Assembly: GCA_002917775.1 (NCBI GenBank)
Contig: KZ627153.1
Span: 816,692-880,691 of the forward strand
From: Glaciozyma antarctica PI12
Lineage: Eukaryota > Basidiomycota > Microbotryomycetes > Kriegeriales > Camptobasidiaceae
Direction: 5' to 3'
DNA length: 64,000 nucleotides
Part shown: one piece after another, positions 1 through 64,000 of the stretch
How positions within the stretch are numbered: position 1 is the first letter of the stretch
How the letters are laid out: every line of letters starts with the position of its first letter
Program-made: the position numbers and the translations under genes
Notes under the pieces: model-generated
What the model was told of the DNA's origin: nothing
The model's database searches: none
Seen by the model: only the letters and a program-made list of their open reading frames with translations

Positions 1-216
1 CTCGGACCTCAGCCTTCTTGCTCCCGTCGAGCTCACCACAGCCTTCACCTACCAAGAGGCTCACTCCAACAAGTTCACCACCTTTGCTCGGCGACCTGAC
101 AAACCAGATCGACCGCTCGCGCGCCGCGCGTCTCCCAGGCTCATCGAGCTGGGCGGCGTCGTCTTCTCCTCCCACCACGAGGCACACCCTTCCACACTCC
201 CTCTGCCTTCCACCCG
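1..216. other. Upstream region of the LETM1-like gene
   Basis: This stretch precedes the first recognisable start codon. It is CT-rich and open in several frames, as is common in promoters and leaders of this genome. I see no motif that I can name. It may include the tail or promoter of a gene outside the window. Confidence 0.3.
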
Positions 217-1911
217 ATGTCACGACCCGCGACCCGGCTGACGCAGCTCGCGCCCAGCTCTCGTCTTGCTCCCTCACTCCCCCTCCTCCGCATCTCCCAC
301 CTACCATCTCCTCCTCTCCTCCCTCCCACCTGGAGCTCTCGACTCTTCTCCTCCACACACAGCTCCTCCTCCGCCAAGCCTCCACCTACTCCCTCCACCT
401 CAAGACCTGAACGCGCGTCACCTACCACTCCCTCCACCGCGCCTCCCGATCCGCAGGCCTCCCTGATCCAGCGTGGATGGGCCATGGCTAAAGCGGAAGG
501 GCTGCACTATTGGAATGGATCAAAGGCGATGGGCAAGGAGTTGCGGCTATCGAAGGAGCTTCTCGAGCGCCGGAGAGCGGGAGAGATGCTGACCAGGCGT
601 GAGGACTTGCAAGTACGCACTGCCGTTCTCCCTGCCGTAACGAAAGCTTACGAAATTGTTCTGTGCAGCTACAACGCTCCAAGTCGGATCTCCTCCGCCT
701 GATCCCATTCTCGCCGTTCCTGATCATTCCTGAGCTGCTGCCGTTCGCCCTCAAGTTCTTCCCCAACCTCCTTCCATCAACGTTCGCAAAGCAGAGTCAA
801 CTGGTGAGTAGTCGTGTAATGGACTTGTCGGTGCGGGCGCGAAGCTGACACGCCGTCGTCGCTTCCGCCAGGACGCGAACCGGACAAAGCTGCACGAGAC
901 TCGCGTCAAGGTGGCGAAGGCGCTACAAGATGCGGTCCGTGAGAACGCTTTCGCGGATGCCAGCAAGGTCAAGGACAGCTCCGAGTGGCAGGCATTTGCG
1001 CGCAAGGTGCGTCTTTCGCAAGGCTTTTGATTTCCTGTTCCTCCGCGCTGACCGGTCCGCTTGATTCCAGGTCGGAAGCGGCAAGGACCAACCGACTATC
1101 GAGGAGAGCGTATCGGTCTCCAGGCTTTTCTCGGAGAGCCTCAAGCTCGAGACGGTGCCCGTTCCTCAACTCATCTCGCTCTGTCGGTACGCTCCTTTCA
1201 CTCCTCACGCTCAATGAGCCTGCGCTGAACCTTTCTCGAAACAGTTACGTGCCCCTCGGTACTTTTCGCATGGACAGCGCACACGCCGCCGCCATCATTG
1301 ACCGTCTGCGCGAGATCGAGCTGGACGATCAGGTCCGTCGCAGTCTCTCCCGCCCTTCCCTAGACGCCACTGATACCCAGCCCTCCGCTCAGCTGATTCA
1401 ATCCGAAGGCATTTCCTCCCTCACTCCCGCCGAGCTCGGGAGCGCGTGCGAAGCCCGAGCGATCCGCACGATCGGCGTTGACGAGGAGCGCCTTCTCGGC
1501 CAACTCGCGCAATGGATCGTCCTGCACCTGGAGCACGAGGTATCTGGCTCGCTTCTCATCTTGAGCAAGGCTCTTACGATGGGAGGAGATGGGGACAAGG
1601 ACGACATTCTTCGAAGCTTGCAGGTTACGCTCGCGACTCTGCCGGACAAGCTCGTGAGTTGCATTGCGCTGAGGGTGTTCTCGCTAGAAACCGAACGTTG
1701 ACTTCGAATATCCTCTTCTACAGGCCGACCTGGACTTGTCCTCTCGGAGGCTATGATCTTGGAGACTGCTGCAGAAATAGACGCACCACCTTCACCGCAA
1801 GCCCTCCTCTCCCCTTCGCCATCATTCCCTCTCTTGTCTCGGTTAGAGCCTTGCCAAGAACTGCAAATAGATGTTGTACGGAGCGGCGATTCGGTGGAGA
1901 GGAGCGCGTAA
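217..1911 (+). CDS. LETM1-domain mitochondrial inner-membrane protein
   Basis: LETM1-family proteins sit in the mitochondrial inner membrane and act in K+/H+ (or Ca2+/H+) homeostasis and in membrane insertion of proteins (yeast Mdm38/Ylh47). The ATG at 217 opens an Arg/Ser-rich presequence ending in RLFSS, a typical matrix signal. Exons 217-612, 669-803, 872-1006, 1071-1186 and 1245-1653 join in frame. They give the core '[11 protein letters not shown]', the segment [24 protein letters not shown], and the ribosome-binding-like part with 'LDDQVRR', [17 protein letters not shown] and [10 protein letters not shown]. The last junction is uncertain. An acceptor at 1749 continues as [14 protein letters not shown] and stops at 1911 (about 450 aa), matching the family's LPxxLxxEA pattern. 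An acceptor at 1723 would stop after eleven codons. Family assignment is firm; the 3' end is not. Confidence 0.85.
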
Positions 1912-2665
1912 CTTGGGGCCGGCGCGCAGGGAAGAAGCGAAGCGAGAGCGCACGATAGACCAAATCACGAGCGGCCAGCTGCCAGTCTCCGAAACGCCAT
2001 CTCACTCTACAACACCTCTCTGCCTTGGTGCATGAACGCAGCAAACATCCTCGGCGTAGACTTGCCGCAAATCGACAGCCCTCGTCCGAGTCCGCTTCGG
2101 CATGTGCGAGAGACGTTTGCGGAGGCTAGCCTGAGAGGAGAAGAAGAACGAGGTATCAGCTACTGGAAAGCCGAAGCCTCGAAGCAGGAGTCAGAAGGGA
2201 GGAGCGATGGTTGTCGAGTTATGCGTGGCGAGGGGCGGCGAGAGGAAGCAATGGAGGAGCAGGCGTTCCTTGCCGAGAAGCGAAGCCTGATCTGGCGCAA
2301 GGCGAGCAGAGTCCTTGAGCGTGTGCGAGCCTTCTGAGCAACGCTGCAAGCGAGAGCAGTGAAGGAGAGCTCAGGCTCCTGTGGATTCCCTGCACGCAGG
2401 TGCTCCTCAGAACGCAGCTGCTCCTCTTGGACAACATTGCACATTGTCAGCAGAAACCACTCGCCGTATCGACTTGACCAGAACCCGTTCAACACGACGC
2501 GAGATCATTCGACTTTGAGCGGGCGAGCAGGCGGATTGAAGGGGCGAGTGAAGGTGCAAGGCGTGCCTGTCGACAAGAGAGTCGAATCCTCTCCAGGCCT
2601 TCTCCTTCTCTCCCTTCCACACCTTCACTCACTCGCTCCGACTCGACTCACTCCAAGCTCCTACG
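1912..2665. other. Intergenic region without a recognised gene
   Basis: About 750 bases separate the LETM1-like gene from the kinase gene. A plus-strand open frame of about 100 codons (2032-2337) has no recognisable domain and could be an unrecognised 3' exon of the upstream gene. The CT-rich stretch from about 2590 to 2660, ending just before the kinase ATG, looks like a promoter/leader. Confidence 0.4.
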
Positions 2666-4853
2666 ATGCTGCTAGGAGGACCACGCAAGAACCGCAACAA
2701 GAAGGGACTCTTGCTCACTCCAGAGCCATCTTCTCCCCCCGCACCAGCAGCTCGACGACCAACTCCGATCCAAGTCCCCTCCCGCTCCTCCCGCCCCTCC
2801 ACCGCCTCCACCACCTCCCCTCCCCAATCACCTCTCCTTCCCACGAGCGCAGGCCACACTCCGAGCGTCTCGGGCTCGAGCGCCGCCAGCTCCCACTCGC
2901 ACAGGAGTAGCTACCACAACAAGCTCACCGAGCAGCTGGCGACGCTCGAGTTGGGCGTAGAGTTCAAGCTGGACTTGAGGAGTGAGGACCTCGAGGTGCT
3001 GAGCGAGTTGGGGTGCGGGAACGGAGGGACCGTCACAAAGTGTCTCCACGTCCCCACGAGGGCTATCATGGCCAAGAAGGTGAGTACGCGCGTGCGGCTG
3101 TATGGGGTAAAGGTGGGCTTGGCAGGCGGCACAGACGGAGGCGTTGCCTTGTGTCTGGGGCGCGTTGCAGGCGTGCACGAGGTGTTGGCGGTATGGCCGA
3201 GCCCTTTGATGCGAGCGCCTACACTTGCCTTTACCCGAGAGTGCAGGGGGTCCAAACACGCGTGGGCAGCGTTAGGAAGGGATAGATGGGGAAGGCGGGG
3301 ACTGCCTTGAGCTGGAGGGTGGAGGCTCTGAGGTACCGGCTGGGCGCCTCTCCTGTTCTCCTGAGCTGGCAAGCGTTTCGTGAGGACGGCTACTCCAGAA
3401 TCAGGCCGGTGCAGGCGCGACAGCTTGCGGTAACATAGTCTTGCGTTGGTGAGGGGGCGAGCGAGCGCAAGATCGCGACGCCTTCCCCTCCAAAGCCGAC
3501 TGCCGCGCACGCTCGAGCGAAGCGTTGCGGTGTACCAGTCCTGAGCCCAGCAGACGCACGAACTCCTTGAAGAACGAACGAGCTAATCTCGAATTGCCCG
3601 CAGGTCGTTCATATCGCCACGTCCGAGAGCACTCGCAAGCAGATTCTCCGCGAGCTCCAGATCATGCACGACTGCAGCTCTCCCTACATCGTCTCATTCT
3701 ACGGCGCCTATCTCTCTGACCCGCACATCTGCATGTGCATGGAGTTTATGGACAAGGGGTGCGTTCGTCGCTATCGTTCTCGAGGTCGAGGAGCTGACGA
3801 AAGGACGCAGCTCGCTCGACAGCATCTACAAGAAGGTCGGACCGATCCCAGAGCCTATCCTCGCCCAGATTGCGCTAGCCGTCGTCACGGGCCTCACTTA
3901 CCTCTACGAAGTTCATAAGATCATGCATCGAGGTGCGTTTGTCCTTCTCCCCTCGAGCCACCGCAGCTGACGAGCGACACGCAGACGTCAAGCCGTCCAA
4001 CATTCTCCTCAACTCGGCGGGTCAAATCAAGATTTGCGATTTTGGCGTCTCAGGCGAGCTCATCAACAGCGTCGCCGACACGTTCGTCGGCACCTCGACC
4101 TACATGAGCGTGCGCGCGTGATCGTGCGCTCGTCCTTCCTCGCTCACCCCTCTCGTACAGCCCGAGCGCATTTCCGGAGACCCCTACTCTGTCAAATCCG
4201 ACGTCTGGTCCCTCGGCATCACTCTTGTCGAACTCGCTCTCGGCCGCTTCCCCTTCTCCCCCGACGACTGCGCCAGCTCGGACGACGATTCCGATCTACC
4301 CCATCTCGGACTCGAAGGGCTGCAAGAGGAGGAGCGCGAGGAGGAGGGGGACGAGACGCTCTCGCCTGTCCGTCCGGCAAAAAAGGGGGAGAGCGTTCGA
4401 GCGGCAGAGCAGAAGCGTGCTGCGAAGCGTGAGGCAGCGGCTTCGAAACCCCGTTCGAGGACCTCTTCGACGACATCTCGTCGGCGCAAGAGTGTCGCAG
4501 GCGTCTCGCTCGCGGGGTCAGGACACCAGATGAGCATCCTCGAGCTCCTGCAGTACATCGTCAACGAGCCTGCGCCAAAGTTGCCGGCTGGCAAGTTCGG
4601 GAGCGTGGTGGAGGAGTTTGTGGATGCGACGTTAAGGAAGGAGCCGAGTGGGTGGAACGTCAAGAAGAAGGGAGCGCTGCCAAAGGAGTTGGCGAGGCCG
4701 ACGCCCAAGGAGCTTTTAGTGCGTCTCCTTTTCGTTCCTTTCGGTTCTGAGCGAAGCTGATGAGTGTGCGTGCGTGCGTAGGAGTATGAGTGGCTCGTTG
4801 AGGCGGTGAGCGCGACGACGGACGTTGAGGCTTTCGCGAGATCGATCCCGTGA
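2666..4853 (+). CDS. MAP kinase kinase, Ste7/Fuz7 class
   Basis: Dual-specificity MEK that would phosphorylate the Thr and Tyr of a Fus3/Kss1-type MAP kinase in mating or filamentation signalling. Six exons (2666-3079, 3604-3758, 3811-3932, 3985-4109, 4161-4718, 4782-4853) join in phase and give about 481 aa. After a Ser/Pro-rich N terminus come the glycine loop [10 protein letters not shown], the lysine in IMAKK, the catalytic loop HRDVKPSN, the DFG motif, and the MEK activation loop with S and T spaced as in SVADT before YMSPERI. HECN/HDC-type hinge text and FYGAYLSD also match Ste7/MEK1. An insert of about 90 residues rich in acidic and basic runs lies after FPFSPDD, where MEKs carry a Pro-rich insert. 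The first intron is 524 nt, very long for this genome. Orthology to Ste7/Fuz7 rather than Pbs2 or Mkk1 rests on the activation-loop text. Confidence 0.92.
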
Positions 4854-5472
4854 AGACGGAGCTGGTCTCTGTCCATTTCCCTTCCCTTCCTAGTTTTAGA
4901 TCATCCTCACTCGCAACACCCTACTTCGCACGCCCCTCCTCACCTCGTTATTTGCAACCTTCATACCCTCTGCCATCTCTTGCGCGGCGGCTTCTCCTGC
5001 GCGCCGTTCGCGCTCCTCGCTCGCGCTACTCGCCTCTCCTCGTCTCCAGAAGCTAACGAGTGGACGGCGACTTTGGAGACACGCTGCTCAGTCGCTCGTT
5101 GGCTCCACCTCGTCAAGCTCTCCCGCTCGACGTCGCCGGCGAACCTGCTCATCGCACGATGCCTCGACCCAAAGCTCAACACAGCAGGGCGTTGAAAGCA
5201 CAAGCTTCCTCCTCTACCTCATTCTCTCGATTCATCAACGCGTTCGCGCGAGCAGTGTGGGTAGCACCGGGCGAGCTGGAAATCGAAAAAAAGGAAATGC
5301 TCATTCAAGGAGCTAGCAGGGATCAACGGTGTGAAAGAGGGGAGTATAAGGAGGGTCAAAAGGAAGTAGCAGTACCAAATGGGTGAGGGAAGGTGTAGGG
5401 AACAAAAAGGCTGTCGAGAGGGAATGCAGAGAAACGATCAGAAGAAGAGCCTGCGAACACAAACTGCGTCAG
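4854..5472. other. Convergent intergenic region
   Basis: About 620 bases lie between the convergent MEK and VAP genes. They should hold both 3' untranslated regions. Short open frames occur on both strands but none carries a recognisable motif or a consistent splice pattern. Confidence 0.5.
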
Positions 5473-6766
5473 CTACCTTCCCCACCTCGACCCAAGCGAA
5501 ACGCACCACGTAAACACAAACACCCCCACCGCAATCGCCGCCACCACCTGGACCGGCACTCCCGCCTCAGGATGCATCAAGACATCCGTCGTCCCTCCCA
5601 CCTCGACCACCTTCTCCCCCACATGCCGCCTCCACAAGCCGCAATCCTTGGCACTGGCCAGTTCACGCTTAAGCCGATCGATCTCGGTGCGCGCCGTGGC
5701 GAGTTCGGCCTTGAGGAACGATTCGGCGGTCGAGGGATCGGCTGCGATGAGGGTAGTTTTTGGGAGCGGGTTCGGTGAGGGAGGGAGGGAGGACAGAGGG
5801 AGCCGAGGGGAGGAAGACGGTGGGGGTATCGATGAGGGTGGAAGTAGGGGGGGTATCGGCGGGGGAGATGGGAGCGGCGGGCTGTAGAGAGGGTTAGCTG
5901 GGGAGGAGGGAGAGGGGAGGGGACGTACCTCGGGCTCTGGGTCGGCGGCGGGGAGGTAGGAGCAACGAATCTTTTGCTCGTGGATCGAGAGCTCGGCGGA
6001 GGTGGAGGCCTTGTCTTCTTTCTCGACTGCTGTCCACTGTGCGCGCGAGGAGGATGGGGTCAGCGGGGTCGAACTTGACGAGGAGCTGCGTCGAGCTAAG
6101 CGGAGCCTGGCGGAACTGCTCCTAGTCATCCTGATAGATCCTCCGTACGCCGTACATCCCTCCTACGCGCCTCCCTCTTCTCGCCCGTAATTGCCGCCCC
6201 ATCCCAAACGGACTCGAAGAAACGGGCGACTCACGAGTTCAGCGAGCGGGCTATTCTCTCGCTCAGCGGTGATGATGACGCTCTGAACAAGGAACTTGTC
6301 ACGGCATTTCGTTCCAGGCGGAGGGTCTTCCTTCATCGGCTGGAGGAGGACTGGGGGGAGTGGGTCGAGGTGTGCGTCAGCTCGGCTGTTCCTTCCTCGT
6401 CTGTTCCTGCTCCCTCCACCGCTGTAGTACTGCCTCCCAGTTCATCCTGATCTCCTGCTTGACCGAGTAGAACCCCCGCTGAGAAGAGAAGAGAGGACTG
6501 ACCCTGAACCTCGACCGTCTCCCCCGGTTCGATCCTCCCGCTGTTGGGCCTAACGCAGTACTGTTTGGGTGCAGTGGTCTTGACCTTGAATGCGATTGGA
6601 CTCGAGTTGGTGTTCTTGACTGCCAGAGTTCGCTTGACGAGCTGAGTGAGAGGTCCTGCCAGAGGGTGACCGTGTCAGCTTGAGCCCTGCCTAGTCTGAG
6701 CCTGAGCCTGAGCCTGTTCTCACTCTGGAAAGAAAGTTGGCTTGAAGGAGTCAAATTAACGCTCAT
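5473..6766 (-). CDS. VAP/Scs2-family ER membrane anchor (MSP domain)
   Basis: VAP proteins are tail-anchored in the ER and recruit FFAT-motif proteins to contact sites, affecting lipid transfer and phosphoinositide control. The ATG is at 6766. Exons 6766-6724, 6655-6503, 6350-6235 and 6036-5473 join in phase to about 291 aa. The major sperm protein domain is clear: IAFKVKTTAPKQYCVRP, then SGRIEPGETVEVQ, LLQPMKEDPPPG and CRDKFLVQS, then HEQKIRCSY. The FFAT-binding core KTTAPKxYCVRPN is intact. It is followed by a Pro/Ser-rich linker, a short coiled coil (FLKAELATARTEIDRLK) and a C-terminal membrane segment (VQVVAAIAVGVFVFTW). A possible intron at about 5928-5882 would shift the frame, so I read the linker as continuous; this part is less certain. 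Intron 2 (152 nt) and intron 3 (198 nt) are longer than usual here. Confidence 0.9.
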
Positions 6767-8703
6767 CCTCGCTAAGATAAGTCGAGATTAGAAGTAGGAG
6801 GAGAAGAAGTAAAGAGTAAAGGCGAGAGAGTAACAATCTCTAATTCAACGATCACAAAGTCGCTGATGTCTAATTGAAAGTCAACCAATTTTGTAGTCAA
6901 CTCTCTTCTTGTCCTCTTACGACTCTCCTCGTTCAACTTGAACTCTTTCTTGACTCCGACTACGCTCTTCAACCATCAAGGGAGTCCCGGCGAGGTTCAG
7001 CGAACGTCGTGTCGGCGCGAGGAAGGGGAAGGAGGGCGACTCAGGGCGGCTGCTCGGCGAAGGGCTGGAGCTAGGGACGGTGGCGTCGCTCTCTCCTCGG
7101 TCGGTCAGAGGGAGCAAGCAGCGCTTCCTGTGACCTTTCGTACGTGGGGAGATCGCTATCGACTCGGCCAGGGCGCCCTGGGCCGCGCGAGTCTCGGAAA
7201 GGAACTCGGCGGAGGGGGTGATGGGAGCGCGGTTACGGCGACGGATTGTGGAGCTTTCAAGCTTTGCACCCCTTGCTGCCGTTGACGACATATTCTTCCT
7301 CACCCCAGTGGCCCGTTATCAACCGCGAAGCCTAGCTGGTGCGGTGCGACTGCCCGCGCGGCTGACCTGCTTCGGCAGCTCCAGGCCGTTGCGCTCGCTT
7401 CGCAGGGACTCTCTGTCGCCAACGCCGGACGGCAGGAACTGATGCTGCGGAAAAATGGGGAAGAGCGCCGAGCCTGTGATTCTCAGCGCGATGGAACGGT
7501 GTGCTTCGTTCTTTCTCCCTCGTCTCGGTCCCGACACGGTGGCCTACGTTCTGGAACCTGTCCCTCCTTGCTCTGTGGAGCTACATTCTTGATCTGTGGA
7601 GCTACATTATAGCTGCTGGCCGAGTTCAGCTCGCGCACAGAGGGGCGAGGAAGACGAGCGAACTCTCACCGAGGCTCTCGCGTCTCCTTGCCTGCCCTCC
7701 TCCTGTGATTTCCATCTGGCAAACTATTGGCCTACAAACGCAGGGAGGAGAGGAAATGCACTGTTCGGTCTTCAGACTGCAAACACCGAGCTATGCTCAG
7801 CGTGTACAGCCCGATTAGTTGCCGGGACCGGCTCTCCTTCCCATCTCCATAGCGCTTCCCAAATGCTCTCATCTCCTCCCATCTTTGACATGGAGAGTGA
7901 AAGGTGCCTTTGTCCTTTTCAAGCAGCTGTGATCCTCGTGAGCTGGGCACCAGAGCGGTCCGCGCGACCTCGTCCTTCCCTCGCTTTTCTCGCTCCGATG
8001 TGGCGAGGAAGAACGTGAGAGCCGCGACTTGGGTGAAGCCGGTTCGGCCTAGAGGCGTTCTGCAGTCCTCTCGAAGCGTCGTGTCGCCACCAGATTTGCA
8101 GCCACCAAGGCGGGATTCTGGCCCCAACGCCGTCGCCGAAGTCTCCAAGCTCAGCTCCTTGAACTGAGCCGAGCGCTTTCGTAAGTAGCGTAGGCTGGCC
8201 AGACAACCTCTTTGCCCCACGTTTCCGAACTGCCACAGGCCTTCCTCGCTCAGCTGTACGACGGACGGCGACGCATGGTCTCTATCGAATCGACGGGGAT
8301 CTCGCTTTCGCTGCTCTCCGCTTTGCAGCCTGTCTATCAACACTGTGGAGCTAGCTTCCATATCATCGCTGACCTTGAAGGTCAGCTCCGTCTGGGAGCT
8401 GGGCTCAGCGAGGGAGCCTCTCACTCCCCTTTCTCTTCCTCCGCTCTCTCGGCGTCCGCTCTCCCGCTTGAAGCTGCTCCAGACCCCGAAGTTTGACGGT
8501 TCAGCCTCCTCTCTCAACGACGTGCACGTCTCACAATGCTCTCGCAGACCCGACCCTCCGACTCGCCACTCTCGCCTCGCATCTCTCGCTCCTTCTCCCA
8601 ACCGAAGCGCCGAGAACTGCAATCAAAGTACTTGCAGGGTTATCAGGTCCCACCTGCCATAAGTTACAACAACACGTTCGATCCCTCGCTCCCTTCCCTC
8701 CCA
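6767..8703. other. Gene-poor region, nothing identified
   Basis: The 1.9 kb upstream of the VAP gene has long overlapping open frames on both strands, the longest on the minus strand at 7732-8622, but no domain I recognise and no phase-consistent exon chain. The right-hand part on the plus strand (about 8200-8700) has helix-like text such as LATLASHLSLLLPTEAPR in one frame, which may be remnants of a decayed gene. A 16-base phrase (tg tggagctacatt) occurs twice near 7576-7612. Confidence 0.3.
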
Positions 8704-9235
8704 CTACGACGCCGATGGAGCGATGGAGAAGGTCAAGTAGGAGGAATCCTTGGGCAAGGTGATCCCGCTCCTCGACGTTCGATTCGTCTCTGCGTCTCCA
8801 CGCCACCCGAGTTCTCCGATAAAAGGATTCTCCTTCGATAGGTCTGCTCCGGCGCATCAGCTTCCATGAACGACGGAAGGAAGGAGAGGACTCACCAATC
8901 TCCTCGAACCTCTGCTCGACGCTCTCCACCTCCTTTGCCCACGCCATCACGGCCTTCCTCTCTCCATACCCTCCCCACTCGGTCCTCAATCTCATCTCCG
9001 CATTCCTCTCTGCGCTCACTCGTCAACCCCCTTCCCCAAACACACGACACACGAGAGACTCACCAGCCAAAACGCGGAGAATCGCCTCTCGCTGCTTGAC
9101 CATCCCCTCGAGCCTCGCTAGGAATTCGATTTCGTGTGACGGGATCTCGGGAAGGGGTGTTGGGGAGGCGTTCAATCGAGGAGATCGTCGAAGGGATGTC
9201 GAAGAGCGGGAGGAGGGGGTTCGGTAGGGTGGCAT
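8704..9235 (-). CDS. Small uncharacterised coiled-coil protein
   Basis: Three exons (9235-9064, 9009-8896, 8843-8704) have GT-AG borders and matching phases and give a 141-residue protein. After a basic Ser/Arg-rich start, residues about 36-90 form an acidic/basic helix (IEFLARLEGMVKQREAILR ... AVMAWAKEVESVEQRFEEI) likely to be a coiled coil. The tail is Ser/Thr-rich. I do not recognise the family. The reading frame stays open for about 390 bases upstream of this ATG, so a longer N terminus or an extra 5' exon is possible. The consistent splice phases are the main evidence that the gene is real. Confidence 0.6.
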
Positions 9236-9640
9236 TTGGTTTCGTTCTTCGAGTGGTGTGTTGGTGAGGAAGGAGAGATGGTGCAGGAGTTGCTTGGGAG
9301 AGGAGCGAGGAAGGATTGAGAGGGCGTTGACGGTGAGCGAGTTTCGAGGTCTGCGATTCGATCGGATGGAGTGAGAAGAGAAGGTGACAAAGAGACGGGA
9401 ATGAGTGCTGCTGGTGCGTGCCTTCCTGTGCTGAGAGGGTGGACTGGGACTGACTGAGCCTGTTGTAGCCGGGCTGCTGGACGAGAACGAGGGCGGACGG
9501 AGGAGAGTCCGAGGAGGAGGAGGAGAAGGAACGAAAGCGCGAGCCTCCGGAGTCCGAAGTCGATCAAATTTCGCTTTCGGAATATCAATCTTCTCTTCTT
9601 TATCGGTTTTATCTGGGGTAAACAACCGCGCTACAGCCTG

Positions 9641-10222
9641 CTACAGCTTGTACGAACAGGGCACAGCAGGAGTGAACGGGAAAGAGTTAATGGGAATAAT
9701 CCAGTCGGCTCGTCTCGCCGAAGCCTTCTTCTTCACCTTCGCACGGGGAGGTCACAGCACGTACGCCTACTCGATTCCCTCACCTTCTCCTGCAGCACTG
9801 GCGAGACCGTTCCCACAGCCTCCCGCCATCCGACCTCCTCTTCCGCCGTCCCACTCAAGAAGCCCGTATCCCCATCCACCCTCGTCTCGCCGCCCTCCAA
9901 TACGACTCTGTGATTCCCCCCTCCCATAGAGCGGAATTCGCCTGGGAGAGAGTCCGAGATGGTGCCGGATCTGAGGAAGTCGGCGGGGAGGTGGGAACAG
10001 CCCGAGAGGGTGTGGTGGGCGAGAAGTTTGGGGAGTCTGCGTGCGAAACGTTAGACCGGGGAGTGGAGGGGGACAACGACGAAGTACTAGGAAAGGCAGC
10101 GGAGGTTGCTCTTCGTCAGCGTTGTAAGGATTTCGCTCCAAGTAGCTCGACGAGAGAGTCAGTTTCGGCGTCGTAGCGAGATGGCGAAGACGCACAAGTG
10201 AGCGTTGCTTTAAGCTCGACAT
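9641..10222 (-). CDS. Uncharacterised protein, 5' end unresolved
   Basis: Two exons are convincing. One runs from an acceptor at about 10052 (GCACGCAG) down to 9784 and contains LRSGTISDSLPGEF and VVLEGGETRVDGDTGFLS. After a 47-nt intron with GTGAGG donor, the second (9736-9641) encodes KKKASARRADWIIPIN and ends in SYKL. The reading frame of the first has a stop just before its acceptor, so an upstream exon must exist. The only nearby ATG is at 10222 and starts a presequence-like peptide (MSSLKQRSLVRLRHLATT), but no tested donor restores the phase. The function is unknown; the basic start would fit a mitochondrial protein, which is inference. Confidence 0.5.
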
Positions 10223-11224
10223 CGTACGCTGTCTTGCTCGATCAGTTGCTCGAGCTGAGGAATCCCCTCCGTTTCGACGAGCTGCTCGAACAATCTCGTC
10301 AGCTCTTTCGCTTCGCACTGGAACCATTTCCTTGAACGGGGGATAACACGGTCGCGGAGGGTGAGGTGGGGGAGAAGAAGCGCTCGCTCAAGTAGTAGCG
10401 AGAACGAATCGCTATCGACACTTAAATGCAAGAGAAATCGCGCTTCCAATTCGGCAGGACAACGAGAAGTATCTCGCTCGCCAGTCCGAATCGGTGCGCC
10501 TATCCTCCTCGCACCGCCTCATCCTCCGTGTTCTAGCGCAGCACGCGCGTGGGATTGGAGCTCCTGTTATAAAGCTGTCGAAAGCCCTCGAGTTTCTGCG
10601 GGGTGAACAAGTAGAAGCGACCCCACGGTGTGCCATCGCCTCGCTCGCCGCGCAAGAGCTGTCGCCAGTCTTTTCGAACGGCAGCTCGACCTCCAACGAT
10701 TCGGCTGCCTAGCTGGGCCACTTTACAGCTGGGCCGCGTCCTGAGCAGTGGCAGTTGGCCGTCTTCCGGGCGGTCGCAGCCTCGTTCGCTCGACTCCCAG
10801 CTCCTTAGCTCCCATACTGCTCGACCAGTAGGGTGAGCTGAGCAAAGCTAAAGGCGCGAAACCTCACGAGAGCCAGTTAGCTCCCGTCCCCGCCCGCCGA
10901 GACGAGCAGCAAAGTCCACCCTCGCCGAGCGACGTACAGCTCCCCAAGTGACCTCGGAATACTCACCGCCTTTCCGCCGTTCAACGCGATATGCTTAGTG
11001 AGCGCGCTGAGCAGATGGTGAGGTCGATTCCAAGTCGTTTCGTACACGGAGCAGAGGGGGAGGAGGACGACCGAGGACAACCGGCGCGGATTCCACTCTG
11101 AGTCGGAGTCTTTGGCTCGCACCAGGCTGTCGTCCCCTCTCGCTCCCGCCAACTCTCCGCACCAACAAAGCGCTGGATACTTCTCCTTGACCCGCCAGCC
11201 AACGGCGAGTAGGCCAGTCCAACA
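10223..11224. other. Region upstream of the transcription factor, unresolved
   Basis: This 1 kb has overlapping open frames on both strands, for example plus 10494-10712 (LILRVLAQHARGIGAPV) and minus 10533-10721 (GRFYLFTPQKLEGFRQLY). Neither gives a phase-consistent multi-exon model. The right end must contain the 5' leader of the Zn2Cys6 gene, ending in the A at 11225. Confidence 0.3.
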
Positions 11225-14200
11225 AGTGAGTCTCGAGCCCAAGTCGTTCCCGAACGCCGAGCTCCCCTCCATCCCCCGGCGTCTCTCCAGCAACTAACTC
11301 CCACCACAGTGCCGTCCGCCCGTACTCCCACCGCCTCCACCTCCACCACTCCCTACCCTCCTTCCAACAGCTCCACCGCCGACCTCGGTCTCGTCGACGC
11401 CCCAGCAGCAGCAACAGCAGGAGGCGATGAAGGACCGGCGAAGAAGCGGAAGAAGCTGCCGAGTTGCGATAGCTGCAAGCTTAGGAGGGTGTTGTGCATG
11501 CCTCAGGCGCCCCCGGGGAGCTGTCCGAGGTGTCAGGAGAAGGGGATCGTGTGAGTTGCGTCTGCGGTTCGTGTGGGGGGTGCGGGATAGCAACGGCTTC
11601 GGGTGCAGCTGGATTGGGGTGCCGATGGAGCTGGAAAGGACTGGAGGGAGCTGAAGTGTAGGCGTAGCTGCTTTGGCGCGAGGAGTGCGCTCTGGCCGAG
11701 GTTACGCTCGAGGCAGCTGAAGGCGTGCGGTGATGAGGACTTGTGCTTCCCGCGGCGAGCAGTGAACGCCGAATCCTCGACTGGAGCTGCTCGCTGCGCG
11801 TGGAGATACGTTCCCCACGCTGTTCCCTAGCTGGACTCGCGTTCAGAAAGGCGACTTCCACCGCCTGGTCGCGGAGGCAGTCTGATATCCTCTCTCAGCC
11901 TCCCTACTCGGCGCATTCGCTGAGTAACTCTCTCTCAGATGTACGACGACGCCAGTGATCCGCAAGAAACCCACCGGTCGCACGGGCAAGCGGATCGAGG
12001 AAGCTCGGTGAGTCGTTCCGCCTTCGCGCGCTGCGATCAACTGACGAACTCCCCGCAGAGCGACCTTTGGATCCGCCGACATGACCTCTCCCCACCTCAC
12101 CGGTCCTTCCAACACGCCCTGGATTCCAGCTCACCCGCAACAGCGACTGTTGGCTCCGTCTAGGCCTACCGTCTCGTCTGCGGATCTCGATAGTAGGCTG
12201 GGAATGATGGAGCTGAGCGGCGAACTCGCGGCGCACTTGCTCGAGCGTAAGTCTGTCATTCAGGCGACGACAAAGGCGAACTGACGCCGAAGAGCAGTCT
12301 ATCAACACGTACCGCAATCTTGGCTTCCACTCTTCCCTCGCGGGCGCGTCTCGATCCTGTTCGAAGCTGCCGGACGCCGTCTTGAGGCTCTTCCTCCTCA
12401 AACTGAGGTCCGTCTTCGCTAAGTCGCCCGTTCTCTCCTAACCCTCTCGCACGCAGGTCCTAGCACACACCATTATCGCCCTCACGTGCCGCCTCTCCTC
12501 TCACCCCGCTCTCCTCGGCCCCGGTCCCCTTCCTCCCTCCTTCGAATCACTCACTCCTGCCTATCTGAGCGTGAATACCGACCTGCGCGAGTACGGCCAA
12601 CGGCGAAAAGCTGCGTGCACGCAACTGCGGGAAAAGGCTGTTAGGGTGGCGTGGGAGCGAGGGACGCTGGTTGAGGCGCAGGAGGACAGTATGGCATGTT
12701 GTCATCTGCTGGAGATGCTCGAGGGTCGCGAGTTGCGTTCATGTTTAAGCGGAGAAACGGGAGCTGACGAAGACTCTGAGCAGGGAATAATCCCAAGGCA
12801 GGAAAGCCGTACGGAGGAGCAGCCGTGTCGCATCTGAGGACGATGTTGGACGAGACCGACATGGGAGGACCCAAGGTGATGAACATGAGCCTGGGGTGGT
12901 CGGCGTTGATTGTGAGTTGGCCACTTGGTACCGCCAGAAGCGAGGCTGATAAGGTCGCAGATGCGAGAAGCGCTCTACGCTGCCAACGTCGGTCGAGTCT
13001 CGCACTTTACTGCAGAGGACGACCTTTTACTCTGCGGCGAGGTTCCTCTGTCGATCGAGGAAGCTTTGCTCGACACGGTGGAGCAGGTCGACGTGCGAGA
13101 CTCGGTGACTCTCTTCTTCAAGCCGATGCGTCCTTGTACCTCCGTTCCTCGCTCCTCGCGCGAGCCTTGACCTAACGAGAGCAATCGCAGACACCTATCA
13201 CGCCGCCCGACTCGCTCGCGAATGCTCGAACAAGATCACTGGCAGTGCGAAGTTACTCCCTGCGCATCTCGCACACCTAGCTAACACACCGCTACAGCTC
13301 ACAGCCGTCGCCAACCTTTCAACGAACGATTCGTCTCCAAGTTCCTCACCCAGCTCGACCATCTCTACCAGCTTCTCATGATCCTCGACGCTCGCATCGC
13401 CTTTGTCCTCTCTCCCGCCGCCACTTCGGCTCACTCGCTCCCCGCGCCATTCGAAAATGAAAGACAATACATTATGCGGGCCTGTCTGTACACTCTTCAA
13501 CTCGCCTGGTGCTCCCTCTCCCTCCCCGTCTACGTCAACCTCCGCCGACGCATCGAGTCTCTCAAACGCGGACCAACGGCGACGATGGCAGAACGGCGAA
13601 GGACGAGGGAGCGGTACGAGGTGCTGCTGAAGCAGGTGTATCAGACGACGCTCAAGGGTGCGAGGATGGTGGCGCAGTGCGTCAAGGGCGCGCCGAGTTT
13701 GGCGTTCTTGACGCACTTGCAGGAGGAGAGGCTGGGGAGTTGGATTGAGATCTTGATGGCGGCCAAGACGTGCGAAGAAGGTGGGGAGGGGATAACGAGG
13801 GCGGAGAAGGTGACCGAGTTGGGGTGGTGCGTTCGTTTCTCACTGCTTGTGCGCGAAGGACTGACGAGGAACGCTGCAGGATGCTGGACGGACTGAAGAA
13901 GATGGGCTGGTCCTGGTCCGACGATGAGCTACTCGTCAACTCGCTCGAAGCCGGTCTTCGGAACCTTACTCTCGCCCCTCCTCCACCTCCTACGTCGGAA
14001 CTCCCGAGCTCTCTCGCCAACGACACCCTCTACGGCGACCCTCCTTCCCCCTCGCTCGACATTCCCATCGACCCAGCCCTCGCCTCGCTCGACTTCTCCT
14101 TCTACTCGAACTCTTCCGAATCTCCCAGCACTTTGACAACGCCATTCGACTTGGATGCGTTGCTCTCGGTGCCGTTGTTCGGGGACGAGGCAGTGGGGGG

Positions 14201-14282
14201 ATTGCCGATGGAGGCGTTTGAGGTGACATCGTTTGGAGAGACGAGTGCGAGCGAGTTGGTCGACGAGTGGATGACCTTGTAG
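11225..14282 (+). CDS. Zn(II)2Cys6 fungal transcription factor (start codon split by an intron)
   Basis: A nuclear DNA-binding regulator of the Gal4 type. The cluster reads CDSC-KLRRVLC ... CPRC-QEKGIVC, the sixth Cys being supplied by the next exon after a 388-nt intron (11551-11938). No in-frame ATG precedes the zinc cluster in its exon. However, the leader ends in A (11225) before a GTGAGT donor and the exon resumes with TG at 11310, so splicing creates ATG followed by PSARTPTAS. Exons 11310-11550, 11939-12007, 12059-12246, 12298-12407, 12457-12724, 12784-12911, 12961-13129, 13191-13244, 13298-13826 and 13880-14282 all join in phase to about 719 aa. A basic linker (RKKPTGRTGKRIEEAR) follows the cluster, a helical middle region resembles the fungal-TF homology region, and the C terminus is acidic and Ser/Pro-rich, likely for activation. 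The target pathway is unknown. Confidence 0.9.
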
Positions 14283-14672
14283 GAGGGCTGTTGGGAGAGA
14301 ATATAGATGGACACGTTCACAAGAGGATCTAGAGGAGCAGCTCGGCCGACTGACTCGCTCCTTTTTCGCTCCTTTTTCGAGTGTGTGCGGCTGTTTTTCG
14401 CTGGGGTTGCGGTAAATCTCTCTGCTCCGTAAGGATTCAACAGTGGAACGGCGAGGGATCGAGAGACAAGAGAAACGAGACGCTGTATCCTCGAGAGTAA
14501 TAGCGAGTCGAGGCTTCCGGCGGGCGAGTCCTTTTCGCTGAGGCGCTCCCGAGTCCCTTTCTCCTCCCCTCCTCCGCCCTTCTCAGCACGACAGTGACGA
14601 GAGCTTGTCGACGAGCTCAGCAAACTCCAGCCCGACCTCTCAGCCCTTGCTCAGTCAAAGAACCCTCACCAG

Positions 14673-15415
14673 ATGGCCACGACTTCCTCCAAGCCTTCAG
14701 TCGCCGTGAGCCCAACTCCCGCCCGTCCCTACTCGCATCGCCCGCTCACCCACTTCTGCACAGCCCTCCACCACCGCCTCCGTGACCCCAGCCACCGCCG
14801 CTCCTTCCACCACGGCTCCTCCTCCAACTCCAGCAGCAGCTGAAGAGCCCGCTGCGCCGGCCCCGGCTCAGGAGAGCGAAAAGGAGGAGGACGCAGAGAT
14901 CGGAGCAGCTGGGACGGGAGCAGTGGTCGATATGGAGGTCTTTGGGCAACTGCTAGAGATTGTAAGCCGCGTGGTGGAGAGGAGGAGCGCTTGGGAGCTG
15001 ACTGGGGATGGACAGGACGACGACGACACGCACGAGTTCAGCAAGACGCTCGCGTTCGACTACATCTCTCAAGCCAACACGACCTTTACAGAGATTGAAG
15101 ATGCCCTGTTCGTCCTTCCTGCCGTACCCGCTGTACGCCAGTTGCTGACCTAGACGCGAACGCAGCAACGCTCGGGACCTCGACACTCTCTCCCGCAAAG
15201 GCCACTTCCTCAAAGGTTCCTCCGCCGCACTAGGTCTTCAGCGCGTACAACACTCGTGCGAGTCGATGCAGCATTTCGGCAACCGGAAGGACGAGCACGG
15301 AGCGGGGGAGCTGTTGAGCGAGGAGGAGGCGCTCAAGCGGTGCAGGGGGCTCTTGGTCAGGCTTAGAGCCGAGCAGGAGGAGGCGAGGGAGTGGCTGGAG
15401 GGGTTCTACAAGTAG
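14673..15415 (+). CDS. YPD1: Ypd1-like histidine phosphotransfer (HPt) protein
   Basis: Intermediate of the multistep His-Asp phosphorelay: it takes phosphate from a hybrid histidine kinase and passes it to response regulators such as Ssk1 and Skn7, controlling osmotic and oxidative stress responses. Four exons (14673-14705, 14764-14961, 15016-15107, 15166-15415) join in phase to 190 aa. The HPt signature is HFLKGSSAALG, where the His is the phosphoacceptor, followed by the helix LQRVQHSCESMQHFG. An Ala/Pro/Thr-rich N terminus of about 65 residues precedes the four-helix bundle, longer than in the yeast protein. It stands 390 bases downstream of the transcription factor on the same strand. 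Confidence 0.93.
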
Positions 15416-17035
15416 ACGGATGAGCGAGACGAGGAGGAGGAAGTTTGTACAGCGTTTTTGATGTGAGTGATGCGCGTAAATAGTACCACCGTTTTGGAGC
15501 ATGTGGGGAGGGGAGTAAGGGGAGCTGACTGGTGTAACTGCTCGACGTCGTGATAGGTGAGCGCCGGAGCGCTGGAGCTCGAGTCGAGTCCTCCCGACGG
15601 CGCTCATGGACGACGTTCTTCCTCTGCGTCTGCGTTCCTTCCCCTGCGCGCATTCACCCCCCACGCCATCTTCTCCACCACTTTGCCGATCACACCAGCG
15701 GGGTGTTCCGCCAATCGAGGCTGGACGCGATCCGATCTCGACGTCGGTCCCCCGCCAAACTTCTCGCGAACAAAGGGACGCCAGCAACGGCACTCCAGCT
15801 CCTGCTCCCTCGCCAAACGACCCGAACCGGGTCTCCTGCGTTCGACGTATCTAGGCTAGTCTGCTTCAGGTTTTCTGGGAGCACCTCGCGATTGCCGACC
15901 TCGGGAGGAGGTACGGCGTAAGAATGATACGGACCTCTGCTCCCTTCCCTTCCTCGAGCTCTTCGGTCGTGTTCTGCTCTGCATCTATACAGTTGGCTAT
16001 GTCTACTCTCTGCGGATTTGCCTCTTCAAGACGTCCAGGAGTACGCCGACTACCTTTCCGGCACGCTTTCGGCTGAGCCCCTGTTCGACCTCCACACAAC
16101 GAACACGACTTGCGCTTGCTCTCGAGGGGTTCGTTTTCTTTGGCGGCGGCAAACATATCGACTACTGGCGAGAGAGAAGGCTGCGCGAAGGACAAGAAGA
16201 CAACGCGCGCGTCTTCCCTCTGCGAGAATCTATTTGAGAGTCCTGAGCAACGAGATCTTCGACGCGCTGAGCCCATCCTGCACCAACGACGATGAGATCT
16301 ATGAGATGTGGTTCGACGAGAACCGCAGATTGACCTGCTTCGCACGCGCGTCGTTTCTTGGTGCCCATCTCGCAGCCTCGCTGCCGGAATGCTTCACCGG
16401 GGATCTTCCCGGCGGCGTATACCCTCTTTGAGCAGTCTTCCACAGCACAGTCTACTGCTCACAGCCAAACCCGGCTTTGCTGCCATCGAGAAAGGCCTGC
16501 ATTCCTCTCGCCCTCTGTTCCTCGGCCAATATCTCGCTCTCCCCATGAGCGTACGTCCCGACTCTCCGCGCTCTTTCGTACGCAGATCTCCCTCCTATTC
16601 GCAGTACCGGATGCCACAAGCAGCGCGCAAGAAGTCTCGAAATCGGTACGCCTCCTCCCCCAAGCGATGCCGATGTCCTCCCAGCGTCAGGAAAGGTGAC
16701 GGGGACCTGCACATCTCTCACTCGGGCGTCTCGGATCCTTTGAGGCTACACCATCCGGGGCAGCAACGATCGCGATGCGAAGAAGGCACGATGGGAGCGC
16801 TTCGTAAGCTCTCGGTTCCTCGCTACCTCGCCGCCGCTGGCTGATTATGAGGGGGTTCGGTCTGGACAGGATAAAGACGGGTGCGAGCTGCAAGATGCGA
16901 GGCTGCACGTTTCGACGAAGAGGGGGAAGGTTCCATCTCGCTGCAAGGAGTTGAACGTATCGCCACCGAAGCGCGCCAATTGCATCTCCCCATCCCAGTC
17001 ATCGCCCAATCTCACATCCAGTCCCCCAACCCTCA
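15416..17035. other. Unresolved region, possible decayed or unrecognised gene on the plus strand
   Basis: This 1.6 kb has plus-strand text that looks coding in changing frames: LALEGFVFFGGGKHIDYW at about 16100-16150, then IFDALSPSCTNDDEIYEMW at about 16255-16310, then AAIEKGLHSSRPLFLGQY at about 16480-16540. I could not link these by consensus introns, and no family is recognised. Candidate explanations are a gene with several frame breaks, or chance open frames in GC-rich DNA. Confidence 0.3.
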
Positions 17036-18716
17036 CTATTTCTTCCCCCCCGTAGCCCCCGCCCAAGCTCCCTTGATCAGCTCGGCCACCCCCTGCACGC
17101 CCTCGCCAAGCTTGACGCTCGTAAAGATGGTCGGCCCACCGTCGCGCATGAGGTCTGAATCGCGCTTCATGACTTCGAGAGAGGCGCCGACGTAGGGCGC
17201 TAGGTCAATCTGCGAGGTGGGATTTGATGGAGAGGGCGAGAGGGGATGGAGGAGTGAGAGGAGGGGAGGAGCGGGAGGGGTGAGGGGGGGACGTCAGCGG
17301 GAAGGAGGGAGGGGAGGGAGAAAGCGCACCTTGTTGATAACGAGGAGATCAGACTATGAGAGAGTTAGCTGGGTGCGAGGAAGGGGAGAGCGAGGAACGT
17401 ACCTGCGAGATTCCGGGTCCTCCTTTGCGAGGGATCTTGTCGCCGCCCGAGACGTCAATCTGCGGGATTGATGGGGTCAGTGATAGCCTTGCTGCATCAA
17501 GAAGCATGATACGCACGACGTAGATGATCTGCGGGTAAGAAGGAGGTCAGCTCTCATCTCTTCTTCATCCCCGAGACGACTCACGTAGTCTGCCAGCTCA
17601 CGCGAGTAATTCGCTGCGTTCCACCGTCGTCAGCTACTCCTTCACCAGTAGAAGCTTTAAGCGAACGCACCAGCGAGGTTATCTCCTCCACTCTCAACGA
17701 ACAGCATCTCGCAGCCGTACGCCTCCTGAAGCTCCTCCAACGCGCCAATGTTGGCGCTGATATCCTCCCTGCGCTCCCCATCAGCTCCATCCTACCTAAC
17801 TTGACTCGCAACGCACCTGATAGCAGCGTGCGGGCATCCACCTGCTCCTCAATCAGCTCCATCCTCTCCTCCTCCAGGCAAACGCGCACTCACCCGTCTC
17901 AATCGCACGAATCCTTCCCCTATCCGAGAGCGCCTCATTCCTAATCAAGAACTCTTGATTCTTGATTCGTAAAGATATCGTTCGTGACAACCGCTGCCTC
18001 GGCTGTCAGCCTTCCTCGAGTTCCCTCCAGCGCGCCAAGAGTCGCTCTCACCGATGTTGTGCGTATCGCGGAAGATGCGGCAGAGCGCCAATGTGAGAGC
18101 AGTCTTTCCTGACCCCACTGGCCTGCACTCCAGTCAGGCCCGCTCAAGGAGAAGGAAGAGGAACGCACCCTCCGATACCGATAGTGAACGCACGCTCAGT
18201 CCAGTTCCTCCCCGAGTAATCTGGCAGGTCCCTCTCAGCGAACTTGCCTGTTCCCGTCCTATCAGCGGCGTACAGCGACGGGGGAGAACGAGGGACGGAC
18301 CAGGGTGCTCCATCACTTCGTGAGTGTGGCCGTGCTCCTGCGCTGCATGATCGTGGTCGTGCGAGTGGGCATGGTCGTGTCCGTGGTCGGCCGAGGCGAG
18401 ACTGGCGGTAGGAGGGGCGGGGATGAAGCGGGCGGTTGACACGGCTGAGATGAGGTGAGGTGAGGAGAGGAAGGAAACGACCGCGGAGATGGCGGCGAAG
18501 ACGACTTGGCGCTCGTCGGCGGCGCTTGTTCGACGTTGACGAGCTGCTTTCGTTCCTCTCCTTACAAGATCTACTACACGGAAGAGGTATCTTTGCTGCT
18601 TCCGAATGGAAACCCAGCTGGCAACGAGGTCGAGAGAGGACTCAAGAGAGGACTCGCTCGTCCTTCGCAGCCAGTTCGCCGACCCGAGTCCTCGCGCACA
18701 CACTCAAAACCACCAT
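17036..18716 (-). CDS. ureG: Urease accessory GTPase UreG, with an apparent frameshift
   Basis: UreG is the SIMIBI-class GTPase that drives nickel insertion into urease together with UreD/UreF. About ten exons on the minus strand. The N terminus is His-rich (HGHDHAHSHDHDH), a metal-binding feature of eukaryotic UreG. Then come FAERDLPDYSGR, the P-loop GPVGSGKTAL, AVVTNDIFT, the metal motif ETGGCPHAAIREDIS, VESGGDNLAA, VIDVSGGDKIPRKGGPG, the G4 motif NKIDLAPYVGA and an end in a Gly/Lys tail. The stop is at 17036. The proposed start is a 13-base first exon at 18716-18704, which fits in phase but is tentative. Right after DIFT (about 17954-17967) a 7-base unit is tandemly repeated and the frame changes by one; the downstream motif FLIRNEALSDRG is intact in another frame. 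It could be an assembly error or a true lesion. Confidence 0.9.
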
Positions 18717-18850
18717 GACAAAGGAGAGAGAAGGGAGAGCGTCTCTTGAAAGCCACGAGAAGAGCGAGGATGCGCTGCGAAAGCTCTTCCGAGATGACAT
18801 ATTAGGGTGCTGGGGTGCTAAGAGGGCGATTTAGGGTGATCTAGCGAGGT

Positions 18851-21059
18851 CTAGTAGATGTAGGGAATGAAACTGCACTCGCGCATCAGCACACGTTCAC
18901 CCACAGCACGAAGAAACGCACGTATAAGGTACCAACCGCTGGTACTCGACCCAATCGTCTCTATACTTCCTCGCGCACCTACGTTCCTCATCAGTTCCCG
19001 CCAAGATCGAAGAAGGAGGAGAACACACCTCGCATCATCGCGAACGTTCCGGTGAATGAGCATCGTGAGATGGAACAGAGGGTAGAAGTAAGGGATCTTG
19101 CTCCCGAACCCCGCCGACAAAGCCCAGCACATCCCCTGGATCCAATCCGACGTATAGTCTGCGTGCCCATCAGCCACCACCCAATCGCACTAGCCACGAA
19201 GAGGACGCACTCGGCTTGCGAACGACGCCCCAGCATCCGCTGAGGAGGAGTTTGCCTCGCTTCGTCTGCAGCGTCTTGGGGTTCTTCATTTGCGTTCCTG
19301 GAATCTGAGGGAACGTGTTGCGCTGAACGTAGGTCCCACTCTGCGAAGCCTTGTACCAGCTCTTCTGGCCCATCGCGAGGTCGAACCTGTCGTACCTCGT
19401 CAGCGAGATCGGATGGAGGGAAGGAGGGAACGTACACGCAGTAGGCGACGGTGAGGACGATGAAGAGGGTGGCAATGAACCAGGTTGGGTAGCGGTAGGT
19501 TGCTGGGTCGTGCGTTGCCATGTAGATCGCGGGGTAGGCGTACGAGAAGGGGACGCCGGCAAAGTTCCAGTAGCTCAGGAGCCAGCCGAACTGCGCGAGA
19601 AGTTAGCTCGGAGTAAAAAAGTGTGTTGCGGCGGAGGGGGTGCACTTTCTCGTAGTTCATGTCTGCGATGGGAGAGGGTCAGCACCGTTCAAGAAAGGAT
19701 GGGGGAGAGGACGTACCCCAGGTCTGAGGGATGAACTGCTCTCCCTGCGTGACGAATAGGGTCAGCAGGTGCGAGTGGAGCTTCAAGATGACCTGACTCA
19801 CCTTGGCACACGCGTTGAGGTAGAGTCCAGTCCCGTAGGTGAACAAGATCAAGTTGGCGCTGACATAGCCATAGACCTCGTACTGCTTCGCGCACGCTCC
19901 CACCGACAGCGCCCACAGCAAGATCCAGCTGATCCTAATCTCTGCCCACATCTTGATGTCGACGCTTCCGATCCTAGGGTTGAGGGACGCGCCCATAAAG
20001 TAGTCGTAGATGACGTTGCCCGACATCCTGTATCCCTCGCCAGTAACATAGATGACCGCAGCGAGCGCAAAGCCCGTCATGGATGCGACGGTGAGGAGGG
20101 GTCCGTAGAGGTCGATGATCTGGGCGAGGTTGAAGATGCCGCTGAAATGGAGAGAGGCGACGATGGCGATGGTCGCATAGAGGGAGGTGTAGGCGTTGCA
20201 GTTGTACTCGAGTGCGCGACCTCCGAGAGAGGAAACGGGGAGTCCCATCTGCTTGTGCCCGGGCATGGTGAATGCGAGGAGAAGTTGGAGGAGGATGAGG
20301 GAGAGGTAGAGCGTCGCGGCGGCGCGAGTGGGAGCAGCGTGCTGTGAGAGCCGAGCCGGATTAACGAGAGCTCGATCTGGGAGAGGACACACGCACGTTG
20401 TAAACCAGCGAGCCGATGGTCTTAGCAAAGGGAATCCATCCGCCTGGACCAAGGAGGGTCGTAGGGTCGGAAGGGACGGCGAACTTGCCTGCGCGAGAGG
20501 AAGCGGGTTAGCTACAGGCTTTGCGGGACCAAGCAGGGTAGCTGAGCGTGGTATCCTCTGCCATATCTCTCCAGTCCCAGCCCAGCCAAGGCGCCAGAAC
20601 GATCCTCAGCTGTGCCGGTGCGAACGGCTGCTCTGAATCGCACCCTGCCAGCTGCCTCAGCCCTCGTCCAGCAAGCGTGGCGCCGAGCTCCTGGCTGGGA
20701 CCACGCACTCTCCCCGACCACAACCAGGCCCTCACTCCTTCTACCGCGCACGTTCCATCGCGGCAAGAGAGCCCACGTTGACCGAACAAAAACATCAGCT
20801 CTCCGCCGTCCCACCGCCGCTCTGCTCCTCCCCCAGCTTCCCAAGCAACCGCACGCACCGACTCACCATCGTAAAAGTACAAACACGCGTAGATGTAGTA
20901 GAAAAGCGAAGGAAAGAAGACCATCATCGCCGTTACTCCCACCGGCCCTCCAAACTCGTACTCGTGGTGGATCCCATCCTCGTCGATCGGCGCGGCCTTT
21001 GCGGTGCCGTTCAAGGCCACGGCGGCGGTGGGCGCACGCTGGCGGAGAGTTGCTGACAT
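18851..21059 (-). CDS. ERG4: Delta24(24(1))-sterol reductase, Erg4 type
   Basis: Last step of ergosterol synthesis: NADPH-dependent reduction of the C24(28) bond in the ER membrane. ATG at 21059, stop at 18851, with about eight introns. Diagnostic text includes YEFGGPVGVTAMMVFFPSL and FYDG near the N terminus, GSLVYN, MPGHKQMGLPVSSLGG, IYDYFMGASLNPRIG, MKNPKTLQTKRG and the family C terminus RDDARC ... RDDWVEYQRLVPY ending FIPYIY. At least seven hydrophobic membrane segments are visible. The Erg4 end motif and GGP...FFP motif separate it from Erg24. It lies head-to-tail with UreG (135 bases between the reading frames) and head-to-head spacing to the splicing gene upstream is short. Confidence 0.92.
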
Positions 21060-21197
21060 CGAGGCGAGGGGGGCAAGGAACAGCCTGCGGAGGCCCGACG
21101 CGCTTGGAGAGTTTTGGCGCGGGCGGCGATTCTCCTCGCAGAGTCCTCGCTCCTCTCCTCGCTCCCTTCTTCGGATCCGACTGAACGTATTACAAGG

Positions 21198-23901
21198 CTA
21201 CTTCCTCGCACTAGAGCTCGCCAACATCTTCGTCCAGTCGTACTTGTCGTACCCCTCGCGGAAGGTCGCAACCCTCGAAGCATTGAGCCTAAAGTCGACC
21301 CTCCTCGGTTTGCGCCACATCCTCGGTTCGAGCTCGAGCATGCTCCCCACAATCTCCTGCGCAAACCACCTTTGCGCCCTTGTCAGCTCGTCGTACCCGA
21401 TTGAAAAGCGACGGAACGCACCTCGGGAACTCTCCGCCACCCTTCTCCCCCGTCTCCCCATTCAATTCGTAACCATCCGCGTCTCGATCCGGTGCGTCGT
21501 CGACACCTTCGATAACGTGGCCGTACCCCTTTTCGCCTTTGTAATCCCATTGAACGGCAAAGTAGGGGAGGTTGGGAACGAGAGACCGGCGGAAAGGTCG
21601 GGAGGGTGTGAAGACGATTCGCTTCTTGTGCTGAGACCATTCTTGCTCCGAGTTGTCGATCGCTTCCTGCGTCGAGCGTCAGTGCGATTCCGGGAGAGGA
21701 ACGAGGAGAAACGCACTTGGAAGTAGGCGGGAAGCTCGTCAAAGAGCTCGAAAGGGACGGGGATCGCTTCGATGCAGGTGTGCTTCTGGTGCTTGAGGTT
21801 GATGCACGACTCAAAGAAGATGACGCCCTTGTCCTGCTCGGCAAACATCTGCATGAGCGTCTTCATAAAGTTCTACGAGCAATCACTTCGTCAGCGAAAG
21901 TCGAAAGTACGAGGTCGCGACGAGAGCGAGACGCACCTTGATCTCGTCCCAAGTCTCGTCGTCGGCTTCAAGAGAGCTAAAGTGGTGTTGGATAGGGACG
22001 ATCCGGCAGTGACCCTTGACGAGCTCCTCGTTCTCGAGAAGGCCGAGGTAGGCGCGCGTTCCGAGGGCGACCATTGGTGCACGAGGTTGCTCGCCTTCGT
22101 CGCCGAAACAGAGGGTGCAGCTGCGACGCGTGTGGAGTTAGTAGATTCTCCCCAGGACGAGGTGGAGGAATGAGAACGCACTTGTCGAGAGCCTTTTTAG
22201 TTCGGGCGTAGTCTGCGAGAAACGTCAGCGCGAATCCACGGCGAAGGAACGAGGGAGGAACGCACCCTGAACCGCAAACGCCTTCTTGAGCACGTCCGAC
22301 TTCATCTTCTTCCGCGCAAGCTTCTCAGCGTTCTCGTCGATGTAGTCCAAGTCGCTCTTGAATCGCGCGTCCCCGGCAATCTGGCTCGCCATCTCAAAGT
22401 CGACGTTCTTCTGGTCCTGCGCACCGGCTGAGAAGCGTTCCTGCCGCACCAGCTCGGCCAGCGTCGTCGTGTCGCCATCCGCACTGTCGCGAATGACTTC
22501 GCCGGTCTTGACGTCGTGCGATTCGAAAGCCTGCCCCTCGCGCATCAGCATCCTCGCACCACTGACCACGCGAGAGGAGACGCACCTTCTCCTTCTTCTT
22601 CCGCTTCCCCGGCTGAACGTCCTCCTCCTCCTTGCCCGTCCCAACGTCGTACAGCCTCCCCCTCCCATCGAGCGTCGGCAAGACCTTGACCCTCTCATCC
22701 CCGCCGACCGCGCCGACCGAATGACCTCCCTCGAGCGTCCTAAGCCTCTCCATCTCGTACTCCTTCTCCAGCGCGTCCGCCTCGTCGTTCCCCATCAAGC
22801 GCGCCTTGAGGACCTTGGCTTGCAGTTGATTGAGCTCGGATTGCGAGAGAGGAGGTTTGGCGGTGGCGGTGGTCGTAGGATCTGGAACGAGGACGATGGA
22901 TTGGGAGAGGGCGGAAGGGACGACGGGTCGAGGAGTCCTCGAAGCTGGGGGAGTGAAGACGCTCGGAACAGGTGTCGAGGGTCGGCTCCCGACCGAGCCA
23001 GTCGAGTTGGTCCTTTCGAGCGCCTCGCCGGGACGACGGAAGCTGCCCCTCGAAGGCGGGCGAGAGCCTCCCCTGCTGTCCGCCGACGCCATGTCGGTAT
23101 AGACGAACTTCCGTCCTCCGTCGTCCCCACCGCGCGAAGGCGTACTTCTCCCTCCTCCTCCTCTCCCAGAGCGCTCCTCTAGGATCCTCCGTTCCTCAAT
23201 CGCATCATGCCATTCCCCGAGTGAGCCGTACCGCTCCTCTGCGACTTCTTCGACCGAGCGACCTTCCTCGTCCGCAACCTCGTACGTCCGCTTGAGCTTG
23301 GACATGCGCCAGGAGGAGCCAGAAGAGCCTGGGGCGGGAGAGCCGGTGGGAGGAGGGGCGGTAGTGGCGGAGGAGGATGGATTGGGGACGCCTTGCCAAT
23401 GCGCCTTGTTGAGTTCTCGCGAGGACTGTCCCATCGTTTGCTGTGTCCGTCCTGTATCATCAGCAAGCTGCTCTGCCCACCTTGGAGAGAGGCTGAACGC
23501 ACCGTAGGATCCAGCTTCTCCTTGGGCTCCCTCCTCTTGCGCTCGACTCCCATCTCGCTAAACAAGTCCCCTGCTCCACCAGCAGGAACGATGCTCGCAA
23601 ATTCTGCTCCTCCATCCCCTCCTTCCCCATAACCATCCGTCAAGCTCGGCAAGTCCTCCCCCGCCACCTCCCCCCGCATCGTCATCTGCCCAACCGTGAA
23701 CGTCCCAACCGTATCGACAGGTGGTCCAGTAGGTACGGACGCCGTAGAAGAGGGAGCCTTCTCGACCCATTCGTCTTCGGACGAGGCGGCGCGCTTGCTC
23801 GAGCGGTGTCGCTTCGAGGAGTGGTGAGAAGAGTCGCGGTCGTCGTCCCGGGAGCGGTGCTTCTTCTTGGAGGACGATGCGTCCGTAGAGTGATGCCCCA
23901 T
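21198..23901 (-). CDS. Cwf19/CWF19L2-like spliceosomal lariat factor
   Basis: Cwf19-like proteins act at late spliceosome and lariat turnover steps and carry a HIT-like CwfJ domain pair. ATG at 23901; stop at 21198; about nine exons. The N terminus is a His/Ser/Arg-rich tract (SSKKKHRSRDDDRDSSHHSS). A long middle part contains RTYEVADEEGRSVEEVAEE and a Ser/Pro-rich stretch. The CwfJ C-terminal domain 1 is seen as CTLCFGDEGEQPRAPMVALG, HCRIVPIQHHFSSLEADD, GVIFFESCINLKHQKHTCIE and the second domain as FPRWFAQEIVGSMLELEPR with the ending REGYDKYDWTKML. The HCRI-P-QH HIT-like motif and the EKGYGHVIE-type text agree with this family. I see no break in the main exons. Confidence 0.9.
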
Positions 23902-24400
23902 GGTACGGCGTGCAGTCGGTGTTGGTGCGGCGAGGTGGGCGAGTGTGAGGGGAGGAGGAAGGGAGGCGGGACACGAGCGAGTTGCTGCTTGTCCTCCGTC
24001 AACACTGTCGCCGACTCACAACTCTGCTCAAGGCTCGTAACGCACTGAGTCCACTGTTTTAGGATGCGTTGGAGTCGCAAGGGCTTCGGGTGAGCTCGCC
24101 AGCGGGAGAGGGCGTGGACGGGAGACTCAGGCTTAGGACGGCGCGCAGGGCGTCGAGGCTGAACGACAGCCCTTCGGGTGGCTGGGGAGATTGCTTTACT
24201 GCTTATTTAAAGCTCGGGGCGGTGACTGCCTGTGCGAACGCTGGCAGAACTCGCCGAGACGGGAGAAGCTCTTCCCAGCTGCTTCCTTCTGCTTCTTCCG
24301 TCGTGGAGCCAACGAGCAGAACGAACGCTCGAGGTGACAGTGTCATTCTCCTCTGAGTAGCCGGTATGGCGTACGTCTCGCGAAACTGCGACGTCTTCCC
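23902..24400. other. Upstream region of the Cwf19-like gene
   Basis: About 500 bases from the Cwf19 start codon toward the F-box-like remnant. It should contain the Cwf19 promoter. A short TATTTAAAG at about 24201-24210 is AT-rich against the background but its role is unknown. Confidence 0.35.
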
Positions 24401-24631
24401 CCTCTGAGCCTCTCGCTCCTTGATGCTGAGCAGTCGCTGATTGCGTATCTTTCGCCGCTCGATCTTCGTGCACTGCGTATTTGCTCTGCGCCTTCTCAGC
24501 TCGCTTCTGATATATCCGGGCACAACCTCGCCCTGCGCCCGCCGGTCATTCGAATGATCCCCTCGCTCGCTCGGAGGCTTCGACCCGACCTGAAACCAAG
24601 TCGTGCAGCTCTCGCCCATCGCAGGAGACAC
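24401..24631 (+). pseudogene. F-box-like remnant
   Basis: One plus-strand frame reads LSLLDAEQSLIAYLSPLDLR then ALRICSA, which fits the F-box pattern (L-x-x-E ... I-x-x-x-LSPxDLxxLRxxC). The frame then continues with basic helical text (MIPSLARRLRPDLKPS) and runs into the antisense side of the secreted-protein gene. There is no ATG before the motif and no exon chain that would make a whole protein. I read it as a fragment of a decayed F-box gene, or the middle of one whose other exons I cannot see. Confidence 0.45.
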
Positions 24632-24701
24632 ACCAGTGCAAGGCTACAGGACGATTCTCGATCACCCAAACAAACCTCTGCGTTCTCAAGACCATGCTCT
24701 C

Positions 24702-27573
24702 TCAAACCACCAAAGCCGCTCTGTACTCTCCCAAAAAGCTCTCCGCCTCCGATATCCACGTCCCCGCAGCCCTGTACAACCCAATCTGCCCTCGAATCAA
24801 TCAGATACTCCGCTCCACAAAGAAGTCTCGGCGTAGGAGGAACAACGCACCTTGAGGCTCGACGCACTTCCCATCTGTCCCATGGCCGAATGCGCGAGCA
24901 GAGGCACGCTTGGATTCAGTACATCTGCTGCAGTGTAGCTCATCATCCCATTCGCGCCGTACGTGACCGCGAGAGAATGAACGATCGTTCTTCCCCAGTA
25001 ATTCCTGCGAGGGTCGGTGAGTGGGTGCGAAGGAGAGAGAGAGGGCGTACGAGATGGGGAGGGAGGGACAGGGAGTCTTGCTGGGTGAACAGCGGAAGAG
25101 GAAATCGCCGATGACCATGTTGCCGGAGATGGCGCTGAGGGCGAGGATCGGGCCTGCGAGGTAATGAGCGAGGCATTGAGCGAGAACGGTGGGAAGACGT
25201 TCCGCTCGCGCAAGGATCACGGGAGAAGAGTTGCCTGTCGAGTCTTCAGTACGGGCGATCGAGTGGAAAAGAATGGAGTACGCACCAGGTGTGGAAGAAA
25301 CGCTCCGACGTCTTGACGCCTGGCGTCATGTAGGTCCTGCGAAGCGAGAGATTCATCAGCGTCGGTGCGTCGATTTCGGAGAGGGATGCACGTACGTCCA
25401 AGTGTATGTCCAAGACGTCCCCGCAGCTGCTCCGGGCCAGCTGAAGAACTCGATCCGCTGCCTCGGCGACGCCGGAACATACGATGGCGTAACGACCGCC
25501 GACGTTGCAGTCGTCGACGCCGTTCCCGTGCTCGTATTCGCGATAATCGAGGTCGTCGCCGTTCCGCAAGTAGCACGCTTCTTAATCCCACCATCCGTTT
25601 CGGGAAACGCCTGCTAAGCTCGTCAGCGAAATTCGAGCGAGGGGAGCGAGGAGAACAGACCCGGTAGTAGAGTTCCAGGTTCTCGTCGTCTCGCGCCGCT
25701 TGCTCCTGGAGCGTAAAAACGGGTACTGCGAAGAGAGCAGCTCTAGAAACGAGGTGAAGAGCGCCAGCTGCGTCGCCGGTAGCCGTGGGTGGTGTGGCGC
25801 TGGTGCTTGAGCTGGCGACAGAGGTCGTTGCCGCAACCGAAGCTGTCGATGAGAGCGCAGTTGTCGATACCACAAAAGGAGAAAAAATCCTGCAGCATTC
25901 CCGTGTCGTTCAAATACAACCTCCAGCACGCCTGCGTTCTCATCAGCTCGCTACCTCGCTGCCACTCTCCGAAAGAGGAACTCACCCCGAGTTTAACAAC
26001 GGCATCGGCGCACGAACCAGAGGAGAGGACGCCCGAGGCTTGCCAACGGAAGTTAGGATTGATGTCCCCGTAGCTCATCCTGGAGCCGTCGGCGAGGCGA
26101 GCGGATTGGACGAAGGAGGCGACGGAAGAAAATTGATCTGTGGAGGTCGGGAGGGGAAGTATACCGGTGGAGGCTGAGGAAGGTGCGGAGGAGGAGGAGG
26201 CGGGAGTTGAAGTGGAGGAAGACGAGGTCGTGGTCGAAGTGGAGGAAGACGACGATGTGGTACTCGAGGAGGAGGTCGTGCTCGGCGAGGAGGAAGTAAG
26301 AGTCGAAGAGGACGTCGCGCTCGGCGAGGAGGAGTTAAGAGTCGAAGAGGAGGTGGTGGCGGTCGAGGAGGCGGAGGCGGAGGTCGTGCTCAAAGAAGAG
26401 GTGGTGGTCGAGGCGGTGATGGCCGTCGATGCGCGGGTGGTTGTCGTCGTGGCCAGAGGGGCTTGACTGAGAGTCGATGTAGTGCTGCTTCGACTGGTTG
26501 AATTCATACTGGTCGAAGGGATGGTTGCAGGTCGAGTCGTGGTCGTCGTCCGAGCCGAGGAGACGACGGCGCAGCCAGCTCCCGCCGGGCCGAGTACATA
26601 TCCAGCAACGCAAACTAACGAGGAATGAATCAAAAGGTCAGTTTCGACAACGGAGAAGAAGAACGGGACGCGCACCGAACGAGCATACGCCAGCCGAGGT
26701 ACAGGAGCGAGTAGAATGGGCCGGAATCGTCTGCGAGCACTTGGAGGCGCAAAGTGCGGTGGTGGTGGTTTCTGTTGTAGCCGGTGTTGTAGAAGCCCTC
26801 GTTGTCGTTGAAGCCCTCATCGTCGTTGATGCGATGAGAATCGGCGGTCTCGTCGTCGTTTTGGATCGCAACGCATCCCGTTGCAGCTGTGTTGAGGACG
26901 TAGCCGCTCAAGCATTCTGCGCGGAGGAAAGAATTCAGCACTGTCGAACCGCCAAGAGAAAGAAGGGAGGACTCACGAAAAGAGCACAGGTTCTTCGAGG
27001 TGCATATCCGCTTCGCGTTCGGCGGGAGAATGTTCGTACACCTGGTGACGACGCAAGTGTAGATAACGCATTGCGAATAGGCGTTGAAGTAGTATCCCGT
27101 GTTGCAGTCTGGAGGGGGCTTGAGGCATCAGCTGACGCCGTGATCCTCGATAAGGAGCCGAGTCACTCGTTCTGCAGAGATTGTTGACGCAGGCGCGGTA
27201 CGAGTTGGGAACGAGGATGCTGGTGCAGTCTGCGACAGTTGTACACGCTTTCCGCTTTTCCACTACAGCTCTGGTTAGTGAGCGAGCGGGAGAGCGAGAG
27301 CGAGCGCGAGACGAACGGATGTTGACATCCTGCGCAACCTGCTAGGTGGTCAGCTCCTCGTTGCAGAGCTCCCACTTTCGAGACGCACAGCTTCATATGA
27401 GAGCAAAGGCGCCGATCTGAGCACAAGTGGGTCAGCCAGCAGAAAGGTCAGGGCTCGATGCCGATGAGAAGGCGGGCTTACCTCTGGTCGACGCTTGCTG
27501 CAGGCCTCCCCTCCACAGTCATCACAGCGATCAGAAGCAGGCTGAACAACGGGAGGAACCGAACGATGAGCAT
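24702..27573 (-). CDS. Secreted Cys-rich protein with C-terminal beta-rich domain (paralogue A)
   Basis: ATG at 27573 starts a signal peptide (MLIVRFLPLFSLLLIAVM). Splicing gives a KR dibasic site (VVEKRKACTT), then about three Cys-rich repeats of the form C-x2/3-C ... C-x4-C-S-F-x-C-x2-GY (for example CTSKNLCSF, CLSGYVLN, CASKCSQ, GVCSF, CVAGYVLGPAGAGC). A long Ser/Thr linker follows. Next come WQASGVLSSGSC, LQEQAARDDENLELYYR, a second dibasic site before ATCGTAT, and a C-terminal domain: SWPGAAAGTSWTYTW, MTPGVKTSERFF, SLAVTYGANG and GLYRAAGTW. The stop is at 24702. Two frame changes are apparent, near 26860 (T4 run) and 25882-25887 (A6 run). The C-terminal domain has a lectin/polysaccharide-lyase-like jelly-roll look, which is only a suggestion. 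Function unknown; extracellular or cell-wall role is inferred. Confidence 0.75.
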
Positions 27574-29899
27574 CCTTTCGAGCCGAGAGGAGGGGACAAG
27601 GAGAGGAGCAAGCCGGCGTCTCGTGCGGGAGGAGGCAACAGCACGGTCCTGTGGGACGGTGGTCTCGAACTGGTTTCGATAAGCAGGATCGTGGCAGAGG
27701 ATCCGTGCTGAGAAGATTGGAACTCCCTTCTCGCTCCCACCGGAACTCCCGTTATCAGAAGTAGGGGGACCGAGGGCAAGGTCCAAGCGGACGCGCGATG
27801 AGGTTCGTCTGACGCCTCGAATCATCCCGAAGGTTCCCTCTTTAGTACTTGGAGCACTTGTTGACGAGCGATGGCGAGCAGTGTGAAGAGAGAACGCCCG
27901 AAACGCAGACTTTCGGGTCGCGCGAGGTCCGATCCGTTGAGCGCGCCCGCTCTTATCGCGAGAGCAGCGAAAACCTGGGCGGACCTGGAGCACCGGATAG
28001 CTGGGATTCAGGGCATCGAGAGTAGCGAAGTTGGCGGTGGTAGAGAACTGAACTGCTAGACATCGCTTGCACCGTGAGAGGGGAGCCTTGCTGGTCGGCT
28101 CTGGCTGAAACTTGTCGGGATGTAGAAGAGCGTCGGCGAAGCTGCACTCGAGAGCAGTACTACAGCTCAGTAGTGGCGAAGCAGGCGCGCCAGGAGCTGC
28201 CAGGGAAGGAGAGCCTGATCTGCTGCTCGCCTCGAAGCACCTCTGAATCAGCTACACCTCTCCTCAGCAGCAGGCCATACCAACTCACCTTCTCCCTCGG
28301 AAGATGCTCTCGCCTACACCTTCCTTAAGGCTTGCGTGGCGCTCTCCGTCCCTTCTGCACCGCCGACCAGCAAAGACCGTCGAAGACGAGTCGAGTTGAA
28401 GCTCGCGAGGTGAACGAGCCCCGGGGACGCTTCTCCTGCTGGATTGGCGGTGGTAGAAGCGCTGAGGATTTTAAAGCTGGTACGGTGGTGACTCGAGGGC
28501 AGGGAGGTAGAGCGAGGCGTAGGGGCGGAGGGAGACTTGTAGAGAGCGCCTCGGCCGCGACTCTTGCCTTGTTACCACAACACTCGGCTCTCGACCAGGC
28601 TGCTCCTACCATTCAACGGCCCAGAACAGCAGCCTCCGACCCTCCAGTGAGCACGCCGCTCCGCAGGATCAGCGCCGGCGCCCCATTCGTTCAGCCTTTC
28701 GACCTGAAGACCTCTCCTCGAAGGCACCACCACACTCCACCAGCGACTGAAAGCTCCGTAGCTCGTGGACCGCACTGCTTGGATGTGACGAAGACGACCT
28801 GGCCGGAGGCGCGTTCGAGCTGGAGCCGGAACGTGGCGGGGGTGTGGGACGGCAGCGCTCGAGCTTGCTACGTGGTGGTTGAGGAGTAAGGCCAGCTGAG
28901 CCAAGTGGAGTACAAGGAGAGCGGCGGAGTACAGCGTAACTCCAATGGACGGCGCGCTGCAACCGGGGTACTGGATGGGGTGGAGGGTTGGAACTCTCGT
29001 GGAGAGCTGCTTCCTACGATCTGCGCCGCGCTGCGAGGAGCTTCATGGGGAGAGGGGACCAATCGACGAGCAGACGAGGCCTGGAAGCTGGGAGGAGAAC
29101 TTGGAGGGACGACGACAGAGGTCTCTGCTTGACGCTCGAAGGACGAGACTGCTTGCTACGAGGATGAGCTTGGAGATCCTGGCGAGCACTCCACACTCGT
29201 TGAGTCCCACGCATGACCACTGCTTTAGCGTGCACTGCCAGCTCGCTTGTCTCGTCTCGGCGTGCGGGATTGGAAGCTTGTCTTCTGTCCTCGTTCCTCG
29301 TCCCTCGCTCTCCGGGAATCAACGCACACTCTTTGTCGCACAGATTGTCGCCACCTAGCGCACCAATGCGCTTCTCTGCTGCCGCTGCTGCATCGTTCTG
29401 CGTCGCGCCACCTGCGCCTCCATCTCCCATCGCTCGCTGCTCGCTTTGCCACGCGAGTGCACGCTTCTCGCTCTCTCGCGTGTCTGTGTCCGGGTTCTGA
29501 GAGAGCAGACGTACATAGGAAGGAGCGGAGCGGCCTCTGCCTCAAAGTCTTCGTAACCCCTTCGAGCTCCTGCCAGGAGGCTTGGGGAGCGGAAGGAGAA
29601 CGGGAATAACGTAGACGGTCTCAGGCCCGGTAGCCCTTCGGAGCGCAGAGGTCGACGAGGAGCTGGACCCGCTCAGGAGAGGGCGCTTGAGCGCAGAAGA
29701 GTGCGAGAGACTCGAGTTGGAGACGGAGAAGGAGAAGAAGAAGAAGCGACTTGGCTCGCTCCCTTCGAGTTCCCTTCCCGCCCGCTGAAGGTGTCCGAAT
29801 ACACAACGACGACGAGCGATTCTCGCACGATCTCATGCGTACCGTTTGAAGTGTGAAGCGGCGAATCGTTGTACAGAGTGCTTTTAGGCTCGACGTAGA
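27574..29899. other. 2.3-kb region without a recognised gene
   Basis: The region upstream of paralogue A and downstream of the RRM gene. Open frames of 80-185 codons occur on both strands (the longest plus frame is 28332-28889) but none shows a domain, a signal peptide or a phase-consistent exon series. Composition is similar to coding DNA, so a fast-evolving or decayed gene cannot be excluded. Confidence 0.35.
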
Positions 29900-31980
29900 C
29901 TACCAGTCGGTCTCCCTCTTCGAGGCGTAGTCGGAGCGACCACCCCGTCCACCATCACGCCCTCCTCCGTATCCTCCACCACGTCCTCCTCCACGTCCTC
30001 CACCGTATCCACCACTTCGCTCTCCTCCACGGTCACCACCGTACCCTCCACCGCGTCCTCCATCACGTCCTCCATCACGTCCTCCATCACGTCCTCCGAA
30101 CCCTCCACGTCCTCCACCACGTCCTCCACCGCGTCCTCCACCGCGTCCTCCTCCGAACCCTCCACGATCGCCGTACGTACGCTCCGTCTTGACGGCGGCG
30201 AAATCGAGCCTGAGCGAACGACCCTCCAACTCGATCCCCTCTGCGCCCTTGCTAACGGCGTGCTCGGCCTCCGCCTGGCTCGAGAACTCGACGTAGGCGA
30301 TTCCACGACTCCGACCGCTCTCCTGGTCCTTGGGGAGGCTGACCCTCCTCACTTCTCCGAATTGACCAAAGACGTCCCCGAGGTCTCCCTCGTCGACGGC
30401 CCAGGCGACGTTACCGACCCAGACGGTCGAGGAGGGAGGGTTGCGAGGACCATCTGAGAAGGAACGCTCGGGGCGGTCCGATCGCTCGGAACGCTCGCGA
30501 GGGGCGCGGGCGGGGCGGGCGGCGTTGGCAAGACGGAACTCGGGAGTGCGGCCGTCGAGGTCGATGGAGAGGGCAGAGGCGGCGTTGGCGAGAGCGGGGG
30601 TGGCGAACTCGATGAAGGCGAATCTGTATGTTCGTTGCGTTAGCGAGCTGCGATGGGAGAGGAACAATGAGACGAAAAACGCACCCCTTGGACTTGCCCA
30701 TGTGGTCGCGAGCGACACGAGTGGTGACGACTCCATCCGTCGACTCGAGCGCCTTCTCGAGCTCGGCGCGGAGCCACTCGTTGTCGATGTTCCAGCTCAA
30801 TCCTCCGACAAAGACCGTGCGCGCCTGAACTTCGGCAGCCTGGGCTGCGACCTCCTCCTCGGAGGGAGCCTTGACGGCCTCGGCAGTCTCGGTGGCTTCG
30901 GGGGAGAGCTCCGACGTCGACTCGGCAGCGGGGGTCTCGACGGTGGCGGCGGGGGCTTCGGAAGGGTGGAGAGGGTCGATGGGGGAGTGGTCCGCCTTGA
31001 TGTCCTCCTCCGATTGGGTCTCGGGCACGGCGGCTTCAGGAGCAGCAGCAACGGGCTTGGACTCGTTGAGAGCGAAGGAAGAGGTGGAGAGGAACCTGCA
31101 GGTGTTGCGAAAGAAAGTCAGCTGTAGTGTTTCGTCGTTTGGAGGTGGTTGAGAGCGCTGTTGTCGCTGAGGCCTTCGCATTGACGAAGACCAATGGTAT
31201 AGACGTGAAGAACGCTCGGTGTACCTCATCAGACCAGGCGGGCACGAGTCCTTGGCTCCCAGTTCGTGGTCGCGAACCGCCTAATCCTCGCTCTAAGTAG
31301 CTCCGCTCAGCCGACATGCCCTCCCTTAGCCAGTCATCATCCTCTACCGTCAACACTGCTGCCCTACCGCTGCTCGCCCTTCCGATTCGCAGCGGTGGAA
31401 GCTGCAGAGCTCGAGTGAACTCCATAACGATCTACGCTCGCGACGCTGCACCAAGTACCGCCGCTTCAGCCAAACGGGTACGCTCCGGCCACATCCTCCT
31501 CGTTCACCCCAAGCCAAGGACGCGCATCGCAGAAGGAGAGACGAGATGTTCGGGCGAAGACGCCTGAAGAAGCTCAGCTTGTCCTCGTCCTCCTCAGCGA
31601 GTCTAGTGCACTCCTGCAGACCCTCCTGGACATGCTACGGGCTCTATATCATGCAGGCTGAGGACCTGAGCACCTCCACCTCGAGCCATCTCGACTCGAT
31701 CTCCAGCATCATCTGAAAAAAAGTGCCGTCCGCGGTTCTCCTTCTCCTCACCCCCGCCTCGGACCTTGCTGCTCCCCAGCATAACAAGCATACGCCTTGA
31801 CTGCTGCACCCCGTCCCGACCCCCACTCCGACCCCGCTTGACCACCCTGACGTACCTGGGTAGGGCGACCTTGTTGGCGGCGGGAAGGGAGAACGACTTG
31901 GCTGCGTGAACGCGAGACTTGAGTCCGCTTGAAGCGAGGCGGGCTGCGAGGCGAGCTGAGCTGGTGATTCGGGAGTGCAT
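29900..31980 (-). CDS. Mitochondrial-type RNA-binding protein with two RRMs and an RGG tail
   Basis: Three exons (31980-31856, 31095-30685, 30623-29900) join in phase to 419 aa. The first exon is a clear matrix presequence (SSARLAARLASSGLKSR, RFLSTSS across the junction). An acidic Ala/Glu/Pro-rich part follows. RRM1 has RNP2 TVFVGGLSW and RNP1 KGFAFIEF; RRM2 has TVWVGNVAW and RGIAYVEF. The last 80 residues are Gly/Arg/Asp repeats of the GGRGGG/GGRDGG kind, ending ETDW. This is the arrangement of nucleolin/Nsr1 or of plant-type organellar glycine-rich RNA-binding proteins. The presequence argues for mitochondria, though dual location is possible. Intron 1 is 760 nt, exceptional in this genome. 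The substrate RNA is unknown. Confidence 0.85.
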
Positions 31981-32762
31981 TCTTAAGGAGGGGAGAGGGA
32001 GGGCGAGGGAGGACAGAGGGGAAGAAGGAGGAGGAGGGCCGAGATACAGAACAACCTCGCTGAAGAGACCTCGACCGAGCTTGATCCCGCAGAAAGGGAC
32101 AGTCGACGACGACTACGAACGACGACGACGACGATTCTACAGTTGGACAAGTCTACACTGCTTTTAGGTTTGACTGGGAGCAAGGGAGAAGGAAGCTCAA
32201 GAGCTTGGAGGGCGACGACTCGAGGCTGTTCCTCGCTCTCCGCCTGCCTCCTCCTCCTCTTCCCTCAGGTCTCCCCTCCTTCTCTATCAACACGTACGCC
32301 GCTACAACTGCTCCCAGTAATCCCGCCAAAGGGATCCCACCAGCGGGGAAGCTACACCTCCACAGCACCATCGACAAAGGAAGCCCGAATCACCTCGACC
32401 AGTTCAGCCGATCCTGCGCCATCCGACAGTCCTTCTTCGCCTCAAGCAGTCTCAGGTACCGCAGCTCTGTGCTTGACCGCAAGATTGCACCCCCCTGCCT
32501 GTCCCTCCAGATCGCCGTCGCCCGCCAGGATCGTCCCGCTGCCCTGACTCGCCCAGAGGCCCAGCCTCGACTCACTCGAGACTTCATTATAAAGGCGGAT
32601 AGGATTGCGGCGCGCGGCTTGCTCGTCTGTACCCTGTCGATCAAATAGCACGAGCGTGCCTGAACGGCGAGCGCGAACTGCCTTCTCCGCGATTGAAGAC
32701 GCCGCTTCCCTCTCTCCATCCTCTCGCTCCTCTCCTTCCTCAAGCTTTGACTGGACAGCACG
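31981..32762. promoter_or_regulatory. Divergent promoter region
   Basis: About 780 bases between the divergent RRM gene (minus) and secreted paralogue B (plus). Start codons face outward, so both promoters must lie here. A run of acgacg repeats lies at about 32105-32133. No TATA box or known operator is evident. Confidence 0.5.
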
Positions 32763-34580
32763 ATGCGCGTCGTACCGGTCGTTTGGGCTTGCATTTGGCT
32801 CCTGCTCTCCGCGCCGGTGGGAAGGGGACGGCCGACTTTCGCTGGAATCAACAAGAGGTGAGGTCGCCGTTCGATGTCCAAGACCCGAGCTGAGCGGCTT
32901 CCTTTCCAGACAGCAAGCAGTACCTCCGAACACTTCCTCGCCCTCGACTGCTTCGTTCTCGCCCATCACCTCCTTCACCCGTTCTGCGGGCTACGCCGAT
33001 GGCTCGGCCATGATGTACGGCGAGATCAACTCCAACCTGCGCTGGCAAGCTTCAGGAGTCCTAGCTATCGGTTCCTGCTCCAATACGGTCGTCGGACTCG
33101 GGGTGGGTACCGGCCTACCCGACTGGAGAACGCGAGCTGAAGAGTAATCGCAGACTTGCTTCCGCCAGTACCTCAACTCGACGGGGATGCTTCAAAACCC
33201 GCCAGCCGTCGCTGGAACGACCACGATATCACGAACTACGACCTCTCTTCTCATCTCCACCACGCCCCTCTCACGAACAATTTCGACTACCTCCTCACGA
33301 ACCTCGACTTCCACTTCTCGCCCGACCTCGCTCTCACGATCCTCCACGACCTCTTCTCTTCCTCCGAGGACCACCACCTCCAGTTTCTCAAGAATGACAA
33401 CCTCAACCGCACGAACGACGACGATCCAGTCACGACCTACCACCTCCCTCGCACGAACAACGACCGCCCTTTCGAGCTCAACCACACCCGCCGCAGCTAA
33501 ACCCACTCCCACCGGCGGTCTCCTTGATTTCCTCTCAGGCTTGTTTGGCAACTTCAAGGTCGCAGCACTCTCACTTCAAGAGCAGGCTGCGCGAGACGAC
33601 GAGAATCTGGACTTGTACTGGCAGGTGCGTTCCTTACCTCGCCCCCTTCCTCGAAACTTGCCGACGGGGCTTCCAGGCATTTCCCGAGACTCTGGGGGGA
33701 CTTCAGAAGCGAGCCACTTGCGGCACGGCGACCTCGTTCACGTGGACCAGCACCAGGACAGTTGCGACGAGCTCGTCGACTCCCAAACCAACTGCCTTCG
33801 TGCCGCCATCGCCTCGCCAACGACTCGAATTCCTTAGCTGGCCTGGAGCCGATGCGGGAACTTCTTGGACGTACACCTGGACGTGCGTTAAACTTCGCTT
33901 CTCGAATCTCCGCACCGCTAACGATGCTCCTTCGCAGGACGTACCTGACCCCGGGAGTCAAAACGTCGGAGCATTTCTTTCACCTTTGGTGCGTTCTCCG
34001 CTTCCCTCACCCTCCGTCGGCTGAGACGAGCTGCGCAGGCAACTTTTCTCTCGCGATCGCTGCGTGAGTGGTACGCCATTCCTCTTCAAGTTGCACGGCG
34101 ACCCTCGCTGACGTCTCTGCAGGACCTATATTTACCCTCTCCGCCTACCTCAACAACATCGTCATCGTCGACTCGCTCAAACGCTGCTCGCCAACGACCA
34201 CTCCCTGCCCCTCGATTCCTCTCTCGTCCGTCATCCTTCCTCGTCCTTCGCTCGGACCATAGACTGACTCCATTCGTTGTGTAGGAGCTTCTGGGGACGC
34301 ACTATCGTCCATTCCATCGCCGTCACGTACGGCGCGAACGGGACGATGACGTACACCGCCATTGATCACAGCAGGCCCAGCATTCCGCTGCTGAGCTACA
34401 AAGCGGTCGGACAGACAGGCAGCGCCGCAAGCTTGAAGGTACGTTGGCGTTCTGTCTTGCGTGATGAGGGACGCAGCTGATCGGCGTTGACTGCAGTTTG
34501 GCATGTACAGGGCTGCGGGCAGCTATATCGCGGAGGCGGAGCAGTTTGTTGGAGGGTACAAGGCTGTCAGGATTTCGTAG
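32763..34580 (+). CDS. Secreted protein with C-terminal beta-rich domain (paralogue B)
   Basis: ATG at 32763 starts a signal peptide (VVPVVWACIWLLLSAPVG). Exon 1 ends after AG of an Arg codon at 32857, the same phase and place as in paralogue A. The Cys-rich repeats of A are absent. Shared text with A: MMYGEINSNLRWQASGVL (A has MSYGDINPNFRWQASGVL), YLNSTGMLQ, LQEQAARDDENLDLYW, AFPETLGGLQKRATCGTAT, EFLSWPGADAGTSWTYTW, LTPGVKTSEHFF, GRTIVHSIAVTYGANG and a last exon starting FGMYRAAGS. A Ser/Thr-rich linker lies at about 33210-33500. The frame needs an intron at 34053-34122 with a GC donor; paralogue A has GT at the matching place. The frame otherwise looks whole. Function unknown; likely extracellular. 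It is inverted relative to A, with the RRM gene between. Confidence 0.8.
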
Positions 34581-34870
34581 GGAGAGCGCGCGCCAGTTGT
34601 TGTATTCAGTGTGTACCTTCGCATGGGAAACTGTAGCGTCGAACAATTCCAGGTGCAGCACGATCTGCTGAGTGGCGTCGGCGCTTCCGTTCCGCGCAAG
34701 ATCGATTTAAAGCTGATCTACCACAGATTCAACGCGCTCCAGCAACAACGTACACGCTCTTTCCCCGTTCTCTCCGCGGCACCCACAGGCCAGCGCTCAC
34801 CGGACTCCGAAGCCTCCTCGGCCTTTTTTCGATTCCCGACCCTTCTCTCGCCTCTTGAACGTGAACCGTC

Positions 34871-36600
<1,730 letters not shown>

Positions 36601-37058
36601 AGGCAGCGGCAGTGGAATAGGAGAAGCTCAAGTTCGCGCGCCCTCCTCGCTCCGGGTCAGCAGAGCTTCCCCCCTGCCAGCTTGCACGTCCTACACCTTT
36701 TGCAAAGGCTCGCGAACGTATCATTGAACCATGTCCAAATCTGGTGCCCCTCCATACAAGATACCAGCAGGGTGGCGACGTCGCGGTGTGGAATCTCGAA
36801 TCTCGGGAGCGGGAGGCGCGGCGTGCGAGATTTTGAATTTCGCTGTGCGAGCCAGCTTCCTCTTTACGCTGTCGACTTTACAACCGAGCTGGCCGTAAGA
36901 CTTTTGTATCCCTTTGAACTCCCCTTCTTCTCTCTTTCGTGAAGGCTCTGCGAGAAGTGTCTGCGAGAGGCCCAGACCTCGATTCGAAGACGTGACGACT
37001 CCCGCGCCTCGCAGTCTTCTCCTCTCTTGACTCCTACCATTGCCTACCACGAACGAGG

Positions 37059-38522
37059 ATGGAGACGCCGCTCAACTCACGCCAGTTTGACATCTCGTCC
37101 GGGCTGGAGACGATGAGCGATGGGAGCGAGCGGGCGCCGGAAGATCGTCGGGAGCGGATGGGAGGAGGAGCTTCAGCTGAGGTGGTACGAGACAGAGGTG
37201 AGTCGTCTCGAGTCGATATAGACCGTGAGCTTATAAGCGCACTCGGACGAAGCGGGGAATGGAGTGGCGAGCTGGGGGAACTCGGGGGAGCTGGCACAGG
37301 CTGACGGAGTGGGAGGGAAGCAGGGGGCCGTCGCCCCCGCAGGTCAGCTTCTTCTTTCCAAGGGGAGCAATGGAAGATAACTGAACCATCGCTAGCTCGG
37401 AAAAAGCAGAGCCTCTTCCAGCGCCTTTTGCGCCTTCGGACGGGCGCGCAACCTCCACTTCCCAGCTCGCCAACCTCATCGGCCACGTCGAGCAACGCCG
37501 TCAACCCCAGCTCTCCAGGCTCAATCGAGGGAAAACAAGGACTAAAGAAGCTCAAGAAGCTCATGAAGCCTTTCAAGCCGCGCAAGGAGATTGTCCACCC
37601 GCGCTCGCCCCCCGAGCCCGACCCGCCGACAGTCCTCCCAGCTCCAGTCACCCCTACCCCAGCTCCTCCACGAATCCCTCCTCCGGACCCTCTGACTATC
37701 TCAACCACATCCTCATCCTCCTCTCAGTACATCTCCATCATCCCCTCTCCTCGCCCTCTTGACCCCGCCTTCGCCAACTCGCTAGCGAGCTACACCTTCC
37801 CCCCTCCCCGCCCTCTCCAAACCCCTCTCATGTTCGACCTTCAGTCTCGTAGTATTTCCCACGATCCTACCGGTCGTTCCTATACGCCTCTCTCCATCCC
37901 GACGCGCACGAGGACTGGGTCCTCAGCTCAATCGCGCCAGCGCTCGCAGCGACGGCGACCGACTGCCGGGATTCCAGAGGACGTCGTTCAAGCCCTCGGC
38001 GCGCAATTGCACCAGCGGTCTTTTCTTACCTTCGAAAACGACTCGTGCTCGACGCCCTCGATGCGTCGCTCGTCAACGCGTCGCTCGTCAGCAGGAGACG
38101 TCGTCGGGCTCGAAGAAAGTCGGTACCTCGGCTCTCGGTTCAGCGACGCGACGGCTTCAACGACACGAACCCCTTCTCCTCCCTTCCTGCGACGACTTTC
38201 CGCCCCCGCCATCCTCCAGAACGCACCCACATCCACTCGGATGATCACCAGCTCGACTCAAACCGATCCCCTCGACTCGACGTCGCAGGGATCGTTCGGC
38301 ACTCTCACCCCCTTCCTCACCTACGGCACGAGTCCACCGAGCGAAGCGGATACCTCGGGGCTGGTGGCGAGGCTGCAGGGAGCGGTAGCGCCAGTGGTGG
38401 AGAGTGCAAGGAAGAGGAATTTGGAGGAGGTCACGGCGTATTGGCTGGTGGAGAGTGGAGAGAGGCGAGCGAGTAGGAGGAGCGAGGATTTCGAGGAGGC
38501 GGGGAGGTGGTTGGCAATGTAG
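37059..38522 (+). CDS. Uncharacterised Ser/Pro-rich protein
   Basis: Two exons, 37059-37197 and 37363-38522, join in phase (leftover G plus GG) to 432 aa. The first exon reads METPLNSRQFDISSGLET and is acidic. The second starts EQWKITEPSLARKKQSLF, then a basic stretch (LKKLKKLMKPFKPRKE), followed by long Pro/Ser/Thr-rich low-complexity sequence, SMRRSSTRRSSAG, and a short helical C terminus (LVARLQGAVAPVVESARKR). RRSS-type sites could be targets of basophilic kinases, but that is inference. I do not recognise a family. The phase-consistent junction supports the model. Confidence 0.65.
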
Positions 38523-38796
38523 TATCAGATGGATTAGGGTCGCTTGTTGGGTTGATAGGAATACACGGTCATTCTTAGGTATGATTAGCGCGGAGAGAAA
38601 GAGCAGACGCCGCGCGAGATCAAAAGAATGTGGTGTTGGTTTCAGCGTGCGCAAATGGGCCGAGGGGAAGGGGTGGAAGGAGAAGGGAAGGAGTGTATAA
38701 GGTCGGGAGAATCGCAAGCTAATATTGAAGTGAAAGCTACGGAGGCGTGCGGTAAACTTAGTGCTTAATGCACGAGATCCTGCGGGTGACGCTCGG

Positions 38797-40550
38797 TCAG
38801 CGACAGTCGAGAAGGCAGGCGATCGGATGACTTGCGATCCCTTGGAGCAATGAATTTTGGGAACGATGAAGGAGCTCGAATGGGTTCTGCGACGAAGGTC
38901 AGACGAAGCCAGAGGGGCGGGAGGAAGGAGAAGAACGCACTTGAAGCCGACGAAGGCGCAGAGAGTGGGAGCCTTGGAGCAAGCGATCTTGGCTCCGTTG
39001 GCGTGGATCCATCCAGAAGGGCACTGCCCACGAAGAAGACGATCTCGCCGACGTAAGCTCCTGGAAAGCGAAAGCGTGAGATCGCTTCGTCGTCTTGCGA
39101 GAGAAACGAAAGCGAACCGGAAGGTCCACGAGTTCCAGTCTTGCCGACCGCGCCAGGAGCGCCAGGAGCGCCAGGAGCTCCGGCAGCGCCGTTGAATCCC
39201 CGAGGTCCCTGAGGTCCGACAGCTCCGTTGAGTCCTCGAGGTCCCTCCAAGCCGTCGACGCCGTTGATTCCATCGGCTCCGTTGGGTCCGGCAGGTCCGG
39301 CTGGTGATGTACGGGAGATTTAGTGCGGCGCGCTTGAAAGACTTCCTGAGACCTTGAATACCCTGCTCGCCCTCTGCAAGCGAGAAAAGCATCAGCGGCC
39401 GAACTTCTCGCACGGCGACAGGCACATCGTACGGATGCTCGCGCCATCTTTGCCGTCTGCGAATATGGATCAGCTAGGTCGCAGAACGATGGGAATATTG
39501 CCCCACACCAGCTCCATCGGCTCCGTCCGCGTGGTAGGAACTCGTAAGCAAAAGCGCTCGGGAAAAGGTCGAGGGAGGTTAGGGTTACCCTTGCCCGGAG
39601 GTCCTTGGATGCCCTGGTCGCCCTCTTGGAGAAGGAGAGGCGTCAGCGAGGTATTTGCGCGAGTAGAAGGTGGAAGGTAGGCGAACTGGTACTCTCGCCG
39701 TAGTTTCCATCTGGAATCGAGTCTCAGCGACGCAACCGTTGTGAGAAGCAAGCTGAAGCATACCGACTCCATTGACTCCGTCTGCGAAACTGTATCAGCG
39801 ACGGGACTCGACTCCGAAGTCAGGGGACGACTCATCGATTCCAGGAATCGCCTTGGGTGCCTTGGTCGCCCTTGCGAAGATGAAACATCAGTCAACTTCA
39901 CCGAGGCGATATCTCAATCAAGCTTACTGATTCCGACACCGTCAACGCCGTCTGCAGAAAGGAACAGAAATCAGCAGGCGTTCCTCGCACGCAGCAAAGT
40001 CGCTCACCTTTCCCGTCGGTGCCATTGATTCCGGCCGCGCCAGCTGTACGGGTCGACGGCGTCAGCCAAAGCAAGCCGAAGCTGAATAAACGTGGAACGC
40101 ACTATCGCCCTTCTCGCCCTCTGAAAAGATCACGTCGCGCATCAGCGTCCTTCGCCCAGCGAGAGTCGGGTTGGAGACGCACGAAGACCTTTTGCGTATC
40201 CGCGCGCGTTAGCGAGTCGTCGAAACAGCAGAAAAGAGCAGGCGTACGGATTCCCTGAGCGCCGGTGTCTCCCTTCTCTCCCTTGAGTCCGTAAGCTCCA
40301 TCTGTTCGACGACGGACTTTGAGCTCTGGCGCGAAGGACGTCGACGAAAACACGCACTGTCTCCAGCCTTGAGAACCAGTTCTCGCTAGCGAGGTTCTCT
40401 CCCCTGCGCAGACTTCTTGAACCGCGCGACTGGAGAGGCTGACTTGCACTTCCTACGCGCTCGATGCTGTCGGGGGATTTGGTGCGCGAGGTGCTCGCTA
40501 CCTCCGCAGGGGCGGCGAGACGTTTGAACAAGCCCCAAGCCGATGCTCAT
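38797..40550 (-). CDS. Collagen-like Gly-X-Y protein built from micro-exons
   Basis: The largest exon (about 39304-39110 on the minus strand) encodes some 20 uninterrupted Gly-X-Y triplets, for example GPAGPNGADGINGVDG and GAPGAPGAPGAVGKTG. Upstream lie about nine small exons, roughly 20-50 bases each, with GT-AG (some possible GC-AG) borders. All start and end in phase 1 and add further triplets: GLKGEKGDTGAQG, GEKGD, TGAAGINGTDGK, GDQGIQGPPGK, GEQGIQ. The 3' part encodes a Cys-containing end (QCPSGWIHANGAKIACS, TLCAFVGFK). At least two candidate exons look damaged: one at about 39490 whose acceptor reads CGCGG, and one at about 39870 that seems to lack two bases at its acceptor. The 5' end is not settled; ATG at 40550 gives no obvious signal peptide. 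A triple-helical surface or fimbrial role is inferred. Confidence 0.7.
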
Positions 40551-40643
40551 GAAGTGCTGGACGTCTTAAGGCTTTGACTCAAGATTCATTCCGGACGTAG
40601 AGCTCTGCAGTCCCAGTGGGAGACGAAGGAGTTGGCGCGCGAG

Positions 40644-41020
40644 GGAGCCGCTCGGCCAGATTGGCGGATTCCGAGCGAGCGAGCACTGATTTGGGTTCCT
40701 CCGGTCCCCCAAGTTCCGCGCTTGCTCTGCTGTTCTGGCAGCTTGATTCTTGCGTATGCGGTCGTGATCGCTGAGCTATTCACGAAGAAAAACCTCGACC
40801 TAGGTCGGGGAGCCGCTCAGCCAGATTGGCGGATTCCGGAGCGAGCGAGCACTGATTTGGGTTCCTCCGGTCCCGCAAATTCCGCGCTTGCTCTGCTGGT
40901 CTGACCGCTTGATTCTTGCGTATGCGGTCGTGATCCGTCAGCTCTTCGCAAGGAAAAGACCTCGACCTAGGTTGGGGAGCCGCTCAGCCAGATTGGCGGA
41001 TTCCGGGCGAGCGAGCACTG
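40644..41020. repeat. Tandem repeat, about 166-bp unit, 2.3 copies
   Basis: The phrase ggagccgctc(ag/gg)ccagattgg starts at 40644, 40809 and 40976, that is with spacings of 165 and 167 bases. Copies share actgatttgggttcctccgg, cttgattcttgcgtatgcgg and cctcgacctagg. The third copy stops at about 41020, where the LINE fragment begins. Confidence 0.85.
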
Positions 41021-41448
41021 ATTTCCTCCTCAACGGCGTCGCCATCCCTCGCGTCCCCACCGTCACACTCCTCGGCGGGATCAGCGACGAGAAGCTCTCC
41101 TTCAGAGGCATCGTCGACCGCGTGGTGGAGAAGGCGCCCAAGGCGCTCAGCGGGCTTGCGTCACTGGCGAGGTCGACGAAAGGGATCAGCATGCGCCTCG
41201 CGCGTACGCTGGTGATATCCTGCATCTTGACCAAGCTCGACTACCTCTCTGCGCTCTGGTACAAGCCCGGCGAGAGCCTCGCGGCTATCGCTAAGCTCGA
41301 CGCAGTGCAGGTATCGTGCGCCAAGTTCATCACGGGTGGGTTCCTCAACAGCGGCGGAGATGTGTTGGGGTACGAGGCGAACATCCTCCCCACCCCTCTC
41401 CCGTATCATAGCTGGCCAAGAGCTGAAAGTGGCTTCCGAAATATGTAG
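41021..41448 (+). mobile_element. LINE (non-LTR) reverse-transcriptase fragment
   Basis: One open frame encodes the segment between the reverse-transcriptase and RNase H parts of non-LTR ORF2 proteins: VTLLGGISDEKLSFRGIVDR, VEKAPKALSGLASLAR, ISCILTKLDYLSALWY and LDAVQVSCAKFITGG. This matches the pattern of a fixed 'LG ... D.kLsF..H', then an 'll.Y...lW' element and 'l...Q..cak.ItG'. There is no polymerase active site and no endonuclease in the window, so it is a short 3'-part remnant. The tandem repeat on its left and the direct repeat on its right may belong to the same insertion history. Confidence 0.8.
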
Positions 41449-41590
41449 GGCGTCTCGGCCGGCTCGACGGCCGGCTCCTGACCAGTTCGCCCACGATCCG
41501 CGCTTTGGGTGTCCTCAGCCATACTCGCTTTGCAACAATCTTGTCGTCGCGCTAATGTACCCGAATCATAGCTGGCCAAGAGCTGAAAGT
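41401..41590. repeat. 30-bp direct repeat, 160 bp apart
   Basis: The 30 bases at 41401-41430 recur at 41561-41590 with one difference (core catagctggccaagagctg). The spacing of 160 is close to the 165-167 of the array on the left, so the region may be a diverged continuation of the same kind of array. It overlaps the end of the LINE frame. Confidence 0.75.
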
Positions 41591-42437
41591 GCGAGCGAAA
41601 TTGTGAAGCACTCAATCCTCGGTTCCGCGCTCGTTCCTCAGGAATTATGGCCAGATCCAAGCGGTGTGCGTCCTCAGGCAGCGCGGCTTCGGTCAGAGCT
41701 CCTCTACCGACAAAATCGAAGCGACGGCTCAGAAGTCGACGACACCGGCTTGGTGTTCACTTGGTGTTCACCGACGATGCTGCGTTCTCCCCGAGGTCTT
41801 GACGTTGTCGAGTTTGGCGACGCAGGAGAGAAGTGTTGAGGCGAGAGGAGGTGCGGTGCTGAGAGCTCGTAGATGGCGAGGAGAAGGAGGAGAGGAGGGG
41901 CGCGCAGTCGTGGTAGGAGAGAAGAGAGAGATTGCTGGAGTGAGGCAGGGGTGGCGATGGAGGATTCGGTGGAGGGCGAGGGCGACGGAGAAATGTGCTT
42001 GGAGGAATGTGCTTTGGGATCACACCTATGTAGGCCAGTCCGTTCCTGCAGTCCCTTCCCAGCTCGACGAACAGTAAGAAGGTTAGCTCCACATCGTCCC
42101 TCGTGTAATCCAGCAACAGTCTTGCTTCCTTCCTCCTCGTCCTCGTCGTCGTCGTCGCTGCCCGTGGACCTCCACCCCCGCCTCCAACAGTGTTGCCTCA
42201 AGTCCTCAAAGTCGGCTCCCTCATTCCCAGCTGCCATCTACCCACACCCGAGCTGGCGATTGAAGGAGGAAGATGGCGTTTGGAGGAGGGAGGGGAGAGG
42301 GGAGAGGTGGAGGGTGCGGCGGCGCAAGCTTGTGTCGAAGGGTCGGGAGCGGAAGGCTGTTCATCGCAAGTCGCCTAGCAAAGCATGAGCTGTGCGCCCC
42401 GCACAATGAACCAGTCAACTCACCGCAAACGCTAGCG
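41591..42437. other. Unresolved region after the repeats
   Basis: On the minus strand a frame from about 42237 starts MAAGNEGADFEDLRQHCWRR and has an acidic run (SDDDDEDEEEGSK). No continuation with consensus splice sites was found. Short duplications such as ttggtgttcac at 41750-41772 suggest replication slippage. No confident gene. Confidence 0.3.
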
Positions 42438-42719
42438 CTACGGTCTCGCCCACGCCTCGATCTCCTCCTTGTTATCCTCGATGCTCGTCGTGCTGGGGCT
42501 GAGGTTGCGGGCGGCGTAGTAGAGGAGTAGGATGAGACAACAGTCGAACGAGATGCTGAGGAGGTTGGTGTAGGCGAGGAAGGAGAGGGCAGTCGGTTGA
42601 GAGAGCAAACGATGGCGATGGAGTTGGTGAAGCGGGGGACGGCGCGATGCTCGCCAGCGGGTGGCTGGTTGTCGGTGGTTCCTGATCAGGCAGAAGGAGG
42701 TGCTGGCACAGGTCGTCAA
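42438..42719 (-). CDS. Possible small membrane protein
   Basis: The 3' part of a minus-strand frame encodes a hydrophobic segment (FLAYTNLLSISFDCCLILLL) and an acidic end (TTSIEDNKEEIEAWARP), stopping at 42438. This looks like a real C terminus with one membrane span. The upstream part is basic and has no ATG in this frame; a second frame holds VWLFLFHITLDDLCQ, so an intron or frame change is likely. The family is not recognised. Confidence 0.35.
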   Translation of the reverse strand: MTTCASTSFCLIRNHRQPATRWRASRRPPLHQLHRHRLLSQPTALSFLAYTNLLSISFDCCLILLLYYAARNLSPSTTSIEDNKEEIEAWARP

Positions 42720-42938
42720 GAGTGATATGGAAGAGGAAGAGCCATACTTGGAGCGTCGTCGCCGTCTGCCCTGCTGCTGTTGAGGCGCCAGCGCCAGCAG
42801 CTTCGTTCCTTTCCTTCAGCTCACTCCAGCTGCATCTATCTCGCTCCAGTCCAGCCTAATCTCAGCTCCCGCCAGACGCCCACGCTCATCCGCCAGCGAA
42901 GCTCCCCCGAAGCTCCCTCCTCTCGAGCTCGCCTCAGC

Positions 42939-44189
42939 ATGCCCGAGTACGACCCCCCAGTCCCTCCTCCTCCTCTCCCACCTCCCGTCTCAGTCGCAGC
43001 ACGTTTCGTCTCCGAAACGGCCCTCGAAGCGGCGAAGCAAGCGCGGGAAGAAGCGTGGAAGGAGACGTACGCCAAACTCGGGCAGGAACCGCCGGCTAAG
43101 GAGGAGGAGGCGCCGTATGCACGGTATGACGTTTGTGGGAGAAGCTCCAGGAGCACAAGGTGCGTATCCGCGTGCTGTGGTGGCGGGGGAAGGGCTTGCG
43201 GGAGCTGTGGAGGGCTGTGGGGAGCTGGTCGAGCTGGAGGCGCGTGGACTGGCTCCATCTTTGAGGGACTCGTTCACAGGACCTGCTCTCGCTGCTCGTT
43301 TGGAGGGCGCTAGACCGCTGGGATTTTTCGAGCTCGCGAGAAGAGCCTGCCGGAAGGATGGGAGGAAGTCGTCCTGCTTGTGGAGGAGGCGACCTCGGGA
43401 GGAGCCACCCTTCGCACCTGCGAGACTTCCTATTCCTCCGGAGCAGGAGCTCTGGTATGCACGATGAACGGAGCAGTCTTTTTCAGCAGCAGCGGGCTAA
43501 GATTGCACGTTCAGCTCCATCACTCCTCGATTTGACGCGAAACTGTGGCCCGACCTCGGTTCGCCAGCTGCTGTGGAACCAAAGCCCACATTTTTGCAGC
43601 TACTGACCCCGCTATATCCAAAGGACAAGAAGCAGGAAGCCTTCGACGAGCAGATCAAGTTCAGTACGTCGTCCTCTCCTCCTCCGTCCTTCGCCTGCCA
43701 ACGTTCAACTGCAGAGAACCAGTTCCGCGCGCTTGACGAGGACGAAATCTCATTCCTTGACTCTCTCGTCGACGAGGACCACGAGGAGGAGGACCGCAAA
43801 AAGCAGCAAATCAAGGACGAGCTCGCTTCGTTCCGCAAGTGCGTCTTTTGCCCGCTTCCACGCTACGCACCACTCACCACTCACTCGCCATCCCCACTAG
43901 AGCTGTCATCTCCCGCGGCGCCCTTCCTCCTCCTCCCGATCTCGCCGGTTCTCCCCTCACCCCGACCCCCGCCGTACCTTCTCCCGCCCCAGTACCTGCA
44001 CCGAAGAAGGCGGCGGGAAAGAAGAAGAAGGGGATCCCCGGCGTCATCGTGAAGAAGAAGGCGCCTCCATCGATTGTGCCGGCGAAGGAGGAGGGAGGAC
44101 TGAAGCGGAGTGCGAGTGGGGAGGTCGAGGACGAGGAGAGGGAGGGGGAAGAGGTGAAGAAGCGGAAGGTCGATGGGGGCGGGACATAG
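42939..44189 (+). CDS. NIP30/FAM192A-type protein, with an apparent frameshift
   Basis: Homologue of PSME3IP1/FAM192A (Nefa_Nip30 N-terminal domain), a nuclear protein that in animals binds the PA28-gamma proteasome activator; its fungal role is not known. Exons 42939-43159, 43624-43663, 43715-43838 and 43901-44189. Text: RFVSETALEAAKQAREEAW, LWEKLQEHK then DKKQEAFDEQIKFKNQFR, and the signature RALDEDEISFLDSLVDE. The C-terminal half is Pro/Lys-rich with a probable nuclear signal (KKAAGKKKKG, EEVKKRKVD). In exon 1, near 43128-43131, LWEKLQEHK is out of frame with the preceding PPAKEEEAPYARYD; one more base would give a 224-residue protein in which every exon phase fits. Intron 1 is 464 nt. Confidence 0.85.
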
Positions 44190-44538
44190 GGTTACGATCT
44201 GGGTGTTGACATGATATCGTTTGGTGGAATCCTTCGTTGCCGTGCAGCAGGTAGACGGGAGGGCGAGCTTAGAGCGAAGAGGAGCGAGGAGAGGGTCGAG
44301 CCTCGAGGCGGCTGAGCTCTCCTTCGGCTCTCTTAGTCTCACCAGCTTCCTAATCGATCCTACAAAGCGATACACGAGAGCGAGTTCAAGCGTCGTCGTC
44401 GCCAGAGCCACCTCCAGTCGACAAAGTCGCGACGCTTGCCACGCGCCTGGCTTCCCTTCCGACACTCGTCTCGACGCGTCAACTTGCGCCCCCGACCTCG
44501 TCGACACTTCAAAAGCATTCATAGGGGACCTGTCAAGG

Positions 44539-47500
44539 ATGGACCCACCCGACGCGCACGCTCTCATCGAGCAGACGGCGAGGGATGTGCTCAGAGGCTA
44601 CCCTCTGGCAGCTGGCCTCACGTCCGTCTCAGATGGCAAGTCGCGTTTGCTTCACTCGGACAGGGTGAACAGGGTGCTAGTGGTGGTGGGGAGGTTGCTG
44701 CTGGAGCTGGGGAGGACCGCGTGAGAGAAGGTGGCAGGAGGATCCTTGACAGCTGCTCTCTCTCGCGGGGTGGCGGGCGACGAAGGCGGCAGACGCCTTG
44801 AACAGCTCACTAACGCGCTCTTGCAGCTATCAATCGACTCCCAGCACTTCGTCCCTTCCCACCGACCCTCCTCCCCGCTACCTCCGACTCTCTTCGCGCA
44901 GGACCCGACGAGCCGCTCTTCCAGCAGTACGAGACGGAACTGGCAGCTCTTCTCTCCCCCGTCCCAGCATCGGACGAAGTAGCGCGTTGGAGGGAACAGG
45001 AGCTCGCGCGAGCAGTGGCTGCGGTGGGAGAGGAGGTCGAGAGCTTCAGGCAGCCTGGGTTCGGGGGGGAGTGTGAGTGCTCTCTCGTTGCTGAGGGGGG
45101 GGGACGGCTAGCTGATCGTCTGCACGCCTGCAGCCACTTCCCACCGTCTAACTTTCCGGTCTCCAGAACGCCGGCCCCTCCGCCGCCCTCGACGACGCTG
45201 GCAGCTCAGCCGCCCTCGCCGCCCTCGCCTTCCCCACACCCACACCCACTCCTCACCCTACATCCGCTGCCCCCTCCGCCTCCGATTCCGACGCTATCTT
45301 TACCGCCTTCCTCGATTCTCACGCCCCTCCCCGCGCCTCGACGTCCCGGATCCCTCCTTCCTCACCGGACCCCCTCTCCCTCCCCTCTTCCCACCTCAAG
45401 CGGTCCACCCCTCCTCCCACCTCGACCTACACTCCCAAGCACTCAAGCGGCAACTCATCCTTCACTCTCGAGGTACCGCCTCCGACGAAGGCACAGCGCA
45501 TGGCGCTCGACGCGCAGACCCGTCTCACGGAGAGCCAGCACGCGAGGGAGAGCTCGACGCCTAGGAAGCTCGGGGTTGAGAGTCCCATGAAGAAGATCAG
45601 GCTCAAGGGGAGCGAAAGCGCGAGTACGGATGAGACTGGGAGGGAGGGGACTGGGAGGGGAGCGGTGAGGATGGGCGAGGCGAAGGGTGCGTTTTTGAGT
45701 GGGCTCGCTGCGAGGGAGGGAGCTGATGTTGGTTTTGTACGCACCGCAGATGTCGTCGAACGCTTCTCGGATCGGACCTCTCGGACCTTTTCTCGATGGA
45801 CGACTCGCTCATCGCCGACACCTCTTCGACACACCTCCCCACGGCCTCCGCATCGACCTCGCACGACTTCCTCCGTCCCCCCTCCTCCACCGATGGTCTC
45901 CCACTCCTACCAATGGTCTCCCAAACCTCGCCAAACTTCTCAAGCTTCTCTCCAGCGTCCGCACGAAGGGTCGTGGCGACGACCTCGTCGAGGAAGTCGA
46001 GGATGCAGGCGTCGGGCGGCTGCTCAAGATGCTCGAGCGAAGTTGGCGTGGTGTGGAGGAAGCGTTTTACTGGGGCACCGAGGCGCTCGCGAGCAAGAGT
46101 GAGGCGGCGCCGGTTCCAAAGGCGAAGAAGGGGATAAAGAAGGCTGCGGCGCGTGGGAGCTCCAAGCCGCGTGCAGGGAGCGACGACGAGGATGTAGAGG
46201 AGTATTCGCCGGCGAAGGAGAAGAGGTCGTCTCGCTCGCGATCACGGTCGCCGACGACGCGACAGCCGGCCGAGGACGCAACGATGGAGATGGATACGGA
46301 GGAGGAGGTCTGGAGCGACGACGCGCTCAACGAGTTCGCTCAGGCCGTCGACTCGCTCGCCGACGCTATCCTCGCCATTCGCGTGGCCCTCTCCCTCCTC
46401 ACCATTACCCGACTCCCCAAGCAGCTCTACTCGGCCGAATCGATCCTCTCCATCCTCGCGACCCTTCGTCAAGCCCTCGACTCCCTCCTCTTCCCTCTTC
46501 TCGAAGCCTCCACCCCTTCCTACCTCTCCGACCTCGCCCTCCTCCAGCAGTCTACCCTCGTCGTCCTCTCCTCGTCCCTCGAATCCGCCATTCCCGTCCT
46601 CGAGCTCCTCATCCGGCAGGAAGAGATGTCGGAGGACATCGTAATCTCGACCCTCTACTTCTCCCTCTCGCCCTTCTTCCACGAAAGCCCTCCAGCGACG
46701 GGGAAAGGGAAGAAAGCCGAGTTGAGCATTGAGATCGCGATCAAGGGCGTGCGGCTGGCGAGTTTAGGACTGGTGCGAGGGGTGTTTGGGAGGTATGCGG
46801 ATCAGCGAGCGTGGGTTATCGAAGAGGTGTTGGGGCATCTGCAGCAGTTGGATATTGCGAAGAAGGGCAAGGGAGGCTTCCGGTGCGTCTCTTTCGGATT
46901 TCCAGGCGGAGGAGGAGCTGATAGTTGCGCGCAGACTGAGGACTGGTGCGACGATTCACACGATCTCCGCGCTCATTCTTCATCTCGTTCAGACGAGCCC
47001 GCCGGACCTGCGAGATCAGGTGCGCGCGAAGCTGGTCACGACGGCGGAGGCGGGCGAGAAGCTGGTGGATGTGGAAATGCGGGACTCGCAGGAGGAGGAG
47101 GCTGAGGAGGATGTGGACGAGCTTAAGATGCTCCCGCCCCTAGTGCGTCTCTTGTCTTCCGTTGCTGAAGACTGGCTGACGCCTCTCTGCAGGCCACCGT
47201 GACTCGCGATATCCTGGATCCCGCTCTCGATTCGGCGAACAAGTCTGCGCGCTCGGTCATGAACTACCTTCTCCAAAAGTGCGTGCAAGCCTCTTCTCCG
47301 ATACGCCTCCTGCGTCGTTAACGAACGAAATGAGCAGATGCTGCAGCAAGTCGGGCAAGGCTGCCGCAGGATCAGTCGAGCTCGAATACCGAGCCGTCTC
47401 CGACAACCTCATCTCCGACCTCCTCGCCACGCTTCATCTCCCCGAGTGGCCCGCCGCCGAGCTCATGCTCACAGTCTGCTGCAAGTCGATGGTACGTTGT

Positions 47501-50500
47501 CCTCCTGCTCGACCCTCCCTCTCGCCAGCTGACGAGCGACGCAGATGGCAACGCTCGCGGATCCCAAGACTTCCCACGAGTCGAACGCGCTCAAAGGCGT
47601 CTCGCTGGACCACCTCGGACCGATCGCCGCTCGTATCTGCCAGGACCTCGCCTCGAGCTTGCAGGACGGAGGTCTCAAGACTCTGCAGGAGGTGCGTTCG
47701 ATTTCGCTCAGAGCTTCGCCGTCGCCCCACGGACGCTGTCTTTCTCAGATCATTGCCACGAGCGACGTCGAAAGCCTGGATGCATTGGCTACCGCGCAGC
47801 AAGACGTCCTCGCTCATCTTTCGCGCTCCGACCGAACGGGGACTTCCGAGGTCCGTTCTTCGCCGCCCTTTACTTCGCTACGCTGACGCCCACCGCAGGA
47901 CGCTGGCGTCTTCACTTCCGCGATCTATGGTCGAGATCTCTCGCACGCTCTCTCCGCTTCATCCTCCTTGCTTTCTAAGTTCTCGCCGGAGGAGCTGGCC
48001 GAGACTAAGGACGGTCAGCAAGCCAAGGCTGTTCACGATCGCCTGGAGGATGTCGCTTCCGAGATCTGGACGCTGGATCCGGAGGACGACGTATTCGGGC
48101 CGACGTACGTCTCCGCTGTCCACTTTGATTCATCTTGCTGACTCGGGCGCGCAGTACCGACGACAACCACCCCAAGATCGACGCGCTCGGAATAAAGCTG
48201 AGTCGAGCGCAGCCTCTCGCCGGCCTCTACGACGCCCTGCTCGAGCGGATCCTCGACGCCTCCGAGTCGACTCAAGTTGGCTTCCGAACCAAGTCACTCC
48301 GCGGGATCGGCCTAGTCGTTGCTCAGGATCCGAGCCTCTTTCTTCGAGTGAGCTGAGCGACCTTTGCCAGGTGTGTTTGTCGCTAATGTACGAGCTTTCG
48401 CAGGCGGATGTTCGAAACAGCATCGAGCATCGCATGCTTGACAGCTCGCCTGCCGTTCGAGACGCTGCTATCGAGCTCGTCGGCAAGTACGTCGCCGAAC
48501 GACCAGACCTTGCAGTCCAGTACCTTCCTCAGATCAGCGAGCGCATTACCGTGGGTCGCTTCGCGTTTACCAGCCCGCAGAGTTCCGCTGACGTTCCTTC
48601 ATCGCAGGACACTGGGCTCGGCGTTCGGCGCCGTGTCGTCAAGCTCCTCAAGACACTCTACTCGGTCGTCGACGAGGAAGAGCAGCGTGTCGACATCTGC
48701 CGCAAGCTGGTTTGGCGCGTGCTGGACGAGGACGATGGGATCAAGGTACGTTGGTTCGCTCTGCTTTTTGCTCCCTCGAAGCTGACGCTTTACCTGCAGG
48801 AGCTGGCCGCGGCTACGATCGAGGACCTGTGGTTCACGCGCGCTCTTCCTTCGCACGGTCAAGTCGACGACGACTCGCAGAACGTTCGCTCGGGTTCGAA
48901 GTCGGGGATCTCGCAGCTTGCGCGCACGATCATGGCGGTAACTGGTGTGTCCGGCGACCGCCCAGCTCCGGTGGATGAAGTCCTTCGTCAGGTGCGTCGT
49001 CCTTCGCATCGTGCGGAAGAGCTTTAGCTGACGCCGTCGTCGCAGATCATCGCCAAGCACACCGAGAAGGGAACGACTCCACCTCTCAAGCGTCTGCTCG
49101 AAGTGACTGAGTCGCTCATCGACGGACTTGTCGAGGACGACGATACGCTGGTGCGTCCCTCTCGCCCTCACCCCCTGGCGCTGTACTAAGCTTGCATTTC
49201 CAGAACGTCGTCGACTGCATCAAGACTATTTACATCCTCAATTCGGCGGCGCCGTCGCTGCTCTCGACAGCGAAGGCGACGCTCCTGCTTCCCTTCCTCA
49301 AGAGCGCCACCACGGTGCGTACCCCTTCCCGCCGCTCCTTCCACTAGCTTATACCGCCGCGACAGGCCGACGAGCAGCTCATTTGCGACTACCTCCTCAA
49401 AATCTTCCGCTCGACTGTCATCGCGATGCCCAAGACGTCCTCAAAGTTCGCTGGAGACCTTCAAGCTGCGTTACTTCCTATGCTCAACCGTCCTTCCTCC
49501 AACCTCACGGTCAGTCCCTCCTCGGAAGGGCGAGTTTCGCTAGCTGACTTCCCTTGAAGACCCTCCAGGAGATTGTCTCGTGCTTCTGCGCCGTTGTACG
49601 AGGTCAGACGCACGATTTTACGAAGATGATCGTCGTCCTCAAGGCCTGCGCTGGTGAGTCGGCTTGCTCCAGTCGGTTCCGAGCTGCGTTAGCTAACTCG
49701 CCATCCTCAGGTCGTCTCCAAGGCGAGATCGCGAAGCTCCAAGAGCCTGCGACAGCCACGAAAGCCAACGTGCGCATGCTCCCGACGCTCTGCCATCTCT
49801 CCGCTTTGCTCTGCGAGCACGGCAACTTTGACCAGATCCGTAGCTCTTTCCCAGGTGCGTCCCCGCCCGCCTCTTTGACTCGCGCGTGCTGACCTCTTGC
49901 GTTTGGCAGAGACCGAAGCTGCAATCAACGCCATCACGCCGCGCACGCTTTCCGACTTCATCTTCCAGTCCCTCATCACGCTCTACAACCTCCCCATCGG
50001 TCCCGCCGCGCAATCTGGCGCTCTTACGAGTCTAGGATTCCTCTATCGCGCCTACCCGACTTTCATGCTCAAGCCGGGCTCGACGAGGATCATGGACGCC
50101 ATTTTCGCCTCGCCAAGTCCGAGTGCTCAGCTCCTGCTCCTGCGTATCCTCCAGGACTTCCTCGCCAGTCAAGGCCGGACGGCAGCGCCTACTGACAAGG
50201 TCAAGGCCGAGACGGGCGTCAGGATTGATGAGCTCGTTGGGAACGTTGACGGCTTTGCGGACTCGGGGTGCGTTCCTCGCCCCCTCCTCTCCTGCTGACG
50301 TCGCTAAACCATTCCTCCAACAGTGCCGCTAGCGCCGTCTGCCAACGATACATCACCGAAATCCTCGCCGCCTCCCTCTTCGTCACCAACCCTCCCCTTC
50401 AACGACTTGCCGTCGACGTTCTCACCTCGGTCGCTCGCTCAGGGTTCAGCCACCCACTTTCCATCTCCCCTACTCTCGTCGCCCTCACCGCCAGCCCCGA

Positions 50501-51759
50501 CGGTCATCTCGCGTCGAAGGCGCATGCGACGCTCTCGCTTCTGCATCAGAAGCACGCGACGCTGCTGGCGACGAGGTTCGCTGAGCCGGCAAAGACGACG
50601 CATGGGTATCTCAAGGCTTTGGCTGGCGAGGAGGTGGTCACGGGTGCGTTTGCGTTGTCTCCTTGCTGTGCGCGAGGACGCTTTTGACGCCGCCCTTCAG
50701 GTTACGGTGGGGAGCCTCCCGTCTCGCACTTTGGCCGCTGGTACACGTGCGTTTTCCACTCTGCCGTCGTCGATGATCCCGCTTACGCTGACCGTTCCAC
50801 AGGCTCCTTCGCGAGAAGCGCAACTTCAGGCTGGACTATCTCAAGACGCTCTCGCGCACGTTCGAGCTCGAGCCAGGCGCATCGTGCAGCGAGGTCCGTC
50901 TCCCCCCTCCGTATCCTTCCACCACTCACATCTCACGCAGGAAAACCTCTCCCTCGCGCGCTTTACCGCCGAAGCCCTCTCCTCGCTCGATCTCAAGACG
51001 CAGGAAGAGCCCATGTCGGTCATCTCGTACCTCAACGCCGCACTCGCCGTCTCGGGACTCCAAGTGCTCCACCTGCTCGAAATGGGGACCGAGGACGGAG
51101 GTGGGCTGCTGGGAGGGATGGGTGCGCCGAGTGGGAGTCCTTCGAAGGGTGCAAATCCGACGAAAGTCGTTCCGATGGATGAGGGGGAAGATGGGGTGTC
51201 GCGTACGCTATCTTCTGCTGCGTGACGACGGGAGATGCTGACGAGATGGGTTTCGCAGAAGTCGTGCCGCCGAGTTCGGATCTGGCGAGGCAGTCCGTGG
51301 TCTGCGGAGCTGCGTTGCTGCTGAGGGATCACCTCAAGAGGCTCTATTCGATTACGTACGTCCTTTTCTCGCGATTCCTTCATATGCACACTAATTACCG
51401 TTTCGTAGCGATGCGAAGCTCGCCAAATTTGTGCTCGGCAAGAAGTCTGCGATGGGAGACCGCGTACGCCTCGTTCGTTCCTCCCTCAGACTCCTACTGA
51501 CGAGTTCCTCTTCAGGCTACGACTCGTCGCGTCGATGCTCCTCTCGCACTCGGTTCGGACAGCTACGAGCGCATGCCGTTCGCGATCAAGAAGATGCAGA
51601 CGCCGGTGGACCTCGTCGCGCAGAGGGATACGGTGAGCTTTCTCAGGTCTCTCTTGTCTCGGGGGCTTCACTCACTCTTTATTACAGTACATCGCGATGA
51701 TCCAGGACGATGGGACGATTGGCGCGATTGACGAGCTGGAGGGGGACGAGGACGCTTGA
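44539..51759 (+). CDS. Cohesin loader Scc2/Mis4/NIPBL
   Basis: Large HEAT-repeat protein that, with Scc4/Mau2, loads cohesin on chromosomes. About 25 exons. The conserved C-terminal two thirds includes AAGSVELEYRAVSDNLISDL, FRTKSLRGIGLVVAQDPSLF, then NSIEHRMLDSSPAVRDAAIE, VGKYVAERPDLAVQYLPQIS, DTGLGVRRRVVKLLKTLYS and the Nipped-B C-terminal region (SAASAVCQRYITEIL, NPPLQRLAVDVLTSVAR). It ends IDELEGDEDA at 51759. The N terminus starts MDPPDAHALIEQ at 44539, has DEPLFQQYETELAALLSP, then Ser/Pro-rich sequence with KLGVESPMKKIRLKG, and a basic/acidic linker (PRAGSDDEDVEEYSP). Between SLIADTSSTHLPTASASTS and GLPNLAKLLKLLSSVR the frame changes near the C6 run at 45877-45882; the junction at about 45740 is also unsettled. 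Identification is firm, N-terminal model is not. Confidence 0.9.
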
Positions 51760-51979
51760 GGCGACGGGTTCGCGTTGTTGTGGCTGCTTACTTCTCTGCA
51801 TGTTGAATCGAGTTGCTTTGTCGTGTTGCTCTCCTGTTCGTTCAGCGCGTTTGAAGCCTCGTCAACAACTGAAACGTCTCCCAAGCTCGGAGAGGCGTCC
51901 TCAAGCGCGACAACGGCGTTCGCCTCTCTCTCTCCTTCCTCACCTTCTCTCCGCCGCTATCCTCGCCCAGCTCGTCGAC

Positions 51980-54489
51980 ATGGATTCAGATCCACCAGAA
52001 CCTTCCACCTCAACCTTGACCTTGACCTCCCCCCGGGCCCTCCCCCAGCCGCCAGCCGCCAGTACCTCCTCCCGCACGCTCCCCTCTCCCTCTCAACATA
52101 GCATGCCCGGTCGCTGGTCCGACACGATAACCTCCTCATTTGGCTCTCTGGCGACGATTGGGCGCGGGCGTGCGAAGCAGGGCCGGCGAGGAGGCGTGCA
52201 GGGGCTGTGGGAGGCCTTGCTAGCTGAGGGGTTAGACGGGGTCGAGCTGGGGAAGGAGCGGGCTTGGGAGGAAGAGGAGGATAGGCGGAGGGAAAGGGAG
52301 AGGGATGAGGAGCTGGTTGAGCTGGCGGAGAAGATCCTGTTCCAGGTGAGTGCAGCTGGTCAGCACGCGATGTGGGAGAGGAGGATACCGGGAGCTACCT
52401 CTTCCTGCGGCAGTGGTGGCTGCTGGCCGCTGGGCTTTGTTCCAAACTTGCTCCGTTCTTCTTTCCCGGTCATCTTCCTGACACCTCCTCCCCAGGCCGG
52501 AACAGATCCCTTCGACCCTCCAGGCCCGCTCCTCGTTGTCGCCCCCGTCCACATCCCCTCCCAAGCAACACACAATCACGCCCTCCTTCTAGAAAAACTG
52601 CGACTACGACTCGAGGCGTTCAGCTGCTCAGGCGGCTACTCCATCGTGCGTCTCTCCCGCATTCCTCCCTGGCTCGCTGACCTCGCCACAGGTTCTTCTC
52701 CCATCTCCCACTCCTCATCCACCTACCACCGCCCTTCTCGCATCGTCTTATTTATCCCTGCCGCGCTTGGCGCGGAAGAACGTCCGGCGTGTCTGGGTCG
52801 TCGGTGGCGGCTGGTGGGTCCGGGTTCGCAACTTCGCTTTCGTACCGCGTGCGAATCTAACGATGCGGTCGCAGTTCGTTCTCACGATCTTTTCGACGAC
52901 GCTGTTGTCCGGCAAGACTGCGAAGCGGAAAAAGATCGTGCAGTGCGATACGCTGAGTGCGCTGGCAGCCGAGCTAGGGACGGAGTGCTTTACGGGGTGA
53001 GTTCCGCGTCTGCGCGTGTTAAGCAGTTTTGACGACTGCCTTTAGGATCGCGTTCCCTCCGGAAGTCTACGCGTGCGTGCGGAGCTCGGCCGTTCTAGAT
53101 GCAGCTGACCCTCCCTGCAGTGCGAATTCGTCTGTCGACCCGACGATTATCCTTCGCACCCCGCCTGCGATCAAGATGTTTGAGGAGCCGCTGGAACTGG
53201 TGAGTGTTGAGCTGCTCATTCTATATGCGCGTCAACTGAAATCAACTTACCCGCCAGCTGATGGGCGAAGACACGGAGTGGGGACTCCCTCGAGCCGTCA
53301 AGGACTGCGTTGCGACTATCCGGCGAGCAGGTGCGCCTCGCAGTCCTTCCTCGTGCGCGTGCGCGCGAGCTGAACTTTCTGCAAAGCTCCCACCTCTGTC
53401 GGCATCTTTCGACGGTCTCCCAGCTCAGTCACAGTTCGACAAGTTCGCGAAGCTTATGATCGAGGTTCGCCCATTCCCGCACCGCTGCTGTGCTCTCTCC
53501 TGACTTCCTTCGCAGGTCATCCCGTGTCGCTCTCAGAGTATCCCGACTCTCCTTACCTCGCCGCCTCGCTCCTCAAACTCTTCCTTCGATCTCTCCCCAC
53601 GCCCATCTTTCCCACGACGCACTTTCAATTCATCCGCAGCTGTCCCCTCCCCCCTACCTCTCCCATCGGCCCCTCTTCATCTTCAGCAACACAACCTGCA
53701 GTCGACTACATCCGCACGCACATCCTTCCCTCCCTCCCCCGCCCCACGCTCCTCCTACTACAACATATCGTCGCGCTCCTACACGAGGTCTCGCTGCACA
53801 AGGACGTCAACCTGATGGACTCGAACAATCTGGTCATCTGCCTCGGACCTGGTTTCGTGGGAGGTCTCGGGATCGCGAAGGAGGAGCTTGAGATGTGCAG
53901 GGTACCAGGGACGATCGCGCGGAGTGCAACTGAGCGGCGGAAGGAGACGAACACGGTTGGCGGGGTCCTCAAGGTCATGATCGAATGGTGCGCTCTCCTT
54001 CCCGTCTCCCGTTCGGCGTCTCACGTTCTCCCTCGCAGCTACCACGAGATTTTTGACGAAGAAGACCTTCGCTCTCTCGAACCCTCCTTTCGCGCACCCC
54101 TCGTCGCTCCCGACTCCCTCCCCCTCTCCTCCCCCATCTTCTCCATCCCCAAAGGCGGTGTCCGCCATCCCCGCGCCTCTCCCCACACCTTCTCTTCCCC
54201 TCCTTCCTCCCCCTCCTCTCCCTCCTCACCGCAGTACTTCGACCCCCACCAGCCCTCATCCTTCCCCACTTCCTCCGCCGCCTCCACCCGCTCAGCATTC
54301 TCGCAATCCTCGAAGACGCGCCGCTGGAACCCCGGAGGACTGTTGGCGAGCTCGCTGGAGGAAGGGAGGGGGTGGAGCGGGACGCAAGGGAGGGGGAGTG
54401 CGAGGAGCAAAGCGAGCAGGGGTGAGGTGACGGTTGGTGGAGGGGTGATGGGGTTGTTTGCGATCCCTGATTCGAGTCCGCCGCAATAG
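51980..54489 (+). CDS. BCH (CRAL-TRIO-like) and RhoGAP domain protein
   Basis: GTPase-activating protein for Rho/Cdc42-type GTPases, similar to yeast Ecm25 and animal ARHGAP1. ATG at 51980 (MDSDPPEPSTSTL). A Ser/Pro-rich start and a charged helix (RERERDEELVELAEKILFQ) precede the BCH domain: DPFDPPGPLLVVAPVHIP, LARKNVRRVWVVGGGWW, LSGKTAKRKKIVQCDTLSA, TECFTGIAFPPEV. The RhoGAP domain begins LMGEDTEWGLPRAVKDCV, has the arginine finger in SVGIFRRSPSS, then GHPVSLSEYPDSPYLAASLL, LHEVSLHKDVNLMDSNNLV and GVLKVMIEW. The catalytic Arg and the Lys/Asn of KDVNLMDSNN are present. The C terminus is Ser/Pro-rich and ends at 54489. It stands convergent with nitrite reductase, 187 bases apart. Confidence 0.88.
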
Positions 54490-54676
54490 ATTTGCTTTGT
54501 GGAAAGCAAGGGTGCATCGAATCTGAGAGAACTGCTCGATGGGTGTCTCGCGAGCAACTTCGGCGTAGTATCTGGCCCCATCGCTGGTCCTCGCTCGGTA
54601 AAGTGGCACTGCGAATACAACGTCTTCCAAACCGAACTGCACAAATGACGACGAACACTCTAATCTATAAACGAAT

Positions 54677-57600
54677 CTACCACTCCAACTTGCTCGACCC
54701 CGACCCACACGCGTGAGCTCCCGCCGGCGCTGGTGCCTCATCTCCCAACTCCATCGCGACGGCCTTGTCGCTCGGCCCAACGATCTCCAATGCCGTTGCC
54801 AAATTCTTCCCGAGCGCCTCGGCAGTCGCCTTGCGCACCATCCACTTGGAAGTCCCGATGAGCGAGTCGAGGTCGTCGGAGGGATGAAGGAGTAGTAGGA
54901 CGCTGCCGAAGTCCTCCCGCGCTTCGAAGGCCATGACTTTGTACTCGTCGTCGTTGATGCAGTCGCCCGTGTCGAGACGGTAGTTGCGCTTGTGGAGACT
55001 GCGGGGGATGAAATTAGCGACGCTGCGGAGGAGGGATGAGAAAGGAGGACGCACGGACACGAGACGTAGAGGTTGCCGTTCACGTCGTCGCCGATAATTC
55101 CATGGTCGAGTACTTGCGCCTTCTTGTGAGGGCATCCCTGGGAGAGGAACCATCAGCGGGAGCTAGGAGAGCACGAACGACGCGACGAACCTGCTGAGTA
55201 GCAAAGTAGCCGCGCTTCGGAACGTGGAAGATGGCGAGCTGAGTCTCGTGTCCGTATCGAACGGCAGCACTCCTGCGACGGCGACAGCGTTCAGCAACAT
55301 CGAGGCTCAGGAGCAGGTAAGGAGCTTACGAAGTTCCCTCGTCCGTGGGCTGCAGATCTCCCACCGTCGCCATCTTGACCCAAGTCCACTGCTCCGGCGG
55401 TGTCGGAATGTCCTTGACATCGTACTTCTGCGCCGGAAACGCCTTGGGCCAGTCGGCGGGTCGCTGCTGACCTCGCTCCTCGATCATCTCAATTGCAGGT
55501 GAGCGTTCGTCCTATCCACGATTGACGTCAGTTTCGCAGGCAACGAAAGCCAGAGGAAGTAACGCACAGTGTTGACGAACTGCTTGAAGGTCTTGCGGAG
55601 CTCGGGATCGAGGACGGTCTTCTTCCACTCGTCCTCGTACGATCCGATGAGGAAGTCCATCTCCTTGTCGAGGTCGGCGCAGATGCCAAGCTCGTCGTCG
55701 AGGATGATTCGACGCAGCTTCTGCGAGAGAGAGGATGCGTCAGGCAAGGTCGAGGGAGGAGAGAAGGGAGGACGAACCTCGACTCCTCCTTCGAACTTGT
55801 CGAGCCAGGGAGCGGTTCGCACGAGACGATCGGCGGTGCGAATGTAGAACATAAGCTGCGCGACGCGGGTCAGTCTCAAGCGAGGGGAAGAAGGATCAAA
55901 GAGCGCACGAATCGATCGATGATCCGAACGACCTTGGACGGAGGGACGTCCTGCGCGAAAAGGACAGCGTGCTTGGGATTCGCTCCTCCATTCCCACCCA
56001 GGAAGACTGAGAGTCGCATCAGCTTCCCTCCCTCCACCGGAATGTGAAAGAAACGCACCATTCCATCCCTTATCCGTCGCAATGAGTCCAAAGTCCTTCG
56101 ACTGCGCCTCGGCACACTCGCGCACGCATCCCGAAACTCCTCCCTTGAACTTGTGCGGGCTCCTAACGCCCCGATACCGGTTCTCCAGATCGATAGCGAG
56201 TCCGACGGCATCTCCGACGCCATAGCGACACCAGCTTGAGCCGACGCACGACTTGACCGTCCTGAGCGACTTGCCGTACGCCTGACCCGACTCGAAGCCG
56301 CCGGCGATAAGCTTCTCCCAGATATCGGGAAGGTCCTGCCTCTGCGCGCCGAAGAGGTCGATGCGTTGACCTGTGCGAGAGAGGTTAGCGAAGAAAGGGT
56401 GGGAGGGGAGGGGACGCACCCCCGGTGATCTTGGTGTAGAGGCCGTACTCCTTTGCGACTTGACCGATGAGGATGAGGCCCTCGGGAGCAACTTCTCCAC
56501 CCGCGATACGAGGAACAACGGAGAAGGTCCCGTTCCGCTGGATGTTGGCAAGGAAGCTGCACGCAAGCTCGTCAGCTCCGTCGAATCACGCGAGGAAGGA
56601 GAGGACGCACCGATCATTCGTCTCCTGGAGTCCGTGAAGCTTGGGCTTGAGGATGTGCTCGTTGTAGAGCGACGAGAGAATGCTAGCGACGGCGGGTTTG
56701 CAGATCTCGCAGCCTAGGGCGTTGTGGCCGACGCCAGCGACGGCCATGATCGTGTTGAAGTCCTGAAGCTTCTTGATCTTGACGACGGCGAAGAGGTCGA
56801 CTCGACTCATCTTGAAGTGAGGGCAGAGGCTGTGAGCTGGGATCAGTACGCGTCGGGCGAGGAGCGAAGGAAGGGCCGCACTTGTTGTTCGTCGCGTGTC
56901 CAGCTTTCTTCATCTCGGCCTTGTAGATGTTGGTGACGAGAGGAACGCAGCCACCGCATCCTGCTCGCAATCTCAGGTTAGCTCGCGTTACGCTGGACAC
57001 GAGAACGAGCAAGACGCACCTGCTCCAGCCTTCGTCTTGCACTTGATCTGCGCCAGGTCGGTGACTCCCTCCTTGATGCACGCCCCGATTGCTCCCTTGA
57101 GGACGTTCTGCGGTCAGAAGCGGATCAGCAAAGACCTCTCGCTCGGAGCGAGAGAGGAACGTACGTGGCATGAGCAAATCTGCGCATCGTCGTCAAGGTC
57201 TCCTCCATCTTCCTCGCCCTCCTTCTTCGCGCCGATAATAAAGTCGGAAGGAGGAACATCAAGCTTCTTCTACTCGCGCACAAAAATGTCAGCTCCGGCA
57301 TCGCAGCGAAGCGAGCGTCGACGGACCTTCTTCTTGATAATCGCGACCATCTTCGTAAAGCTACCTGTATCGCCAATCATGATCCCGCCCAGGAGATACT
57401 TTCCATCGGCGGTAAAGATGTACTTCTTGTACGTCGCCGAGAAAGGATCATGGTACGTCAAGCACTTGATCGGGTCGTTCCTCGTATCCCTCGGTTGTCC
57501 CCTCTTGCGCGGTTGAATGATCTCGACGCCTTGTTCAAGCTCGGCAGCGACGGCGGCTTTGTGCATGCGTTCGTCGGCAAAGTAGTCGCCAAAGGAGGCA

Positions 57601-59180
57601 ACATCTACGCCCATCAGTTTGAGCTTTGTCGAGAGATCGGGGTCGTTCATCTTTCATCTTGCCGTGGCTGGCGGTTTGGGTCTGCGCGTGCGGAGGTTAG
57701 TGAGGTCTTGCGGCAAGGATTGAGAAAGGACGCACGAGGTTGAAGGCGAGGATATCGGCCATCTCGACTCCAGGAGCGATGAGCCCGTACGTCTGCGCGC
57801 GCGTCCATCAGCTCGAACCTCAGCAGAAGGAACGCGACGACGTACGTTCCCCCTCCAGCTCGCACACTCTCCAATCGCATACACCCCCTCCGCACTCGTC
57901 ATCAAATCATCCCCGACCTCAATCCCACCTCGCTTCGCACACTTGATCCCACTCTGCTGCGCCAAATCGTCCCTCGGCTTGATCCCAATCGCAAAGATGA
58001 CCAAATCGCTCTCGACCTTCTCCCCGCCCTCGACGACGAATCCGCGGAAGACGTCCTGGCCTGCTGCGTCCTTCTCGACGAGGATATCGGTAGGTTGGCA
58101 CTGCGTGAGGACTCGAACGCCCATGTTTTCGATCTTGCGGAGGACGAGCTCGCCGGCTGAGGCGTCGAGTTGGCGATTGAGAGGATAGTTCTGGCGGATG
58201 AGGATGGAGACGTTGGGGATCGTGGGCATTTCGTAGACGGCTTTAGCGGCTTCGAGTCCGAGGAGCTGTGGGGGGTTAGCTGGGGTCGTTCGAAGGCGCA
58301 AAGGAGAGGGACGCACTCCACCACCGACTACGCTCGCACGCGTAACGTGATCCTGGTCCGCGTAGTCCATGATCTTCTCCAGGTCGGCAATGTTGCGGTA
58401 CACAAACACGCCTGCTCCGAGAGGGGGTTAGCTGGGGTTGGGGCGGGAGATGGGGAGGGGGAGGTGGCGGGCGCGAGGGAGCAGGAGTAGAGGAGGAGGA
58501 AGAACGCACCCTTGGTAGCTTCAGCGCGCTCCATCGAGACGTACGGCGGTAGTCCTGCGCCCGAGCCCGTCGCCATCACGAGGATGTCGTACCTGCTCTC
58601 CTCGTCAGCTCGAGCTCCTCCAGCCTCCACGAAAGAACAAGCACGCACTCCCACTCGTTCTCCTTGCTCGTCCGCACGACCTTGGCGACAGGATCAATCT
58701 CCATGACCTGCTCGCCGATGTGGAAGGCGAAGCGGTCGGGCTCCTGCTCGGCGTACCAGGACGCATCGTTCAGGTAGAGCTCGGCGACGTTACGATGTTG
58801 AAAGTACTCTGCGGGGCGTTGCGAGTTAGCTGAATGTCGCTGGGGTGGGCGCCGTTGGGGGAGGAGCTGGGGAGGAGAGGGAGCGACTGACCCGTCAATC
58901 CTACTCGGTTGTAAGCCACCATTGGCTCTTCTCCGCAGGTCCTGATAAAGTACTTGCGGTCGACATCGAGGTTGAGGAGTTTCTCGATGAAAGCTGCGAG
59001 TGGAGGGAGGGAGAGGAACGAAGTCAGCGCGAGCGTCCCCTCAAGCTGGCTCCAGCTGCCTTCTCGGCGCAGTACTCGATAGAGCGACTCACCGATTCCA
59101 ACCATTCCCAGACCGACTACAAAGACCTTGGTCTTGCCCTGACGCGGCTCATGAATCGCGTCGCTAGCGATAGGCGACAT
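54677..59180 (-). CDS. Nitrite reductase [NAD(P)H], siroheme-dependent
   Basis: Reduces nitrite to ammonium with six electrons from NAD(P)H in nitrate assimilation (Nit-6/NiiA type). ATG at 59180, stop at 54677, about 20 exons. Domains in order: FAD/NAD(P) part with VFVVGLGMVG, ILVMATGSGA, ASVVGGG then LLGLEAAKAVYEMP, and SAEGVYAIGECASW; a BFD-like [2Fe-2S] site, ICSCHNVLKGAIGACI with GCGGCVPLV; the nitrite/sulfite reductase half domain NGTFSVVPRIAGGE; the siroheme/[4Fe-4S] cysteines in SCVGSSWCRYG and GGVSGCVRECAEAQSKD; and a Rieske-like C terminus with GCPHKKAQVL and LYVSCPLHKRNY. All metal ligands I expect are visible. The end GAHACGSGSSKLEW is unusual in having an extra Cys. No nitrate reductase or nitrate transporter lies in this window. 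Confidence 0.95.
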
Positions 59181-59782
59181 CGTTTCGTGTTGGTGCGAGC
59201 TGGAGTTGTTTGTTCTTCCTTGTGAGGGGGTGGTGGGGCGAAGGAGATAGACTGTTGTCACTCTTGTTTATAAGGGAGAGAGGGCGCTGGGCTGGTGGGA
59301 GGCTCAAGACGAGGTGGAGCCGGTCGGATAGGCCTGGCGATAAGGATTTCCGGCCTATCCTGAGCTGATTGTCCTTGCCAGAGCCAGCCAGGGCCAAAGG
59401 GAGCAGGGTTGTAGCCAACAGGATCTCAAGCGAGCAAGATCTGGCGGAAAGGAGGCTCAGCAGCAAGACTTCGATCAAGCGTCCCTTCCGCGGAGATCGG
59501 ACTCCGACGACTCTCCCGAGGACTTCTCCCAGCTTGTCGAATTGGATCAGCGGAATAGCAGAGTCGATTCCATCGACAGTGGACACCCAGCGAGCGAAAG
59601 GCACCTCAGCCAGCTCTCCCCTTCGCGCGCCAAACTCCACCAGAACTCCGGCCGGCGCCCACCCTTTCGCCCAGCACTTCGCCAGCCAGAACACTCCAGC
59701 TTCCACGCCCGGCAGCACGCAAAAGCACTGCAAAGAAACCTGCAAGTTACATCCAACCGAAAGAAAAACAGCGAGCGACCGC
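59181..59782. other. Nitrite reductase upstream region
   Basis: About 600 bases between the nitrite reductase start and the seipin stop. In fungi this gene is controlled by a pathway-specific Zn2Cys6 activator and a GATA factor. Several gata cores occur (for example at 59248-59251, 59326-59329 and 59339-59342), but such short motifs are expected by chance. The first 150 bases include an inverted-type pair tcctgagctgattgtcc/gccggtcggatag. Confidence 0.35.
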
Positions 59783-62073
59783 CTATTCCTCCTCCTCGCG
59801 CGACCCCACCGTCCTCGCCCTCAACGACGACGAAGCTCCCGTCGAAGCGACCGACGGCCCAAAGGTCTCCCTCGTCCCTCTCGTCGTCTCCGACTGCACT
59901 TGATCAGCTCCCTCCTCCCCAAAGAGCGAAAAACAAACTCACCCCGCCAATCGTCCCCTCCTCCTCCTCGTCCTTGACCTCCTCCCCCCTCTCCAGACTC
60001 TCAACCGTCTCGGTACTACTCTCGCTCCCCAATTCCTCCATCTCCATCCTCCTTCCCGTCCTCCTCTCCGCCTCCCTCCTCCTCTCCTCCGCTTCCCTCT
60101 CCTCCTCCGCCTCCCGCCCCTCGTATCCCTCGCGCTTGATCTTTGGCGCGCGAGGGGAGTCGGGTCCTTCGTCGAGAGATGGTGGAGCTCCCTCGAGCGT
60201 CGGAGAACGCGCGACGAAGAGAGCCCAGATGAGGGCCGCGGCGAGGAGTTCGAAAAAGAGGAATGTCGGGGTGAAGAGGAGGAAGACGAGGATAGGGTGG
60301 TGGTAGAGGAGGTACCTACGTTCCTCAATTAGTCTCTCCTCCACAGCGGCAAAGAAAAGCGTACCTCAGCCCCGAGAGATGAGCGTCGAAGCGCAGTTTC
60401 GCACTATAAACCTGCACCTCCCCGCTCCCTCCATTCCAGCGTCCTTGCTCCCAATGCGCGTCCTTCCTCCCCAGCTCGAGTAAAGCAACCTGTGGTACTC
60501 GACTGCGGGATTGTAGGACGGCCGATTCGAGGAGAGGGACTGTGAGGCGCTGGACGTCGGGAGAGCGGATGAGGGCGAGAGGGGAAAGGGAGGCGAGAGT
60601 GAGGGAGACGGGGGAGCGGTAGGCGAGGGAGGCCTGCGAAGGGGGTTAGTCGAGGAGTGGGGAGCTGCCGAGAGGACGAACGGGGCGGGAGACGTTAAAG
60701 GACGTTGAGCCGTCTCGATCTATGAGGATCAAGTTGACCATGAAGTTTCCTGCGCAGTCGTGAGCTAGGAAGTCGGCGAAGAGGAAAGGCGAACGCACCG
60801 AGCTCGACGTTGCGAGTGGTCGAAGGCACGACGAAATCGAGCGCAACGTCGTAGGCTTGTCCCGAGGAGAAGTAGGCGCCTGAGGGGGCGAGAGGAATGT
60901 CGGCGTAAGGCGGTCGAAAGTGACTGTGGGCGAGGGAGTGTCAGACGAGTACGAGAACGGTGAGTCGACGAGGCCTATTAGTCCCCTTCACATAGTCGGA
61001 TCTCAATGTCAGATCTCAATGCAGGAAGGCTCGAGGCAGCAATGCAGCGCTCGTGCGCGAAGGTGCAACTGTCGAAGAGCTCATCTCACCGTCGCCTGTG
61101 CAATCCTTTGTAACAAGCGGGCGGGAGAAGAGGCAGTCCTGCAGAGCACCTTCGCTGCTGACGTCGAGAGGGATCTGGTAGCCTCTGCTCCCAGCGAAGA
61201 CACTATCGCAGCGATATGCCTGCGGCCAAGGGAGTGCGCGACTCCCCCTCCCGCACGCAAGCCGGAGCGGCGTCGCTCTCCACTGGTAGCTCCTCATCTC
61301 TTCAGAGCGACTCGGACGTGTCTAGATGCTGAGAATCTCCACGACTTTCGCTTCATCTCGTCACTGCCAGGACGGCGTTCGTCCCAGCTCGCGAAAGAAG
61401 AGGTCGAGACAGGGCTCTCAGCGTATCGACGCTGTCCGTCTCCAGCCGGTGGCTCGAGGTGGTTCGCGAGATCAAGCGGCTCGAGAAGGGACGTAGAGCC
61501 TGCGAGGTGCTGCCTCACGAGGAGGGATCAAGAGCTGACGTTGGGGAGCTCCCTGTGGGAGTTGCCACGCCACCAGCCCTCAACCACCTCAATAGTGTCC
61601 GTGGTCTCGGGTCTAACACGCGTACGCTGAACGCTGAACAGCGCGAGGGGAGGAGCTGCCTACCCCACACAAGGAGACTCTGAGAGCGTGAGCTCCCCGA
61701 CACTCCCTGTGAGTGAGGTACCACCACTCCTCCCAGTGTCCCGATCCAATCCCGCTCCACTTAGGTAGCCCCCACGCTCCAGCCGAGCAGCAGCAGACCA
61801 CCCCGACCCCGTCCCTCGCCATCAGCTCCCGCCCTCGCACACCCTCGGCACACCCTCGGCACACCCATCCAACCCCGGCACTCACCCGTATTGCAACCAA
61901 ACCCGCTCCACCTGCCCAACTCTCACCGCCAACGAGCTGTAAAAGACTCCCCAGGCCCCGAGCGCCAACAAGCCGGCCGAGACGATGACGGCTGCCAGAG
62001 CTGCTGAGCGGAGAAGGAGAGCGGGGGAAGGGAGGAGGTCGGAGGTGCGGAGGTTCGGGGGCAGGAAGGCCAT
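59783..62073 (-). CDS. SEI1: Seipin-family ER protein
   Basis: Seipin forms rings at ER-lipid droplet contacts and sets droplet number and size, relevant to an oil-forming yeast. ATG at 62073, stop at 59783, five or more exons. An N-terminal membrane helix (AALAAVIVSAGLLALGAWG) is followed, after a 962-nt intron (61885-60924), by the lumenal beta domain: FRPPYADIPLAP, YFSSGQAYDVALDFVVPST, TRNVELG then NFMVNLILIDRDG, RSPVSLTLASLSPLALIR and a stretch ending SAKLRFDAHLSGLR. Then comes the second membrane helix (HPILVFLLFTPTFLFFELLA) and an acidic, Glu/Arg-rich cytosolic tail. The 'VPxSxxNxxLGNFMV' core is the seipin hallmark. Topology N-in/C-in with two helices is as in the family. Confidence 0.9.
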
Positions 62074-62473
62074 GCTGGCGTTGGTGGGGTGTGGTGATGC
62101 AGAGAGAAGGTGGCTGCTGAAAGACGACGAGGGCGTGCGCGCGGGTTGACTAGGGTCTCTCTTCTCGCCTCAAGCTCTGGAACGACTGTGGAGCTACTGG
62201 GAAGAGACTGCTTGGCCAAGGAATACTCGGTGGGGCGACCGCAGAGGGAGACGGGAGGGACTGCTTCCTGTGCTGTTTCTGCGTCGGACGAGGAGGACGG
62301 GGGAGCTGAGCTCTTCCAGTGCTGCCGCCGGTTCAGGATCGAAACGTCTAATGGCTGTGTGAGTCCTGCGAGTACTTTCGCAGGTAGCGACGCTGCTCGA
62401 AGCCCTGCTTGCTGTTGTACAGTGCTCTCCCCACTCGCTCCGTTCGTCCTGGCACAAACTCCATTCAACTTCC
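62074..62473. other. Seipin upstream region
   Basis: Four hundred bases between the seipin start and the stop of the hydrolase gene; both run on the minus strand, so this holds the seipin promoter and the hydrolase 3' end is on the other side. No named motif is seen. Confidence 0.4.
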
Positions 62474-63718
62474 CTACGCCTTGCTATGCTCCAGCTTGAC
62501 CTGGTTCCCAATCACGTACCCGTCGAGACTCTCTGCCGTGCGAGCCCCGACGTTGTGGTGCCTGTTCTCCTCCCATTTATCCCCTCCTTCCCCGAACTGG
62601 TTGCTCAGTTTGCCGAGGAAGAACTGCTCGTCTCTTAGCGTCGTTCTCGATGCTGTGTAGGATGACTCACGTCAAGGTTGGCTTCGCAGACGGGGAAGGC
62701 CTCCTTGAACGTATCGAAGATCTGCTCGCTGCATCAGCTCTCGCTCCTGAAACGGAGGAGAACGACTCGCCTCCTTCACGCCAGGCTGCTTCTCCGCATA
62801 CGCAATCTTGGTCGCAAACAGTTCCAAGTACTTCCTGTTATGCGCGAGATCCTCGTCCCTGCTCAGCTCAAAGCCCGACTCGAGATGACCGGGAATGATC
62901 TTGGTCGGTTCGAGCGAGTCGATGAGGTCGAGGATGTTGCGCCACGCTTCAAGGATCTGAGGCGTCTCTATCTCCTCGGCCCAGACGTGCGTCGAGCGGC
63001 CGTACATGCAATCACCGGTGATGATGACCTTCTCTCGGGGGAGCCTGCGAAGGAGGATTAGCGACGAAGCTCAGCTGGCGAGAGTGCGCGCGCACCAGAA
63101 CATGGAATGGTCGACGGCGTCGCCTTGGACGGGGCCTAGGAGGATTACGGGCGAGTTGGCGTTTCCGGGCAGGATGAAGAAGGAGAAAGGGTAGACGTCG
63201 GGCTTGCGCGGCTTGGTCGGGACTCTGCGTCGTCGTTCAGCTCTCGCTCGAGGTACGGAGTCATTCTCCGAGGACTCACTCGTCTCCGTAAATCGTTGGC
63301 CAGAACTTGATCTTGTCGTCGTACTCCCTGTCGATCCCGTCGCGGACGTACTGCGCTGCGAAGAAGGAGGATTCGGGCCAGGCCTCGAGGATGGGGTTCG
63401 CGGAGAAGAAGTGGTCGGGGTGACTTTGGTGCGCTATCAGCTATCGCTCTCTCCACGCAACTCCGCGACTCACTGATGCGTAACAAACACGGCAGCCACA
63501 GGAAGGTCCGTCTTCTCCTTGACAAACTTGATGACCGCCTTTGCGTCCGAGATGAGGAATGGCGGATCGATGATAACGGCTGCTTGGGCTCCAACGATGA
63601 GAGTCGTGACGGAGGAGAGACCTTTGGCGGAGGAGATGCAGATGTGCGTCTCGAGGAGAAAGTCGCTCTTCTGAGCGAGGAGACCGGTCGCAGCTGATGA
63701 GTTGGTCGGAGGGGCCAT
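62474..63718 (-). CDS. Metallo-beta-lactamase-fold hydrolase
   Basis: ATG at 63718 (MAPPTNSSAATGLL) and stop at 62474. The MBL domain shows ETHICISSAKGLSSVTTLIV, VIIDPPFLISDAKAVI and, across a splice junction, the metal motif HHHPDH (H-x-H-x-D-H). DAVDHSMFW, KVIITGDCMYG (the third-ligand region) and IIPGHLESG (the last His) follow. The C terminus reads IFDTFKEAFPVCEANLD and ends EHSKA. About seven exons. The last internal junction is not certain: the GTGAAG donor after EKQPG fits the phase better than GTCGTT. Substrate unknown; similar single-domain fungal proteins act as lactonases or as hydrolases in secondary metabolism, but nothing here identifies one. Confidence 0.85.
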
Positions 63719-63954
63719 TTTCGAGGTGAGTTCGAATGGAGTGAAAGAGACGGCGCCGGCGTTTATCAATCACTCTGGGAGCACAGGAAGATGGATACAC
63801 CGCGATATGCAACGCGGGGTAAGCAAAGGCCGCAAGATCAAGATCCGGGGCGGAAAGTGCGTTCCAGCCGTCACGTTCTCGAGCTCGTCGCCCTGACTCT
63901 CCTTTCCTCCGACCCTATCGACCCCTCGCGCCGCCCATCTCCTCTGCTCTCCGA
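63719..63954. promoter_or_regulatory. Divergent promoter
   Basis: About 236 bases separate the outward-facing starts of the hydrolase and the partial gene at the right edge. Both promoters must lie here. A CT-rich run precedes the right-hand start (63895-63950). Confidence 0.5.
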
Positions 63955-64000
63955 ATGTCTGCTCTAGCTCTCGCCTCCAAAGTCGCCATCATCAGTACGT
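63955..64000 (+). CDS. Start of an unidentified gene (truncated by the window)
   Basis: ATG at 63955 begins MSALALASKVAIIS, followed by a GTACGT donor at 63995, so the first exon is 63955-63994 with one leftover base. KVAII resembles the first strand of a Rossmann-type enzyme, but fourteen residues are too few to name it. Confidence 0.55.
   Translation, partial: MSALALASKVAIIST

Follow-up and report, generated by a model that had tools for sequence, protein, structure and literature searches.

The minus strand of this Glaciozyma antarctica PI12 contig carries runs of Gly-X-Y triplets divided among very small exons, which raises the question of what kind of gene such an array belongs to and whether that gene is still intact. 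An earlier note, made from the letters alone, had placed a collagen-like gene at 38797-40550 and suggested surface fimbriae as its function. The window is the whole 64,000-nt stretch that was analysed, and coordinates refer to its minus strand unless stated otherwise.

The collagen array and its exons

Between 38.8 and 40.36 kb, we observe a collagen-like array that consists of a 183-nt exon and, 5' of it, 11 micro-exons of about 18-54 nt. The large exon (39118-39300) contains 20 Gly-X-Y triplets, much as the earlier note had estimated for its longest uninterrupted run, with an open run of 21 extending a few bases into the intron, and it has 36-bp and 9-bp repeats inside. Together with the first residues of the next exon, it matches Pfam Collagen (PF01391) with an E-value of 3.2e-11 and 43.3 bits, above the curated cut-off of 27.2, which is the outcome of the profile search that the note had proposed as a check; the spliced x0 and u1 exons reach 31.3 bits against the same cut-off. 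In a profile search of the 20-Mb genome (three candidates scored), the window is the only place found above this cut-off. In the PDB, the collagen exon is closest in sequence to animal collagens (alpha-2(I), E 1.6e-42), matches that say nothing on ancestry because the sequence is repetitive. One protein match elsewhere (C8:583017-583235, E 1.9e-5) was discarded, as it was gone once the query was mostly without collagen.

Counted over all 12 exons, Gly occupies 52 of 55 triplet starts, and 44 if the three exons without complete borders (u2E, u3D and u4E) are set aside, in either case more than the roughly 35 triplets first estimated. The three exceptions fall at the identical place in three homologous exons (u1D2, u2D2 and u3D2) of equal length (24 nt). 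The core observation of the earlier note, a collagen array of small exons, holds and is partly confirmed, with its extent shortened at one end: the array accounts for 38.8-40.36 kb, and 40364-40550 is repeat DNA.

The array is a super-repeat of ~250 bp (direct-repeat spacings of 251/248 and 244/255 bp, thus every 244-255 bp) in which the exons are mostly conserved and the introns diverged. Each block has the order E, D, D2, and the fourth consists of E and then the large exon. The splice percentiles given here are relative to the training set of a gene model (the window plus 20 stretches of 10 kb from the same genome, with higher intron costs), and since that set was built by the same model, it is biased to strong sites. 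The model's introns (n = 506) have a median length of ~56 nt, CAG acceptors in 431 of 506 cases, and mostly GTGCGT, GTACGT or GTGAGT donors. These intron features would point to an intron-rich fungus, probably a basidiomycete; a search for the aromatic lyase family PF00221, as a further aid to placing the host, gave no match.

At the 5' limit of the array, a cut collagen exon retains its final 6 nt (...GD[N], 40358-40363) ahead of a donor at 40357 (GTGCGT, 70th percentile), from which a 56-nt intron leads, with Gly in register, to micro-exon x0 (40248-40301, 54 nt, GAYGLKGEKGDTGAQGI; acceptor 49th, donor 13th percentile). The first block comprises u1E (40103-40120, 18 nt, GEKGD; acceptor 19th, donor 73rd), u1D (40008-40043, 36 nt, GAAGINGTDGK; acceptor 35th, donor 46th) and u1D2 (39928-39951, 24 nt, GVDGVGI; acceptor 85th, donor 8th). 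The second opens with the register-placed u2E (39838-39872, GDQGTQGDS), in which the GXY codons are intact and a usable in-phase acceptor and donor are both absent, and continues with u2D (39764-39781, 18 nt, GVNGV; acceptor 73rd, donor 5th) and u2D2 (39687-39710, 24 nt, GNYGEST; acceptor 30th, donor 8th). The third holds u3E (39589-39624, 36 nt, GDQGIQGPPGK; acceptor 15th, donor 2nd), u3D (39509-39526, 18 nt, GADGA), which has an acceptor without AG at the 1st percentile and a donor at the 4th, and u3D2 (39433-39456, 24 nt, GKDGASI; acceptor 71st, donor 7th). In the fourth, u4E (39348-39373, GEQGIQGL) has an acceptor at the 94th percentile and an uncertain 3' border, with no in-phase donor scoring above 1, and the large exon follows with a weak acceptor (3rd percentile) and a donor at the 14th.

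Splice borders and the growth of the stalk

The earlier note had described all of the small exons as bounded by phase-1 introns. This is the case for 8 of the 11 micro-exons (54, 18, 36, 24, 18, 24, 36 and 24 nt), which have GT/AG phase-1 borders in the Gly register, and it fails for the other three, which were located by register and homology: u2E lacks usable borders at both ends, u3D at its acceptor and u4E at its donor. From x0 to the large exon, the introns measure 127, 59, 56, 55, 56, 53, 62, 62, 52, 59 and 47 nt (with three exons register-placed), that is, 47-62 nt with a single outlier. Weakness is concentrated in the donors, 8 of 14 of which do not exceed the 8th percentile, as compared to 3 of 14 acceptors at or below the 3rd, including that of the large exon. 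Chance is a poor explanation for the array. Upstream of the large exon, four micro-exons satisfy the strict criteria (phase 1, Gly-X-Y, acceptor and donor scores over threshold), a number reached in none of 1000 dinucleotide shuffles (mean 0.004); outside the gene, 11 such micro-exons occur in ~528 kb of strand (the window and the 20 stretches). Among internal exons of the training set, 30 of 438 are of phase 1-1.

Similarity between blocks has p < 0.05 against 500 shuffles in 6 of 6 comparisons for the E exons, 5 of 6 for D and 1 of 3 for D2, and in 1 of 9 comparisons for the introns; these values are uncorrected for multiple tests, and three of the six D comparisons used a u3 exon that ended two bases short. 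The pattern suggests that blocks were duplicated whole, with selection keeping the exons and the introns drifting. The stalk would then owe its length to a ~250-bp block, comprising three phase-1 micro-exons (E, D, D2) and their introns, that was duplicated in tandem. With both borders of every exon in phase 1, gain or omission of an exon leaves the reading frame unchanged, and individual exons could in this way lose their splice sites. The point that symmetric exons are losable, already made in the earlier note, fits the three micro-exons without complete borders, each of which would be skippable in frame.

Small Gly-X-Y exons that were duplicated to build a stalk are likewise found in animal fibrillar collagen genes, and x0 here has a length of 54 nt. 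In the description of the animal genes that we draw on, the 54-bp exon unit starts with an intact Gly codon (PMC2852846), whereas the introns of the window array split the codon preceding Gly after its first base. The exons here are moreover mostly of 18, 24 and 36 nt, and the 3' part is collar-like, unlike in the animal genes. The independent origin proposed in the earlier note is therefore likely, given the intact-Gly 54-bp unit there and phase-1 borders here (PMC2852846). No Pfam match to the fibrillar C-terminal domain was found in the 3' pieces searched, the 3' end of the gene being undefined. A micro-exon of 20 nt is also described in a fungus, in Trichoderma Xlr2, where it stands alone, as a regulated exon of a transcription factor gene, rather than in an array (PMC11121469).

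Collar-like sequence and a second locus

3' of the collagen exon, the first collar exon (38941-39060; acceptor 47th, donor 83rd percentile) encodes GAYVGEIVFF in one frame and CPSGWIHANGAKIACSKAPTLCAFVGF[K] in another. Codon scores favour a different frame for each stretch: +1.8 for GAYVGEIVFF in its own frame versus -4.8 and -7.1 in the others, and +5.9 for CPSGWIHANGAKIACSKAPTLCAFVGF in the collar frame versus -12.9 and -4.7. A long frame-0 ORF reaching 38768 was considered as the C terminus and rejected, with a codon score of -12.9 over 39022-38941 as compared to +5.9 in the collar frame. The second collar exon (38830-38886), which starts THSSSFIVPK, has an acceptor at the 92nd percentile after a 54-nt intron.

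The CPSGWIHANGAKIACSKAPTLCAFVGF piece alone (28 residues) matches the Phage Tail Collar Domain (PF07484) with 18.2 bits and an E-value of 0.0025, and with the following exon added the E-value is 0.0056. When both frames are joined by X, the match covers profile positions 1-50 with 21.9 bits and an E-value of 0.00017. The window copy therefore stays below the PF07484 cut-off of 24 bits (18.2-21.9 bits), and its domain is spread over two frames rather than contained in a single open one. The alignment spans the intron at 38940-38887 and ends at profile position 50, corresponding to FIVP, and since it crosses the intron to reach these residues, it supports the splice. Shuffled controls gave a Collar match in 0 of 10 cases. 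Among further searches, PHROGs returned weak matches on the collar side (E 0.12-0.29), the collar-side pieces have no NCBIfam or PDB match, and the window's collar is absent from the results of a genome-wide Collar profile search (E up to 10; one candidate scored). By this sub-threshold match, the sequence 3' of the collagen is similar to the tail collar domain of phages, an identification that also draws on where it lies, on the fit of the frame-0 peptide to the profile start and on a second locus. An error in the assembly might account for the frame break.

The second locus lies on contig C6, where PF07484 is matched above its cut-off of 24 at 518615-518815 (minus), within a single open frame of 113 aa (29.9 and 20.1 bits); this is the one candidate scored in the genome-wide Collar search. 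On the same strand and ~1 kb away, PF01391 is matched at 519784-519855 with E 0.013 and 19.9 bits, which is below the cut-off and within a loose limit, over 24 positions of the profile, within an open frame of 43 aa (three candidates scored). The two matches are associated by position only, and it is unlikely that two rare families would fall within ~1 kb on one strand by chance. A sequence search of the genome with the window's collar pieces did not retrieve C6, and the two copies have therefore diverged.

The same order of domains is seen in gp52 of Roseobacter phage CRP-207, in which a collagen match (residues 294-336, 24.2 bits, below 27.2) abuts a collar (336-391, 66.4 bits). Its identity to the window gene is ~32% (tblastn E 2), insignificant by sequence alone, and the window gene differs from gp52 in being divided by introns and apparently broken. 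A collar domain is also described for OLV18 and OLV19 of the Organic Lake virophage, and OLV19 is listed for collagen-like repeats as well (PMC3671162); as a virophage gene, it is likened to the window gene by description. Polinton-like viruses are described as having modular fibre proteins with collagen repeats (PMC12220804), and the collagen-like proteins of E. coli prophages as trimeric, with stalks of collagen and globular end domains other than the collar (PMC3368898). By analogy, the product of the window gene would be a trimeric, presumably secreted fibre with a stalk of collagen triple helix and a tip of the phage-tail-collar type.

State of the window copy and competing readings

Homology to repeat DNA starts at 40364, 6 nt before the collagen donor at 40357, and extends on the 5' side of the gene to 41711. 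It comprises a C4-type repeat (40364-40645), a 166-bp tandem repeat (~40643-41025) and a stretch at 41385-41711 with a second occurrence at C4:157.9-158.2 kb; 41026-41384 has no match elsewhere in the genome. Diverged copies of the 166-bp repeat occur on contigs C2, C3, C6, C8, C9, C10, C11 and C14, including the very end of C3, and lie within ~5 kb of one another on each contig except C8, which has two places; this repeat could mark centromeres or a retroelement. By eye, a reverse transcriptase-like stretch is seen at ~41027-41448 (plus), with no Pfam match. A candidate start (MSIGLGL...) near 40545 was rejected as lying inside repeat DNA, and no start codon or signal peptide, the latter a check proposed in the earlier note, was found for the window copy. 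Past the repeats, a FAM192A/Fyv6 N-terminal domain is seen at ~42940-43200 (plus; E 2.4e-6).

We consider the window gene most probably to be a copy, now in decay, from a fungal family of fibre genes (collagen stalk, collar-type tip) with a second locus on C6. Because repeats cut its 5' end and its collar is frame-shifted, the window copy probably gives no fibre today, and it is the C6 locus that may serve as the functioning gene. Gly codons are retained even in the three broken exons, as would fit a gene that died recently or one on which constraint still acts. A competing reading is that the gene is live, with a first exon inside or beyond the repeats, micro-exons with weak sites acting as alternative cassettes for stalk length, and a frame break due to sequencing error. 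In keeping with a live gene are the Gly residues at nearly all triplet starts, the 11 of 14 acceptors at or above the 15th percentile, the normal intron lengths and the possibility of in-frame skipping of symmetric exons. We nevertheless regard it as rather unlikely, with the first exon cut by repeats, 8 of 14 donors weak and the collar in two frames. The gene model calls no upstream exon out to 44 kb, which is weak evidence because the same model does not call the collagen gene either.

Two other readings dispense with a fungal family of this kind. The locus could be the direct remnant of an integrated virus, polinton or virophage with a collagen-collar fibre gene, for which OLV19 would be the precedent, but the introns match the host's own in size and type, and tblastn of viral contigs gave no relative at E 1e-3, making this quite improbable. 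That the gene encodes a collagen of fungal fimbriae, as first proposed, with no relation to phage fibres, we find scarcely credible: a collagen repeat is indeed present in a fungus, but it is followed by collar-like sequence in the window and lies beside a collar at C6, the copy looks broken, and neither a start nor a secretion signal was found in it. Nor is a collagen prolyl hydroxylase shown. The genome has one place matching the 2OG-Fe(II) oxygenase family PF13640 (33.5 bits versus a cut-off of 27; an exon-wise search may miss others), for which the PDB yielded no relative at E ≤1, and for the window gene both fimbriae and prolyl hydroxylation are unsupported. Collagen repeats are known from Metarhizium MCL1 and other fungal proteins too, and the accounts of these proteins in question do not mention a collar domain (PMC11105155, PMC11446221).

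Within the preferred reading of a decaying fungal fibre gene, the domain make-up suggests that the gene possibly descends from a phage, bacterial or virophage fibre gene. More specifically, and tentatively, the fungus may have acquired a collagen-collar gene of phage or virophage type that became filled with introns, the number or inclusion of phase-1 cassettes setting stalk length, with C6 working and the window copy recording cassette decay. Besides the viral contigs, tblastn returned five phage records at E 2-4 and 14 plasmid records with matches on the collagen side only. A comparable history is described for a bacterial alpha-amylase gene in Basidiomycetes, transferred and filled with introns of median 56 bp (PMC3584928); there, transfer is that paper's result, whereas for the window gene it is suggested by the domain make-up. 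No fungal collagen-collar gene is named among the matches listed from the open-licence literature. If the preferred reading is right, the locus would be an instance of the collagen-plus-collar fibre plan in a eukaryote, provide a small-exon collagen stalk that is independent of animals and of different phase, and preserve a record of symmetric exons duplicated and lost singly. C6 offers a specific locus for testing surface fibres in a fungus.

Elsewhere in the window, two Ser/Thr-rich frames at 25743-27127 (minus) and 32593-33837 (plus) appear by eye to be related through the common motifs ADGxxMxYGxINxNxRWQASGVL and YLNxTGMLQ, the former frame having no Pfam match above cut-off. An 11-exon gene at 17036-18313 (minus) is predicted to encode a CobW/HypB/UreG-family protein, UreG-like by eye, and a 21-exon gene at 54677-59180 (minus) a 1071-aa protein with a pyridine-nucleotide oxidoreductase domain at its start, which we presume to be perhaps a nitrite reductase.
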